The notes under the pieces: generated by a model
Database searches by the model: none
The model's input: the letters and a program-made list of their open reading frames with translations, nothing else
What the model was told of the DNA's origin: nothing
Program-made: the position numbers and the translations under genes
Assembly (NCBI RefSeq): GCF_000017165.1
Contig: NC_009634.1
Span: 1,348,552-1,412,551 of the forward strand
Length of the DNA stretch: 64,000 nucleotides
Reading direction: 5' to 3'
Origin: Methanococcus vannielii SB
GTDB taxonomy: Archaea; AGJL01; Methanococci; Methanococcales; Methanococcaceae
Shown here: positions 1-64,000 of the stretch, piece by piece
How positions within the stretch are numbered: position 1 is the first letter of the stretch
How the letters are laid out: each line of letters starts with the position of its first letter

Positions 1-60
1 GAAGATGCAAAAATAATAGTTAAAAAAATAACGACATTTTTAGAAAGTTTGGAAAAATAA
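1..60 (+). CDS. C-terminal end of an upstream gene (partial)
   Basis: An open frame runs from the window edge to a TAA at 58-60 and encodes 19 residues ending in FLESLEK. The stop lies 18 bases before the start of the next gene on the same strand, so the two may be co-transcribed. Too little is present to name the protein. Confidence 0.5.
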   Translation, partial: EDAKIIVKKITTFLESLEK

Positions 61-78
61 CGACTTTTGGTGGTATAT

Positions 79-528
79 GTGGTAAAGTTAGTAAAGTTTA
101 TAGCTTTTATGCTAGTTTTTACATGTATTACGGCAATTTCTGCTGAAAGTACTTCTGATGAAGTATTTTTTGAAGATTTAAAAGATCTTGCTGAAAAGTA
201 TTCAAATGATTTAGATACTATTCCATTTTCATCTAATATTGCATCAAACGAAAGGATAAATTTGTATATTGGAACTGAAACCGGCGAACTTAACATTTTT
301 ATAGTGGTTTTTAATGGTAAAATCACGAATTTTGAAAAAGGAATGCTAAATGATGCTACATTGAATATTTACACTACAAAAAGTACAATTTTAGAAATTA
401 TGGATTCTGAAAATCCGATTTCATCTACTAAAGAAGCTTTAAAACAGGGAAAAATCAAAATGGAAGGAGTAGGATTTATAAAATCGCTAGAAATAGCAAT
501 AATAACGTTTTTAATGAATTTCTTTTAA
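79..528 (+). CDS. Exported protein with SCP2-like domain
   Basis: No function is recognised with certainty. The N-terminus is a basic stretch (MVKLVK) followed by a hydrophobic run ending near ISAES, which looks like a signal peptide or membrane anchor. The rest of the roughly 149-residue chain has the pattern of SCP2-like (sterol-carrier-like) domains: alternating strands, a segment resembling TTKSTILEIMDSENPI, and a lysine-rich stretch leading to KIKMEGVGF. That pattern suggests binding of a hydrophobic ligand outside or at the membrane, which is inference. I chose GTG at 79 because GGTGG sits just before it; TTG at 67 and GTG at 70 are in frame but overlap that ribosome binding site. The C-terminus is again hydrophobic. 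Confidence 0.6.
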   Translation: MVKLVKFIAFMLVFTCITAISAESTSDEVFFEDLKDLAEKYSNDLDTIPFSSNIASNERINLYIGTETGELNIFIVVFNGKITNFEKGMLNDATLNIYTTKSTILEIMDSENPISSTKEALKQGKIKMEGVGFIKSLEIAIITFLMNFF

Positions 529-626
529 TTATAGTAACTTACTTTTTTGTTTTTGTTAACCGTTCCAAAATATATTTATAGTGTTTTACAGTAATCTGTT
601 TTTCAGTAAACTAGTGTTGAGGAAAT

Positions 627-755
627 ATGTACATAATCAAAAAATTACTATCTAAACATGGCGAAATTGATGCATGCCTTTTATGGATACTATTTACCGT
701 CATAGCAGTATTGGTTCTTGCATTTAGCGTATACCAACTTCCAAATATGATATAA
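627..755 (+). CDS. Small pilin-like membrane protein, 42 aa
   Basis: This short frame starts at ATG after a GAGGA-like site and ends at TAA. The protein has a short basic leader (MYIIKKLLSKHG), then EIDACLLW and a single strongly hydrophobic segment. That layout resembles the class III (DUF361) prepilins of Methanococcus, where the cut falls after a glycine preceded by basic residues and before a residue such as Q. Here HG is followed by E, and the usual glutamate at +5 of the mature protein is absent. It could be an adhesion-pilus minor subunit, a decayed pilin, or an unrelated small membrane protein. It stands alone, with no pilin cluster nearby. Confidence 0.5.
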   Translation: MYIIKKLLSKHGEIDACLLWILFTVIAVLVLAFSVYQLPNMI

Positions 756-858
756 TCTTATACAATCATCACATTAAAACTATTTATTAAAAATTTAAGA
801 AAGTATTCGGGTTTTCGAGTTTAATATAATATTATTTTAACATGGAAACCGCTCTGAA

Positions 859-2106
859 TTAATCCCGATTATCAAAAACCCTTTTACTTTTCTTTTCACT
901 CCTTGGAAGTGTACCCAAATTAAGACACTCAACGTCAGGTGAAATTCCGATAAATGTTTTAAATGCTTTTATAATGGCATTTTTAATTATTTCCTTTTTA
1001 TAATCGTCTAAACTAACAACTTCCACTCTAAAAATCATGGAATCTCTTCCTTCATTCCTATTAAGGATTATCTGGTATTCGCTACTTGCTCCTGAGATTT
1101 TTGAAATAACATCTTCAATCTGTCCAGGATATATGTTTACGCCTTTTATTTTTATTCTATCGTCAGCCCGCCCTAATATACGGTCTATTCTAGGATATTC
1201 TGAACCACAAGGGCATTTTTCTGGAATTATTCTTGTTAAATCTCTTGTTCGGTATCTTATGAGCGGTGCCCCTTCTTTTGTGAGCGTAGTAATTACAAGT
1301 TCTCCTAATTCGCCGTCTGGAAGATTTTCACCAGTATTTGGGTCAATTATTTCAAATAATAAGTGATCAGACCAATAGTGCATTCCAAAATGGCATTTAC
1401 AGTCAATTGCAATTCCTGGGCCATATATCTCTGTAAGACCATATATATCAAAACTTTCAATTCCAAGTTCCGATTCTATTCTATTCCTCATTTTTTCGCT
1501 CCATCGTTCAGAGCCTATTACGCCAATTTTTAAGTTAATTTTATTATTTATTTCCTTTTTCTTAATTTCTTCTGCAAGTAGCAGCGCATAAGACGAAGTA
1601 GATGCTAAAACTGTTGTTTTTAAATCTATCATCATTTGGAGCTGTTTTTCAGTATTTCCTGGCCCCATTGGAATTGTCATTGCACCAAGCTTCTCTGCAC
1701 CAAGTTGAAATCCTATCCCCGCAGTCCAAAGCCCGTATCCCGGAGTAATCTGCACCCTATCCTTATTTGTTACACCTGCCATTTTGTAGCATCTCATCAT
1801 CATTTCAGACCATATATTAACGTCCTTTTCAGTGTAAGGGATTATTACTGGACTTCCAGTGGTTCCAGATGACGAGTGAATTCTGATTATTTTTTCTTCA
1901 GGGACTGATTGTAGTCCCAATGGGTATGCACTTCTTAATTCTTCTTTTTCAGTAAATGGGAGTTTTCTAAAATCGTCAATAGACTTAACGTCGTTTAAAT
2001 TTACTCCACATTCTGCATATTTTTCTTGGTAGAATTTACTTCCCGTAGAAACGTGTTTTAAAAGTTTTTTTAATAATTCTAACGTATTTAAATTTTCATT
2101 ATTCAT
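859..2106 (-). CDS. paaK: Phenylacetate-CoA ligase family protein
   Basis: An AMP-forming aryl-CoA ligase that activates an aryl acid with ATP and CoA. The 415-residue protein has the family length. The nucleotide-binding loop SSSGTTGSP is at about residues 78-86, and the adenylate motif YGLTEIYGPG is near residue 222. The C-terminal swivel domain includes RYRTRD and a G-RADD motif, and a lysine-rich end follows. Its start overlaps the end of iorB by 8 bases, and iorA is just upstream, so the three form one operon. In methanococci such a ligase plus Ior lets the cell build aromatic amino acids from phenylacetate, hydroxyphenylacetate or indoleacetate; assigning that role here rests on the context. 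Confidence 0.9.
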   Translation of the reverse strand: MNNENLNTLELLKKLLKHVSTGSKFYQEKYAECGVNLNDVKSIDDFRKLPFTEKEELRSAYPLGLQSVPEEKIIRIHSSSGTTGSPVIIPYTEKDVNIWSEMMMRCYKMAGVTNKDRVQITPGYGLWTAGIGFQLGAEKLGAMTIPMGPGNTEKQLQMMIDLKTTVLASTSSYALLLAEEIKKKEINNKINLKIGVIGSERWSEKMRNRIESELGIESFDIYGLTEIYGPGIAIDCKCHFGMHYWSDHLLFEIIDPNTGENLPDGELGELVITTLTKEGAPLIRYRTRDLTRIIPEKCPCGSEYPRIDRILGRADDRIKIKGVNIYPGQIEDVISKISGASSEYQIILNRNEGRDSMIFRVEVVSLDDYKKEIIKNAIIKAFKTFIGISPDVECLNLGTLPRSEKKSKRVFDNRD

Positions 2107-2698
2107 ACTTACCCTCTAAAAATTTAGAAATTTCCTCTGCACCCTTTTTTGCTGCACTTATATTTAGGGAAAGGTATTTTTCAGGAATTTCATTTTTAAC
2201 GGTTTCTAAAAACTTTTCAAAACTTATTGGAATGAAATCTGCATAAAATAATGCACCAAGCATGATTACGTTTAATGATTTTGAATTCCCTAATTCCTCT
2301 GCAAATTTTGTAAAATCCATGCAAATAGTTCCATTAAAATTTTCGATAATGTATTCAATAATTTTTTCAGGTTTGTAATTATTTGATTTTGAGACTGGAA
2401 ATATTCCTTTTGAATTCATTATTATTTTACCGCCTTTTTTAAGGTATTTTATATTTCTTAAAACTTCTGAAGGTTCAAATCCAACTATTACGTCTACAAA
2501 ACCTTCTGGAATAAGTGAACCCTTAATTTCATTCCCAAATCTAACATGACTCACTACCGAACCTTCTCTTTGGGACATTCCAATAGTTTCAGCAGTATTT
2601 ACAGTGTAACCCTCATTCATAGCGGTAACTGCAACAAGTCTTGAAGCTAAAACAATACCTTGCCCACCTACTCCACAAATCAATACATTAAAGCTCAT
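2099..2698 (-). CDS. iorB: Indolepyruvate:ferredoxin oxidoreductase, beta subunit
   Basis: The gamma-type catalytic partner of IorA in a 2-oxoacid:ferredoxin oxidoreductase that interconverts aryl pyruvates and aryl-CoA plus CO2 with ferredoxin. The glycine-rich start GVGGQGI at residues 10-16, the TAETIGMSQREG segment and the 199-residue length are typical of IorB. The gene starts 11 bases inside the end of iorA, and its own end overlaps paaK, so translation is probably coupled across the operon. Confidence 0.95.
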   Translation of the reverse strand: MSFNVLICGVGGQGIVLASRLVAVTAMNEGYTVNTAETIGMSQREGSVVSHVRFGNEIKGSLIPEGFVDVIVGFEPSEVLRNIKYLKKGGKIIMNSKGIFPVSKSNNYKPEKIIEYIIENFNGTICMDFTKFAEELGNSKSLNVIMLGALFYADFIPISFEKFLETVKNEIPEKYLSLNISAAKKGAEEISKFLEGKYE

Positions 2699-4535
2699 AA
2701 CAATTTCCCTCGTTAATTATGGCGTTAAAAGGACATACTGCCACACATAATCCACATGCTATACAATTAGATGTTATATTTGGAATATCTCTATCCATTA
2801 CTATTGCAGGGCACCCTAGCTCTTCAAAACAGATTTTGCATCCAGTGCATTTTTCTGTATCTACCCTACATTTTAGTTTTGATTTTACCAGTGAAACACA
2901 GTTTCCTCTAAATACTACTGCGGAAGGCCCATTATATTCAATAGATTCTCTTGAAACATTTATACACTCATCCAAATTCTCGGTAGAAACTGATTTTACA
3001 AAATCCAATCCGCAACTTTTTAAAATTCCTTCAATTTCTATTAGTTTTGTATCCTCAAATCCAGCTGTTTTTCCAGTTCCCGGATGCGGTTGATGCCCAG
3101 TCATTGCAGTTGTTCTATTATCTAAAACTGCAATAGTTATATCCGACTTATTGTAAACTGCACTAATTACTGCAGGAATTCCAGAATGGAAAAATGTAGA
3201 GTCCCCTATAAATGCGACATTCTTTGAATTCTTTGAAGTTTTTGAAATACCGGATGCAACGCTTATTCCTGCACCCATGCAAATGCAAGTATCGATTAAT
3301 TCAATAGGGGGAGCATTACCTAACGTATAACACCCTATATCGCCAGAAAATATTGTTTGAATACCTTTTTTTTCAAACTCTTTTGAAACTTTCTTAAAAC
3401 CGTAAAATACTGTCCTATGCATACAACCTGCACATAATGTTGGCGGACGTACTGGAAGAGGCACATTTACATTTTGAGTATCAATTACATTTGAAAATTT
3501 TATTTTTTCATAATTTAAGGATTCTAATACTTTATTTATTCCATCTAGTACTAATTTAACGTTATATTCACCACAACAAGGGAAATACTTATTATATTTT
3601 CCATAAACTGGTTTATTAATTCCTAATTTTCCAATTAATTTTAAAGTCTGGTCTTCTAAATATGGATCGAGTTCTTCGACTATTAAAATGCAATCTACAC
3701 TGTTTATAAACTCAAATACTTTTTTTTCCGGAAATGGGTAGGGCGTTCCTATTTTTAAAATGGAAAAATCGTGCTTATTATTTGAAATAGATTCAACCAC
3801 GTAGTGATATGAAGCGCCTGATGTAATGATTCCAATTTTTCCAGTTCCCTGAATAAAGTTGAAGTTTGAATTTGAAAATTCCTCAGATAATGTATTTTGC
3901 AAGGCTTCTAATACAGGATGTCTTTCTGCCGTTAATCTTGGAAAAATTGCCCATCTTGAATCTTTAGAAAAACCAGATGTTTTAAAAGGTATTTTATTTA
4001 AATCATCAACTAATACGTCATCGCACCGGTGTGAAACCCTTGTCGTAGTTCTTAAAATTACTGGAGTTTCGTACTTTTTTGAAAGTTCAAATGCATATTT
4101 CGTCATTTTGTATGCTTCTTTTGAATCAGAAGGGTCAATTACCGGAACATTTGAAAAAAGTCCAAATGACCTAGTGTCTTGCTCGGTCTGGGATGAATGG
4201 GGCCCCGGATCATCCGTTACCAATAATACAAGAGCACCTTTTACTCCTAAATACGTTAAACTCATTAACGGGTCAGATGCAACATTTAATCCAACTTGTT
4301 TCATAGTAACAATTGTATCAGTTCCTGAGAATGATGCTCCGATTGCAGTTTCAAGGGCCACTTTTTCATTTGTAGCCCATTCTACATAGTAACCGTACTT
4401 TTTTGCATTTTTTATCAAAGTTTCCATTACTTCTGTTGAAGGAGTTCCAGGATACCCTGTAGCAAACTGTACTCCTGAGGCAATCGCTGAAAGAGCAATT
4501 GCTTCATTTCCCATTAAAAACTTGTTACTGGTCAA
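2688..4535 (-). CDS. iorA: Indolepyruvate:ferredoxin oxidoreductase, alpha subunit
   Basis: The thiamine-diphosphate and Fe-S subunit of aryl-pyruvate:ferredoxin oxidoreductase. The 615-residue chain begins with the pyrimidine-binding domain (GYPGTPSTEVMETL), continues with a transketolase C-like region, and then the pyrophosphate-binding domain with GDIGCYTL near residue 397 and a GDSTF motif near 443. It ends in a ferredoxin domain with two cysteine clusters, CTGCKIC near 563 and CIACGLC near 590. The start is TTG, placed after an AGAGGGA ribosome binding site. It is the first gene of the iorA-iorB-paaK operon. In vivo the direction is likely reductive, toward aryl pyruvates for amino acid synthesis. 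Confidence 0.95.
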   Translation of the reverse strand: MTSNKFLMGNEAIALSAIASGVQFATGYPGTPSTEVMETLIKNAKKYGYYVEWATNEKVALETAIGASFSGTDTIVTMKQVGLNVASDPLMSLTYLGVKGALVLLVTDDPGPHSSQTEQDTRSFGLFSNVPVIDPSDSKEAYKMTKYAFELSKKYETPVILRTTTRVSHRCDDVLVDDLNKIPFKTSGFSKDSRWAIFPRLTAERHPVLEALQNTLSEEFSNSNFNFIQGTGKIGIITSGASYHYVVESISNNKHDFSILKIGTPYPFPEKKVFEFINSVDCILIVEELDPYLEDQTLKLIGKLGINKPVYGKYNKYFPCCGEYNVKLVLDGINKVLESLNYEKIKFSNVIDTQNVNVPLPVRPPTLCAGCMHRTVFYGFKKVSKEFEKKGIQTIFSGDIGCYTLGNAPPIELIDTCICMGAGISVASGISKTSKNSKNVAFIGDSTFFHSGIPAVISAVYNKSDITIAVLDNRTTAMTGHQPHPGTGKTAGFEDTKLIEIEGILKSCGLDFVKSVSTENLDECINVSRESIEYNGPSAVVFRGNCVSLVKSKLKCRVDTEKCTGCKICFEELGCPAIVMDRDIPNITSNCIACGLCVAVCPFNAIINEGNCYEL

Positions 4536-4853
4536 AAAATCCCTCTTTTTATTTTAAAACTGCTTTAAAACATAATAGTAAATCACGATAATTTAAAATT
4601 GAACTTATCTTTATTATCTATTACTAAATAGACTTTTATATATTGAGCATAATTATTAGGTTGTACCCTTTAAATTTTATTATTGATTTATTATTGATTT
4701 TGTTCTTAGTTAAATATATAAAATAAAACTGATATTTTTTATTAGCTTTTGCTTGAAAGTACTATTTTTTTAAGACATAAAAAAGCATAAATAATGAATT
4801 TCTTAATTATCAAAATACTTAATTTTTATTTAAACATGAAAAGGTGTAAAAGT
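4536..4853. promoter_or_regulatory. Divergent promoter region, ior operon / FBP enzyme
   Basis: This stretch of about 320 bases separates two divergent genes and contains no credible ORF. AT-rich box A candidates are TTTTATATATTG near 4634 and AAATATATAAA near 4710. The second is well placed for the rightward FBP aldolase/phosphatase gene. A short direct repeat of TTATTGATT is seen near 4680-4700. No operator is clear. Confidence 0.5.
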
Positions 4854-6005
4854 ATGCAAGAAAAAATAACCATGAGCGTTATTAAAGCAGATGTGGGGGG
4901 GCTTTGTGGCCACACACTTGCTCCAGAAGAGTTACTCGATGCTGCAGAGTATGTTTTAGAAAATGCACTAGATGAAATTTTAATTGATTATTATGTTACA
5001 AACTGTGGTGACGACATAGATTTGATAATGACCCACAATAAAGGAACAGATAGCGAAGAAGTACATAAACTTGCATGGGATGCATTTGAAGAAGCAACAA
5101 GCGTTGCAAAAGAATTAAAACTTTACGGTGCAGGTCAGGACTTACTTTCAAACTCTTTTTCCGGAAACATCAAAGGACTTGGCCCCGGCTGTGCTGAAAT
5201 GGAATTTGTCGAAAGACCAAGTGAACCAGTTATTGTATTTTGCTGTGACAAAACTGACCCAGCAGCATTTAATTTGCCATTTTATAAAATGTTTTCAGAC
5301 CCATTTAGTACTGCAGGTTTAGTTTATGACCCTTCAATGGCATCAGGGTTTAGGTATGAAGTATTGGATGTAATGGAGCACAAAAGGGTTTTCATGGACA
5401 CGCCTGAGGAAACATATTCTTTACTTGCATTGATCGGAAACACCGAAAAATACGCCATAAAAAGAGTTTACAGGAGAAAAGATAACGAAATTACGGCAGT
5501 ATGTTCATCAGAAAAATTGAATATGATTGCAGGAGAATACGTTGGAAAAGATGACCCTGTTGCAATTGTAAGGGCTCAAAGTGGATTTCCTGCAGTAGGG
5601 GAAATTTTAGAACCCTTTGCAAACCCACACTTAGTTGCAGGATGGATGAGAGGATGCCATTTTGGCCCTATAATGCCAGTTGCTGAAGAAGATGCAAGAC
5701 CTGCAAGATTTGACGGCCCTGCAAGAGTTATGGCTTTAGGATTCCAGCTATCAAAAGGAAGACTAGTTGGACCAAATGATTTATTTGCAGACAAATCATT
5801 TGATAAGGCAAGGGAAAAAGCACTCGATATGGCAGAAATGATGAGGTCAATGGGCCCATTTATGCCTCATAGATTACCTGAAACTATGATGGAATACACG
5901 TCAGTTCCAAAAGTTTTAGCTCAATTAAAAGGAAGATTTATTGATATTGATGAAAATTGCGGATGTAAAATCGACCAGATAAGAAACAGAGGAGATATGG
6001 AATAA
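4854..6005 (+). CDS. fbp: Fructose-1,6-bisphosphate aldolase/phosphatase
   Basis: The bifunctional archaeal (type V) enzyme that condenses triose phosphates to FBP and dephosphorylates it to fructose 6-phosphate, driving gluconeogenesis one way. The 383-residue protein opens with MSVIKADVGGLCGH. Known family residues are visible: the metal-binding DD in CGDDIDL, and Y206-x-x-K209-D210 in VYRRKD, where the lysine forms the Schiff base and the tyrosine is the aldolase acid/base. ATG at 4854 follows AGGTGT at the normal distance. An in-frame ATG at 4794 would add 20 hydrophobic residues not found in the family, so I rejected it. Confidence 0.95.
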   Translation: MQEKITMSVIKADVGGLCGHTLAPEELLDAAEYVLENALDEILIDYYVTNCGDDIDLIMTHNKGTDSEEVHKLAWDAFEEATSVAKELKLYGAGQDLLSNSFSGNIKGLGPGCAEMEFVERPSEPVIVFCCDKTDPAAFNLPFYKMFSDPFSTAGLVYDPSMASGFRYEVLDVMEHKRVFMDTPEETYSLLALIGNTEKYAIKRVYRRKDNEITAVCSSEKLNMIAGEYVGKDDPVAIVRAQSGFPAVGEILEPFANPHLVAGWMRGCHFGPIMPVAEEDARPARFDGPARVMALGFQLSKGRLVGPNDLFADKSFDKAREKALDMAEMMRSMGPFMPHRLPETMMEYTSVPKVLAQLKGRFIDIDENCGCKIDQIRNRGDME

Positions 6006-6177
6006 TTTCCCTATTTTATTCTTTTTTAAAAAATTTAAAACAAAAAAGTCCTTTTAAAATTTAAAATTATAAAAACTTTTAGAATTTTAAAAATATAATT
6101 TTAAGATATATGTTAATTATATTATCTTAAATATAATTATTTTAATCGATTATTTTATCGATATACTATCTTTTAAA

Positions 6178-7830
6178 CTATTTTAAAACTGCACCTTCAT
6201 CAGCTGAAGAAACTAGTCTTGAATATCTTGAAAGGTAGCCCGTTTTAACTTTTGGTTCAGGTATTTTAAGCGATTTTAACCGATTTTCGATTTCACTGTT
6301 ATTTAATTCAACATTTATTTTTTTTCCAATCATGTCGATTTTTATAGTGTCTCCATCATTAATCACTGCAATTAGTCCTCCAGCCATAGCTTCTGGAGAA
6401 ATATGTCCAATACACGGCCCCCTACTTCCACCGCTGAACCTTCCATCAGTTATTAGTGCAACACTATCATCAAGACCCATTCCGCAAATTGCAGATGTTG
6501 GGGATAGCATTTCTCTCATTCCGGGGCCCCCGGATGGCCCTTCATATCTTATTACAATAACGTCGCCCGAAACAATCTTTCCACCAAGAATTGCAGAAAT
6601 TGCATCGTCTTCTGAATTAAATACCTTTGCAGGGCCTTCATGTTTATACATTTTTGGATTCACTGCCCCAATTTTTACAACACAACCATTTGGCGCAATA
6701 TTTCCTTTTAAAACCCTTAAACCTGCAGTTTCATGAACCGGTGCTTCAGTTTTTCTTATAACATCATAGTTTATGTATTTTACCTCTTTAGCAATTTCTA
6801 AGGTGGTTTTTCCACTAACGGTGTTTGTATCTCTAATTTTTTCTTTTAAAACATTGAATACTGCGGGAATTCCCCCTGCATTATGTAAATCAATCATGAA
6901 ATGTTCTCCACCGGGCTTAATTGACGCAATATGTGGAACTTCATCGCTTAATCTATCGAAATCATCTAGTGTTATAAATTTATTTTCGATTTCATTTGCA
7001 ATTGCAGGAATGTGGAGAGTTGTGTTTGTGGAACCGCCTAATGCAAGGTCTACTAAAATTGCATTTTCAAAAGCTTCTTTTGTTAAGATATCTTTTGGTT
7101 TAATGTCTTGTTTTACTAAATCTACTATTTTTGAACCACTTTTTTTAGCGATTCTAACTTTTTGAGCATCAACTGCATGTGTTGTTGCACACATTGGAAG
7201 GGAAAGTCCTAATGCTTCTGTAAGGCAAGCCATACTATTTGCAGTGTATAGCCCTGCACAACTTCCGGCACCTGAACATGCACAGTCTTCAATGCATTTT
7301 AATTCCTCTTCACTAATTTTTCCAACTTGGTACTGACCTACACCTTCAAATAGGCTGATAAGTTCGTATTTTTTTCCTTGGAATTCCCCTGGAAGCATTG
7401 GGCCACCGGTAACTACAATAAATGGAATATTTAATCTTAATGCACCCATTATCATTCCAGGAACGATTTTATCGCACGTTGGAATTAATACTAATCCATC
7501 AAACCCGTGGGCTCTTGCCATTGATTCAACTGCATCTGCGATAATTTCTCTTGAGGGTAAGGAATACTTCATGCCTTCATGACCCATTGCAATGCCATCA
7601 CAAATTCCAATAGTGTTAAATTCAAAGGGGGTTCCGCCGTTTGCATAAACTCCATTTTTAACAGCTTCTGCCAATGTTCTTAAGTGAATATGGCCGGGAA
7701 CTACGTCTGTAAAGCTATTTACAACTCCAATAAACGGTTTTTCCATATCTTCATCCGTATATCCGCAAGCCTTTAAAAGAGCCCGATTAGGGCTTCTAAT
7801 TACTCCTTTTTTTATATTATCGCTAATCAT
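6178..7830 (-). CDS. ilvD: Dihydroxy-acid dehydratase
   Basis: Removes water from 2,3-dihydroxy-isovalerate and its homologue in valine and isoleucine synthesis, using an Fe-S cluster. The 550-residue protein has the expected cysteines in TCDKIVPG and CSGAGSCAG, plus the long conserved C-terminal block with [12 protein letters not shown] and [13 protein letters not shown] start it at the ATG for MISDN at 7830 because GGTGG lies just before; the ATG at 7842 overlaps that site. No other ilv or leu gene is adjacent. Confidence 0.95.
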
Positions 7831-7940
7831 ATTTACCACCATTAACAGTCCAATTGGTATTTAATTAGATTGGATAAAAAAGTATCGTATAAATTTAATT
7901 TTTTATAAGTTCTTCAAAAAGATTTAATGAAAAATTAAAT

Positions 7941-8627
7941 TTATTTCAATTTTTTAATAATTGCTAATGATAAATAATCTTTAAACGGTTCAAAATCAAT
8001 TTCATCGATTTTTCCAAGCGATATTTTTTGACTACTACTTGTAACTCGATTTACAACGCCGACTAAAAAACTATCCTTTTTATTTTTTAAGTTTTTCAAT
8101 TTTTCTTCTAAATCATTTGTTTTCATGACGATTAAAGTGTCAAATTCATCTAAATACCGTTCTAAATCTTTTCCTTGAGGCAATATTGCTAATTTTTCAT
8201 CTCCTTCAACTAGGGGAATGTTTAAGGAAGCAGCTGCTGCAAAAGGTGAAGAAATTCCATTTATGACTTCAACTTCAATATTATTTTTGTTAAATATCTG
8301 CCATACATACGAAAATGTACTGTAAAGTGTTGCATCCCCAATTGTTACGACTGCAACAGTTCCTTTTTCGTTAATTATCTCCTTTGCAGCGTTTTCCCAG
8401 TGTTTTTGTAAAAATTCAATGTCCTTACTCATTGGAAACAATAATTCAACTACTTTTTTATCTTCAGGAATAATTCCTTTTATAATTTCGTATGCAACGG
8501 AAGCCTTTCCTTCCTTTGAAATTGGTACAAATATTGTTTCTACACTATTTAGTATTTTTACAGATTTTAATGTTAATAAATCCGTATCTCCTGGCCCAAC
8601 GCCTATTCCATATATTTTATCAACCAT
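7941..8627 (-). CDS. cbiL: Cobalt-precorrin-2 C20-methyltransferase
   Basis: Transfers a methyl group from SAM to C20 of (cobalt-)precorrin-2 in anaerobic cobamide synthesis. The 228-residue protein has the tetrapyrrole methylase fold signatures: GVGPGD near residues 9-14 and the TIGDATLYSTFSY segment typical of CbiL/CobI. The start is ATG at 8627 after AGGTGAAC; the GTG nine bases upstream is part of that ribosome binding site. Other cobamide genes (cbiC at 19.5 kb, a CobT-like gene at 26.3 kb) are scattered rather than clustered, as is usual in methanococci. Confidence 0.9.
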   Translation of the reverse strand: MVDKIYGIGVGPGDTDLLTLKSVKILNSVETIFVPISKEGKASVAYEIIKGIIPEDKKVVELLFPMSKDIEFLQKHWENAAKEIINEKGTVAVVTIGDATLYSTFSYVWQIFNKNNIEVEVINGISSPFAAAASLNIPLVEGDEKLAILPQGKDLERYLDEFDTLIVMKTNDLEEKLKNLKNKKDSFLVGVVNRVTSSSQKISLGKIDEIDFEPFKDYLSLAIIKKLK

Positions 8628-8683
8628 AACGTTCACCTTTTTTTAAATTTTTAAAAATTTTAAAATTAAATTACTAAATTACT

Positions 8684-9535
8684 CTAGTAAATTATTTTTG
8701 AACCAAAATTATCAGGTTTTGAAATAATCACTGTTCCATATTTTTTAAAAGCATTCTTAACTTTTTCAGTATTTTCCTGATAAGATAGTGCTATATACGA
8801 AGGCCCAGTTCCAGAAAGGCCTGCAGTAACAGCACCTGCTTCTAAGGCATCTACGGAAATGTATGATGGGAAATTTAGTGCAGAAGAATAAAGAATACCG
8901 TTTAAAAATAATGCTTTATAATAATCTGCATTCATACACTTTTCAAATGCTAGTTCAACATAATCACTTATTAATTTCATCCTCTTTACATTCAGGTTCT
9001 TTTTAAAATTTGGCATTAATATAATAACGTCTAATTCTTCTTTAAAAACGTCTTTTTTCAGTATTTTTCTTTCTAAATTATTACAGACGGTAATTCCACC
9101 AAAATATGATGCTGTTGCATCGTCATATGCCCCAGTTATTGTTAATTGTTCTTCAAAAGAGGATTTTATTGCAAGGTCTAAAATTAACTCAGAATCTATT
9201 TTTTCGCCAAGTGCCCCAAATGTCGCAAGAACTGCTGCATTTGATGCTGCACTACTACTACTTAATCCAGATTTTAATGGAAGTTCACTACTGGTTGAAA
9301 TTTTTGCAGAATAATCTACTTCAAAATGCTCCAAAACATTTTTAACGCATCTTTCAACCAAGTTTGGCTTTAAAGATGGATTATCGAGTAAAATTCCATT
9401 TATTTTACTTTTTCCATCATTTTTCAACTCTACATTTGCTTTTATTTTTAAATCAATCCCAAATGCAGAACCCTTGCCTGTTGAAATTGCGTTAATAATT
9501 GTTCCAGAACCGGGGGAAATTGCAGAGCATCTCAT
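8684..9535 (-). CDS. aroK: Shikimate kinase, archaeal GHMP type
   Basis: Phosphorylates shikimate in the chorismate pathway. Archaea use a GHMP-family enzyme unrelated to bacterial AroK. The 283-residue protein starts with an [20 protein letters not shown] block, matching the Methanocaldococcus enzyme as I recall it. It carries the GHMP ATP loop [15 protein letters not shown] at residues 86-100 and the C-terminal GLSGTGPS motif. The ATG follows GGTGAC at good spacing. It lies 56 bases upstream of cbiL on the same strand. Confidence 0.92.
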
Positions 9536-9690
9536 AATGTCACCAAAGGATAATCCAATAAATAATAACCAATATAACTAATAGAAAATAAAGTAGAATT
9601 TAAATTTAATAAGCGAAACTAACATATAAAATCAATGCTGTGTATATATTATAAGTTATATTTTACTATTATTTGGTTGTCGTGTTATTT

Positions 9691-10254
9691 ATGAAACAGG
9701 AAGTCGTAATAACGTCAGGAAATTTAAATCAAGCACCAATGGGTGCATTTTTAAGTGATAATAATGTGTTACTCCACGTTTTTGAAGGTTCCCATACATA
9801 TGAAAACTTGAAAGTCGATAAATTTTATATCTTAAACATTTGTAGCCCCTATCTGGTTGCAAAAGCAGTTTTAGACGATGATTTTGATAGTGAATTTCTA
9901 AATTTGGACGGTAAAAAAATTCCTTATTTAAAAGATGCATATAAAATACTGCTTATAGAAGTTACTGGCCGAAAATTTGTAGAATATAAAAATATTTATG
10001 GAAAATCTAAATTAATGGTTGTTAATGGGATTAATATTTCTGAAAGTGTTTTAAACGATGATTATAGTCCTTACAGCCGTGCAGAAGGGGCATTAGTCGA
10101 AATGGCAGTAATTTATTCGAGATTGGGGATTTTAAATGGTACTAAAAAGCAGGAAGCTTATTTAAATATGAAAATTTTCATGGAAATAGTTAAAAAAGTA
10201 GGTTCTACTAAACATTTAGAACTTGGAAGAAGATTTTTAACAGCTAAATTATAA
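9691..10254 (+). CDS. DUF447 family protein
   Basis: A conserved archaeal protein of about 187 residues, with no biochemical function I can state. The N-terminal half has the split-barrel pattern of flavin-binding proteins (NQAPMGAFL, FEGSHTYENL, FYILNICSPYLVAKA), and the second half is helical, with SPYSRAEGALVEMAVIYSRL. These features match Pfam DUF447 as I recall it. I place the start at ATG 9691; TTG 9673 and GTG 9682 are in frame, but without a better ribosome binding site. It reads toward rfcL, 30 bases downstream. Confidence 0.75.
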   Translation: MKQEVVITSGNLNQAPMGAFLSDNNVLLHVFEGSHTYENLKVDKFYILNICSPYLVAKAVLDDDFDSEFLNLDGKKIPYLKDAYKILLIEVTGRKFVEYKNIYGKSKLMVVNGINISESVLNDDYSPYSRAEGALVEMAVIYSRLGILNGTKKQEAYLNMKIFMEIVKKVGSTKHLELGRRFLTAKL

Positions 10255-10284
10255 TATTCAGTCAAAAGTTTACCGGTGTTATAA

Positions 10285-11763
10285 ATGGAAGAATGGGTTG
10301 AAAAATACAGGCCGAAATCTTTAAATGATGTTGCAGGACATTCTAAGACAAAAGAAGCACTTTGTTACTGGATAGAGTCATTTATAAGGGGCAATAAGCA
10401 AAAACCGGTTCTGCTTTTTGGCCCCCCTGGAAGCGGAAAAACTACAATGGCACATGCTATTGCAAATGACTATAATTTTGACGTTATTGAACTAAATGCC
10501 AGTGATAAGAGAAATAAGGATGTAATATCCCAAGTTGTTGGAACTGCAGCAACTTCAAAATCACTTACTGGAAAAAGGACACTGATAGTTTTAGACGAAG
10601 TAGATGGCCTTTCTGGAAATGATGATAGAGGAGGGGTTTCAGAAATTATAAAAGTTCTGAAAAATGCTGAAAATCCGGTAATTTTGACGGCAAATGATGT
10701 TTATAAACCTGCACTAAGTAGTTTAAGGAATTCTGTAACTATGGTGGATGCAGGTTCTGTTCACACAAATTCAATTCCCCCGGTTTTGAGAAAAATTGCA
10801 TTAAAAGAAGGGTTTGAAATCGATGAAAAAGTTATTAAATTAATTTCTAGTCATGCAGGCGGAGATTTAAGGGCTGCAATCAACGACTTACAGGCCCTTT
10901 TAACTGGCGGTTCGATAGAAATTGAAGATGCAAAAAATTTACCTGATAGAGATAGTGAAAAAAGTATTTTTGATGCAATACGGATAATAATGAAAACAAC
11001 GCACTACGATATTGCAACTTCCGCTACAGTTGATTTAAAAGAAGAACTGGGGACAGTTAGTGAATGGATTTCTGAGAATTTGCCAAAAGAGTATTTAAAA
11101 TATGGTGACCTTGCGAAAGGTTATGATTATCTCTCAAAATCCGATGTATTTTTAGGAAGGGTCTATCGAAGGCAATATTTTGGACTATGGCGGTATGCAT
11201 CGGCTTTAATGACTGCAGGAACTGCTCTTTCAAAGGAAGATAAGTATCGGGGATTTACAAGGTATTCTCCTCCGACAGTATTTACAAAATTAAGTCGTAC
11301 TAAAGTTGCAAGGGAAAAATTAAAAGAAATATTAAAAAAAATAGGGATAAAAACACATACTTCTATAAAGGGTGCTAGAAGTACCCTTGATTTTTTATAT
11401 GTCATATTTGAGTCAAATTTGCAAATGGCTACAGATTTAACTTTATATTATGAATTTACGAAAGAAGAAGTTGAATTTTTAACAAATAAAAAAATTTCAA
11501 AGGACATTTTTTCGATAATTGAATGTGAAAAAACAAAAAAAACAGATGACAAAAATTTAATGAAAAAAGATTTAGAAGAAGATACGTTTAAAGAAAAAAC
11601 AAATGAAATAATGCCCGTAATTCCTAAGCGTCCAAAAATTTCAGATAATCAGATTTCAGAAATCCTTACTAAAGATAATAATCCAAAAGATGACGTTAAA
11701 AAAGCTTCAAAAAAACCAGAAAGTACTTCAAAAAAACAGGCAACCCTTGATAAATTTTTTTAA
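10285..11763 (+). CDS. rfcL: Replication factor C large subunit
   Basis: The large subunit of the clamp loader that opens PCNA and places it on primed DNA. Residues 1-10 read MEEWVEKYRP, the RFC N-terminal signature. Walker A GPPGSGKTT is at 46-54, and Walker B LIVLDEVDGL is near residue 110. An AAA+ lid and a helical collar follow. The roughly 80-residue C-terminal tail is charged and of low complexity, and the last eight residues, QATLDKFF, form a PCNA-interacting (PIP) box. The 492-residue length suits a methanococcal RfcL. Confidence 0.96.
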   Translation: MEEWVEKYRPKSLNDVAGHSKTKEALCYWIESFIRGNKQKPVLLFGPPGSGKTTMAHAIANDYNFDVIELNASDKRNKDVISQVVGTAATSKSLTGKRTLIVLDEVDGLSGNDDRGGVSEIIKVLKNAENPVILTANDVYKPALSSLRNSVTMVDAGSVHTNSIPPVLRKIALKEGFEIDEKVIKLISSHAGGDLRAAINDLQALLTGGSIEIEDAKNLPDRDSEKSIFDAIRIIMKTTHYDIATSATVDLKEELGTVSEWISENLPKEYLKYGDLAKGYDYLSKSDVFLGRVYRRQYFGLWRYASALMTAGTALSKEDKYRGFTRYSPPTVFTKLSRTKVAREKLKEILKKIGIKTHTSIKGARSTLDFLYVIFESNLQMATDLTLYYEFTKEEVEFLTNKKISKDIFSIIECEKTKKTDDKNLMKKDLEEDTFKEKTNEIMPVIPKRPKISDNQISEILTKDNNPKDDVKKASKKPESTSKKQATLDKFF

Positions 11764-11775
11764 GCTAAAAATAAT

Positions 11776-12810
11776 TTAATTTTTATTTTTAACTTTTTTA
11801 TTCAGTATCTTAAAATCGATTACAAACACGTACTCTCGTGGAGAATATGACTTAACTATTCTTTTTTCAATAACTTCAAATTCACATTTTTCGCTAAATA
11901 ATTCAATTCCCTCATCAAAATCCCCACCAACCATATAGTAATGGATTATTCCATCATCTGCAACTATTTCAAGTGCTTTATCTACAAATTCATGTGCATA
12001 TTTTGGAAGGTTCATTATAACACGGCTTCCTTTAACGTTTACATTCCTTACATCGTCTAAAATTGGAATTATTTTATTTTCAAGATTATTTAACTTGATA
12101 TTTTCCTTTAAAAGGGCAATTCCATCTGGGTTAATATCTATTGAATATATTTTTTCTGCACTTTTACACGCAATTGAGTATGGGCCAACTCCACAGAACA
12201 TATCTACCACTATGTCGTCAGGCGTTACGAGCTCCATTATCCGTTTTCTCTCCCATCCAAGTCTTGGGGAAAAATAAACCTTAGAAACATCAACAAAAAG
12301 TTTGTAGCCGTTTTCTTTATATTTCGTTAGTGTTTTTTTCTCTCCTGAAAGGTGTTCTAAATCCCTTACTCTAAAATTTCCCTTTACATCACTTTCTCTT
12401 CTAAATACCGTTTTTACGGAAGGTATTAATCTTAAAGCAGTTTCTCCAATTTCAATTCTTAATTTCGGGTCAATATCATTAGAAATTTGTAATATGACGA
12501 TATCGCCAATTATATCATAAGCATGAGCAATTAAATCGTTTTCAACTTCATTTTTAAAGTTATTTAATAAATATTCTTTAAAACTCATCTTTTTTTCAAG
12601 ATCTATTTTTTCAAGTGCGTTTTCAAAAATTTCAAAACTAATGTCCTGATTTTTCAAAATACTCTTGTTAAATTCAGCAGTGGTTAGTGGAATATATAAA
12701 AATCCATCTTCTTTTTTTAATTTATATGATTTATTAAGTAAATTATTATCTAGGAGGATTTTTCGAATTATTTCTCCGTTTTTAGCATTAATTTTAATAC
12801 AGAATACCAC
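11776..12810 (-). CDS. trm5: tRNA (guanine37-N1)-methyltransferase Trm5
   Basis: Methylates G37 next to the anticodon to prevent frameshifting. The 344-residue protein has the Trm5 layout: a small N-terminal domain, a middle domain ending in FRVRDLEHLSGEK, and a Rossmann methylase with VDMFCGVGPYSIA near residues 200-213 and the NLPKYAHEF catalytic motif near 265. The start is GTG at 12810 after CGGTGAAA. Its stop lies 12 bases from that of convergent rfcL. The presence of an N-terminal D1-like region suggests Trm5b, but I cannot be sure. Confidence 0.92.
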   Translation of the reverse strand: MVFCIKINAKNGEIIRKILLDNNLLNKSYKLKKEDGFLYIPLTTAEFNKSILKNQDISFEIFENALEKIDLEKKMSFKEYLLNNFKNEVENDLIAHAYDIIGDIVILQISNDIDPKLRIEIGETALRLIPSVKTVFRRESDVKGNFRVRDLEHLSGEKKTLTKYKENGYKLFVDVSKVYFSPRLGWERKRIMELVTPDDIVVDMFCGVGPYSIACKSAEKIYSIDINPDGIALLKENIKLNNLENKIIPILDDVRNVNVKGSRVIMNLPKYAHEFVDKALEIVADDGIIHYYMVGGDFDEGIELFSEKCEFEVIEKRIVKSYSPREYVFVIDFKILNKKVKNKN

Positions 12811-12867
12811 TATTTCACCGTTATTTACTTAAATTTCCAAATGGATTATAAATTACGTAAAATTCAT

Positions 12868-13242
12868 TTAAAGACTGTTTTTTAATTTATAGTAGTGATA
12901 TTCAACCGTCTTAATTGGTATTTTCGTAATTTCAGAAATTTCTTTTGGATTTTTTTGCATATATTTTTTTATAATTTCTCTTTTATTTGTTGGCCTTCCA
13001 GTAATTGGTTTTATTGATTCAATTTCTATCCCAATTTCTTTTAAAGCACCTATTATTTTTTTATTTGTTCGTTTAAACTTTGATTCGGGTAAAAGTATTG
13101 TTTTAACCTCGCACCGTTCCAAAAGTTCAATTATTAAATTTTTCGTTAGTTCTTTATTTATATAAATGGTGTCTTCTTCCGAATTTAAAAATTCGATTTT
13201 TCTAGCAAATTCTTCAAAAGACTTGCCCCTTAAATATCTCAT
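12868..13242 (-). CDS. Small helix-turn-helix protein, function unknown
   Basis: A 124-residue protein I cannot name. The N-terminal part is a mixed alpha/beta region (DTIYINKELTKNLI, VKTILLPESKF). The C-terminus, after GRPTNKREIIKKYM, has a helix-turn-helix shape: EISEITKIPIKTVEYHYYKLK. The YHYYKL helix looks like a recognition helix of winged-helix regulators. It could be a local transcription regulator or a small nucleic-acid-binding protein. It lies between gap and trm5 on the same strand, with a TTTA microsatellite between it and gap. Confidence 0.55.
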   Translation of the reverse strand: MRYLRGKSFEEFARKIEFLNSEEDTIYINKELTKNLIIELLERCEVKTILLPESKFKRTNKKIIGALKEIGIEIESIKPITGRPTNKREIIKKYMQKNPKEISEITKIPIKTVEYHYYKLKNSL

Positions 13243-13290
13243 TATATCACGTGTAAATTTATCTAAGAATGTAAAAATAGATAAAAAAGC

Positions 13291-14350
<1,060 letters not shown>

Positions 14351-14592
14351 AAAACCACCATTTTAAATATTTTTATATTTCAAGTTACGTAATTTATTAA
14401 TCATCAATTCCCCTTATTTTGAAATATATATGGTATCCAAATCTCCTAAATATATCTATATCATGATTACTTTATATATTCGTTTTGAAAAACCGTAATA
14501 GATTTTACAAAGATATATTAATAAAGTTCCATAATTCTTTTGTATCATCCATTTATCTTAATAAATTTTACGAATAATTATGGAGGATTTTT

Positions 14593-16584
14593 ATGAAACA
14601 TCTAGTTACAACGGCACTAGCTTATACGAACGGGCCTTTACACTTAGGGCATGCAAGAAGCACGTATATTCCCGCAGATATTTTTACAAGGTATTTAAGG
14701 CTTAAAAGAGAGAATGTATTTCACGTAGGGGGGACTGATAATCATGGGGTTCCAATTACCCTTAAAGCGGAGAAAGAAGGTGTAACTCCTTTAGATATTG
14801 TTGATAGATACCACAATGCAATTAAAGAAGATTTAGATAGCTTAAACGTATCTTTTGACAGTTTTGGAAGAACCCATAGTGACATCCATATTGAAACTGC
14901 CCAAGAATTTTACAAAACCCTAAAAGAAAACGGGTACATTTATGAAAAAGAAATAGAGCAATTTTACTGTGAAAAATGTAGTATGAGCCTTGCAGATAGG
15001 TATGTCGAAGGAAAATGTCCATTTTGTGAAGGTGAGGCAAGGGGCGACCACTGCGAAGTTTGTGGGAGACATTTAGAACCTACTGAGCTTTTAGAACCCT
15101 ACTGTATTCACTGTAATTCAAAACCCGAAATAAAAAAATCAATACACTATTTTTTTAAATTAAGCGCAATGAAGGAAGAATTAACCGAATACATTACAAA
15201 TGCAAAAGAAATGCCCGAACATGTAAAAAACATGGCTTTAAGATGGATTGAAGAGCTACACGACTGGGATGTTTCAAGAAATTTAACTTGGGGAGTTCCA
15301 ATTCCTAAAAGCAATGGTCAAGTGATGTATGTTTGGATTGAAGCCCCTATTGGTTACGTTTCATTTACAAAAGAACTTGGTGAGATTTGGAAGGATTACT
15401 GGATTAGTAAGGATGTTCAATCTAAAATAACTCATTTTATAGGAAAAGATATAACTGTACATCATGCCGTATTCTGGCCAGGTATTTTAAAAGGTGTTAA
15501 AAACTATAAAATGCCAGATTCCGTTGTTAGCGGCGGCTATTTAACTTTAGAAAATAAAAAAATGAGTACGAGTAAGAATTGGGTAGTTTGGGTTAAAGAT
15601 TTTGTTGAAAAATTCAGTCCGGATTATTTACGGTATTTTTTAATGGTAAATGCACCATTGAATAGGGATACTGATTTTTCATGGGATGATTTTCAGAAAC
15701 GAATTAATACTGAATTAATTGATATTATCGGGAATTTTAGCCATAGGACACTCGTATTTACCGAAAGAAAGTTTGGAAAAATTCCTAATGTTCAAAAGGA
15801 TACATTAAAAGAAGAAGATTTATTGTTAATTAGAAAATGTGAAAAAACCACTGAAACATTCGATAAATTAATTCGAGAGTATAATTTCAAAGATGCAATA
15901 ATGGAAATCATTCTTCTTTCAAAGGAAGGAAATGCATACTTTCAAGCAATGCAACCCTGGGCAATAACTGATGAAGAACGGCTAAAAGAAGTAATGTATA
16001 CCTGTTGTACCACTTTAAAATACATAGTGTACCTTTTAAGTCCATTCATGCCTGTAAAAACGGGAGAACTTCTTGATTTAATGAATGAAGAACTTGACCT
16101 TGAAATTAGAGGAAATGACCTTAAAAAACCAAAAGTCATATTTACAAAATTGGAAGAAATGGATATTTTAAAAATGAAGGAAAAACTAAACTCTGAAATA
16201 AAATTTGAAGAGAAAGTTAGCAAAAATGAAAAAACCGCTAAAAAAACAGGTGCAAAAATGGAATTAATAGATATCGAATACTTTACAAAAGTAGATTTAA
16301 GAGTTGGAAAGGTTTTAGAAGTTGAAGATGTTAAAAAATCTAAAAAACTTTATAAAATAATCGTAGATTTAGGCAATGAACAAAGACAAATAATTTCAGG
16401 CTTAAAAGGTGATTATGAAGTTGAAGAATTAATTGGAAAGAACGTAATAGTTATATGTAACCTTAAACCTGCAAAATTGTGCGGCGTAGAATCTGAAGGA
16501 ATGCTTTTAGCAGCTGAAAGTGATGGCATTGTAAGCCTTTTAAATATTGACAGGGAAATTTCTCTCGGAAGTAAAATACACTAA
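14593..16584 (+). CDS. metG: Methionyl-tRNA synthetase
   Basis: Charges tRNA-Met, including the initiator encoded at 54.9-55.1 kb in this window. The 663-residue class I enzyme has HLGH at residues 17-20 and KMSTS near 323. Between them is a zinc-knuckle insert with four CxxC pairs (CEKC, CPFC, CEVC, CIHC). From about residue 555 it carries a fused EMAPII-like tRNA-binding domain ([21 protein letters not shown]), which in some archaea is a separate protein. The ATG follows TGGAGGAT, a strong ribosome binding site. Confidence 0.96.
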
Positions 16585-16733
16585 AAACATCTTTTTATGT
16601 CTTTTTAACATATTTAATTTATTATATTTAAATAACCTTATTTTTAGAATCGTTTAAAAAGGTTTTTATTGTACTCTAAATATAATAATACCTAACGTTG
16701 TATAGAATTTTAAATCAAGCTAGGAGGGAATTT

Positions 16734-18251
16734 ATGCTGTTTTTGAATGCAAAGTTTATAGATCTCGATTTAGGTGCAAATGCGGTTATCGTAAATGAAG
16801 AGGATTTGAAGGGAACCTCCTACTACCCTCAAGACCGGGTTTTGATAGAATCACACAGCGGTTCTGTTTTAGGAATACTTTATTCAACTAAAACTATGGT
16901 TCAAAAAGGTGAAGTTGGAATACCTGTGCGTAAAATGAAAGGTATTTCTTTAAAAGAGGGTGAAGAAGTAAATTTAAGGCATGCTGAAAAACCCGAATCA
17001 ATTCAATTTATAAAGAAAAAAATGGATGGCCAAGTGCTTTCTCCAAATGAAATAAGGACAATAATTGATGAAATAGTCTCAAAAAAGCTTTCAAATATCG
17101 AACTTGCAGCATTTGTTACGTCAACATATGTAAACGGAATGAATATGGAAGAAATTGTCGAAATGACAAAAAGAATGGCTGAAACTGGGGACATGATTTC
17201 ATGGGAAAAAAGTCTTGTTGTAGATATTCACAGTATCGGCGGAGTTCCTGGAAATAAGTATGCACTTCTTTCAATTCCAATTCTTGCAGCCGCAGGAATT
17301 ACAATTCCAAAAACATCTTCAAGAGCAATTACGTCACCAGCAGGTACTGCTGACGTTATGGAAGTTTTAACAAATGTAGAGCTAGATGAGGAAGAATTAA
17401 AAAGAGTTGTAAAAGCAACAAACGGCTGTTTGGTATGGGGTGGAGGAGTTAACTTAGCACCTGCAGATGACATTATAATCAATGTTGAAAGACCTGTTTC
17501 AATAGATCCTCAACCACAACTTCTTGCAAGTGTAATGGCTAAAAAAGTTGCAACGGGTATTAAATACGCAGTAATAGATATTCCCGTTGGAAAAGGCGTT
17601 AAAATTAAAAATGAAGCAGAAGGTGCTAAATTAGCAAGAAAATTCATTGAATTAGGAGAATTATTAAATATCCGAGTTGAATGTGTTTTAACTTATGGGG
17701 GACAACCATTAGGACGTGCAATCGGGCCGGCATTAGAGGCAAAAGAAGCCTTGGAAGCATTAACTGATCCAAAAAGTGCACCAAAAAGTTTAATTGAAAA
17801 AGCCATATCCTTAGCAGGAATACTGCTTGAACTTGGTGGTTCAGCACAAATTGGGGATGGACAAAAGTTAGCATGGGAAATACTTGAATCAGGACGCGCA
17901 CTTGAAAAATTCAACCAGATTATAGTCGAACAAGGTGGGACTCCGAAAAAACCGGAGGAAATTGAACTTGGAAAATATGTTGAAGAAGTTCGTTCCCCAA
18001 TTGACGGCTACATTGTAGGGATAAATAATACTTCAATAACAAACGTTGTAAAAGAAGCTGGGGCTCCAAGGGATAAAAAAGCAGGTCTTCTTTTAAATGC
18101 AAAAATTGGAAATAAGGTAAAACGTGGTGACATATTATACACGATATATTCAGGCTCTGAAGAGAGATTAAATTCAGCAGTTAATCTTGCAAGAAGGGTT
18201 TACCCGGTAAATGTTGAAGGAATGATGATTGAAAGAATAAGTAAATTTTAA
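16734..18251 (+). CDS. AMP phosphorylase
   Basis: Phosphorolyses AMP to adenine and ribose 1,5-bisphosphate, feeding the archaeal type III RuBisCO route of nucleotide salvage. The 505-residue protein is a thymidine-phosphorylase homologue with an extra N-terminal domain of about 85 residues, typical of archaeal AMPpase. Conserved stretches are SIGGVPGNKYALL, SRAITSPAGTADVME and GGGVNLAPADD. The ATG at 16734 has GGAGGG just upstream; the ATG at 16698 is rejected because it lies ahead of that ribosome binding site and adds a non-family extension. Confidence 0.9.
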   Translation: MLFLNAKFIDLDLGANAVIVNEEDLKGTSYYPQDRVLIESHSGSVLGILYSTKTMVQKGEVGIPVRKMKGISLKEGEEVNLRHAEKPESIQFIKKKMDGQVLSPNEIRTIIDEIVSKKLSNIELAAFVTSTYVNGMNMEEIVEMTKRMAETGDMISWEKSLVVDIHSIGGVPGNKYALLSIPILAAAGITIPKTSSRAITSPAGTADVMEVLTNVELDEEELKRVVKATNGCLVWGGGVNLAPADDIIINVERPVSIDPQPQLLASVMAKKVATGIKYAVIDIPVGKGVKIKNEAEGAKLARKFIELGELLNIRVECVLTYGGQPLGRAIGPALEAKEALEALTDPKSAPKSLIEKAISLAGILLELGGSAQIGDGQKLAWEILESGRALEKFNQIIVEQGGTPKKPEEIELGKYVEEVRSPIDGYIVGINNTSITNVVKEAGAPRDKKAGLLLNAKIGNKVKRGDILYTIYSGSEERLNSAVNLARRVYPVNVEGMMIERISKF

Positions 18252-18368
18252 ACCTTTTTATATTTTAAATTTTATATTTATTTTAAATTTTATAATTAAA
18301 ATTAAATAGAAAAAGTTTCTTATAGTAAATAAACTCGTTTTACTATTATTTATTTTTACGGTGAATAT

Positions 18369-19175
18369 ATGGATATTATGCTAATGATAAAAGATTTTAT
18401 ATATCGCTATTATATTTACCCGATAGAGGCAAAACAAGGCTATAATTTAATTCAAACTGCTACATATGGGGTATTTCTTTTTTTTATGGTTTATTTATTT
18501 TATAAAGTATGTTTAAAATTAAAAATAACTGTCGATAGGCAATTTGCGGAAGTAACTGTATTTTATATAATACTTATAACACTTATGAGGTCACTAGTTG
18601 ATGCAGGATTTTTTCCAAGATTATATTATACAGTAACACCGGGAATAGTTGTATTTGTCGGCATTTATTACATGCTTTCAATAATTATTTCAGGAACCAT
18701 ATTAAAAAAGAAATATTATTTACTTTCAATAATAATGGCAATCGTTCCAATTTTGTACATGTTTTTCGAGTTTTCTACTAGAATAACGCAAATTGAATCG
18801 GTCGCTTATGTCTTTGGAATTCTTAGTACAAGCTACCTTTTAGCACTATTTATTATAGAAAAAATAAAAAAAGTAAAGTTAGATAGAATTGACAAATATG
18901 CAATATTTTCACAACTTGTCGATGCTGCTGCAACTTCTGTTGGCATTGGAATATATGGTTACTGGGAACAACATCCAATTCCAAGACTACTAATGGATTA
19001 TTTTGGGCCTTATTCAATAATACCTGTGAAATTAATGGTTGCCTATTTTGTACTTGATGTATTTAACAAAGAAGTTAAGGATGATAATCTAAGAAATATT
19101 TTAAAAATAACAGTAATGGCATTAGGACTTGCACCGGGTCTTAGAAATCTTTTTAGGATGATAATGGGTGTTTAA
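18369..19175 (+). CDS. DUF63 family membrane protein
   Basis: A 268-residue integral membrane protein with about seven or eight hydrophobic segments. Typical blocks of the archaeal DUF63 family are visible: AKQGYNLIQTATYGVF near the N-terminus, RSLVDAGFFPRLYYTVTPGI in the middle, and DAAATSVGIGIYGYWEQH and LGLAPGLRNLFRMIMG in the last third. No substrate or reaction is known to me. The start is ATG after GGTGAATAT. It is followed by the DUF2097 gene after 46 bases on the same strand. Confidence 0.75.
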   Translation: MDIMLMIKDFIYRYYIYPIEAKQGYNLIQTATYGVFLFFMVYLFYKVCLKLKITVDRQFAEVTVFYIILITLMRSLVDAGFFPRLYYTVTPGIVVFVGIYYMLSIIISGTILKKKYYLLSIIMAIVPILYMFFEFSTRITQIESVAYVFGILSTSYLLALFIIEKIKKVKLDRIDKYAIFSQLVDAAATSVGIGIYGYWEQHPIPRLLMDYFGPYSIIPVKLMVAYFVLDVFNKEVKDDNLRNILKITVMALGLAPGLRNLFRMIMGV

Positions 19176-19221
19176 ATATAAATAATGATAAAATGCTTTT
19201 TAGGTTATATTGGTGATATTT

Positions 19222-19494
19222 ATGGAAGAAATAGTAATTAAAATGACAGAAGAAAAAATGGAGGACTACATGAAAACAAACGTTCAAGAAGGTGACCATA
19301 TAGAAGTTTATTTTGGTAGATGTCACGTTGAAGGAACTGTTGACTCAAAAGAAGACGGTTTTTTTAGGGTGGATACCGATAACAAATCAATGGGGCTCAT
19401 GGAATTTGATATTGGAAACATTGCAAGAGATGTTTTAGAAATCGTACACATCAATGAAGAAAAAGATAAAAAAGTAATTTTAGTTATAGAATAA
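19222..19494 (+). CDS. DUF2097-like small protein
   Basis: A 90-residue soluble protein of unknown role, resembling the methanogen family DUF2097 as I recall it. It has an N-terminal helix (EEKMEDYMKTN) and then a small beta-barrel-like stretch, GDHIEVYFGRCHVEGTV, ending in LEIVHINEEKDKKVILVIE. The ATG at 19222 follows GGTGATATT at the normal spacing; an earlier in-frame start at 19210 lies before that site. It sits between DUF63 and cbiC on the same strand. Confidence 0.65.
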   Translation: MEEIVIKMTEEKMEDYMKTNVQEGDHIEVYFGRCHVEGTVDSKEDGFFRVDTDNKSMGLMEFDIGNIARDVLEIVHINEEKDKKVILVIE

Positions 19495-19521
19495 AAATTT
19501 AAGATTTTTTCAAGTGATAGC

Positions 19522-20160
19522 GTGTTTATGGGAGCTACTACAAAGGACGGAATGGATATTGCAGATAAATCACGAGAAATTGTAAAACGTAAAATATTTG
19601 AAGTACTAAATGAAAAAATAGATTTATATTCTGATGAAGAGATGGGGTTAATTGAAAGAGTAGTTCATGCTACGGCTGACCCAGAATACGCAAAATTAAT
19701 TTTATTTAACAATGGGCCCATAAAAAATTGTTTAGATGCGTTAAATAACAAAAAACCAATAATTACGGATATTTCAATGGTAAAAGCCGGAATAAGATAT
19801 AATAACATAGTATGCACTATTTCAGATAAAGAAACATTTGAATATGCAAAAAAATACGGAATTACAAGGGCAGTTGCATCTATTCGGTCGCTAAAAGACG
19901 AAATTGATGGAGGAATTATTGTAATTGGGAATGCACCTACTGCACTACTTGAAGTCATACGACTATACAATGAAGAAAAAATACGGCCCAAACTAGTTTT
20001 GGGCGTACCAGTTGGTTTTGTAAAGGCATCCGAATCAAAGGAATTACTTAGAACATTAAATATACCGTCAATTTCAACAATTGGCCCAAAGGGGGGAACC
20101 CCTATTGCAGTTTCGCTCATGAATGGCATTATTGCATTAAGTAAAAATGAAAGAATTTAA
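19522..20160 (+). CDS. cbiC: Cobalt-precorrin-8 methylmutase
   Basis: Moves the C11 methyl group to C12 to make (cobalt-)hydrogenobyrinate in cobamide synthesis. The 212-residue protein has the family's active-site histidine in VVHATADPEYA (H49) and the conserved IITDISMVKAGI and GNAPTALLEVIRL stretches. GTG at 19522 is chosen because GTGA precedes it with four bases between; ATG at 19528 is the alternative. It follows the DUF2097 gene by 27 bases. Confidence 0.92.
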   Translation: MFMGATTKDGMDIADKSREIVKRKIFEVLNEKIDLYSDEEMGLIERVVHATADPEYAKLILFNNGPIKNCLDALNNKKPIITDISMVKAGIRYNNIVCTISDKETFEYAKKYGITRAVASIRSLKDEIDGGIIVIGNAPTALLEVIRLYNEEKIRPKLVLGVPVGFVKASESKELLRTLNIPSISTIGPKGGTPIAVSLMNGIIALSKNERI

Positions 20161-20192
20161 AATCTAAGATTTAAAATTTAATAATTTTTAAA

Positions 20193-20585
20193 TTATTCCA
20201 TTATTCTATCATAAATAGAATCTAAATCCACGTTTATAGGGTCTTTTAAAACGTAAACTGGATATCCCTCGTTTTCATATCTTGGAATAATGTGAAAATG
20301 AACGTGGGGAACCTCTTGACCGGAAACTTTTTTATTATTATTTAAAATATTAAAGCCATCCATTTTTAAGTTTTTTAACTGTTTTACAACCTTATAAATT
20401 ACTTCCATCATTTCACACGCTAGTTCTTTTGGAAGTTCGTCAAAAGTTTCAAAATGTTCTTTAGGGATTATTAGTGTATGTCCAACAGCCCTTGGAAATG
20501 CATCCATAAATGCTAAAAATTTCTCGTCTTCATAGATTATTCTTGCAGGAATATCTCCTTTAACAATACTACAAAAAATACACAT
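20193..20585 (-). CDS. HIT family hydrolase
   Basis: A histidine-triad nucleotide-binding protein, probably hydrolysing nucleoside phosphoramidates or dinucleoside polyphosphates. The 130-residue protein starts MCIFCSIVKGDIPARIIYED and has the triad HVHFHIIPR near residues 93-101, with an N-terminal CxxC. It is convergent with cbiC. The exact substrate cannot be read from the sequence. Confidence 0.9.
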   Translation of the reverse strand: MCIFCSIVKGDIPARIIYEDEKFLAFMDAFPRAVGHTLIIPKEHFETFDELPKELACEMMEVIYKVVKQLKNLKMDGFNILNNNKKVSGQEVPHVHFHIIPRYENEGYPVYVLKDPINVDLDSIYDRIME

Positions 20586-20844
20586 GGGTACTCACCATAA
20601 ATTTTTCAAAATAGCAATATGATTTAAAAAGTATAAAAATATGATTCAAAAAGTATTCAGCCTTAAATACACCTATGATATATATGATATATTAAATATG
20701 GTTTTTTATATACGGATATTTTTTAGTAACCTTTAGTAATTTTTATAGTTTAAAATTGAGAAATTGGGGGCATAATTTTCCTTTATCGTTAAAGTACCGT
20801 AAAGTTTAATAAGTTATTTCATTTATGGAATATAAGGTGAATTT

Positions 20845-21555
20845 ATGGACGTGTTATTGAAAATAAGTTATTCGTTAGTTATAACGCTTTTACTTGCAGT
20901 ATTTATATATGCTAAAAAGTACCTAGATAGCGTTGGAATAATAGGTTCTTCAATAATGGCGTTTATAATACTTTTTATAGCGGATTTAAGGTGGCTTATA
21001 CTTCTTATTTCGTTTTTAGTACTTGGAAGTTTGGCAAGTAAAGCAGGATATTCTTTAAAAAATGCAATTAAAATGGCAGAGTCAAAACGTTCATTAAAAA
21101 ACGTACTTGCAAATGGATTAATGGCCGTATTATTTGTTTTAGGATATTATTTTGGAATTTTAACTCAAGAAATTGCTTTAATCGGATATATTGGTTCAAT
21201 TGCAGCTGCAAATTCGGATACTTTTTCTTCAGAACTGGGGATGCTTTCAAGAGAGACTCCAAGGCTGATATCCAACTTTAAAAAAGCTGAAAAAGGTACT
21301 GATGGTGCAATAACTTTTTTTGGAACTTTTGCAGGACTTATGGGTGCTTTATTAATTGGTGTAATCTCCTATGGACTTTTTAATGATTTAAACGTATTAA
21401 TAATTGCAACAATTGCAGGAATGGCCGGAAATATCTCTGATAGTTATCTTGGAGCATTTTTTGAGCGTAAAAAACTTTTAAATAATGAACACGTGAATTT
21501 CATTGCAACGCTTGTCGGCGGAATTTTTTCAATCTTCCTATATTTTATATTATAA
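20845..21555 (+). CDS. DUF92 family membrane protein
   Basis: A 236-residue membrane protein with about six hydrophobic segments. It carries the DUF92 core AANSDTFSSELGML, a lysine-glycine stretch FKKAEKGTDGA, and the C-terminal GNISDSYLGAFFERK with NEHVNFIATLVGG. Plant and cyanobacterial relatives include phytyl-phosphate kinase (VTE6), so a kinase acting on isoprenoid phosphates or a CTP-dependent step is possible. That is inference. The ATG follows AAGGTGAATTT. Confidence 0.8.
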   Translation: MDVLLKISYSLVITLLLAVFIYAKKYLDSVGIIGSSIMAFIILFIADLRWLILLISFLVLGSLASKAGYSLKNAIKMAESKRSLKNVLANGLMAVLFVLGYYFGILTQEIALIGYIGSIAAANSDTFSSELGMLSRETPRLISNFKKAEKGTDGAITFFGTFAGLMGALLIGVISYGLFNDLNVLIIATIAGMAGNISDSYLGAFFERKKLLNNEHVNFIATLVGGIFSIFLYFIL

Positions 21556-21616
21556 CTTCAAAAATTATATGTACTTTTTACAACCCATATAATAATATAG
21601 CTATTTGAGGGATAAC

Positions 21617-24145
21617 GTGAAAAGTTCCGACTTTTTTCATTCTTTAGAAGTTGATAAGGTTTTTTCAGACCTTGATTCCTCGCCAAACGGCATTTCAAAA
21701 AAAGATGCAGATGAAAGGCTGAATCGATTTGGAGAAAATATTATAGAAAATTACGAGAGAAGTAAACTTTCTATATTTTTAAAACAATTTATGTCTCCTG
21801 TTATCTATGTTTTAATATTTGCAGCGATTCTGGCGTTTTTTATAGGTGATACAAACGATTTTTTAATAATAATCGGGATTGTAATTATAAACAGTTTACT
21901 TGGATTTTGGCAGGAGTCAAAAGCTGAAAGTTCATTAAAAGCACTTAAAAAGCTTACCGAACAAAGAGCATTTGTTTTTCGAAATGGTGAAGTTATTGAA
22001 ATCCCTTCTTCAAAAATAGTTCCAGGGGATGTTTTAATGCTATCCGAAGGAAACGTCATTTCAGCAGATTTAAGACTTTATGATACAAAAGGCATGTTAA
22101 TTGATGAATCTACAATTACTGGTGAATCGATACCGGTAGAAAAAGATGGAAAAGTAATTTTGCCTGAAAAAACATTACCTTATGATTTAAAAAATATGGC
22201 ATTATCTGGAACCGTAGTTGTTAGGGGTTCAGGAAAAGGAATAGTTGTAAAAACGGGTAAAAATACTTATTTGGCGTCTATCGCAGAAAAAGTAAAGGAA
22301 AAATCCCCTGAAAGTCCGCTTACAAAGGCAATAGGCCAATTTTCAAAAAAATATATAGTACTGCTTTTTATAATCCTTTTTACTGTTGGTTCATTTGGAC
22401 TATATGGTGGAATTGATATACCAACAATGCTGTATATACTTGTAGCTTTAATGGTTTCAGCAATTCCTGAGGGGCTTCCAATTGTTATAACATTAGTTTT
22501 AGCAGTCGGTGCTCTTGAACTTAATAAGAACTATGTACTTGTAAGGCACCTTCCTTCCGTAGAAACATTGGGTAGTGCGACTGTTATAGCATCTGATAAA
22601 ACCGGCACAATTACTACTGGGAAAATTGCTGTTTCTGAAGTGTTTCCTGAAGAATTTGATGATATAGAAGTAATATCTGCACTTGCAAACGAATCTGACG
22701 GGATTCATGGTGACCACATGGATTTAGCACTTGTTTCATGGCTAGGGATTGAAAAATATCACAAAATAAGAAAAAATAACCCTACTTTAGAAATATTTCC
22801 GTTCGATACAAAGAGTAGAATGATGGGTTCACTAAATAATGTTATTAATGGTCAAAAATTATTTATAAAAGGTTCTTACGAGTTTTTAAAAGAAAAATCG
22901 ACAAACAAAAGTTTTAAAGAATTTGACCAAGCCCACGATAAAATGTCAGGTAATGGCCTTAGGGTACTTGCATTTGGTGTTGGCGAAGGGGACATAAAAA
23001 ATCCAAGCACTTGGAAAATTGAAATTAAATCTTTAATAGGATTTTCTGACCCTCCAAAAGAAGGTGTTAAGGGGGCAGTTTCAACTGCAAAATCTGCAGG
23101 AATACGGGTTATAATGATAACGGGTGATAACAGCCTTACAGCAAAAAAAATAGCTACTGAAGTTGGCATATATTCTGAAGGAGATGGCTTATTAAGTGGT
23201 GTTGACATTGAAAAGCTAGATGATGAAGAATTAAAAGATGCTTTAAAGGGCGTAAGCGTAGTTTCTAGGGCATTACCCGAACATAAATACCGAATAGTAA
23301 AAGCCCTGCAAAATAGTGGGGAAATTGTTGCGGTAACTGGAGATGGGGTAAACGACGTACCTGCCTTAAAAGTTGCAGATTTGGGTATTTCAATGGGTGA
23401 AGGAACCGAAGCTGCAAAATCCGTTTCAAAAATGGTTTTAGTAGATAATAACTTATCTTTGATTGTAAAGGCAATAAAACAAGGACGATTAATTACTGAA
23501 AATATTAGAAAAGTTATATATTATCTTATTTCTGCAAATATGGGTCAAATTGTATTAATCTCTCTTTCTATAATCATGGGATTAAGTCTACCATTGTTTC
23601 CCGTTCAAATACTTTGGATAAACATGGTTACTGATGGAGTACAGGATAAAACATTCCCATTTATCAAGGAAGAATCAAATTTAATGAAAAGAAACCCATT
23701 AAGGCCCGAAAATAGGGTTTTTGATAAGGTTCAAATTTATAGGATATTTTATGCGGCAGTATCTCTTGGACTTATAAATCTTGCACTCTATTTCCATTTA
23801 CTAAATATAAACTACCCTTACATGGAAATTGTAACGATTTTATTTACTTCAATGGTGGTTTCAATATGGTTTAATGGAATACAGGCACAAAAAGAACACG
23901 AACCATTCTTTAAAAATATCAAGAGAAGCATAACAATAAATCCATATATATGGGTTGGAGTTTTAATTGGAATAGTTTTACAGTTACTTGCAATATATGT
24001 ATTTTCAGACTTATTTAAAACAGTTCCGCTAGATATTTTGGATTTTAGTTACGTTTTAATAACTTCAGTACTGTTTTTTATAACGCTTGAAGTTAGAAAA
24101 TGGGCTGAATATTTATATAATAAGAAAAATAATCCAATCCTTTAA
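21617..24145 (+). CDS. Cation-transporting P-type ATPase (P2-like)
   Basis: An ion pump of 842 residues with the usual order: N-terminal cation-ATPase domain, first membrane pairs, and actuator with TGES near residues 169-172. PEGLP in helix 4 comes next, then the phosphorylated aspartate in DKTGT near 327. The hinge is MITGDN and VTGDGVNDVPALK, and a C-terminal membrane domain follows. PEGLP and the NMVTDG segment of helix 6 resemble the calcium-site residues of SERCA-type pumps, so Ca2+ is a reasonable guess; H+ or another cation cannot be excluded. I take GTG at 21617 as start because GAGGGA lies just before it. Confidence 0.88.
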   Translation: MKSSDFFHSLEVDKVFSDLDSSPNGISKKDADERLNRFGENIIENYERSKLSIFLKQFMSPVIYVLIFAAILAFFIGDTNDFLIIIGIVIINSLLGFWQESKAESSLKALKKLTEQRAFVFRNGEVIEIPSSKIVPGDVLMLSEGNVISADLRLYDTKGMLIDESTITGESIPVEKDGKVILPEKTLPYDLKNMALSGTVVVRGSGKGIVVKTGKNTYLASIAEKVKEKSPESPLTKAIGQFSKKYIVLLFIILFTVGSFGLYGGIDIPTMLYILVALMVSAIPEGLPIVITLVLAVGALELNKNYVLVRHLPSVETLGSATVIASDKTGTITTGKIAVSEVFPEEFDDIEVISALANESDGIHGDHMDLALVSWLGIEKYHKIRKNNPTLEIFPFDTKSRMMGSLNNVINGQKLFIKGSYEFLKEKSTNKSFKEFDQAHDKMSGNGLRVLAFGVGEGDIKNPSTWKIEIKSLIGFSDPPKEGVKGAVSTAKSAGIRVIMITGDNSLTAKKIATEVGIYSEGDGLLSGVDIEKLDDEELKDALKGVSVVSRALPEHKYRIVKALQNSGEIVAVTGDGVNDVPALKVADLGISMGEGTEAAKSVSKMVLVDNNLSLIVKAIKQGRLITENIRKVIYYLISANMGQIVLISLSIIMGLSLPLFPVQILWINMVTDGVQDKTFPFIKEESNLMKRNPLRPENRVFDKVQIYRIFYAAVSLGLINLALYFHLLNINYPYMEIVTILFTSMVVSIWFNGIQAQKEHEPFFKNIKRSITINPYIWVGVLIGIVLQLLAIYVFSDLFKTVPLDILDFSYVLITSVLFFITLEVRKWAEYLYNKKNNPIL

Positions 24146-24198
24146 CTTAATAAAAATAAATATTATCTTATTTTTTAAGGAATTTAAACCGTGATAAA

Positions 24199-24903
24199 TT
24201 GAAAACTGTTGTAATTTTAGTAAATCCAAAATATGGCGGAAATTTGGGCGCAATTGCACGAAATATGATGAATTTCAATGTTTCAGAACTTAGAATTGTT
24301 GGAAATTCTGATATACTTGATAATGATGCATATATTCGTGCAGTTCACGCTAAAGATATTTTAAAAAATGCAAAATTTTATAAAAGTCTTTCAAATGCAG
24401 TTTCAGATATAGATGTTACGGTTGCAACTACCGGTGCAGTCTCAGGTGATCGGAATATAAAAAGAATTCCAATTACGCCAAGAGAATTAGCAAAAAATCA
24501 AAAAGAGAATGAAGGAACACTAGGAATTGTTTTTGGACGGGAAGATGATGGTTTAAAAAATGAAGACGTAGAGTTATGTGATATTTTGGTTTCTGTTCCA
24601 ACGTCTGAAAAATACCCTATAATGAACCTTTCTCATGCAGTTTCAGTAATTCTTTATGAGATATATTATGAATCTGTTTCAAGTGATATTCCGTATAACT
24701 TACGCATGAAAAATGCATCAAAAATTGAAAAAGAAATGCTTTTAAGATTTTTTAACGAATTTGTAGATATTTCTAACGCAGTTCCGGAATATAGAAAAGA
24801 AATATGTAAAACAATATTCAAAAGAATAGTTGGAAGAGCATTTATTTCAGGAAAAGAAGCTAATTCTTTAATATGCGTATTTAAAAAAACTGACCTAAAA
24901 TAA
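24199..24903 (+). CDS. trmJ: SpoU-family RNA methyltransferase, TrmJ-like
   Basis: A 2'-O-methyltransferase with a trefoil knot, probably acting on tRNA position 32. The 234-residue protein has the three SpoU motifs: NPKYGGNLGAIARNM at the start, GIVFGREDDGLKNEDVE in the middle, and YPIMNLSHAVSVILYE at the knot. The C-terminal helical extension is typical of TrmJ. The start is TTG at 24199 after CCGTGAT. Target specificity is from family knowledge. Confidence 0.85.
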   Translation: MKTVVILVNPKYGGNLGAIARNMMNFNVSELRIVGNSDILDNDAYIRAVHAKDILKNAKFYKSLSNAVSDIDVTVATTGAVSGDRNIKRIPITPRELAKNQKENEGTLGIVFGREDDGLKNEDVELCDILVSVPTSEKYPIMNLSHAVSVILYEIYYESVSSDIPYNLRMKNASKIEKEMLLRFFNEFVDISNAVPEYRKEICKTIFKRIVGRAFISGKEANSLICVFKKTDLK

Positions 24904-24978
24904 TATGGAAAGTTTTTTAAATGTTGCATGCGATAATATCATATTATATACCTACAGTATCGAGGAAAGGTGAGGGGA

Positions 24979-25392
24979 ATGAGTGTATCAGGAGCACAGG
25001 GAAAGACATTAGTTTTAAAATATGAAAATAACGAAGTAATATTTAAACTAATAGATGAAGGGGAAAAAGAGATAGATTCTGTTTCAATGGATGTCGAGAC
25101 ATCTGCATTATTTGTAACTCTTTTAAACCACGGCGTAGTAACTGCTGAAGAGATAAACCGGAAATTTAAAAAAGAAGGTATAAAACTTCAAAAAATACAG
25201 GATGTAGGAACGTGCTTTGCAAATGAAAGCAGGGTTTCGATTGCAATACTTCCGGCAGATGACAAAAGAACGGCATCGATTCTTGTTGGGATACACAAAG
25301 AAGAAGAACACTCTTCAATAATAATAAAACCAAAAAGAGCTGCTTATTTAGGAATCTCCCTAACAAAAATTTTAATAAATAATATGGAATAA
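24979..25392 (+). CDS. Conserved methanococcal protein, function unknown
   Basis: A 137-residue soluble protein I do not recognise. It has an N-terminal strand-rich region (KTLVLKYENNEVIFKLIDE), a helix with HGVVTAEEINRKFKKEG, a central GTCFANESRVSIAIL and a C-terminal IIIKPKRAAYLGISLTKIL. No metal or nucleotide motif is obvious. ATG at 24979 follows AAGGTGAGG. It may share a transcript with trmJ, 75 bases upstream. Confidence 0.6.
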   Translation: MSVSGAQGKTLVLKYENNEVIFKLIDEGEKEIDSVSMDVETSALFVTLLNHGVVTAEEINRKFKKEGIKLQKIQDVGTCFANESRVSIAILPADDKRTASILVGIHKEEEHSSIIIKPKRAAYLGISLTKILINNME

Positions 25393-25416
25393 ATTAATGA
25401 AGTTAATACTTTTTAA

Positions 25417-25815
25417 TTATTCAATTAATCTCTTTTGAAATCTTTCTTCAGCTATATCGTTTATATCAAGCGATATGGGGCTTAATCTTTCATAATCAAG
25501 TGCATAATTTTTTCCGGCAGATGTTAAAAGATGCGGATTTATAAACAAGCATTTGCTCTTGATTTTTAATGCAATATATGGGATTCCACCAAATAATTCT
25601 GAAAATTCAATTAATTTTTCGACATTTTCATTTGGAATGTAATATTTATCTTTTGACGTTGATTTACATTCTAATATGATGGTTTTACCTTTTTTTCCAG
25701 CAATTAAATCAACACCATGGCTTCCAGCACTTCGTATGACTGCAAAACCTTTTTTTTCAAGTTTTTTCTTTAATTCCCGTTCAAAAGTGGAACCTTTTTG
25801 GTATTTTTGAACCAT
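25417..25815 (-). CDS. hjc: Holliday junction resolvase Hjc
   Basis: Cuts four-way DNA junctions during recombination and fork repair. The 132-residue protein has the archaeal Hjc nuclease core: the glutamate in GSTFERELKK, the aspartate in SHGVDLIAG, and the E-x-K in IILECKS. Its length is typical. The ATG follows TTGTGAAATT. It lies 18 bases downstream of the marker-6-like gene on the same strand. Confidence 0.93.
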   Translation of the reverse strand: MVQKYQKGSTFERELKKKLEKKGFAVIRSAGSHGVDLIAGKKGKTIILECKSTSKDKYYIPNENVEKLIEFSELFGGIPYIALKIKSKCLFINPHLLTSAGKNYALDYERLSPISLDINDIAEERFQKRLIE

Positions 25816-25833
25816 AATTTCACAATACAGTTA

Positions 25834-26268
25834 TTAAATTTCGCTTATAATTTTTTTAAATTTAGATACATCAATTTTTTTAGGCTTTATTTTTTCATAT
25901 TGCCGTTCTAGTTCTAACTCATCTATTTTTTCAACTTCAATTGCAGAAAGAGCTCTTGAAATTCTTGTTAAAACTTTTTGTTCCGCTTCTAGCTGGTGAA
26001 AACCTTCTCTTGGGCCACCTTTCCTAAATGCCCTACACCTTCTTTTATCCCAAATTGGAAATCCCCTATCTTTACAGAATATTTTATTTTTTTCAAGGTT
26101 CCTTACAAGTTCAACAACTTTATCAACGACCTCATCGTCTGCTTCAATAAATGCACCAAAACAAGTTTCTTTTACATTCATATCGTATTCTAAAGAGTTT
26201 AAATACCTAAACAATCGTGAAGGTGAAGTTTTTGCATCTTCTGACAAGACAATTACTTTTGATTTCAT
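25834..26268 (-). CDS. Methanogenesis marker 6-like protein
   Basis: A 144-residue protein that resembles the methanogen-only family called methanogenesis marker 6 (DUF2102), recognised from the pattern KVIVLSEDAKTSPSRL, KETCFGAFIEADDEVV and RRCRAFRKGGPREGFHQLEAE. Marker proteins of this class are associated with methyl-coenzyme M reductase function or its activation, but I have no direct evidence for this one. The cysteine in KETCFGAF and the arginine-rich RRCRAF stretch are striking. The ATG at 26268 follows TGGTGGTTTT; a longer frame to 26319 lacks a better site. It is 19 bases downstream of the CobT-like gene. Confidence 0.55.
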   Translation of the reverse strand: MKSKVIVLSEDAKTSPSRLFRYLNSLEYDMNVKETCFGAFIEADDEVVDKVVELVRNLEKNKIFCKDRGFPIWDKRRCRAFRKGGPREGFHQLEAEQKVLTRISRALSAIEVEKIDELELERQYEKIKPKKIDVSKFKKIISEI

Positions 26269-26287
26269 AAAAACCACCAAATTTGAA

Positions 26288-27340
26288 CTATTTAATGAAG
26301 TTAGAGTACCAGATTTCATAATTTTCTTCTACATAATATCTTATGTCTTTTGGGTTTAAGCCATTTAAGTAGGAATATGTTGAAATCCCTCCTGCACCAA
26401 CGCCTTCTTTTACTGAACCTTTACAATATGCTTTTAAACCATCAATTTTTGAATTCTCGTAGCCAAATTTAGATGCAAATAATGGGACGTCGCCAATTTG
26501 CTCTATAATATTTTTTAAATCTGCATTTTTATCGTTTAATACAAATTCGGTAGTACTTATTCCTATTAACCCACTTTTAAGAATTTTTGGGTTTATTTCG
26601 TTTATAACTGCAAGAACCGAAGCCATCTGTGTTCCACCGGCAAGTAAAACCGGCTTGTTTTTTAAAACTGCGGAAATAGCCATACCTGCAACAACAGGCA
26701 TCATTTTATCCCCTACTGCATTTAAAATATCAAAAACATCGTTTGATTTTGAATTTTTAATTCCACTTTCAACGACACTTAATTTTAACTCTTTAGGATT
26801 TTCAACTGAACCAGAGCTTATTTTGTCCTTTGCATCATAACCTAAACCTAAAAGAACCCCTAATGCAGTTGTAGTGCCTCCTGGAACGCTTTCTCCAACT
26901 ATTAAACTTTCATAAATTGTGTTTTTTGAAAGAATCTTTCCACTTCTAAATAATTCTTTTGAATTATCCATTGCAAGACCGTACCTAATGTCTCCAGTAG
27001 GTTTTTCATCAATCGATACGTATGGAATTTTTGGTTTTACATAGCTTCCTGCATCAACCGTTAAAACAGGTAAATCAAGCAAATCGACAGCTGCTCTTGT
27101 AATTGTTGCAGGGCTTGGGCAACCTGTCGCATCTATTGGGGGATGATTTAAAGATAGACTTTTTCCAAGAGTTACAAGCTCCATGTCAGCAGCAGGCGTA
27201 TAATCGATTACTGATTTATTAACTCCTGAAATTGGAACGTATTTTGTAGTTTCAATTGAAGAAATAACGCAGGAAAATAACCCCTTTGTTTTTTTAAGTT
27301 TTTCTAAAAATCCGTTTTCATTAATAGATATAACTGGCAT
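26288..27340 (-). CDS. UPF0284 / archaeal CobT-like phosphoribosyltransferase
   Basis: A 350-residue protein of the UPF0284 family (TIGR00303), related to nicotinate-nucleotide:dimethylbenzimidazole phosphoribosyltransferase CobT, which activates the lower ligand of cobamides. Visible blocks include HPPIDATGCPSPATITRAAVDLL and the glycine-rich VPGGTTTALGVLLGLGYDAKD; VAGGISTY-like segments occur near the end. The true substrate in methanogens is unsettled. It heads a minus-strand run with the marker-6-like gene and hjc. Confidence 0.85.
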   Translation of the reverse strand: MPVISINENGFLEKLKKTKGLFSCVISSIETTKYVPISGVNKSVIDYTPAADMELVTLGKSLSLNHPPIDATGCPSPATITRAAVDLLDLPVLTVDAGSYVKPKIPYVSIDEKPTGDIRYGLAMDNSKELFRSGKILSKNTIYESLIVGESVPGGTTTALGVLLGLGYDAKDKISSGSVENPKELKLSVVESGIKNSKSNDVFDILNAVGDKMMPVVAGMAISAVLKNKPVLLAGGTQMASVLAVINEINPKILKSGLIGISTTEFVLNDKNADLKNIIEQIGDVPLFASKFGYENSKIDGLKAYCKGSVKEGVGAGGISTYSYLNGLNPKDIRYYVEENYEIWYSNFIK

Positions 27341-27566
27341 TTTTTCACTTAGCTTCTAATTTTCACTTTTAATTTTAATTAATATTTATTAGTTTTAATT
27401 AATCTTTATTTCCAATATATTTTAAATCATGCCTCATATTTTATGTCTTTAGTCGTCATACTTTACCTTGTTTTCGATTATATTTTATCATTGTAGCTTT
27501 AAATAGTATTTTAAAAAATTCGTTTAAACTTATTTGAATATATTAATATTTTTAATAACCGAAATA

Positions 27567-27599
27567 TTTATATACTAGAATACCCTTCCTATACTATGC
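27567..27599 (+). promoter_or_regulatory. tRNA promoter, box A and box B
   Basis: TTTATATA at 27567-27574 is a perfect archaeal box A. ATGC at 27596-27599, 22 bases further on, is the box B start-site motif known from Methanococcus stable RNA genes. Transcription would start near 27597, about 27 bases before tRNA-Arg, and probably covers tRNA-Glu too. Confidence 0.85.
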
Positions 27600-27623
27600 T
27601 CTTGAAACACAATGTAGAGACGG

Positions 27624-27698
27624 GGGCCCGTGGCCTAGTCTGGATACGGCACCGGCCTTCTAAGCCGGGGATCGGGGGTTCAAATCCCTCCGGGTCCG
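27624..27698 (+). tRNA. tRNA-Arg (TCT)
   Basis: A 75-nt cloverleaf: acceptor GGGCCCG with CGGGTCC, an anticodon loop CTTCTAA giving TCT, a T arm GGGGG-TTCAAAT-CCCTC, and discriminator G. CCA is not encoded. It reads AGA/AGG arginine codons, the main arginine codons in AT-rich methanococci. tRNA-Glu follows after 23 bases. Confidence 0.95.
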
Positions 27699-27721
27699 TT
27701 TTAATAAATTTCAAGGTAAAT

Positions 27722-27796
27722 GCTCCGGTGGTGTAGTCCGGCCAATCATGCTGGCCTTTCGAGCCAGCGACTCGGGTTCAAATCCCGGCCGGAGCA
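27722..27796 (+). tRNA. tRNA-Glu (TTC)
   Basis: A 75-nt cloverleaf with acceptor GCTCCGG paired to CCGGAGC. The anticodon loop CTTTCGA gives TTC, and the T arm has CGGG-TTCAAAT-CCCG. CCA is not encoded. No separate promoter is seen in the 23-base gap after tRNA-Arg, so the pair is likely one transcript. A T-run follows the 3' end. Confidence 0.95.
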
Positions 27797-28017
27797 CTTT
27801 TTAATTTTAGAAATATTAATCGATATATTTGATTATAATAATATATTTTATTTTTTTATATATCTTTCGACAATTATCGCATCTATTTTCGACTTTATCC
27901 TTAAAAACGTATAAATATTTAATTTAATATATAAAAATGAGAATTTATAGAAAAGCAATTTAGAGATATCAATCCAGTCTTTTTTATTACTATTATATCA
28001 TTAAGCGAGGGATATCA

Positions 28018-29724
28018 ATGGTGAAGATAACAGATACCACCTTTAGAGATGCGCACCAGTCTTTAATGGCTACAAGGCTTAGAACTGAGGACATGTTGCC
28101 AATTGCAGAGAAAATGGACCAAGTTGGGTTTTATTCTATGGAAGTTTGGGGCGGTGCAACATTTGACTCATGTATTCGATATTTAAACGAAGACCCATGG
28201 GAAAGGTTACGGGACTTGAAAAAAAAGATACCGAACACGCCATTACAGATGTTACTTCGGGGACAGAATTTAGTTGGCTATAGGCACTATCCTGATGATA
28301 TTGCTGAAAAATTCATTAAAAAATCAATTGAAAATGGTATTGATATTATTCGAATATTTGATGCATTAAATGACATCAGAAATGTTGAATTTTCAATAAA
28401 GATGACTAAAAAATACGGTGCAGAGGCACAAGGTGCAATATCCTACACAACAAGCCCTGTTCACACAACTGAACAATTTATCGAGCTTGCAAAGAAATTT
28501 GAAGAATTAGGCTGTGATTCAATTTCAATTAAGGACATGGCGGGGCTTTTAAAACCTTACGATGCAAAAGAACTTATAGGTAGGTTAAAAGAGGAAATTT
28601 CAGTACCTATCGACCTACATAGCCACTGCACTGCAGGAATTGCTCCATTAACATATATGACCTCTGTAGAAGCAGGAATTGATATTTTAAATTGTGCAAT
28701 GTCCCCTTTATCAATGGGCACTTCACAACCGCCTGTTGAAAGTATTGTAGAAGCTTTAAAAGGTACTAAATATGATACGGGTCTTGATTTAGTACTACTA
28801 ACGGAAATTAGGGACTATTTTGATGAAATTCGCTCTAAATATAAATACTTGATAAGTTCAATTTCAGAACGAGTTGATGCAAGGATTTTAAGATACCAAG
28901 TTCCGGGAGGCATGCTCTCAAATTTAGTATCTCAATTAAAAGAACAGGGTGCACTTGACAAGTTTGAAGAAGTTTTAAATGAAATTCCAAGGGTTAGGAA
29001 AGATTTAGGTTATCCTCCCCTAGTTACTCCGACATCACAGATAGTTGGAACTCAGGCAGTAATGAATGTTTTAACCGAAGAAAGGTACAAAATCATCACC
29101 AACGAAGTTTCAAATTATTTAAAAGGATACTACGGAAAATCACCTGCACCAATTAGCAAAGACCTCTTAAAAAGGGCTCTTCAAGATGGCGAAAAGCAGA
29201 TAACTTGTAGGCCTGCAGATTTACTTGAACCGGAATACGAGTTAAGGAAAAAAGAAGCTATGGATAAGAGAATAGTTTCAAAAGAAGAAGATATTCTAAC
29301 CTATGCAATATACCCTCAAATTGCAGTTAAATTTTTAAGGGGGGAAGCAAAAGCAGAAGCAATTCCTCAAGAAAAAGACATTTCAAAGTTCATGGAAATT
29401 CCAAACGAGTATATAATTGAAGTAGATGGGGAAGCTTTTAACGTTAAGGTGGAGCCAGTATATGGTTCAAGAGCAAAAATTGAGAAAAAAGAAACCATAA
29501 CTGCCGAAACAGAAGGTGCAGTCATATCTCCGTTTAGGGGACTCGTGACCAAATTAAATGTAAAAGTCGGATCTGAAGTTAAAGCAGGGGATTCAATTGT
29601 AGTTTTAGAAGCAATGAAGATGGAAAACCCTGTAAATGCCCAAAATGATGGAAAAGTTGAAAAAATAATTATTAATGAAGGGGAATCCGTAAATGTGGGC
29701 GATATTTTAATGATTATTAAATAA
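28018..29724 (+). CDS. pycB: Pyruvate carboxylase subunit B
   Basis: The carboxyltransferase and biotin carrier subunit of the archaeal two-part pyruvate carboxylase, which makes oxaloacetate for autotrophic biosynthesis. The 568-residue protein starts with the HMGL-like barrel (TDTTFRDAHQSLMATRLR), with metal and substrate residues in the LHSHCTAGI stretch. It continues through the conserved PYC domain. It ends in a biotinyl domain with the biotin lysine in EAMKMEN (about K534, 35 residues from the end). The start is ATG after GCGAGGGATATC. pycA follows after 65 bases. Confidence 0.95.
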   Translation: MVKITDTTFRDAHQSLMATRLRTEDMLPIAEKMDQVGFYSMEVWGGATFDSCIRYLNEDPWERLRDLKKKIPNTPLQMLLRGQNLVGYRHYPDDIAEKFIKKSIENGIDIIRIFDALNDIRNVEFSIKMTKKYGAEAQGAISYTTSPVHTTEQFIELAKKFEELGCDSISIKDMAGLLKPYDAKELIGRLKEEISVPIDLHSHCTAGIAPLTYMTSVEAGIDILNCAMSPLSMGTSQPPVESIVEALKGTKYDTGLDLVLLTEIRDYFDEIRSKYKYLISSISERVDARILRYQVPGGMLSNLVSQLKEQGALDKFEEVLNEIPRVRKDLGYPPLVTPTSQIVGTQAVMNVLTEERYKIITNEVSNYLKGYYGKSPAPISKDLLKRALQDGEKQITCRPADLLEPEYELRKKEAMDKRIVSKEEDILTYAIYPQIAVKFLRGEAKAEAIPQEKDISKFMEIPNEYIIEVDGEAFNVKVEPVYGSRAKIEKKETITAETEGAVISPFRGLVTKLNVKVGSEVKAGDSIVVLEAMKMENPVNAQNDGKVEKIIINEGESVNVGDILMIIK

Positions 29725-29789
29725 CTTCAAATCGCTTTTTTTATTTTTTATAATGATAAACTAAAAGTAATTTCAGAACGAGGAATATC

Positions 29790-31310
29790 ATGTTTAAAAA
29801 AGTACTGATAGCAAATAGAGGGGAAATTGCAGTTCGGGTAATACGTGCATGTACTGAACTTGGCATAAAAACCGTTGCAGTTTACTCGGATGCTGATGAG
29901 CATTCTTTATACCGAAGCCTCGCAGATGAATGTTACCCGATTGGTGAAGCGCCTGCATTAAAGAGTTATTTAAATATAGAAAGAATTTTGAAAGTTGCTG
30001 AAAAAGCAGGGGTAGATGCAATTCACCCCGGGTACGGATTTTTATCAGAAAACGTTAAATTTGCAGAAGCATGTGCTAAAAAAGGAATAGAGTTTATCGG
30101 ACCACCAACAAATGCAATAGACGTTATGGGGAGTAAAATCAATGCCAAAAAGGCAATGAAAGATGCCGGTGTTCCAGTACTTCCTGGAAGGGAAGAGCCG
30201 ATTGAAAATGAAGAAGATGCAATTTTGGTTGCAGAAGAAATCGGATATCCTGTTATTATAAAGGCATCCGCAGGTGGTGGCGGCATCGGGATGAATGTGG
30301 TTTATAATAAAGAAGAGCTCGTTGATACAATAAATTCCACAAAATCAATTGCACAGAGTGCTTTTGGTGATTCAACAGTATTTATTGAAAAATACCTTGA
30401 GAAACCAAGACATATAGAAATACAGGTTGTTGCTGACAAATTTGGGAATATTATTCATCTTGGGGACAGGGAATGCTCAATTCAAAGGAGACATCAAAAA
30501 TTAATTGAAGAAGCACCTTCTCCGATAATGACTGAAGAATTAAGGGCTAAAATGGGGGAAGCTGCCATAAAAGCTGCGAAAGCAATTGATTACCACAGCG
30601 TTGGAACAGTTGAATTTTTATACAGCAATGGTGAATTCTACTTCCTTGAGATGAATACAAGAGTTCAAGTTGAACACCCGATAACTGAAGTAGTTACTGG
30701 AGTAGATATCGTAAAAGAACAGATAAAAATTGCAGCTGGGCATAAATTGACTTATACTCAAGATGAAATCACATTCAGGGGCCATGCAATTGAATGTAGA
30801 ATTAATGCAGAAGATGCAATAAATGATTTTGTTCCCTCTCCCGGGAAAATAAAATATTATAGATCTCCAGGGGGCCCAGGTGTAAGGCTTGACAGCGGTG
30901 TTTTTGGCGGTGCAGAAATTCCTCCTTACTATGACTCGATGGTTGCAAAAATAATCACGTATGGATTAACAAGAAAAGAAGCAATTGAAAGAATGAGAAG
31001 AGCTCTTTCAGAGTATATCGTTCTTGGAATTATTACAAATATACCATTTCATAGGGCAGTTTTAGAAGAAGAAAATTTTTCAAAAGGTAATTTTTCAACA
31101 CACTACGTTGAAGATAATTTATGTACTTTAAAACGCTCTATGATGAAGTATGCAATAGAAGCAAAGGAAGATGAAAAAATATTTAGCGACAAGGTATTTC
31201 ATGATAACAAAAAAGTTATTGCACTTGCTGGGGGACTAAATGCTTACATTACCAATGTTTCAAATAAAAATTCAGATGACAACAAGAAAAAGTATTCAAA
31301 TAATGACTGA
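29790..31310 (+). CDS. pycA: Pyruvate carboxylase subunit A
   Basis: The biotin carboxylase subunit, which carboxylates the biotin on PycB using ATP and bicarbonate. The 506-residue ATP-grasp protein starts [20 protein letters not shown] and carries the glycine-rich loop [11 protein letters not shown], the catalytic block [11 protein letters not shown]-like sequence and [14 protein letters not shown]. The last 30 residues are polar and variable. The order pycB-pycA is the reverse of that in some relatives. A tRNA-Val gene follows 90 bases later. Confidence 0.95.
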
Positions 31311-31362
31311 ATTAAAAATACCTTAAATAATAATTTATGTAAATTCTTGGATTATCGATACC

Positions 31363-31370
31363 TTTATATA
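31363..31370 (+). promoter_or_regulatory. Box A for tRNA-Val
   Basis: TTTATATA at 31363-31370 lies 30 bases before the tRNA's first base. This is the usual place for an archaeal TATA box when the transcript has only a short leader. A second TTTATATA at 31385-31392 is too close to the gene to serve. Confidence 0.75.
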
Positions 31371-31400
31371 TTAATTTTCTTATCTTTATATAGTGAAAAT

Positions 31401-31477
31401 GAGTTCGTGGTCTAGTTGGCTATGATACCGCCCTGACACGGCGGTGATCGGGAGTTCGAATCTCCCCGGACTCACCA
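31401..31477 (+). tRNA. tRNA-Val (GAC), CCA encoded
   Basis: The cloverleaf has acceptor GAGTTCG paired to CGGACTC, an anticodon stem CCGCC/GGCGG with loop CTGACAC (anticodon GAC), and a T arm with TTCGAAT. The discriminator A at 31474 is followed by CCA at 31475-31477 in the DNA, unlike the other four tRNA genes in the window. It reads GTC/GTT valine codons. It stands alone between pycA and an ArlF-like gene. Confidence 0.93.
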
Positions 31478-31585
31478 TTACTTTTTTAGAACTATATATT
31501 TATTAATTTAAATTAATATATATACACAAACGTTATTTAAATAAAAAAAGTACAAGTTTTAACATAACAAAAAAGCTGTGAAAAT

Positions 31586-32014
31586 ATGGCAGGTTTTTCC
31601 GGAGTTTATGGCGTATCCTTTCTTTCAATAGTCCTTTTACTTTCATTAACTGTGCTTTATGTATCGGTTGAATCAAACCTTGACTTATTTATTAATGCAA
31701 ATGATGATCATGCAGAATATCTTTTAAAAAAATCAAGGGAAAACTTGACTGTACAAAAACAAAGTATTAATTCTACTGGATTTTTAAATATTACAGTCTT
31801 TAATTATGGCGATTTGGTTCAAGATACGTCTAAGTGGACTATAGTTTTTGATGGTATAATTTTAAATGATGTAGCCATAACTACTCAATATATTGAACCT
31901 CTTTCAAATACTAGTATATATATTGATACCCCATACAATGTAACTACAATACTCGGTAAAAGAATATTAATTGCAGGAGAATATGGCGGAACATTTATAA
32001 AAGAGCTTTATTAA
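31586..32014 (+). CDS. ArlF/FlaF-like membrane-anchored protein
   Basis: A 142-residue protein with one N-terminal transmembrane segment (SFLSIVLLLSLTVLYVSVE) and a beta-rich outer domain (FLNITVFNYGDLV, WTIVFDGIILND). This layout matches the archaellum stator proteins ArlF/ArlG (FlaF/FlaG), which have a pilin-like helix and a beta-sandwich contacting the S-layer. It is not in an archaellum operon here, so it may be a paralogue serving another surface structure. The ATG follows GCTGTGAAAAT, with a weak ribosome binding site. Confidence 0.6.
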   Translation: MAGFSGVYGVSFLSIVLLLSLTVLYVSVESNLDLFINANDDHAEYLLKKSRENLTVQKQSINSTGFLNITVFNYGDLVQDTSKWTIVFDGIILNDVAITTQYIEPLSNTSIYIDTPYNVTTILGKRILIAGEYGGTFIKELY

Positions 32015-32053
32015 ATCGTTTTAAGTTTTAATTAAAAAACTAAGAATAATTTT

Positions 32054-32722
32054 TTATTTTGGACGTAATTCTGCATCTTTTATAAGATAATGCCCTGAAA
32101 TTCCATCAAAAGTTAATTCATAATCTAAAATTTCTATTTTTTCTTTAAAAAATGGTGCATCAAAAACAAAAGTCTCTGCTTCCCCTCCTTCAAAGGCCTT
32201 ATTTATCCTGTATTTTTCCATTATTTTTAATAATTCTTCAATATTGGTTTCATTAATTCTTTTTCCAAGCCATTTTTTATCAAGGCCGTATGCAGAAACA
32301 CTAACAATTCTAAAATCAAAGAATTTTGAAGTATCTCTAAGAATGGTTTCCTGCTCTTTATGCCAAAGGGGCGCAAAAGATTTTATCCCAATTTCCTCAC
32401 AGATGTGATCGATTCTAGTTCTTTGGTATTCACTTGCAAGGGCTCCACTTACAACACAATCTATATCAAGATTTTCAAGCTTTTTCTGTAAATCAAGAAT
32501 CTCTTTTTCTTTTTCACCCTTTGTTACGACTTTTACAAGTTCTATTCCGGTACTTTCAGATACCAAATCCGTTAATTCCACGTTTGGAACGTGAAACATA
32601 TAACTTTCTTTATTTTTTGACAAAACATTTACTAAATATTCAACATTCCAGCTTTGGTTTAAAGCCCAGAATAGTGCATAAGCGGAATCTTTTCCACCGG
32701 AATAAAGTGAAGCAACATTCAT
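32054..32722 (-). CDS. dph6: Diphthine-ammonia ligase, Dph6-like
   Basis: The last enzyme of diphthamide formation on elongation factor 2, amidating diphthine with ATP and ammonia. The 222-residue protein has the N-type ATP pyrophosphatase loop [11 protein letters not shown] at residues 6-16, and the family stretches [16 protein letters not shown] and [11 protein letters not shown]. The length is typical of archaeal MJ0570-type proteins. It converges with the ArlF-like gene. Confidence 0.88.
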
Positions 32723-32776
32723 AATTTTTCACGAAAACTTTTTTTAAAATAAAAACTAAAAAAGTAGTTTAAATAT

Positions 32777-33655
32777 TTATTCTAATTTAAGGTCAAATAT
32801 AACCCAACCTGAACTAATTCTACCATTTTTAAAAAGTATTCGTTTAGATTTTGAATCTTCCACCACATTTTCAAAAAGCCAGTAACCTTGAACTTTATCA
32901 AGGGCCGGAATTTTTGAAATCCCACTTAGGGTACCGCCTGATGTGAATTTGTAAATTGCACCACTTTCATCGGTAATGTAAATATCTGAAGGAGTAAAGT
33001 CTTTTGCTTGGCCGTATTTATTTTCAACTTCAAGGTCAACCCTAAATACCGTTTTTTTGGTTTTACCGTATGTTGTATAATATCCACTTCGTAAAACAGT
33101 TATTTTTACATCATCTAATGTATCATGATCGATTCCTAATACAGAATTTTTAATATATTCTTCTTCGGAAATACTTAAAAGTTCTTCTTCAGAATAATAA
33201 GGAATATTTACGGGCCTAGTGTCTTTACTTATTGTTTTTCCTTCTTTTGAAGTAAATATAACTTCAGCATATCCTTTATCCGTCATACCTTTTGAAATAT
33301 CCTCTTTAAAAACTTCAAGGACGTATCTACTACTTTCGCCTACATTTTTAAAGTCTATTAAAAATTCATTTTCATAAATTTTATTATTATTGTCATCATA
33401 TATTTTTAACTTTGCATTACCGTTTGGGGAAATAATATTTCTATTAGAATCCGCAAATACGAGTGTAAACTTTAAAGAATTGCCAGTTTCTGCAGCATAA
33501 AATGTTTGAATGTATTCTACATTTTCTAAAACGCCATTAGCCTTTTCAATTTCCTTTTGAATATTTTCTCCAGAATCATTATTTAAGTCAATGCAACCAG
33601 ATAGAATTAATACTATAGATATATAGAATAATCCTTTAAACAATTTTTTTAACAT
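32777..33655 (-). CDS. Lipoprotein, function unknown
   Basis: A 292-residue exported lipoprotein. The signal has KK, a hydrophobic core, and the lipobox ILSGC with the lipid-carrying cysteine at residue 21. The mature part is beta-rich. It includes a segment with DVKITVLRSGYYTTYGKTKK and a following VDLEVENKYGQAKDF that look like DUF4352-type immunoglobulin-like folds; this is a guess from the pattern. It lies downstream of the PstS-like gene on the same strand, 115 bases away. Confidence 0.65.
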   Translation of the reverse strand: MLKKLFKGLFYISIVLILSGCIDLNNDSGENIQKEIEKANGVLENVEYIQTFYAAETGNSLKFTLVFADSNRNIISPNGNAKLKIYDDNNNKIYENEFLIDFKNVGESSRYVLEVFKEDISKGMTDKGYAEVIFTSKEGKTISKDTRPVNIPYYSEEELLSISEEEYIKNSVLGIDHDTLDDVKITVLRSGYYTTYGKTKKTVFRVDLEVENKYGQAKDFTPSDIYITDESGAIYKFTSGGTLSGISKIPALDKVQGYWLFENVVEDSKSKRILFKNGRISSGWVIFDLKLE

Positions 33656-33754
33656 ATTTAACCTCTAAAAAATCTATAAAATAAGTTTGGATTTTAAATT
33701 ATAAATAAGATATACAAAAACTCTTTGAGATATTAAAAAAAGATATTTCTAATA

Positions 33755-33778
33755 TTTAATTTAATTTAATTTAATTTA
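33755..33778. repeat. TTTAA pentamer microsatellite
   Basis: Four full copies and one partial copy of TTTAA cover the last codon and the stop codon (33771-33773) of the PstS-like gene and run into the spacer. As at gap, each unit can supply a new stop codon, so slippage would not lengthen the protein much. Confidence 0.9.
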
Positions 33779-34592
33779 CAGGTAAAAAACCATTATTTTC
33801 AATGATTTTTTGACCATTTGGCCCTAAAATATATTCAATAAAGTTTTGAACACTGTTTTCAGGTTTTCCATTTGTAAGAATATTCAATGGCCTATATATT
33901 TTATAAATTCCTTCTTTTACGTTTTCCTGAGTAGGCTCTACTCCGTTAAACATAAGTGTTTTAACGGAATCGTCAACATAACCTATTGAAATATAGCCTA
34001 TACCATTTTTATCCAACGAAATTTTTGACTTCATTTCGCCATTTGATGAAACCATTAGTGACCTTGGAGAGATATTTCCTTTTAAAAGCCCTTCATTTAA
34101 GAAAGTTTCATGAGTTCCACTTTCTTCTTCCCTAGTATAGATATTTATCGGGTTATTACCTCCCCCAATTTCGTTCCAATTTGTAATTTCCCCAGAATAT
34201 ATTTTTTGAAGTTCTTTTGTCGTTAAGTCAGATACGGGATTTTCTTTATGGGTTATTATTGCAATCCCATCTAAACCTATTTTATAAACCACCATATTTG
34301 GATATTTTTCTTTTTCCTCAGATTTTAAATCTCTTCCGGCCATTCCAATTGTTAGGCGCCCTTCACCAGTTTCTTTTATTCCAAAACCAGAACCTCCACC
34401 TGTAACTTCAACCTGCACGTTTCTATTTTCATGCATGTATTCTTTTGAAATATCTTTCATTATTGGAATTAATGCAGTTCCACCAGCAGTTTTAATTGAA
34501 ACAGTTTCTCCAGAACTTTCAGTAGATATACAACCACTTAAACATAATGTTGAAATTATGAGTAGTGATATGATTAAATTATAGAATTTCAA
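33771..34592 (-). CDS. pstS: PstS-like phosphate-binding lipoprotein
   Basis: A substrate-binding protein of the phosphate ABC transporter family. The 273-residue protein has a lipobox CLSGC (cysteine 21). It then shows the PstS pattern: SIKTAGGTALIPIM, VTGGGSGFGIKETG, TREEESGTHETFLN, and a C-terminal YILGPNGQKIIENNGFLPV. The start is TTG after GGTGGTAAT. No pstC, pstA or pstB lies in the neighbourhood, so it either works with a distant transporter or binds another oxyanion. Confidence 0.85.
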   Translation of the reverse strand: MKFYNLIISLLIISTLCLSGCISTESSGETVSIKTAGGTALIPIMKDISKEYMHENRNVQVEVTGGGSGFGIKETGEGRLTIGMAGRDLKSEEKEKYPNMVVYKIGLDGIAIITHKENPVSDLTTKELQKIYSGEITNWNEIGGGNNPINIYTREEESGTHETFLNEGLLKGNISPRSLMVSSNGEMKSKISLDKNGIGYISIGYVDDSVKTLMFNGVEPTQENVKEGIYKIYRPLNILTNGKPENSVQNFIEYILGPNGQKIIENNGFLPVN

Positions 34593-34634
34593 ATTACCAC
34601 CTTAAAAACTAAAAAATAAATTGAGTTTATGTAT

Positions 34635-35756
34635 TTAAATCATTTCTAAAAATGCTTCAAGCCTTGTTTTTATCTGTTCTTTATCGCTTTCAGAATAATC
34701 GGTTTCTATTCTTACTATTGGTATACCCACTTCTTTTAATTTTTTCTCGACTAATGCTCCTTCAATATTAAAAGTATGACAGTTTTGAAGAGTATAGTAT
34801 ATTACGCCATCTGCTTTCTGTTCATCTACTAATTCCTTGAGTCTTTTAATTCTATCTTCATTACTATAGGTGCAAGCACAAGGAATTTTAAAATATCGGC
34901 TAGATAAATCTTCAATTGAGTATCCTTCAACATAATTTTCAAACTGCCTAGTTCCGGTACATGATTCTTCTCCAACGACTACTCCACCGATATTTTCGAC
35001 TATTTCTGGAATTTTGGTGTTTCCAGCAACCATTGGGCATCCTGCAATTAATATTCTTTTTCCAGAGTAACCTTCATTATTTTCAACTCTTTCTTCGAGT
35101 TCATTAATTAAATTTTCAATAATTCCAGTAATCGTATTTATATCTAAAAGATAAGACATTTGGAATAATTTTAAAGCGTCAGTTCCCTTTATAGGGCTTA
35201 TTTTATTTCTCCTAAGTTCATAAACCTTATAAAACAATTCTCTTAACTTATTTACTTTATCAATGGCTTCTTTTAACTTTTCTTCAGTAATTTTGTTCCC
35301 TGTTTCTTCTTCAATTAGTTCTTTTAAATCCCTTACTTCTTCCAACCATAATTTAGCAGATCTTTCATCTCTAAAATGTGGCAATTGCATAACATGCAGT
35401 TTTACCATTTCAGACATGTGTTCAAACATTTTTTTCTTTCCATCACAAGTAGTTTCTCCAATAATAATGTCAGAAGCTTCAATGTATGGGCAGGCTTTGT
35501 CTTTTTTAAATCCATATGATGATTTGATTAAAGGGCAAATATTTCTCGGTAAATCTTCTTCTGCTGAAGGAATTGTCACTTCTTTCCCACCACAAAGTCC
35601 AACCGGAATTGCATCAGCTGCTAAAATTAATTCAGTAGGTACAAATGTACAAAACAATCCGAATACCTTTTTTCCATCATTTTTTTGACCGTATAATTCA
35701 TCCCTTCTTTTTGAAAATGCATTATTTAATTCATCAATCGACTTTAAACCATCCAT
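34635..35756 (-). CDS. Double-cubane / HgdB-like Fe-S reductase component
   Basis: A 373-residue member of the 2-hydroxyacyl-CoA dehydratase D-component (HgdB/FldC/BcrB) superfamily. These proteins bind Fe-S clusters and receive low-potential electrons from an ATP-driven activator. Cysteines occur in [43 protein letters not shown] and PCACTYSN, with NCHTFNIEG near the end. A single-chain relative with no partner subunit gene is the pattern of the double-cubane cluster proteins that reduce small molecules. The ATG at 35756 has CTGGTGG just upstream; a frame to 35822 is rejected. The activator gene is 1.2 kb away on the same strand. Confidence 0.75.
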
Positions 35757-36134
35757 ATTTTCCACCAGAAATTTTAAATAGTACTTATATATTAGATTTT
35801 CTAATGTGTGGATAATTTCCACGAAAAAAACCTTAATTATAAAAATGATTTATATAATATAAATATTTTTATTAGTATATCTAATATATAACAAAATATT
35901 TAAAAAAATAATATTATATATTATAATATATTATTAAATAAAAAATTCTTTAAATTAAAAAATAACATTATTAATTAACTGCAATTTTAAGTAACTGCAA
36001 TTTTAAAAAACAAAATTAATTCAAAAGATTAAAAAATTAAGGCAGGTAAGATAATTATGGTAAGTAAAATACCAACGTATGTACCATAAAAAAATTTAAG
36101 GAATTTAAAAAAATTTAATTTAAACGGTATTTTT
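35757..36134. other. Intergenic region, mostly AT, no gene seen
   Basis: About 380 bases between the double-cubane-type gene and satP, with no credible ORF beyond a ten-codon frame at 36057. The right half is very AT-rich, with several TTATATAA-like stretches between 35840 and 35935, any of which could be box A for the leftward gene. Confidence 0.5.
35805..35823. promoter_or_regulatory. Inverted repeat, possible operator
   Basis: The sequence TGTGGATAATTTCCACG contains a short inverted repeat, GTGG and CCAC spaced by seven bases. It lies upstream of the ribosome binding site of the double-cubane-type gene, where the leader or start site would be. A regulator binding here is a guess from symmetry alone. 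Confidence 0.25.
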
Positions 36135-36719
36135 TTATTTTACGGAAAATAATGGCAAAACTGTTTTTTTATAGGTTTCATTTAAAACTTCTGCAAATCC
36201 CGTATATATTGCAGAAGAACCACATATTATGCCCACTACTCCAGCAATAGTTGTTATCTGTGAACTGCCTGTAATGTCCCCTGCTGCAAGCAGGAAGAAT
36301 AATAATGTAAGACTCCCAAATACGAATTGTAATGCCCGATTTGCTTTAAATGTTCCAAAAAACATTCCTAATGTAAAAATACCCCACATTGCTAAATAAA
36401 ATGCCATTTCAGTTGGACTAGATGGATTTGCAATTCCTAATTTCGGCATTACCAATATTCCAACAAGGCTGAGCCAGAACAGCCCGTATGATGTAAATGC
36501 TAATGTTCCAAACGTATTTCCTTTTTTCCATTCCATTATTCCCACAATAACTTGAGAAAGTCCCCCATAGAAGATGCCCATCGCAAGAATCATAGACCCT
36601 ATATCAAATAAACCAACATTATGTAAGTTTAATAGTACCGTAGTAATTCCAAAGCCCATAAGTCCTAAAGGAGCAGGGTTTGCAGTAGTATCTCTTATTG
36701 CGGTATTTTGTTCTTGCAT
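36135..36719 (-). CDS. satP: SatP/YaaH-type acetate or succinate transporter
   Basis: A 194-residue membrane protein of the GPR1/FUN34/YaaH family with six hydrophobic segments. The hallmark [11 protein letters not shown] is near residue 15, and [17 protein letters not shown] and [16 protein letters not shown] follow. Relatives form a channel-like carrier for acetate and succinate. Methanococci assimilate acetate, so acetate uptake is the likely role. The ATG follows GAGGTAAAACT. It lies between the two genes of the double-cubane-type pair, on the same strand but with gaps of over 200 bases. Confidence 0.88.
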
Positions 36720-36935
36720 AGTTTTACCTCAATTATCATGATTAATCATTATAAATACTGATATATATAACTATAGCATTTAAAAATTATTGTAAAAATA
36801 AACTGTTTATATTAATTTTTAAGTTATAACTAATCTATAATTTAAATAAATTTAAATGGGATTAATCAAAGTTAACAAAAAAATTTAATGGTTTTTAAAA
36901 AATAGTTTCAAAAATATTATATATTTTAAAAATAT

Positions 36936-37670
36936 TTAACTTAAAGCTAAAAGACATGCTCCAACACAACAAACTATTTGCGGTTCTTTTGGTATTAAAA
37001 GTTTCTTTTCCAATTTTGCCTCCAAAACTTTTATTAAAACACTGTTTTTTGCAACTCCTCCACTAAATACTATATTTTCAAGTTTCATTCTTTTTACCAT
37101 TGGAATTATTCTATTTGAAATGCTATCATATACGCCCATTATAATCTCTTCTTTAGGCGTTTTTTTAGATAACAGTGAAATTATTTCAGTTTCTGCAAAC
37201 ACTGCACACATTGATGATATTTTTGAATGGTTTTTGGAGCTATACTCATTTATATCTTTATCTAAATTTAAAATATCAATGCATTTTTCTAAAAATTTGC
37301 CGGTTCCAGCAGCACACTTATCCGAAAGTATAAAATCAACAACTTGGCCATCTTTTAGTTTTAAAACTTTACTATCTTGCCCCCCAATATCTATTAACCC
37401 TTCTGCTTCTTTGAAAAAATAGTTTGCACCTTTTCCAAGTGCAATTACCTCTGGAACCACTTTTTCTACAAATGAGATTTTATGTCTACCGTAACCTGTT
37501 GCAACAGTTTTTTCAACATTTCTTCCTTTTTTGAATTCTTCAATCATATTTAAAAGTTCATTTTCATCAACAACTACCCCTAAATTTTTTATTTCGTAAT
37601 CTACAATATTGTTATTATCCATTAATACAAACTTAGTGGTAGTTGAGCCAATGTCAATTCCTAAAATCAT
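36936..37670 (-). CDS. HgdC/BadF-type ATPase activator
   Basis: A 244-residue ASKHA-fold ATPase that drives electrons into a HgdB-like partner. It starts GIDIGSTTTKFVLMD. It contains IGGQDSKVLKL and has two cysteines, C119 in DKCAAGTGKFLE and C155 in SSMCAVFAETE, which in this family hold one [4Fe-4S] cluster between two monomers. It ends with the ATP motif IVFSGGVAKNSVL. Its likely partner is the double-cubane-type protein at 34.6-35.8 kb. The ATG follows TTTGGTGTAAAC. Confidence 0.88.
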   Translation of the reverse strand: MILGIDIGSTTTKFVLMDNNNIVDYEIKNLGVVVDENELLNMIEEFKKGRNVEKTVATGYGRHKISFVEKVVPEVIALGKGANYFFKEAEGLIDIGGQDSKVLKLKDGQVVDFILSDKCAAGTGKFLEKCIDILNLDKDINEYSSKNHSKISSMCAVFAETEIISLLSKKTPKEEIIMGVYDSISNRIIPMVKRMKLENIVFSGGVAKNSVLIKVLEAKLEKKLLIPKEPQIVCCVGACLLALS

Positions 37671-37800
37671 GTTTACACCAAAATTAACTAAATAAATGTA
37701 TAACGAGTTAAAGTTTATTAATTACGATAACGATATAACTAAAAAACTTCAAGTAATAGAAAAAACTTTCGAATTTTAAAATTAATGATTAATTGATAAA

Positions 37801-38427
37801 ATGATAACTGAAAACATATTTTTTATAATGAATATTATTGGCCTTTTAGCATTTGCAGTCGTAGGCTCATTAAAGGGAATTAAAAAAGGTCTGGACTTAC
37901 TTGGAATAACGGTTCTTGGAATAATGACTGCATTAGGTGGCGGTATTACTAGAGATTTACTTGTAAACACAATTCCATATGCATTAATGTATCCAAATGA
38001 TATAATCGTTTCATTAATTGGAGTATGGCTTGCAATAGTTGTTTTTAAAGTTTTTAATGAAGATATAAGTAATAAATACATAATTCAGATTCCCGACGCA
38101 ATAGGGCTCTCTGCTTTTACCACTACAGGTGCAATGATTGCATTTAATTTTGAAGTTTCTTTTTTTGGAGTAATAATTCTTGCAACTCTTACGGGGGTTG
38201 GAGGAGGAATAATTAGCGACATATTATTACAAAAAACACCTTCCGCACTAACGGAGGATTTTTATGCGAGTTGTTCAATAATTGGTGCAGTTTCATTTTA
38301 CCTCTGCATTTTATCAAATGTAAACTTTGAAATAAGTGCAGTTATCTGCAGCATCATAGTTTTAATGGTAAGAATTGTTGCAATACTTTGTAAATGGAGT
38401 CTTCCAAAATTTTATAGCGAAAAATAA
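37801..38427 (+). CDS. TRIC / UPF0126 family cation channel
   Basis: A 208-residue membrane protein with two similar halves of three helices each and a final helix, the layout of bacterial and archaeal TRIC channels. The glycine-rich motifs GGGITRDLL (first half) and GGGIISDILL (second half) mark the family. The likely role is K+ or monovalent cation flux. The ribosome binding site before the ATG is weak, so the start is less certain. Confidence 0.85.
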   Translation: MITENIFFIMNIIGLLAFAVVGSLKGIKKGLDLLGITVLGIMTALGGGITRDLLVNTIPYALMYPNDIIVSLIGVWLAIVVFKVFNEDISNKYIIQIPDAIGLSAFTTTGAMIAFNFEVSFFGVIILATLTGVGGGIISDILLQKTPSALTEDFYASCSIIGAVSFYLCILSNVNFEISAVICSIIVLMVRIVAILCKWSLPKFYSEK

Positions 38428-38522
38428 TATTATAACATAAGAAATATGCTCCACATATAGTCTTTAAATTTTAGAAATATAAATTTAAAAAAATTAAAAT
38501 ATTCTAAAAATTATTTATTTAA

Positions 38523-39353
38523 TTATTCTGGCTTTTCCATTAATTTACACTTATTTAAAATTTTTCCGTCTCCTGCATGAGGTTTTCTTGAAACAGCATC
38601 AGTTGCTTTTTCTAATTCTCGTGCCTCGTCAACCATTTTAGCAGCATATCTTATGGTTTCATGAGCTGACGCAACTATTGGGATGTATTTTTCCATTTCT
38701 TTTGTCATGAAACATCCTTTAACGTCGATATCGGCTGTTTTTTCAGCCATTACAAATGCAGCCATTGCTTTTGCCTTTGCGTAAGGGTTTGCAAAGTCCA
38801 TTGCATCAACTGCTTTTTGTTCGGTGATTACAATTTTTGGTAATGATATTTCTTTTCCTTCTTCAACTGCAAATACCATTTCGTCTATTGCATTTTGAAC
38901 AACTCTTAAAGCACCGGTTCCTGCTAAAACTCTGATTACATCAGCGTTAAACATTGCCATTTCAACAGGATCTAAGAACTGCCTTCTAGCACCAATCATA
39001 GGGTCGCATTTAATTAAAACGTATCCAAGTCCTTGTTCAGCCATTGCATCTTTATCTTTAATACCTGGTGCATCACCAATAATAACTGATGGAATTCCTG
39101 AAGCAGCTAAGATTTCTCTAGCTTTTTTAGGGCCTGGTGCAGCAGGATTTGGGCCGATATATACGATAAAGTCAGGTTTTTCTTCAACCATTTTCTTACT
39201 AACTTCTTCAACTTGGTCAGGGTTCATTTTAGCTCCGCTACCTAAAACCCTAACGTCAATGTCGTTTCTGTCTGCTCTTTCGTCTAAACAAAGATCGATT
39301 ATTGGAGACATTCCTATATTACCACATTTTAAAATACCTATTTTTACAACCAT
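38523..39353 (-). CDS. mtd: F420-dependent methylene-H4MPT dehydrogenase
   Basis: Oxidises or reduces methylene-tetrahydromethanopterin with coenzyme F420 in the methanogenesis C1 pathway. The 276-residue protein starts VKIGILKCGNIGMSPIIDL and contains IVYIGPNPAAPGPKKARE and KCDPMIGARRQFLDP, all typical of Mtd. Its codon use looks like that of a highly expressed gene. The ATG follows CGGTGATAT. The 266-base region upstream has AT-rich box A candidates. This gene alone marks the organism as a methanogen or a close relative. Confidence 0.96.
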   Translation of the reverse strand: MVVKIGILKCGNIGMSPIIDLCLDERADRNDIDVRVLGSGAKMNPDQVEEVSKKMVEEKPDFIVYIGPNPAAPGPKKAREILAASGIPSVIIGDAPGIKDKDAMAEQGLGYVLIKCDPMIGARRQFLDPVEMAMFNADVIRVLAGTGALRVVQNAIDEMVFAVEEGKEISLPKIVITEQKAVDAMDFANPYAKAKAMAAFVMAEKTADIDVKGCFMTKEMEKYIPIVASAHETIRYAAKMVDEARELEKATDAVSRKPHAGDGKILNKCKLMEKPE

Positions 39354-39619
39354 TATATCACCGAAAGATATTATTTCCTTTCTGAAATATTTCTGAAGTT
39401 AGCCACTTATATTGATTGTTATTTGAAAACTTTATTACCCCAATTAACTTATGTAATTTATAAAACTGTAACTCTATTTTCAACATTCGAAGTTATTTTC
39501 TCTAACTACTAAAAAACGTAAAATACAGTTATAAAAACAAGATATAAATACAAAAAGATACAAATTCATACCTATAATTTAGCCAAATATCATTTTAAAA
39601 CTCGATAAAGAGGGGTCTT

Positions 39620-39868
39620 ATGGACGATTTTGAAAAAATAATAAATTCATTAAGTGATAAGGAAGTAATACTTAGAGTTGACTTAAAACAAAATGTAAAA
39701 GTTATAAATTTTAAAATAGGTTCAATGGATATTGTTGGTGAAATTGGAGTCAGTTTCAGGTCAATAATGCCTGAAAAAGTCTCTGAAGAAATTTCTGAAA
39801 AAATAATCGAAGTATCCGATGAAGTATCCGATGCAGCAGAAAAAGTAGAGCAGAAGTTAAAATTTTAA
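39620..39868 (+). CDS. Small protein with helical C-terminus, unknown
   Basis: An 82-residue protein I do not recognise. The first half reads as beta strands (EVILRVDLKQNVKVINFKIG), and the second half, SEEISEKIIEVSDEVSDAAE, has a heptad-like helical pattern that may form a coiled coil. It contains an imperfect tandem repeat (EVSDEVSDA). The ATG follows AGAGGGGTCTT, a good ribosome binding site, so it is likely translated. Confidence 0.55.
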   Translation: MDDFEKIINSLSDKEVILRVDLKQNVKVINFKIGSMDIVGEIGVSFRSIMPEKVSEEISEKIIEVSDEVSDAAEKVEQKLKF

Positions 39869-39899
39869 AATGAAATTAAATAATTATTTTATTTTTATA

Positions 39900-40415
39900 T
39901 TATGTCTTTTTACAGGTTTTTGAGTTTTTGCTCTTTTTAAGTCTATTTTTAACCATTTTCCTATGCAGTTCACTTCCGCAAACATCACACTCGCTATCAG
40001 GATAATTTATGGGATACATCGCTTTACATCCCTTACAGAGTTTTTTCCAAATAAAATCGTTTTTAGACCCTTCAGCTATGATATTTTTATATTTAACATT
40101 TAACTTTTTTGAAACGTTCTGTATTCCATAGTCATCGGTATATAATATGCCTTCAAGTTCGATTGCAAGTGCTAATATCTCAATATCATTTTTAGATAAT
40201 GTATCGCCAGTATTTAATGTCATTTTAGATACATTTTCAATATTTTCTATTTTTGGGTCTAATATTTTTAATTTTCCATAATCTAGTGCTGATTTAATAA
40301 TTTCTTCCTTTGAAACTACTTCTAAAACGATTCCGTTTGTTGTATAGTGTATTCCCTCTTCAATTGAAGGGTTGTAGCCGTGAATAAATGCTGAAGCATC
40401 GAGTATTTTTATCAA
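39900..40415 (-). CDS. nob1: Endoribonuclease Nob1, PIN and Zn-ribbon
   Basis: Trims the 3' end of 16S rRNA during small-subunit assembly. The 171-residue protein has a PIN nuclease domain (ILDASAFIHGY, SKNDIEILALA, LYTDDYGIQN with the acidic residues) and a C-terminal zinc ribbon with CKGC and CDVCG. The start is probably TTG at 40415, directly after GGTGGTTT; an ATG at 40436 would lie upstream of that site. It is divergent from the radical SAM gene, with promoters in the 80-base gap. Confidence 0.88.
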   Translation of the reverse strand: MIKILDASAFIHGYNPSIEEGIHYTTNGIVLEVVSKEEIIKSALDYGKLKILDPKIENIENVSKMTLNTGDTLSKNDIEILALAIELEGILYTDDYGIQNVSKKLNVKYKNIIAEGSKNDFIWKKLCKGCKAMYPINYPDSECDVCGSELHRKMVKNRLKKSKNSKTCKKT

Positions 40416-40495
40416 AAAACCACCGGGGTAATTCACATATATATTATTACTGTATCTTTATTATAGCTTTATTTATTTAAAACTCCGGTGTAAAG

Positions 40496-41872
40496 ATGTC
40501 TAAAAAAATAAACACGAAAAATAAAAAACAAGACGATGAATTTTTTGTTTTGAATTTAAACCAATTTAGGATGATAACAGGTTATGAATTATCTAACAAT
40601 GATTTAATATTGGAAATAAACAAAAATTATGAAGTAATAGTTCCAATTGAATACAATGTATCTTTTAAAGATGGAAAACTAATTTTTGAAGACTTTATCG
40701 GCGAAAAATCAGATTCAGTAAGGGCTTTAGCAAACTCCCTAAAATCTGGAATTTTAAATAAAATGTCCCAAAGTATTGTTGAAGGCCTTACAAACAATGT
40801 AACAAATCGTAGAACGTACTATATCAATGAAGGAATTCCTTTAATTGGGCATACTGCATTTGGGCTGATTGATAGGGGTACAAATGTAATTCAGATAAGG
40901 GGTTTAAGTGGTTGTAATATTAATTGTCCATTCTGTTCTGTTGATGAGGGAAATCATTCAAAGTCAAGAAAAAATGATTATTACGTGGATATGGATTATT
41001 TAGTTTCAGAATACAAAAAAATAGCGGATTTTAAAGGGAATACAAAATTAGAAGCACACCTTGACGGGCAAGGTGAACCTTCACTATATTATCCCCTTTT
41101 AGAACTTGTTCAGGAACTTAATGAAATAAATGGGCCTAAAAAAGGAATAGTTTCAATCCAATCAAATGGTGTTAACTTAAATGAAAAACTAATAGATGAT
41201 TTAGCAGATTCTGGCCTACACCGGATAAACATGTCCATAAATGCAATTGATGAAAAACTTTCAAAAGGGCTTTCGGGTAAAAAGGATTACGATATAAATA
41301 AAATTTTGGAAATTTCAGAATATATTAAAAATTCCAAAATTCACCTTCTAATTGCTCCAATTTTACTTCCAAACTATAATGACACAGAATTCAAAAAAGT
41401 ATTGGATTATGCAGTAAATTTACAGCAAAAAATACCCCAAAATACGATAAACCCGATAAACAACAAAAAAAATCCAATTCTTGGTGCACAACTTTGTTTA
41501 ACATATCAATTTGGCAGAAAAGTTCCGAAAATGAAAACATGGGACTTTAATAAATTTTACGGCCTTTTGGCAAACTATGAAAAAGAATATTCTTCAAATG
41601 GAATAAATGTTAATTTAAAAGTTCCATTAAATGAATACTTTGGAAGTCATGTAAGAACGAGGTTACCATGTCCTTTTAAGGTAAATGACGTAATTTCTGC
41701 AACTGTGTTAATGGATGGACGGGTAAATGGGGAAATAATTGCCAGTTCAATGGATAGAATAATTCAGGTAATTAATTGTAAACTGGAAACATGTAAGATT
41801 ATTGGAAAAAGAATAAATGTAAAGGTACTGCGTACAAAAGACAATATAATTGTTGGAACTCTTGTAAAATAA
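40496..41872 (+). CDS. Radical SAM protein with TRAM-like C-terminus
   Basis: A 458-residue radical SAM protein. The cluster-binding motif CNINCPFC (CxxxCxxC) is near residues 141-148, and a barrel follows, with LDGQGEPSLYYPLLEL and IQSNGVNLNEKL. The last 60 residues contain strands typical of an RNA-binding TRAM domain (VISATVLMDGRVNGEI, GKRINVKVLR). That pairing suggests RNA or tRNA modification, though the target cannot be named. The N-terminal 100 residues are family-specific. The ATG follows CCGGTGTAAAG. The gene ends at the edge of the 1.1 kb gap. Confidence 0.75.
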   Translation: MSKKINTKNKKQDDEFFVLNLNQFRMITGYELSNNDLILEINKNYEVIVPIEYNVSFKDGKLIFEDFIGEKSDSVRALANSLKSGILNKMSQSIVEGLTNNVTNRRTYYINEGIPLIGHTAFGLIDRGTNVIQIRGLSGCNINCPFCSVDEGNHSKSRKNDYYVDMDYLVSEYKKIADFKGNTKLEAHLDGQGEPSLYYPLLELVQELNEINGPKKGIVSIQSNGVNLNEKLIDDLADSGLHRINMSINAIDEKLSKGLSGKKDYDINKILEISEYIKNSKIHLLIAPILLPNYNDTEFKKVLDYAVNLQQKIPQNTINPINNKKNPILGAQLCLTYQFGRKVPKMKTWDFNKFYGLLANYEKEYSSNGINVNLKVPLNEYFGSHVRTRLPCPFKVNDVISATVLMDGRVNGEIIASSMDRIIQVINCKLETCKIIGKRINVKVLRTKDNIIVGTLVK

Positions 41873-42995
41873 ATTAAAAAAGCTCTCAGAAACCCTGTAT
41901 TCATCATTTTTTAATTCTAAGATGATTTATTGTGTAAATTCTCTTTAAATTAAATCAGCAGGGATGACAGTCATCATCGAGCGTTTTATATATTAATATA
42001 ATATATATTTCAGTATTCACGTCATCCGATATAGTCTTACGTATTTAGTATATAAATAATGGCAATATGCAAAAAACCACACACTGAATTTAAGAAAAAA
42101 TAATTTATTGAATAAAACGTTTTTCTCAAAAAATAAATTTTAAGAATTTTAAAAATTCAAAAAAGGATATAGATTTTTTACTTATTTTTTCTGGGTAATA
42201 CATGTTTTTGTTAATATTATTATGTCAAATGTCGTATACGGGGGTAGGGGGGTTTAAGATATAATGGTTTAACAGGTAACTAATATTCCATATTACTTAC
42301 TATTGAATTATATATTGATTCTACGCTAGAGTACTTTTAAGACGATTCCTCGTCAATTACTATTTTGTTAAATGACCTATATAAAGTTTATTATGTTGAG
42401 TAATAATAGATATAATTATTGCAATATCTTAATAAGTTTACAACTTATGTCGATTATAAATTTGTCTATAAAATTAGATAATTAATCATTTATAAATTAA
42501 AAAATATCTATAAAAAAAGAAATTGATGTTCAATGTATTTAGGGCACTGTTACAGTATGGGGGAATATGGCAATTTCTTGCCAATTAATAAGATAAAACC
42601 TACCGTATATAAAATTTTTTATGTGGTAGCATAATAAACATTAAAATTTAGATTAAGCTTTATAAAATTTTTAAAATCTTTTAAAAATGTAACGTTTTAC
42701 AAATTTATTAAAAAAGAAAAAAATGTTAACGTAAGGTAATACACGTATACGGTTAAAAATGTGCAATGCCTTACGCAGAACAGATAAATTGCTTATTTGG
42801 GGCTATTATGTTATATACCTTGAGTACTTTCAAGGCAAAAAATATACTGTGTTTATTGTATTTAATGGTTACGGGTACTATAAAAATTTCCACGTATCAG
42901 GTAATATTCTTTAGATTTTTAAAAATAATTTTAAAAAATACCAAATTACTATTTAAAAATATTCAATATTTATTTATATTTTAATGATATTTCGC
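41873..42995. other. 1.1 kb gene-free gap with hairpins
   Basis: Two genes converge here, so no promoter region is needed, yet 1.1 kb is kept. No convincing ORF is present. Seen directly: a G-rich patch at 42238-42256; the palindrome CGTATACG at 42233-42240 and again at 42744-42751; GGTAATACA at 42194 and again at 42735; GAGTACTTT at 42329 and 42822; hairpins at 42341-42354 (GACGA/TCGTC), 42546-42556, 42568-42583 (TGGCAA/TTGCCA) and 42818-42835 (CCTTGA/TCAAGG); and inverted CGTAAGG/CCTTACG at 42730 and 42769. It may hold a non-coding RNA, a decayed element or a replication-related site. Confidence 0.6.
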
Positions 42996-44174
42996 CTACC
43001 AGAGGTTTCCTTCAAGGTGGCTTTTTATCTTGTCGGTTGTGGCATTATAAATTCTACAAATACGAACTTTAATGATTTTACCCATAATTTCTTTGGATTC
43101 TATAATAATTGGTACATGCATCTTTTTTAAATAATTCATAAATTCTAAAAAATCCGGCTCGGATTCAAAAAATAGTTCAAAACATTCTTTTGAAGTGATT
43201 CCTTCTGAAACATCCTTTATCGTTTGAATCATTGGAAGAAAAATCGATTTTCCAAGTTTTTCTGCCCTATTTAATTCTTCTTCTTTACTTTCGGACATTT
43301 CAAAGGATTGGTATCCTTCCCTAACAATTCTACTAAACATGAAATCGATTCCAATATCATAAGTATATTTAAATGCTATTGAAAGGTCATTACATTGCGT
43401 GTGTTGAGTGGTATATTTTAAAGGTTCCATTAGCATTTCAGGGTCTTTTAAAATTACGCCTTCTTTTTTATTTTCATTTAGTGTGTTTAATATTTCCCAT
43501 AATTTAGAAATATCTTTTTTATCGATTATTATTGGTTTTACGTGTGGAATTTCATATTTTTTAAATAGCTCTTCTTTTTTAGATATTGAATAAGGTATAT
43601 TTGTTTCACGTTCTCGAATATCGAAAATATAAAATCCTAAATTTTCATAATCTTTTTCTGCTTCAATGTAATATTGGTTTACATAAGGGTTATTTAGTCC
43701 TATCATTTCTCCACAAAGCATTAAATTGGGATAATCATCTAAAAAAGTGGTTTTAAGGTATTTTTTAACTTTTTTAGTTGTAAACGGGCATATTTTCCCA
43801 CCACGAGTTACTGCAAGTATTTCATCTTCAAATTTTATAATTCTTATATTATATCCATCTAATTTTTCTTCAATTGCAATTTTTTTATCAAAATATTTGT
43901 CTAAAGACGCTTTAAGCATCATTGCTCTTTTTATTTTAGGATAACCGCAAAAATAGTCAAAATTATCGTTTAAAAAAACAATAGTGCCCCTTTCAATATG
44001 CCTTAACTTCTTTTTAAAACAGAGGTATTTTTTGTCATTGTATTCGTATTTTGTAATTATTTTACGTTCAAATCCCTTTTCAAGGTCATTTGGATTTAAA
44101 TTCAGCCTTTTTGAAATTTTTTGAACTATTTCTTTAAATTCTTTATTATTAGTTTTTGAAAAAAGTCCATTCAT
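42996..44174 (-). CDS. ATP-dependent RNA ligase, archaeal Rnl3 type
   Basis: A 392-residue nucleotidyltransferase that joins or circularises RNA ends. The adenylated lysine is K104 in IEEKLDGYNIR (motif KxDG). Other motifs are LCGEMIGL, EGVILKDPEM and a C-terminal dimerisation region, as in the homodimeric Pab1020/MTH1221 family. ATG at 44174 lies 5 bases after the PHP gene's stop, so the two genes are translationally linked. Archaeal relatives act on single-stranded RNA 5'-phosphate and 3'-hydroxyl ends; the in vivo substrate is not known. Confidence 0.88.
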   Translation of the reverse strand: MNGLFSKTNNKEFKEIVQKISKRLNLNPNDLEKGFERKIITKYEYNDKKYLCFKKKLRHIERGTIVFLNDNFDYFCGYPKIKRAMMLKASLDKYFDKKIAIEEKLDGYNIRIIKFEDEILAVTRGGKICPFTTKKVKKYLKTTFLDDYPNLMLCGEMIGLNNPYVNQYYIEAEKDYENLGFYIFDIRERETNIPYSISKKEELFKKYEIPHVKPIIIDKKDISKLWEILNTLNENKKEGVILKDPEMLMEPLKYTTQHTQCNDLSIAFKYTYDIGIDFMFSRIVREGYQSFEMSESKEEELNRAEKLGKSIFLPMIQTIKDVSEGITSKECFELFFESEPDFLEFMNYLKKMHVPIIIESKEIMGKIIKVRICRIYNATTDKIKSHLEGNLW

Positions 44175-44179
44175 AAAAA

Positions 44180-44824
44180 TCACATGAGTTTTTTTATACG
44201 CTTTGAAAGTTTACTGCAAACAAGCATATTGTTTGGGTTTGATCTCTTACAATAAAAATTTTCACTTTGCGCCTTACTTAAAAGTTTTAAAAATTCTTTT
44301 GGATTATCCAAATCAAACTCAGGAATTTCTAAAAATGCATTTCCAACTTCCCAAAAAAAGTGTGCATCACTTCCAACACCTTTTACAATGTTGTAACTTT
44401 TTGCATAGGTTTTTGCATCTTCATTCGGTTTTTGTTCTATACATCTGCTGTTATATATTTCAACAATATCTACTTTTTTTATAAATTCAGAACTATCTAA
44501 AAGCCCAAACTTACATAAGGACCTTTTTCTTTGCCAGTCAAATGGATGGGGAATATAAATAAGCCCGCCTTGTTCTTTTACCTTATCAAACGCTTCAAAA
44601 ATATCTTTTTCTTTAATTTCTTCATTTAAAAAAATTCCGCAGAATTCTCCTTTTGACGTTGAAATTTCTTCGCCAGGAATTCCAAAGTCCGTTTTAGTCA
44701 TTACATCATGGTCAGTAATTATTGGTAAAATTCCTTTTTTCAAACACGTTTTTTTTAAAATGTTTAAAAAGTTCATTGAACACCTTGAGCTGTGTGTGTG
44801 AACGTGCATGTCAATTTTTATCAT
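44180..44824 (-). CDS. PHP-domain phosphoesterase
   Basis: A 214-residue metal-dependent phosphoesterase of the PHP family. Metal ligands are visible in DMHVHTHSSRC (H7, H9), ITDHDVMTKT, IYIPHPFDWQR and GSDAHFFWEVGNAF. Relatives include histidinol phosphatase, nucleoside 3',5'-bisphosphate phosphatase and 5'-3' exoribonucleases. The gene directly precedes the RNA ligase with almost no gap, hinting at a role on RNA ends or 2'/3' phosphates. That is inference. The ATG follows GGTGACCCC. Confidence 0.8.
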   Translation of the reverse strand: MIKIDMHVHTHSSRCSMNFLNILKKTCLKKGILPIITDHDVMTKTDFGIPGEEISTSKGEFCGIFLNEEIKEKDIFEAFDKVKEQGGLIYIPHPFDWQRKRSLCKFGLLDSSEFIKKVDIVEIYNSRCIEQKPNEDAKTYAKSYNIVKGVGSDAHFFWEVGNAFLEIPEFDLDNPKEFLKLLSKAQSENFYCKRSNPNNMLVCSKLSKRIKKLM

Positions 44825-44956
44825 TTGGGGGTCACCAAAAAATTATTAGCTTAAATACATTATTTAAAAATTCTTTAAAAATCATTTAAATATTATTTAA
44901 AAATTATTTCATAGCATTTTGCTATTTTTTAATTATTTACTCTATTTAATAACTAA

Positions 44957-46336
44957 TTAGTTGAATTTTTCCGTAATTTTGCATGCTTTTTTGTAAGTAG
45001 TATTAATAAACGCTTCTCGTAATTTATATGTTTTGTTTTCAAGTAGTATTTTTCCATCAACAATTACTGTATCCACATCGTTTCCATTTGCACAATAAAC
45101 GATATTAGATTTTATATTATTTATTGGAATAAAATGTGGGGAATTTAAATCTAATAAAACAATATCATTGTTTTTAAAACCTATGCTTTCGCTGTTAATA
45201 CCCATTTTTAAAGCTGTATCAATATTTAGGACAGTTGGATCCCACCTGTGGGATTTATGGAGTAAAGATGCTGTTTTCATTTCTCGAATAATATCTAAGT
45301 TATTATTACTTGCAGGGCCATCCGTTCCAAGCGAAATGTTTGCACCATTGTTTAAAAGTTCCATTGCAGGCATTACTCCGCCACTTGCAAGTTTCATATT
45401 ACTTGTTGGACAGTGGAGTATTTTCACATTATTTTTTGAAAGTTTTTTTGCTTCATCTTTTGTAATCCAGACGCAGTGTGCAGCATTTAATTTTTCGTTT
45501 AAAACACCTATTTTTTCAAGGTAGTCAATTGGTCGCATATTTATCTTATTTTCTAGTTCCACAACTTCATATCGAGTTTCAGAAACATGGGTATGTAAAT
45601 TTATGTTATTTTCAATTGAAATTTCCTTACATTCAATATATGTTTCTTCTGAACAAGTATATGGTGCATGAGGTGCGATTCCGGGCAATATATTTTTTTC
45701 ATTAATATTATTTTTTACAAACTTTTTTGCAGAATTTAAAAGTCTATCAAGATTTTTTTCGTCAGGCGTTCCAAAATCCATTATTGGGTATGAAACCTGT
45801 GCTTTTAATCCTACTTCCTTTGTAGCCGTTACAATTTCTTCTGAAAAAAAGTACATTTCGTTAAACGTGGTAACTCCAAAACGAAGCATCTCAAGACAAC
45901 CTATTAATGAACCGGTGTACACATCTTCCTTAGTTAATTTTGCTTCATTAGGCCATATTTTTTTATTTAGCCAGTCATTTAATGCCATATCATCAGAAAT
46001 TCCCCTAAGTAATGTCATTGGAATATGGGTGTGTGCATTGTATAATCCGGGAATAGCACACTTTCTTTTGCCATCTATTATTTTAATGTCTGATTTATTT
46101 AGGTTTTTTTTCTCTATAAGTGATTTTCCAAAAGTTATATTGACGTTACTTTCATTAGCTATACTTTCGTCAGCCATACTTTCTTTTAAATTATTTTTTT
46201 TTAAATTAATTTCTTCATCTTTTAATATTTTTGTTTTCTGCTCAATTAAAATGTCGCAGTTTTGATGAATATTTAAATTACCGTCAATGTAATAGGATAC
46301 ATTTTTTATTAATATATTTTTAAGCCCATTTTCCAT
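44957..46336 (-). CDS. dadD: 5'-deoxyadenosine / S-adenosylhomocysteine deaminase
   Basis: An amidohydrolase that deaminates 5'-deoxyadenosine, SAH or methylthioadenosine, recycling products of radical SAM and methylation reactions in methanogens. Metal-binding residues appear in NAHTHIPMTLLRG, APHAPYTCSEE, LHTHVSETRYE and LGTDGPASNNN. The 459-residue protein is about 40 longer than the Methanocaldococcus enzyme as I recall it. The extra is a low-complexity insert at residues 36-86, including the near-repeat ESMADESIANESNVN. The start is ATG at 46336; a TTG nine bases earlier is possible. Confidence 0.88.
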   Translation of the reverse strand: MENGLKNILIKNVSYYIDGNLNIHQNCDILIEQKTKILKDEEINLKKNNLKESMADESIANESNVNITFGKSLIEKKNLNKSDIKIIDGKRKCAIPGLYNAHTHIPMTLLRGISDDMALNDWLNKKIWPNEAKLTKEDVYTGSLIGCLEMLRFGVTTFNEMYFFSEEIVTATKEVGLKAQVSYPIMDFGTPDEKNLDRLLNSAKKFVKNNINEKNILPGIAPHAPYTCSEETYIECKEISIENNINLHTHVSETRYEVVELENKINMRPIDYLEKIGVLNEKLNAAHCVWITKDEAKKLSKNNVKILHCPTSNMKLASGGVMPAMELLNNGANISLGTDGPASNNNLDIIREMKTASLLHKSHRWDPTVLNIDTALKMGINSESIGFKNNDIVLLDLNSPHFIPINNIKSNIVYCANGNDVDTVIVDGKILLENKTYKLREAFINTTYKKACKITEKFN

Positions 46337-46447
46337 TATATTCAACCCGTTTTGAATTACTTTTTGTTACTTATTTTTCGTTATTTTTGATTTTTATTTA
46401 GTTTTGATAACTTTTTATAAATTTTTGTATGAAATATATAATTAAAA

Positions 46448-48880
46448 TTATTTCATAAATAAGTGCAAAGTGGTCTGTTTTTTTGAATTTTTTAATTCAT
46501 CCTTTGAGATACTCAAAGCTTCCATTATCCTTATTACGGGGGGTAAAATCTGGTTTTCAATATAATAATTTGTATCGTAACTTTTAGCGTTTTCTATTAA
46601 CTCTGCTCTTTCACTAATTGAATTTTTCCCATCTGTTATAATATAGCTTATAACGTCTCCAACATTTATCCGGTTGCCTGCCTTTGCAATTTTTTTTGCA
46701 ACTTCAACGTGTGGGGCAGTCGTTTTATAATCTTCAATTCGCTTTGTAAGTTGGGTATGTATTAAAAGGTCTTCTTTATCTACGTTTCCTTTTTTTAATT
46801 CATCAATTGTTTTTTGAATTATATTTTTTGCAGAATCAATATTTCCATGTTTTAAAAGCTCATCAAGTACATTTTTTTGGGTTTTTTTAGAAATATTTGA
46901 CCAATCACGCCGTACAACTTCAAGGCCTTTTATAGTTACCTTTTCATTTTCATCAATAAGCGCATATTTCTTTTTAGTTACAAATATGCCCCTTTTAAAA
47001 TGGCCCTCAAATTCAAGTTCCATTTCTCCAGGAAGTTTATCGTTTATCGTTTTTAAAAATTCTTTAGTTTTTTCTAAAAGTTTTTCTTTACTTATTATTC
47101 CATTTTTTGAGTTCCATTTTGAATAAAAACCATCAGTATCTGCATAAATTACATTAAATCCAAAATTTTCCGCTTCTTCAATAGTTTTCTGTATGTATGA
47201 CCGTCCAAGATGTGTTGTTACTTCCGCACAGTCTTTTGAATACCAGCGTGCCATTGGAAATGCTAGGTAGCCGTAATGTGAATTTGCAAGAACTTTAATG
47301 GATTTTTGTTCATAATCAAGTATCTTATATTCTTCGTCAAATTCGTTTTTAAGTGCTTTTTCTTTTAAAATTTCTTTTATCTTTTTTCGCCTATTTATTA
47401 AATCCATTAGTGTTTTTGGAACTATTCCAGTCTGTTTTTTACAGAAAGTATGGCCTAAAACTTTTTCAGCTTCTTTAAAATTACAACAGTCGCAATTTAT
47501 AGTTTCAGGGCTTATGTTATGGCTCATTATTATCGAAGGATAAAGGCTTAAAAAGTCCATCGAAATTATATCTTCATGTATTCCTTTTAAAGGCTCTTTT
47601 ACATAGCCTCCTTCATATGAACTCCTTATACGCTTTTGATATTCATTTCCAGAGGGTTTATTTGGGGATACAACGCCTAATTTATACGAATTTTTTAAAA
47701 GAAGATATTCTACCATTTGGCTACTGCTCATACGGTTTATATCAAAAAGTGATTGGTTTACGACCCTTGAAAACATTACTTCAAGAGGTAAAAACTGTTC
47801 CCCAATCTTTCTAGTGTAGTACGCATCTTGAAAAGAATATTCTACAAGGGTTTCATCACAACTATCCCACATTTTTGGGATATTTTCATGCCCAACATCT
47901 ACTTTTTTAATTCCAAAAAGTTCTTCAGTTACATTTTCAAGTCTATATCTTGCAATACTTAATAATCGCCTTGCAATCGGGTATAAGTCGATATGAACTC
48001 TTCCTGGGATATAACTTTTTGAATTTATGCCCCCTTTTGTAATTTTTATCTTTTCGCCATTTTTTCCAAGTTTTAAATCTAGTCCAAAAGTTTCAGCACG
48101 CCCTTTAAGGTATGGAAAATCAAAATTATCCCCGTTATATGTGTAAATTACATCATAACTACTTAAAACTTCTATAATTCTCTTTATAAGTTCTTTTTCA
48201 TCTTTTACTACTTCTAACTTATCGTGATTAAATTTTTTTGTGGATATTACTAAATTTTCATCTTTTGAACTGAAACTAGCCATTATTATCGGGTCTTTTT
48301 TTGAACTTGGCTCTTTTTCACAATAAACTTCAATATCGAAAGAAACAGCTTTTAAATTAGGTATTTTGTTATTGATTGATAAATTATTTTTAAAATCCCA
48401 GTTTGTTGTTGGAATAATTTCATTGTCAATTAAATATCTTTTTGTAAATGGAATATCGTATTCATAAAGCTTTTCAAATCCCATTAGTATTTCACGGATT
48501 GTTTTTACGTTTGTTGGATATTTCACGGTTATTTTTGATAATTTCTTTTTTTTATATTTCTCATCAAAAACGATTTTTTCAACTATATCAATACTTTCAA
48601 TCATTTTTAAAGGTTCTTTTGGTTCATTAACTGTCTTAAAATTACTATTTTTCTTACTATTTTCCTTATTATTTTCTTTATTATTTTCTTTATTATTTTC
48701 TTTATTATTTTCGAGTTCATTTGCTTCAAAATCTTTTAAATAATTTAAAATTTTTTCCTTATCACTTGAATTTAAGTAAAAATAAGGCTTAAAATTTTTT
48801 TCTTTTACTGTCTGATTCAAAAAATAAAGATAAATACATAAATCATCTGAATTATAATCAATATCAACCAAACTTTCCAT
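46448..48880 (-). CDS. polB: DNA polymerase B family
   Basis: The archaeal family B replicative polymerase with proofreading. The 810-residue protein has the exonuclease motif SFDIEVYCE, the polymerase motifs [10 protein letters not shown] and [11 protein letters not shown], and a KKKYALIDE thumb-near motif. The last residues, QTTLHLFMK, form a PCNA-interacting (PIP) box, like that of rfcL in this window. Near the N-terminus, residues 57-76 hold a slippage-prone ENNK repeat. No intein is present. The ATG follows TTTGGTGTTTTA. Confidence 0.95.
48653..48712. repeat. 12-bp in-frame repeat in polB
   Basis: The minus strand codes ENNK four times in a row from near-identical 12-base units, then the decayed ENSKKNSN. 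The unit length is a multiple of three, so copy changes keep the frame. The insert lies in the N-terminal domain before the exonuclease motif, where relatives tolerate loops. Confidence 0.9.
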
Positions 48881-49078
48881 TAAAACACCAAAGTTACACG
48901 AATTATATTTAGAATATAAGATAAATAATTAGGATAGTAATTAAGATATTAGTTAAATTTATATGTTTATTGGCTTATATTTGTGAGTTAAATTCATTTT
49001 TTATTTGTTGGTTAAAAACTAAGGATAGTAACTTAGAGTTTTTACAGCATTATATTTTATTGTTATAGTGGTGACAAA

Positions 49079-49564
49079 ATGAAATTAAAAGGCAAAGCAC
49101 ACGTATTTTCAGATGATGTCGATACCGATGCTATAATTCCAGGAGCATATCTAAGAACTACTGATGTTTATGAACTTGCATCGCACTGTATGGCGGGGAT
49201 TGATGAGAATTTTCCTAAAAAAGTAAATTTGGGGGATTTTATTGTTGCAGGTGAAAATTTTGGCTGTGGAAGTTCAAGGGAACAGGCTCCAATTTCGATA
49301 AAATATCTTGGAATAAGTGCAATAATTGCGGAAAGTTTTGCAAGAATTTTTTATCGAAATTCTATAAACTTAGGTGTAATTCCAATTGAATGCAAAAACA
49401 TTTCAAAACACGTTAAAACAGGGGATTTAATAGAATTAGACCTTGAAAACAAAAAAATCATTTTAAAAGACATTGTTTTAGAATGCACGGTTCCAACTGG
49501 AAAGGCAAAAGAAATAATTGATTTAGGCGGGCTTATAAATTATGCAAAAGCGCAAATGGGCTAA
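49079..49564 (+). CDS. hacB: Homoaconitase small subunit (HacB type)
   Basis: The swivel subunit of an isopropylmalate/homoaconitate isomerase. The 161-residue protein has [18 protein letters not shown] and the [14 protein letters not shown] motif. The loop YLRT at about residues 24-27 is, in the Methanocaldococcus work I recall, the mark of the homoaconitase subunit (2-oxosuberate route to coenzyme B and biotin), whereas isopropylmalate isomerases have a YLVx loop. This favours HacB over LeuD. The large subunit is not in the window. The ATG follows TGGTGACAAA. Confidence 0.8.
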
Positions 49565-49666
49565 AATATTCTTATAAAATCTATTAATAATCTAAATAAT
49601 GTATTGAAATAACTAAATTTTTAAATTAAACATGTTAAGCAATTTAATTTTAATTAGAGGTGTTAA

Positions 49667-51439
49667 ATGTCTAGACTAGGAATTTTAGACCATGATAGGT
49701 GTCAACCAAGACGGTGCTCAATGGAATGTTTAAAGTACTGTCCCGGAGTTAGAATGGAAGAAGAAACTATTGTAATTGATGAAGATAGTGGAAAACCGAT
49801 AATTTCAGAAGAATTATGCAGTGGATGCGGGATATGTACAAAAAGATGTCCCTTTCAGGCAATAAAAATTATCGGGCTTCCAAAGGAATTAAGTGATGAA
49901 AAAATAGTTCATTCCTATGGGAAAAATCGGTTTAGATTATATGGCCTTATAACTCCAAGAGATGGAGTAACTGGTCTTTTAGGGCCAAATGGGGTTGGTA
50001 AATCAACAATTATAAAGATATTAAGTGGAGAGTTAATTCCTAACTTGAACAATCTTTCAAAAGCCCCTGATTTTTCAAAAGTGCTTGATTATTTTTCCGG
50101 AACTGAACTTCAAAATTATTTTGAAAAATTAAGGCAAAAAGGAATAAAACCAATACATAAGCCACAGTATATCGATATTTTACCAAAAGTCGTTAAAGGG
50201 AATGTTAGTGAACTTTTAAAACGGGTTGATGAAACAGGAAACTTTGAAAAAATTGTAAAAGCCCTTGAAATTGAAAACGTTTTGGATAGAAGTTTTGACC
50301 AGCTTTCAGGAGGGGAATTACAAAGAGTTGCAATTGCTGCTGCTGCTTTAAGAGAAGGGGACATTTATTACTTTGATGAACCGACATCATGGCTCGATGT
50401 AAAACAGAGGTTTAGTGCTGCAAAAGTAATCCGTGAAATTGCTGAAAAAAAGAAAGTTGTTTTAGTAGAACACGATTTAATTGTTTTAGATTATTTATCT
50501 GACTATATCCATATATTATATGGTGTTCCGGCAGCTTACGGGGTTTCAACTCATCCAAGGGGGACAAGAGTTGGGATAAACACTTACTTGGATGGATTTT
50601 TAAAAGAAGAAAATATACGAGTTAGAAAAACTCCTATTATATTTGAAAATAGGCCTCCACAAGATAATTCAAATAGGCCGATACTTTTAGACTATACGGA
50701 TATTAAAAAAACACAAGGAAACTTTAGTTTAAGTGTTTCAGGCGGCCAAATTTACCAAGGGGAAGTTGTTGGAATTTTAGGGCCAAATGGTATTGGAAAA
50801 ACTACTTTTGTAAAAACACTTTCAGGAATAACCAATCCTGACTTTGGGGAAATAGTTGGAGATATTAAAGTAGCGTATAAACCTCAATATATTGGAACGG
50901 ATTATTTAGGAACTGTTGAAGAATTATTATCTGAAATTACAAATATAAATTCTTCATTTTATAAATCCGAAATTATAAAACCGCTTTCACTAGAAAATCT
51001 GCTTGAATCAGAGGTAAAAGATTTGTCAGGAGGGGAATTACAAAGAGTTGCAATTGCAACGTGCTTAAGTCATGATGCTGATTTATACTTAATTGATGAG
51101 CCATCGGCATTTTTAGATGTTGAACAGCGTTTAACAACATCAAGAGTAATTAGAAGAATGGCAGATGAAAAAGATGCAGCAATGTTTGTAGTTGACCACG
51201 ATATATTATTCCAAGACTATATTTCTGATAGGTTTATAGTATTTAGTGGTGTTTCTGGGATAAATGGAACAGGTTCAGCACCTTTGAAAAAACGTGAAGG
51301 TGCAAATAAATTTTTAAAAGAAATGAATATTACATTTAGACGAGATTTAGATACTAAAAGGCCGAGAATTAATAAGGAAGGAAGTCAAAGAGATACATAT
51401 CAAAGAGAAATTGGCGAATACTATTATATTGATGAATAA
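49667..51439 (+). CDS. Ribosome recycling ATPase ABCE1 (Rli1)
   Basis: Splits ribosomes after termination. The 590-residue protein starts with an Fe-S domain holding two cysteine clusters (CQPRRCSMECLKYCP and CSGCGICTKRCPF). Two ABC domains follow with Walker A GPNGVGKST (near residue 108) and GPNGIGKTT. Each has the signature LSGGELQRVAIA and a Walker B ending in DEP. The ATG follows GAGGTGTTAA. It is an essential single-copy gene in archaea. Confidence 0.97.
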   Translation: MSRLGILDHDRCQPRRCSMECLKYCPGVRMEEETIVIDEDSGKPIISEELCSGCGICTKRCPFQAIKIIGLPKELSDEKIVHSYGKNRFRLYGLITPRDGVTGLLGPNGVGKSTIIKILSGELIPNLNNLSKAPDFSKVLDYFSGTELQNYFEKLRQKGIKPIHKPQYIDILPKVVKGNVSELLKRVDETGNFEKIVKALEIENVLDRSFDQLSGGELQRVAIAAAALREGDIYYFDEPTSWLDVKQRFSAAKVIREIAEKKKVVLVEHDLIVLDYLSDYIHILYGVPAAYGVSTHPRGTRVGINTYLDGFLKEENIRVRKTPIIFENRPPQDNSNRPILLDYTDIKKTQGNFSLSVSGGQIYQGEVVGILGPNGIGKTTFVKTLSGITNPDFGEIVGDIKVAYKPQYIGTDYLGTVEELLSEITNINSSFYKSEIIKPLSLENLLESEVKDLSGGELQRVAIATCLSHDADLYLIDEPSAFLDVEQRLTTSRVIRRMADEKDAAMFVVDHDILFQDYISDRFIVFSGVSGINGTGSAPLKKREGANKFLKEMNITFRRDLDTKRPRINKEGSQRDTYQREIGEYYYIDE

Positions 51440-51831
51440 AAAAACTAAAAATTCTTTAACTTATTTTTTACAATAAAATGAACTAGGTTAAGTCTAACGT
51501 ACGATAAAATTATTAAACATATGAATCTATAAATATAATTTATAAATCGTTATTCTTGTAATTAACGATTAATTTATCCTTTAAAATTATTTAAAACTTT
51601 TTTAAATGCTTTTTAAATTTTAAAATCCTTTAAATTAGTTGTAACTAGTTGCAACTTTTTAATTCATAAATTAGATGAATAATTTCATTTAATTTTAAAA
51701 AATAGCTTTAAATTTCAAATTAAATACTCTGAAACTATTTTTACGACCGTTTCAAATGGTAAGGTATATATAGTAACGGCGACAAGGGGTATTTGTGAAA
51801 AAATTAAAACATCATAAACAGGTGAACTAAT
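51440..51831 (+). promoter_or_regulatory. Long leader/promoter region of the S-layer gene
   Basis: About 390 bases without an ORF before the S-layer gene. The box A TATATATA at 51765-51772 lies 60 bases before the ATG, giving a start near 51797 and a leader of about 35 bases that ends in AGGTGAACTAAT. Upstream, at 51637-51656, AGTTGTAACTAGTTGCAACT is a tandem, nearly self-complementary decamer that could bind a regulator. The rest is AT-rich. Confidence 0.65.
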
Positions 51832-53535
51832 ATGGCTATGAGCATGAAAAAAATCGGTGCTATTGCTGTAGGCGGTGCAATGGTTGCATCCGCTTTAGCA
51901 ACTGGTGCTTTAGCTGCTGAAAAAGTTGGAGATGTAGATGCATTTGCTGCTAACGCAGTAACAAATGGAAACGTAAACGTAGATATTGTAGTAGGTTCAA
52001 ACGCTGCTGCAAAAGACGTTGTTTCAGCTGCAAACATCGCTGCAAAAGTAGGCTCATTAATGTTTAAAGAAGGTTCCGCAACTGACGGTAACGCAAAAGT
52101 TACTGTAAGTGCAAGTTCAAAATCTGACAATATTAAAAATATCTGGGATGCAGGTAATGCTTTCGCTGCTACAAATGAAGTATTTTTATTTGCTGCTGCT
52201 GACGATGACTATACAGGTACCGCTGCAGGAACTGGTGTTCCTAACTACTTACTCGGTAAAACATTCATGGACTACACAGTTCCTCCTGCTGCACAGGTTA
52301 TTGATTTAGAAGACTTACAAACATTAGCTGCAGTAAGTGACGCTGATCCTTCAGGATGGGATATATTTGGAACAAATAAAGACTTCGAAGCTGCAGAAGC
52401 TGTTGCAGCAGTAATTAGGACCCAACAACCTGCTGCCGCCCTATTTAACACCGGTGCAGACTTACAGGTAAGTGAAGACGAAGCATTCTATATGTCATTA
52501 GCATTCGAAGAAGACAAATACGGTAGTGCACTTGCTGATTATGCAAGACTCTTCCCAGGTATGAGAATTCCATTCTTAGGCCAGGAAATGGTTGTAGTAA
52601 AACTTGATACCGATGATGACTTAGTTATCTTAGGTAAAGAAGTATACGATGGAGTAGTTAAACAAAGAGGTGACAACTACGATTTAGGAAACGGTTACGC
52701 TGTAAAAGTAAACAACGTTTTAACACAAGGTGCAGCTTACAAAGCAGATGTTCAACTTTTAAAAGATGGAAAAGTTGTAGCTTCAAAATTCGATACAATT
52801 GATGGTAACGGTAACCAAATTACAATAGTTTACAAAGACATCGGTATCGTTGTAAACGATGCATGGGAAGACATTGGTGGAAACTACGGTTTCGCTGAAA
52901 TGGTTATTACAAAAGATGTAGTAACATTAGAACTTGGTGAAGAATACATAAATGATTGGGAAGCATACGCAGTAAGGGCTACAGCAGCTGGATTAATTGA
53001 ATCAGACAGTGCAACAAGCACCGCTGCAGTTCCAGTTGTAGGTATTGCTTTAAAATACGTTGGAGACGACGTAGATAAAATTAGAAAAGACAAAACATTC
53101 TCAATTGCAAACTATGCAAAATTAGACTTTGATGAAGACAGTGGCGATATGGCTGTTCAATTCTTAATGGATGATGCAAAAGATGTAACATTAAGCATTG
53201 GTCAAAAAGTTTCAGTATTAAATGCTGAAATTAAATTAAATGAATTAATGGCTGATGCTAAACAATCAGTTCCAATGACTGCACCAATTGCAAAATTAGA
53301 CGCTGAAGCTTCATTAAGTGCTGCTAACAAAGATTTAATCTTAGTTGGTGGACCAGTTGTAAACACACTCGCAAAAGAATTAGCTGACAAAGGCTTAATT
53401 GCAATTGACAACGCTTCCCCTGCAACCTTAGCTGTAGCTAAAGGCGCTGCAAACGGAAAAGATGTATTAGTTGTAGCTGGTGGAGACAGAGATAAAACTG
53501 CTGCTGCTGCTACTGCTTTAATTGCAATGTTATAA
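51832..53535 (+). CDS. sla: S-layer protein
   Basis: The main surface-layer glycoprotein of methanococci. The 567-residue protein starts with a signal peptide ([18 protein letters not shown], cut near ALA-A). The mature start [10 protein letters not shown] and an acidic, alanine-rich chain follow, with a final stretch resembling [21 protein letters not shown], as in Methanococcus S-layer proteins. Potential N-glycosylation sequons are few. Codon use is biased toward favoured codons and differs from the neighbours, as expected for a very abundant protein. Two hairpin terminators follow the stop. Confidence 0.93.
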
Positions 53536-53556
53536 TTCAAACTTTCAAAATTTTAA

Positions 53557-53579
53557 AAAAAGAATCTTTGATTCTTTTT
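53557..53579 (+). terminator. Hairpin terminator after the S-layer gene
   Basis: The sequence AAAAAGAATC-TTT-GATTCTTTTT forms a ten-base-pair stem with a three-base loop, ending in a T-rich stretch. It lies 22 bases after the S-layer stop codon. Confidence 0.7.
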
Positions 53580-53619
53580 AAATTTTTTTAAGAAGTTTGA
53601 ATAAAACATGAAATTAAGT

Positions 53620-53650
53620 GTGTGGGTATTTAACCCACTTTTTCTTTTTT
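53620..53650 (+). terminator. Second hairpin terminator with T-run
   Basis: GTGGGT and ACCCAC pair around ATTTA, followed directly by TTTTTCTTTTTT. Together with the hairpin 40 bases before, it gives a double terminator for a strongly expressed gene. Confidence 0.7.
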
Positions 53651-53723
53651 AGAATATAATATTTATAAATTTAAATTAATCGATTATTTTTTAAATAAGT
53701 TTAATAAAAATAATGTTTTTAAA

Positions 53724-54899
53724 GAAAGGGCTACGCCCCTTTCAACCCTAGCGGGATAACAAGTTATCCCACTGGTAAAGTTTTAAGTTTTACAAAAAAA
53801 TAGCGAGGAGAAGTTCCAAACGAAAGGGCTACGCCCCTTTCAACCCTAGCGGGATAACAAGTTATCCCACTGGTAAAGTTTTAAGTTTTACAAAAAAATA
53901 GCGAGGAGAAGTTCCAAACGAAAGGGCTACGCCCCTTTCAACCCTAGCGGGATAACAAGTTATCCCACTGGTAAAGTTTTAAGTTTTACAAAAAAATAGC
54001 GAGGAGAAGTTCCAAACGAAAGGGCTACGCCCCTTTCAACCCTAGCGGGATAACAAGTTATCCCACTGGTAAAGTTTTAAGTTTTACAAAAAAATAGCGA
54101 GGAGAAGATTCAAACGAAAGGGCTACGCCCCTTTCAACCCTAGCGGGATAACAAGTTATCCCACTGGTAAAGTTTTAAGTTTTACAAAAAAATAGCGAGG
54201 AGAAGATTCAAACGAAAGGGCTACGCCCCTTTCAACCCTAGCGGGATAACAAGTTATCCCACTGGTAAAGTTTTAAGTTTTACAAAAAAATAGCGAGGAG
54301 AAGTTCCAAACGAAAGGGCTACGCCCCTTTCAACCCTAGCGGGATAACAAGTTATCCCACTGGTAAAGTTTTAAGTTTTACAAAAAAATAGCGAGGAGAA
54401 GTTCCAAACGAAAGGGCTACGCCCCTTTCAACCCTAGCGGGATAACAAGTTATCCCACTGGTAAAGTTTTAAGTTTTACAAAAAAATAGCGAGGAGAAGT
54501 TCCAAACGAAAGGGCTACGCCCCTTTCAACCCTAGCGGGATAACAAGTTATCCCACTGGTAAAGTTTTAAGTTTTACAAAAAAATAGCGAGGAGAAGTTC
54601 CAAACGAAAGGGCTACGCCCCTTTCAACCCTAGCGGGATAACAAGTTATCCCACTGGTAAAGTTTTAAGTTTTACAAAAAAATAGCGAGGAGAAGTTCCA
54701 AACGAAAGGGCTACGCCCCTTTCAACCCTAGCGGGATAACAAGTTATCCCACTGGTAAAGTTTTAAGTTTTACAAAAAAATAGCGAGGAGAAGTTCCAAA
54801 CGAAAGGGCTACGCCCCTTTCAACCCTAGCGGGATAACAAGTTATCCCACTGGTAAAGTTTTAAGTTTTACAAAAAAATAGCGAGGAGAAGATTTGAAC
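53724..54899. repeat. Twelve tandem 98-bp units carrying a tRNA 3' end
   Basis: Units start at 53724, 53822, 53920, 54018, 54116, 54214, 54312, 54410, 54508, 54606, 54704 and 54802. In order, each holds a hairpin (GAAAGGG/CCCTTTC), a palindrome (AGCGGGATAA/TTATCCCACT, 10 bp with wobble), an AT-rich weak hairpin, seven A's, and then TAGCGAGGAGAAG plus eight bases. The last 21 bases match the 3' end of initiator tRNA-Met on the minus strand, with a few changes. The final unit runs into the intact tRNA gene. Units look identical except that the eight bases are TTCCAAAC in most and ATTCAAAC in units 4 and 5. There is no ORF and no promoter-like box A inside a unit. Confidence 0.95.
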
Positions 54900-54954
54900 T
54901 TCTGGTCTCCGGGTTATGAGCCCGGCGGGATAGGCCTGGCTACCCTACCTCGCT
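54879..54954 (-). tRNA. Initiator tRNA-Met (CAT), copy 1
   Basis: A 76-nt cloverleaf on the minus strand: acceptor AGCGAGG with CCTCGCT, loop CTCATAA with anticodon CAT, T arm AGAAG-TTCAAAT-CTTCT, discriminator A. Three G:C pairs next to the anticodon loop (GGG/CCC) and the A1:U72 pair mark it as the archaeal initiator. CCA is not encoded. Seven T's follow its 3' end, and then the 98-bp array, whose units repeat its 3' end. No clear box A lies in the 106-base spacer, so it may depend on the upstream copy's promoter. Confidence 0.95.
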
Positions 54955-55060
54955 TCAATAAATTTTGGATAAAAAATTATTCCAAAATGAATTTTTAAAA
55001 TAGCTTGAAAAAAAGTTTTCTTCAAAGTTGCTATAATAAATTTAGTAATTTAATTAAAAA

Positions 55061-55136
55061 TAGCGAGGAGAAGATTTGAACTTCTGGTCTCCGGGTTATG
55101 AGCCCGGCGGGATAGGCCTGGCTACCCTACCTCGCT
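55061..55136 (-). tRNA. Initiator tRNA-Met (CAT), copy 2
   Basis: Identical in all 76 bases to copy 1. It lies 106 bases upstream of it in the direction of transcription. TTTTTAATT follows its 3' end, and there is no repeat array on this side. A box A-like GTTTAAATAC (minus strand, 55172-55181) lies about 37 bases before the gene. The duplication is recent or kept identical by gene conversion. Confidence 0.95.
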
Positions 55137-55171
55137 TCGCTGATTTGCCAACACATAAACATATGGATGAT

Positions 55172-55181
55172 AGTATTTAAA
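55172..55181 (-). promoter_or_regulatory. Possible box A for the initiator tRNAs
   Basis: On the minus strand GTTTAAATAC is the best TATA-like element before the two tRNA genes, 37 bases from the first. It is a weaker match than the TTTATATA boxes of the other tRNA genes in this window. Confidence 0.45.
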
Positions 55182-55214
55182 CTTATGGGTAAATATTTAA
55201 AAAATTTAGGTTAT

Positions 55215-55397
55215 TTAGAAAAATATCTGGTATGCATAAACACCAATAACTAAAAGCATCATTATGAAAAATATCTGCTGACTTTTAATCATTTTTTTTC
55301 TTTTTTTGATAAACTCTTCCTTACATTTTTCAGAACAAAGTGATTCTTCAGGAGGGATTGAAAGTCCACAATTTATGCAGTGTTTATGTTTTTCCAT
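55215..55397 (-). CDS. DUF2116 Zn-ribbon membrane protein
   Basis: A 60-residue protein with a zinc-ribbon-like start (HCINCGLSIPPEESLCSEKC, four cysteines), a basic stretch, and one C-terminal transmembrane segment. This layout is that of the archaeal DUF2116 family, function unknown. ATG at 55397 follows TTGGTGAAAAAA; the earlier frame to 55409 overlaps that site. It lies 30 bases downstream of pyrH on the same strand. Confidence 0.8.
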   Translation of the reverse strand: MEKHKHCINCGLSIPPEESLCSEKCKEEFIKKRKKMIKSQQIFFIMMLLVIGVYAYQIFF

Positions 55398-55427
55398 TTT
55401 TTTCACCAAACTATATTTTAATATTTT

Positions 55428-56105
55428 TTAAGGTATGATAATAGTTCCATCATGCCCTCCAAGAACAGACTTTAAAATTTCATCAGGAGTTCCTTTTACA
55501 ACAATTGTTTTTAATTTTGCCCTATCAATGATTTTTGATGCAAGAGAATCTACAACGCTTGAAGAGCCTGCACTAATCGAATTTGAACCAGTAATTTCAA
55601 TCAATTCTTTTGTAGTCATCTTTTCAAGCTTTTTAGCATCGTTATTTGTTCTAGGGTCTTTAGTATAAACTCCATCAACATTTGTTGCAATAACAAGTAA
55701 ATCGGCATTTGTAAATTCTGCTAAAGTTGCAGAAACTGCATCGGTTGTGTGAGCTGGGTGCGTTCCACCCATTACAAGTATTTTTCCTAAATTTAAAATC
55801 ATTTCCGCATCTTTAAAATTTGTTGGAACAAAGTTTACCGAATATTTTGAAAGTGCAGAGATTAACAGCATTGCATTCATTCTAGTTGCCATAATGCCTA
55901 TTTCATCACAAACTGACTCATTTGTAAATTCCCTTGAAACTTTTATGTATTCCCTTGCAGTATTTCCGCCCCCGACAACAATGGAAACGTTATGCCCCAT
56001 ATCCTTTAATTTTTTAAATACTTGTGCATAACTTTTGATATTTTCAGCAGATGCTCCATCTTTTGGCATCAAAACAGATCCCCCAAGTGCAAAAACAATA
56101 TCCAT
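55428..56105 (-). CDS. pyrH: UMP kinase
   Basis: Phosphorylates UMP to UDP with ATP in pyrimidine nucleotide synthesis. The 225-residue amino-acid-kinase-fold protein has VFALGGSVLMP at the start, VSIVVGGGNTAREYI, GTHPAHTTDAVSATLAE and ATNVDGVYTKDPR. Archaeal PyrH has this length. The ATG follows GAGGTTACTTC. The DUF2116 gene is likely in the same transcript. Confidence 0.94.
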   Translation of the reverse strand: MDIVFALGGSVLMPKDGASAENIKSYAQVFKKLKDMGHNVSIVVGGGNTAREYIKVSREFTNESVCDEIGIMATRMNAMLLISALSKYSVNFVPTNFKDAEMILNLGKILVMGGTHPAHTTDAVSATLAEFTNADLLVIATNVDGVYTKDPRTNNDAKKLEKMTTKELIEITGSNSISAGSSSVVDSLASKIIDRAKLKTIVVKGTPDEILKSVLGGHDGTIIIP

Positions 56106-56349
56106 GAAGTAACCTCTAAAATTTGTAATTTTTAAAATAACTTGAAAAATTTTAAACTTGAATAATTTTCCAAAATACTATACTTACTAATTATATAAAG
56201 GTTTACGTGAAAATTAAAATTTGAAAAAAAGTACTTTTCTAAAAAATATCAAATGGGAAAAAGGTAAACAATAGATAATTATAACTAATATAACGTTATC
56301 TGACAATTTTTGCCAGTAAAATTGAAAAGTTAATTATAATTTATCTAAA

Positions 56350-56553
56350 TTACATTTTTAAAGCCATTTTGATGTCTTCAACCTTAACGGTTTTTCTTCC
56401 AGCGTGCTTTGATAAGTCAGCTGCTTCTTTAGCGATGTCCATTGCGATTTCTTCTAATGCCTCAACAAACATTTTTGCTGCATCTTCACTTACTCTTTCA
56501 GCACCTGCCTTTTTCAATATTCTTACTACTGGTGCAACTGGTAGTTCTGCCAT
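56350..56553 (-). CDS. Archaeal histone
   Basis: A 67-residue histone-fold protein that wraps chromosomal DNA as dimers and larger stacks. It starts [22 protein letters not shown] and ends with [18 protein letters not shown], the HMf-type fold with the RKTVK DNA-contact loop. No tail is present. The ATG follows GAGGTGATTTT. The 244 bases between it and pyrH are AT-rich and contain no gene. Confidence 0.96.
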
Positions 56554-56752
56554 AAAATCACCTCAATCTTTTACAAATTTAATTTTGGAAAACTAAATAT
56601 ATAAATCTTTCGGAAAAAACCGCTATCACTAAGCCTATAGTACTATGGAATCATTTGTAATGTTAAAATTAGAATGTAATTTATATTAGCTTATCTATAT
56701 AATTATTAAGAATCCAAAAATCTTAAAATGAAATTAAGGTCTAGGTGGTACT

Positions 56753-57379
56753 ATCAAACATAAAAATATTCTTGAATGGACAGTTTTTTTAGTTGTCTTT
56801 CTTTTAGTATGGACACATGTAAATGTGATTGTATCTGACAGTATGGTTCCAGTAATGACTAGGGGCGACTTTGTAGTGGTTGAAAATAGAATGTTCGAGT
56901 TTGAAACCGGTGATATAGAAATAGGAGATATTATAGTTTATTCTGCCCACTGGACAAATGCAAACGAAAACAATGTAATAAATCAAGGTTTAACAATAAA
57001 TGGGAGAGAATTGGACTATTATGAAGAGAGTAAAAAGAGCGGAATTATATATACGCTTCCAGTAATTTCAAGATACTCAAAGACAACCCCTGTAATTCAT
57101 AGGGTTATCGATATATGGGATGATAACCAAGGTAACCGTTATTTTATTACTAAAGGAGATAATAACCCAACATATGATCCAGAACTTATAAGGGAAAGCC
57201 AGGTAAGGCAAAGAGTAATTATAATAAACGAAAATCCATTTGTAATTCCATATCTAGGACACATTTCACTAATCTTAAAGGAAAATGTCTACTGGTTTTT
57301 GATAATATTTTTAGTCTGGAGTTATTATGACTACCAAAAAGAAAAAAAGAAAAAAAAAGGAAAAGAAGAATTAAATTAA
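56753..57379 (+). CDS. Signal peptidase I, apparent ATC start
   Basis: Removes signal peptides at the membrane. The catalytic serine lies in VSDSMVPVM, the general-base histidine in PVIHRVIDI, and an aspartate in KGDNNPTYD, as in archaeal/ER-type enzymes. A C-terminal membrane segment ends in a lysine-rich tail. The only standard start, GTG at 56825, would remove the N-terminal membrane anchor. In frame just upstream is [19 protein letters not shown], and no ATG, GTG or TTG lies between the stop at 56735 and 56825. AGGTGGTACT precedes ATC at 56753 with normal spacing, so I take ATC as start (209 codons with stop). Its end overlaps the convergent reductase gene by 9 bases. Confidence 0.7.
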
Positions 57380-58543
57380 TTCTTTAAAATATTTTAATAA
57401 TGAAGGTGCTTTTTTAACGATTTTTATTGCAAGCTTTCCAACATCAACTTCCTCTAAATTTTCAGGAATTGAATCAGCAATTGCATTTAACTCATTATCA
57501 TTTAATTTTTGAAGTATGGTTTTGTATTTTAAGTCATTCATAAGGAATTTATAGTGTTTTTCTTTCCAGCGTGTTTCATACTGACTTAAAAACTCCTCAG
57601 AATAATTTTTAGAAGAGATACTTTTTGCACAAACTTCCCCTGCAATTAAACCGCAATCCATTGCAAGTGAAATTCCACCCCCAGTTAATGGACTAACATG
57701 TCCTGCTGCATCTCCAACAACAATTAAATTATCTTTAAATGTTTTTTTAATAGGGCCGCCAACAGGGTCACCCCCAACTTTAAATTCAACTGGAACTGCA
57801 TTTTTTAACCTCCCTTCTAAAAGAGGGTTACTTAAAAAGTCATCTAAATATTCAATAGCTTTTTTACTTCCTTCAATTATTCCTATTCCAACATTTACTG
57901 TATCGCCTTTTGGAAACAGCCAAATGTACCCCTTTGGGCAAATTTCACCAAAATAAAACTCCATCATGTTGTTATCTAAGAGCTTTACATTTGTCATTTC
58001 GTATTCTGCACATGAACACACTTCATTATGGTTCTTTTTTGATTTTAAACCAGCATATTCTGAAATTGTACTTTCTACGCCGTCAGCAGCAATTACGAGT
58101 TTTGTTTTTACAGTATATTCCTTTCCAAGATGGTTTACAAATACGTTATATCCTTCTTCTGTTTTTTCAAGGCCTGTAACTCTACTTTTAACTGCAATTT
58201 TCGTGCCTTCCTTAGCACTCCTTATTGCAAGGAATTTATCAAATATTTTTCTTTCAACTACATAACCGTCTGTTTTTCCGCCTTTTACAGTTATTTTTTT
58301 CCCGTTTGGTGCAACTAAATAAGCACCTTTAATATACGACCTTATAAATTCGGAACTTGGATTGATTCCAAAAGACTCAATTCTTGGAATTGCTTCTGCA
58401 CATCTAACCGGCGTTCCAATTTCCTGTGCTTTTTCAATTAGAAGTGTTTTAGCCCCGTTTTTTGATGCATTATATGATGACATGGAACCAGCAGGCCCCG
58501 CACCAACTACAACTACATCATAACTCTCTTCTAAAGCCCTCAT
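57371..58543 (-). CDS. Geranylgeranyl reductase family protein
   Basis: Saturates the isoprenoid chains of archaeal membrane lipids (digeranylgeranylglycerophospholipid reductase). The 390-residue flavoprotein has the FAD loop [18 protein letters not shown] at the start, [11 protein letters not shown], and [20 protein letters not shown] near residue 280. ATG at 58543 follows GGAGG, which lies inside the end of the ferredoxin gene; an earlier frame to 58561 is rejected. The one-base gap after that gene's stop indicates translational coupling with its probable electron donor. Confidence 0.9.
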
Positions 58544-58544
58544 G

Positions 58545-58709
58545 TTACTCCTCCAGCGCATTTAGTGGGCACACTACGGCACACAGTTTACAGTTGTTAC
58601 ATTTTTCGTCGTAAATAATAATCTTATTTTCAATTAATTCAATTGCCATGCTTTTGCATACGCCAACACAAGCTCCACAGTAGCCACATTTGTTGTAATC
58701 TACATTCAT
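58545..58709 (-). CDS. 2[4Fe-4S] ferredoxin
   Basis: A 54-residue bacterial-type ferredoxin starting [18 protein letters not shown] and ending [18 protein letters not shown]: two clusters of CxxCxxCxxxC, the second preceding CP. The ATG follows AAGTGATACT. The stop is followed after one base by the geranylgeranyl reductase ATG, and the reductase's ribosome binding site (GGAGG) lies within this gene's last codons. In Methanosarcina a ferredoxin gene next to the reductase supplies its electrons; the same role is likely here. Confidence 0.92.
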
Positions 58710-58793
58710 AGTATCACTTTTAACATTGTAATTACTATTAAGGTTAAAACCCCAAAATAAAATATCTTTATTAGTTTGTGGTAGTCGTCCTAT

Positions 58794-59453
58794 TTAAAAC
58801 CTTATTTTTGAGTTTCCCTTAAACCTTGGAATCATTGCCATTGTAACTGCTTCAACACACAAACCTTCTCTAGTAATATTATCGTCAGTTAAATATCCAA
58901 TAAGCCCATTTTTTTTACCGGCATCTTTAAAACCATATAATTCAAAGATTGCATCACTACATTCAAAACCTTCATCTATTTTTTTAATAACTTCGTTTGG
59001 AATCTGAAAACCTTGGGAAGTTCCAACAGTATAGTTTAAGCCGTCATAAATAACACAAACGTGAATATCCAGTTTTTTTTCAAAAATTTCTATAACTCCA
59101 GCTTCTATCCCTATTCCAAAAACGGAATTTACACTTTCAAAAGCGGCTTTTGCCCGGTTATATGCTCCTTTAAACGTTTCTTCAAATCCTAACGGTTGAT
59201 TTGATACTAAACTTGGAACATCAATTTTAGATATTAAAACTTGTCCGATAGTTTTTGTCAATGCGTTTTCAGTTGCACGTACCTTTACCGGATTAACACT
59301 TCCTAAAGAAACAACTCTTAATTTGTGTCCTGCAGGCCCCCCCCTAACACTTCTCGCATTTTCTAAACAAGCTTCATCTCCGCAAAGCAAACTTCCAAAA
59401 CGGTATTCCCTTGCGGGCTTACCGCAAATATCGCAAAATTTAGATTCAAACAT
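58794..59453 (-). CDS. DUF84 inosine/xanthosine triphosphatase with Zn knuckle
   Basis: A 219-residue protein with an N-terminal Zn-knuckle-like region (CDICGKPAREYRFG, LLCGDEAC) followed by a DUF84/YjjX-type NTPase domain from about residue 45: SLGSVNPVKVRATENAL, LGFEETFKGAYNRAKAA and GIGIEAGV. YjjX relatives hydrolyse ITP and XTP to keep damaged bases out of nucleic acids. The N-terminal zinc part is not in the bacterial enzyme and may bind RNA or DNA. The ATG follows TGGTGATTTA. Confidence 0.8.
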   Translation of the reverse strand: MFESKFCDICGKPAREYRFGSLLCGDEACLENARSVRGGPAGHKLRVVSLGSVNPVKVRATENALTKTIGQVLISKIDVPSLVSNQPLGFEETFKGAYNRAKAAFESVNSVFGIGIEAGVIEIFEKKLDIHVCVIYDGLNYTVGTSQGFQIPNEVIKKIDEGFECSDAIFELYGFKDAGKKNGLIGYLTDDNITREGLCVEAVTMAMIPRFKGNSKIRF

Positions 59454-59568
59454 TAAATCACCAGAAAACTCGATATATAAAAAAATAAGATTAATATATA
59501 AAATAAAATCAGCTAAACGGCTATTAGACGTTTTATAAATATTTATAAAACATAGTTAAAGTAAGTTT

Positions 59569-60717
59569 TTATTTTAAAAGCATTTCTTTTGCAGCAGACA
59601 CTCCACCGTCTGCATTTATTCCAAGTTCTTCAAATGCAAGTTCAATTGCAGCAAGAGTTCCTAAAACATGGTATTCTTTCGCTGAACCCATATGGCCTAC
59701 TCTGAAAATCTTTCCAGTTAAGTCCGCTTGACCGCCAGCAACTCTTATGTTATATTTTTCTGCAAGTAATCCCCTAAATTTCTTGTCATCTACACCTTCT
59801 GGATACTTTGCAGATGTTACCGTAACTGACCGTGCCTTTTCTTTTGCAAATAATTCCATTCCCATAGCTTCTAAACCTGCTCTGGTAGCTTTTGCAAGTT
59901 TTTCATGTCTTTCAAATCTCTTTTCAAGGCCTTCTTCTAAAACCATTTCAAGAGCTTCGTTTAACCCGTAAGTTAATGAAACAGATGGGGTATAGGGTGT
60001 TTCTTTATTTTTATCCCATGATTTTTTGTACGCTTTTAAATCCAAGTAGAACGATTTTGTTTCTGTTTTATTAACTACTTCAAAAGCTTTTTCACTTACT
60101 GAAATTGCAGAAAGTCCGGGGGGTGCTGCAATACACTTTTGTGAGCCAGTTACACAGATGTCTATATTGAATTTATCAACGTGAACATAGTCCCCACCAA
60201 GTGAAGAAATGGTGTCTACAATGTATAGGGCGTTATAGTCTTTTACGACGTTTCCAATTTCTTCAATAGGGTTTTTAGCACCGCTTGAAGTTTCGTTATG
60301 AACTATTGTTACAGCTTTAATATCTTCATTTTCATCTAAAATTTCTTTTACTGCATTAGGGTCAGCTAAATCTCCCCATTCGTTTTCAAGCTTTATTGCA
60401 TCAGCCTTATAAACTGATGAAATTTTATAAAACCTATCTCCAAAAGCACCGTTTACAATGTTTAATACTTTATCGCCCTTATCAACAGTGTTTGCAATTG
60501 CCATATCCATTACAGCAGTTCCTGAACCTGTAACGATGTATGATTCGTTCTTAGTTTGAAATACCTGCTTCATTTTGTCAACAGTATCTTCCGTAAGTTC
60601 CCCAAAATCTTTTGTTCTATGGCCTATAATTGGTAATGCCATTACGTTTAATACCCTGGTCGGAACGACAGTTGGGCCAGGAATCATCAAAAGCTTTTCA
60701 GTATCCATCTGTTTCAT
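59569..60717 (-). CDS. Class V aminotransferase (alanine/serine-glyoxylate type)
   Basis: A 382-residue PLP enzyme with fold-type I features: LMIPGPTVVPTRVL at the start, GSGTAVMDMAIAN, the PLP-lysine motif VTGSQKCIAAPPGLS, and FRVGHMGSAKEYHVL near the end. It matches the Methanocaldococcus MJ0959 group, which shows broad specificity and has been linked to aspartate and phosphoserine metabolism. The precise substrate cannot be read here. The ATG follows AGAGGGATTTC. Confidence 0.88.
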   Translation of the reverse strand: MKQMDTEKLLMIPGPTVVPTRVLNVMALPIIGHRTKDFGELTEDTVDKMKQVFQTKNESYIVTGSGTAVMDMAIANTVDKGDKVLNIVNGAFGDRFYKISSVYKADAIKLENEWGDLADPNAVKEILDENEDIKAVTIVHNETSSGAKNPIEEIGNVVKDYNALYIVDTISSLGGDYVHVDKFNIDICVTGSQKCIAAPPGLSAISVSEKAFEVVNKTETKSFYLDLKAYKKSWDKNKETPYTPSVSLTYGLNEALEMVLEEGLEKRFERHEKLAKATRAGLEAMGMELFAKEKARSVTVTSAKYPEGVDDKKFRGLLAEKYNIRVAGGQADLTGKIFRVGHMGSAKEYHVLGTLAAIELAFEELGINADGGVSAAKEMLLK

Positions 60718-60819
60718 GAAATCCCTCTATAATAATGTTTTAATCATAATCAATTATATCGACGGAATTTGATATATATTTCTATTATATATACATTGTT
60801 CTTACAGGAGTTTTTAATT

Positions 60820-62151
60820 CTAAATTAATTCTTTCATTCTTTCAATTCTTTTTTCAATTAATTTTTTGGTTCCAATATCGCTTCTAAAGAATATTTCGCC
60901 TTCAAAGTTTATTATTGCGTCTTGAGCGATTTTTTCAGCATCCTCAATTCTTTCAGAAATTCCAGTAACCGCTGCACTTCTAGAGCCAGTTATGACTAAT
61001 TTTCCATTTTCTTCATTAACTGATGCATAAAACAAAATTGCACCTGCCTTTTCAATTTCGTTACTGTTTACCAAAATTTCTTTATTTTTTACAGGGCATA
61101 TCGGGTAGCCATTTGGAACCACGTATTTACAAACAGTTGCTTTATTTTCAAATTCTATGTTAATATTATCAAGATTTCCATTAGATATCCCAAAACAAAC
61201 GTCTAAAAAGTCTGTTTTTAATATCGGAAGTAAATTCATAGCCTCAGGGTCTCCAAATCTTGCATTATATTCTATAATTTTAGGCCCGTCTTTAGTAAGC
61301 ATGAATTGGCCGTATAAAAACCCATTATATGGTCCAACTTCTGCCTTAATTGCATTTACTGTTTCTTTCATTATCTCTTTAGCTTCATCTAATTTATCAT
61401 CTGGTAAAAATGGCAATTTATGGTTAGAACATGAATAAGAACCCATTCCACCAGTTATTGGCCCTTCATCGTTATTGTATGCATGAGGATGGTCTTGAAC
61501 TGCGGGCATAAATACTATATTTTCACCATCAACAAATCCGTGGAGCGTAAATTCAACTCCAACAAGTTTTTCTTCGACAATGATTTTTCCGCCACCAATA
61601 CTTTTTTCAAAAACTTCTTTTGCATAGAGCTTTGCATCGTCATTATTTTTTAACTGCTCACCAACAACTTTTACGCCTTTGCCACCCGTTAATCCTGCTG
61701 GTTTTACAACAACGTCTTTTCCTAAACCAGTCATTTCATCAATGAATTTTTCTAGATTTTCTCCATATTCGTTGAAAGCTGCGTATTTTAGTGACCCTTT
61801 AATATTATATTTTTTAAATAAATTTCTCATGAACTCTTTACTGGTTTCAATCTGTGCAGGAAGTTTTTTTGGACCGACTGTTGGAATCCCCATTTCCGTT
61901 AATAAATCAGCAGCGCCAACTCCTAATGGTGCTTCAGGGCCGATTATTGCAAGTTCAGGCCTTATTTTTTCTGCAAATTCCTTTATTTTATCAATATCTG
62001 TTTCATTGTTAAATGATACTTCTTTTGACAATCCATAAATTCCCGGATTTTTATTTTTCATTAATGTATATAGTTCTACACTTCTATTTTTTTTTAAAGC
62101 CATTGCAATAGCGTGTTCCCGTGCTCCACCGCCAATAAGTAAAACTTTCAT
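60820..62151 (-). CDS. purD: Phosphoribosylamine-glycine ligase
   Basis: Adds glycine to phosphoribosylamine in purine synthesis. The 443-residue ATP-grasp protein has [19 protein letters not shown] at the start, [16 protein letters not shown] in the middle, and [15 protein letters not shown] near residue 300. ATG at 62151 follows TTTGGTGATAGT; an upstream frame to 62184 adds a non-family leader and overlaps that site, so I rejected it. It is slightly longer than bacterial PurD. Confidence 0.94.
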
Positions 62152-62360
62152 ACTATCACCAAAGTAAACCTTTTTAAATTCCATCTTTAAAAATTTTTTA
62201 AATACGATTTTTTCGTGTTAAATTTATTTAAATAACGATATATTATCAAATAATCATCACTAGTTCTATTTTAACAATAAGTATTGCGGTTTATTATTGA
62301 ACTAATGCTTAAAATAAAAGAGTAATTAGTTATAAATATTTATCACTATTAAAAAATGAT

Positions 62361-62876
62361 TTATATTTCTGAAACTTCGTCCAAATCAATTTCTTGGTAT
62401 TCTTTTGATACCGTATTTAATATCCCGATTGAAGATTTTCCAGTTAGGTATCCACAGCATTCTCCAGGGTTTATTACTAAAATACCGTTTACTTCATCAA
62501 AAAAGCTTTCGTGAGTATGTCCATGAATTACAACATCGTATTCTTTGGACTTTATCACTGATTCAAGAATTGGCCCATGAGTTCCATGAAGTACAAAAAA
62601 TCTTAAACTATCAATTTCAAAACTCAAATAGTTTTCAAGTTCGTTATCTTGGTCTATCTCTTTTAGCCATTCCTTTAAAAGGACTTTTTCGCCGTCATTG
62701 TTTCCATAAACGCTTATTATTTTAGAATTTAATTTTTTAAATTCTTTTATTACAAAAAGGGATACAAAATCCCCACAATGAATAACTAGATCAACTTTTT
62801 CATTGTTAAATACTCCAATCGCCTTTTTTATATTTTTAAGGTGATCGTGAGTATCCGAAATTATTCCAAGTTTCAT
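62361..62876 (-). CDS. YfcE/MJ0936-type phosphodiesterase
   Basis: A 171-residue metallophosphoesterase. Metal-binding motifs are in order: LGIISDTHDHLKNI, VIHCGDFV, YGNNDGEK, LHGTHGP and VIHGHTHESF. Relatives hydrolyse phosphodiesters in vitro with Mn or Ni; the natural substrate is unknown. The ATG follows TGGTGGTTTTTT. Confidence 0.9.
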   Translation of the reverse strand: MKLGIISDTHDHLKNIKKAIGVFNNEKVDLVIHCGDFVSLFVIKEFKKLNSKIISVYGNNDGEKVLLKEWLKEIDQDNELENYLSFEIDSLRFFVLHGTHGPILESVIKSKEYDVVIHGHTHESFFDEVNGILVINPGECCGYLTGKSSIGILNTVSKEYQEIDLDEVSEI

Positions 62877-62939
62877 AAAAAACCACCATTATAAACGATA
62901 TTAAACAACAAAATAAATTAAGCAAATATAATATAAAAA

Positions 62940-63680
62940 TCAGATATTTAAACTTAAACCTTTAATAACAAAAACCATGCCTTTAGTAGTGTAGTTTTCA
63001 GGGTGCATTTTAGAGTCAAAACCAAATGAATCAACGGTTTTTTTAGTTATTGGGCCAATTGAAACGACTTCCTGTTTTTTTAAAACCTCTAAAAAGCTTA
63101 AATCAACATGTTTGAAAAAATTCCTTGCAGTAAGGCTACTTGTAAATGTTAATACTATTTTTCTGCCGGATTTGTTTTCGTTGGCAGTTATCTTTTTTAA
63201 ATCATCTATTTTTTTATCAATGTCGTTTGGTTCTTCAGAAGAGTATACAAAAACAAGTTCTGCGTTTAATCCTTCCTTTAATACATCCCTTGTTGAAGGC
63301 GTTGTCGGAATTAAAACTTTTTCATGACTTTTAACTTCTTTTTTAAGTGCTAAAAGAAGATTTTCAGCAGTATATAAGTTTGGAATAATATCTGCATCTT
63401 TTCCAAAAATGTTTTTAAATTCTTTTGCAGTTTCTATCCCGATTACGCCTATTTTTTTTGAAGTTACCTTTTTAACATCCTCTAAACTTAGATTTTTAAG
63501 AAGGCCTTCAACACCTCTAGGACTTGTAAATACAATCCAAGAATAATCGTCGATTTTTAAATTTATGTTTTTAAATACCAAGTCAAGAGTAGGTATTAAT
63601 ATGGGCTCAAATCCTTCTTTTTTAAGTATTTCTCCAAAATTACTTCCTTTTTCAATTGGACGGGTGATTACAACTTTCAT
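62940..63680 (-). CDS. hemD: Uroporphyrinogen-III synthase
   Basis: Inverts and closes hydroxymethylbilane to uroporphyrinogen III, the shared precursor of cobamides, F430 and sirohaem. The 246-residue protein has the two-domain HemD pattern: VITRPIEKGSNFGEILKKEG, the linker TPTSRDVL-like segment, SWIVFTSPRGVEGLL, FTSSLTARNFFKHV and VVSIGPITKKTVDSFG. HemD is poorly conserved, so the call rests on these short motifs and the length. Confidence 0.9.
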   Translation of the reverse strand: MKVVITRPIEKGSNFGEILKKEGFEPILIPTLDLVFKNINLKIDDYSWIVFTSPRGVEGLLKNLSLEDVKKVTSKKIGVIGIETAKEFKNIFGKDADIIPNLYTAENLLLALKKEVKSHEKVLIPTTPSTRDVLKEGLNAELVFVYSSEEPNDIDKKIDDLKKITANENKSGRKIVLTFTSSLTARNFFKHVDLSFLEVLKKQEVVSIGPITKKTVDSFGFDSKMHPENYTTKGMVFVIKGLSLNI

Positions 63681-63792
63681 AGTTTCACAATGCTTAAATA
63701 TCTATTTTTAACTACTAATGCATTTTTAATCATTTTTAATCATTTTTAATAATGTTATATAATTATGTTATCTATTCTTTTTATCTATAATT

Positions 63793-64000
63793 TTAAATTT
63801 TTTTCATTGCAAGATCCCTTAGATATGCCCTTAATTTTTCTATGTTTTCCTCAAAATACTCCATATCTTCTAAATCCTTAAGAATTTCTTCTCCAATATA
63901 TATTCCAGCCGAAACTTTATCTAATACAAGTTTACTATTATTAACGTCGTATTTTGCATATAAAATTTTCAATTCTTCTTCCATTTCGGTTAATTCTTCT
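63793..64000 (-). CDS. C-terminal part of a small unknown protein (partial)
   Basis: The open frame reads in from the right edge without a stop. An ATG at 63984 gives a 63-residue protein, but the same frame continues upstream as EELTE, and no clear ribosome binding site precedes that ATG, so the start may lie beyond the window. The visible part, ILYAKYDVNNSKLVLDKV then helical EEILKDLEDMEYFEENIEK, shows no domain I recognise. Confidence 0.5.
   Translation of the reverse strand, partial: EELTEMEEELKILYAKYDVNNSKLVLDKVSAGIYIGEEILKDLEDMEYFEENIEKLRAYLRDLAMKKI

Follow-up and report, generated by a model that had tools for sequence, protein, structure and literature searches.

The integrases of Methanococcales use the 3' ends of tRNA genes as targets, with att sites of 50–60 bp (PMC8371274); the att sites of pT26-2-family elements have a palindrome in the T-arm in common (PMC6972569), and tandem integration is known for the tRNA-targeted elements of this order (PMC8371274, PMC6972569). 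The short inserts considered here resemble the pT26-2-family and type II tyrosine integrase elements in that the 3' end of a tRNA gene is the target, the gene is restored and a displaced fragment is found at the far end. Elements of the pT26-2 family, however, span kilobases and encode an integrase, and their att sites are longer (50–60 bp), whereas the inserts are about 70–200 bp long, gene-less, and begin in the T-loop. Mobile DNA at a tRNA gene is also part of a model for Caldiarchaeum, in which tRNA fragments and introns are left behind; the element in question differs from the inserts by its size of 1.8 kb, its predicted recombinase and the displacement of a 5' fragment (PMC3293823).

Being short, gene-less, hairpin-rich, dispersed and presumably mobilised in trans, the inserts may also be compared with MITE and REP-like repeats; a palindromic hairpin was present, duplicated copies were often diverged, and no autonomous partner was found in the sampled stretches. 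To our knowledge, such palindromic repeats have not been described as bringing a substitute gene end, whereas the inserts contain a copy of the gene end as a structural component. Restored-gene islands in protein genes have a substitute 3' end, a displaced old end and a foreign allele at the junction, as do the inserts, which differ from them by the lack of cargo genes and by one common hairpin module at many unrelated targets.

Structure of the array

The window, i.e., the whole stretch of 64,000 nucleotides of Methanococcus vannielii SB which was analysed, contains two initiator tRNA-Met genes (anticodon CAT) on the minus strand, one at 54879–54954 (copy 2; ARAGORN and Rfam) and one at 55061–55136 (copy 1; ARAGORN and comparison with relatives). 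The tandem pair is kept in most of the genus, and both genes were read as initiators because of three G-C pairs in the anticodon stem and an A1-U72 pair. Twelve near-identical units had been reported downstream of the initiator gene in a preliminary description, and this was confirmed by TRF, ARAGORN and comparison of the units. TRF gave a tandem repeat at 53724–54891 with a period of 98, 11.9 copies and 99% matches; together with the unit-by-unit comparison, an array of 12 units was delimited at 53724–54899 (minus strand), with the start of unit k at 53724+98(k-1), joined to copy 2 of the tRNA gene. The array occupies the intergenic gap between the tRNA genes and a convergent gene for an S-layer-like protein (51832–53535, plus strand; from the ORF list, named from reading of the sequence, with gene order alike in relatives), and no gene is disrupted. 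The 98-bp unit contains no gene, and a search of the array region against Rfam matched only the tRNAs and no known structured RNA family.

In the sense of the tRNA, the initiator gene is followed by TTTTTTTG, a weak palindrome, AGTGGGATAACTTGTTATCCCGCT, GAAAGGGGCGTAGCCCTTTC, GTTTGGAACTTCTCCTCGCTA and again TTTTTTTG. The palindrome adjoining the displaced end, GAAAGGGGCGTAGCCCTTTC, has a C-GTA-G loop, lies at 53724–53743 in its first occurrence (minus strand; sequence and folding) and recurs each 98 bp; the second strong palindrome, AGTGGGATAACTTGTTATCCCGCT, first occurs at 53750–53773 (minus strand; sequence and folding). Both had been noted before, and a weaker third one, first seen at 53775–53793 (GTAAAACTTAAAACTTTAC, minus strand; from the sequence), had been overlooked. 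Allowing 3 mismatches, each palindrome was found 12 times, as against 0.04–0.09 expected in the window, which excludes chance. The G+C content is 42% in the array and 31% in the window.

The first displaced tRNA 3' end (GTTTGGAACTTCTCCTCGCTA, followed by seven T in the tRNA sense) was located by unit comparison at 53801–53821 (minus strand) and recurs at +98. The array thus consists of 12 bodies of 77 bp, which are 100% identical, and 11 displaced ends of 21 nt. The preliminary description, according to which each unit ends in about 21 nt of the tRNA and seven T, holds for these 11 ends; the twelfth is the 3' end of the tRNA itself, since unit 12 continues into the tRNA-Met gene, and the far end (53724) stops past the hairpin and has no displaced tRNA end. 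At the 11 internal junctions, a hairpin directly precedes a second copy of a gene end, downstream of an intact gene. Units 1–3 and 6–11 are identical; units 4 and 5 differ from them at two positions and carry GTTTGAAT, with both variant positions agreeing with the tRNA. That these variant junctions are adjacent is a sign of local block duplication.

In a search of this single-contig genome (1,720,048 bp), the 98-mer was absent outside the array; in 40 relatives, as well as in plasmids, phages and viral contigs, only short chance or tRNA matches were obtained.

Perfect repetition, strong hairpins and the location between convergent genes might point to a functional iterated site, such as an RNA decoy of tRNA processing, a terminator array, an origin or a partition site. 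The idea of a decoy of tRNA processing enzymes, put forward earlier, was abandoned after folding, because the displaced end has no 5' strand to pair with and gives no T-arm on folding. A stretch of seven T stands directly behind the tRNA. Since the array is absent from all relatives and single inserts elsewhere show that iteration is not needed, a function of this kind is hardly credible.

Orthologous sites in related genomes

Empty orthologous sites were found in three relatives (G001, G004, G006); in G001, the second initiator tRNA is followed by CCATTTTTTT, with no insert. A single insert of 76 bp is present in G003 behind the second initiator tRNA, where the sequence reads TTTTTTTATTAATTC..., the hairpin AACCTTTTGTATAAAAGGTT, GGTTTGAAACGTTCTCCTCGCTA, and then the ancestral CCATTTTTT. 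This insert has the same architecture as a unit of the array, and its displaced end precedes the ancestral flank. The 77-bp body was not found in the corresponding tRNA trailer of any sister species.

The final hairpin of the array and its outer flank (53535–53742, no strand assigned; alignment) are colinear with the flank in the relatives, except for the terminal tRNA end and CCATTTT: past the last unit, the alignment with G001 and G003 begins at TTTAAAA, and the tRNA end plus CCATTTT are missing. A terminal displaced end may thus have been lost by a deletion of about 30 bp. The array locus alone is not decisive, since plain tandem duplication would leave an identical far end; likewise, given a far end with no displaced tRNA end, tandem duplication suffices to account for an increase from one unit to twelve.

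Such a duplication could have involved a hairpin-holding tRNA trailer together with the tRNA 3' end, by slippage or recombination, followed by homogenisation and with no mobile element at all. It predicts an array which starts in the tRNA and whose last body has no displaced end, exactly as observed, and it would agree with bodies that are all identical, with two variant units that are neighbours, and with hairpin sequences that are unique to the locus. It does not explain why the 77-bp body is missing from the trailers of all sister species, the higher G+C content of the array compared to the window, or why G003, behind the corresponding copy of the tRNA gene, has one insert complete with its displaced end, and it leaves the related inserts elsewhere unaccounted for. 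As the sole origin of the array, plain duplication of tRNA end and trailer is therefore unlikely, though it deserves serious consideration.

Displaced ends at other tRNA genes

By a stricter count in four genomes, a displaced 3' end lay no more than 600 bp downstream of 12 of 119 tRNA genes; the same scan yielded no displaced 3' ends upstream and no displaced 5' ends on either side. The array is outside this count, because those of its ends that match better are beyond the 600-bp limit. In nine of the 12 cases, an automatic test detected a hairpin immediately preceding the displaced copy. Displaced 3' ends occurred at the tRNA genes for iMet, Thr, Gly, Val, Leu and Ser in G013 and for iMet, Ile, Val, Arg and Leu in G008; G003, G008, G013 and others have inserts with a displaced tRNA end at their far end. 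The genome of the window has a second case, a tRNA-Leu with a decayed family hairpin plus GTTTGAATC. The inserts at tRNA genes have a common hairpin, GATGCAACTTTTTnnAAAAGTTGC-GTTTGAATC..., whereas the tRNA part matches the gene at each locus; in G013 there is an additional first hairpin, TCCAAAACGAACGAAGTGAGTTTTGGA. Identity begins in the T-loop, at about nucleotide 58. Stacking was also seen elsewhere: three units of 132 bp form a tandem array at the tRNA-Ser of G013, and a three-unit array of 97 bp is located at a tRNA-Met of the Nanoarchaeota MAG WY4.bin80.

A de novo scan for the arrangement repeat-hairpin-repeat in 443 kb of this genome gave two weak matches, compared to seven in the control position, and nothing convincing was found there besides the two tRNA cases. 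The same scan in G013 produced seven matches versus three in the control, five of which were genuine, with the stretches partly chosen around known cases.

An ordinary integrated element is present in this genome at a tRNA-Ser (L379; G000:C1 1649681 to ~1664310), with exact 57-bp repeats about 14.5 kb apart and a tyrosine-integrase match between them; no other was found when the sampled stretches of the genome were scanned over long ranges for displaced tRNA ends. It could be imagined that the inserts are scars left by ordinary integrated plasmids or proviruses after internal deletions, with attL and attR fused by a hairpin, and the tRNA-directed att sites of Methanococcales (PMC8371274) with their T-arm palindrome in the pT26-2 family (PMC6972569) would be in keeping with this. 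The ordinary att repeat, however, begins at the anticodon arm and lacks a hairpin, whereas the small inserts start at the T-loop; in the array, the repeat comprises 21 nt from the T-loop and not 50–60 bp from the anticodon arm, a displaced end is lacking at the far end (53724), and no integrase gene was present in the 98-bp unit or the related inserts. None of the small inserts in the sampled stretches contained a gene, and the same hairpin layout is seen at unrelated genes, a structure on which independent deletions would not converge. An origin as scars is accordingly very improbable.

Hairpins behind protein genes

A search with the G013 element revealed a dispersed family in Methanococcales, the existence of which is well supported; the genomes G011, G013 and G016 are rich in inserts. 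In G013 itself, nine of 12 matches lay just 3' of tRNA genes; the remaining ones, and many in other species, followed protein genes and had a further copy of the gene end behind them, often through the stop codon. According to Pfam, the protein hosts were ATP-synt_D (ATP synthase subunit D), SMC, S15, FrhB, CGI-121, eIF2-gamma-like, S-layer-like and a small-domain methyltransferase; atpD, smc and rpS15 are thus among the genes with the hairpin module. Several hairpin copies in G011 had no second gene end. The family hairpin sequence, GATGMAACTTTTTnnAAAAGTTKC, does not occur in the 98-bp unit, whose hairpins differ from it in sequence. The unit would nevertheless appear to belong to the family, judging from its position, size and architecture, the junction of hairpin, GTTTG and tRNA end, the C-GTA-G loop and the insert in the sister species, rather than from hairpin sequence.

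For thirteen coding pairs, the functional gene end (A) was compared with the displaced end (A'), and 53 synonymous and 32 nonsynonymous differences were counted. The expected share of synonymous differences is 21.5% for random changes and about 35% for a duplication in which the dead copy then decayed (p = 4e-7). The pairs were picked by hand and by eye from loci found via the hairpin, and the test is therefore not based on an unbiased sample.

The atpD region was gathered from 36 genomes. Inserts were located at one shared codon in five species of a genus of the sister family (g5, which we take to be Methanocaldococcus) and in G013. In three of the genomes (G023, G028, G029), the functional and the displaced atpD ends were closest to ends from other species: A of G029 differed at 2 of 51 positions from A' of G023 and at 8 of 51 from its own A', and A' of G028 differed at 2 of 51 from A of G023 and at 8 of 51 from its own A. 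Bootstrap values for such swaps were 0.998 and 0.984 in the two clearest cases and 0.71–0.95 in two others. Between the sister species G033 and G027, the body of atpD differed at 1 of 140 positions and the tail at 5 of 51 (p = 0.006), while an insert-free sister pair showed 2 of 140 and 2 of 51, respectively. Since the ends of atpD were swapped between species and the body of the gene was not, the inserts come with gene ends of foreign origin. For G027, G033 and G013, the closest match of either atpD end was the other one, which suggests that recent local events or conversion also happen.

These data bear on the possibility that palindromic repeats were transposed with a long target-site duplication (20–60 bp), which then decayed. 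The extent of the downstream copy, which reaches 20–40 bp beyond the tRNA in the Thr and iMet cases of G013 and comprises only the trailer in L192, would be compatible with this. A dead copy would decay regardless of codons, whereas the coding copies differ mostly synonymously, and a fresh duplication would be identical, whereas the atpD ends are alleles of different species. We regard long target-site duplication as quite improbable.

Proposed mode of origin

It appears somewhat probable that the unit is a gene-less insert, which may be termed a "gene-end cassette", and that the array represents one such unit amplified in place. The cassette would bring a replacement for the 3' end of its target gene, joined by a short spacer to at least one hairpin, and would enter at a fixed point, which in tRNA genes is the T-loop; the gene would be completed by the substitute end, and the old end would remain past the last hairpin. 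The observed layout of gene, substitute end, hairpins and old end is what would result if insertion were site-specific and took place where the old end begins. A recombinase or nuclease acting in trans is a candidate for the enzyme, and a circle or linear DNA could be the form of transfer. Tyrosine-integrase counts do not track the inserts across the genomes, and inserts were present in G023, where no integrase was detected. Gene-bearing versions, with copies 350–16,000 bp apart after the right arm of the hairpin, were not found in about 1 Mb of sampled DNA after removal of CRISPR repeats.

Because the end of a tRNA cannot be recoded, each insertion would recreate the target. Stacking at tRNA genes, and not usually at protein genes, would fit this idea. 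Units could be added through further insertions, or identical copies could undergo unequal exchange; both are conceivable for the array, and the adjacent variant units would favour some block duplication. A single unit at the second initiator tRNA gene would have given rise to twelve, either recently or under homogenisation, before the small deletion at the far end (about 30 bp) removed the last displaced end. That a minimal insert entered the tRNA gene at its 3' end, as suggested earlier, is strongly supported by the empty and single-insert sites in relatives, by the cases at many tRNA genes and by the exchange of atpD ends; the array itself is weaker evidence, since the displaced end expected of an insertion is lacking at its far end.

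As a tentative generalisation, which could well prove wrong, such gene-less cassettes of about 70–200 bp may constitute a new class of mobile DNA in Methanococcales and DPANN archaea, with fixed insertion points close to the 3' ends of tRNA genes and of conserved protein genes, carrying substitute ends between species, mobilised in trans, and stacking where a tRNA end is recreated. If this is true, site-specific integration, with a gene end split and then restored, is possible for DNA of about 100 bases without genes, and the ends of essential genes are exchanged between species by such pieces. Cassettes would also offer a source of the tRNA fragments and tandem arrays beside archaeal tRNA genes. 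Some Methanococcus species are genetically tractable, which should make the idea directly testable.

Further observations

Besides Methanococcales, the matches listed from a hairpin-pattern scan of the genome collection included DPANN archaea. Among the matches listed, 23 of 51 archaeal ones were inside or near tRNA genes, and for the bacterial ones (from termite gut and others), which represent a common intergenic repeat, linkage to tRNA was 0 of 80. In contigs of Defluviitaleaceae, Oscillospiraceae and Rikenellaceae (L246–L365), a high-copy intergenic repeat had the same hairpin sequence, often after a hairpin with a GCGAAGC loop; the bacterial repeats may be kin of the archaeal family or merely similar. 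In nine DPANN loci (L253, L255, L285, L296, L299, L300, L303, L305, L355), the same hairpin (GAAACTTTT..AAAAGTTTC) was found inside tRNA genes, often at the position of the anticodon loop and intron-like, which is a possible link between the repeats and intron gain or split tRNAs.

Loops were often of the type C-GNA-G (GCGAAGC, ACGAAGT, GCGTAGC), e.g., in the units of the window and in L018, L076 and L196. Loops of this kind are unusually stable when DNA is single-stranded, which hints at a stage that involves such DNA. In L393, L186, L189 and L096, the loop of the family hairpin was split by clusters of other small hairpins, e.g., GGCTACAAAAACTCGAAGAGTTTTTGTTTAAC, with an apparent duplication of AACT in L393.

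Two copies of the hairpin element were seen in CRISPR repeats; in the CRISPR arrays at L206/L163 (G011) and L304, the element stands beside a partial extra copy of the CRISPR repeat. The family hairpin element had no match among plasmids, and two viral contigs contained the hairpin pattern. In L223–L225 (G002, G005), an S-layer-like gene was found with hairpin inserts, two of them in tandem in L223, and with diverged alternative C-termini, and the inserts may thus change the end of the encoded protein.
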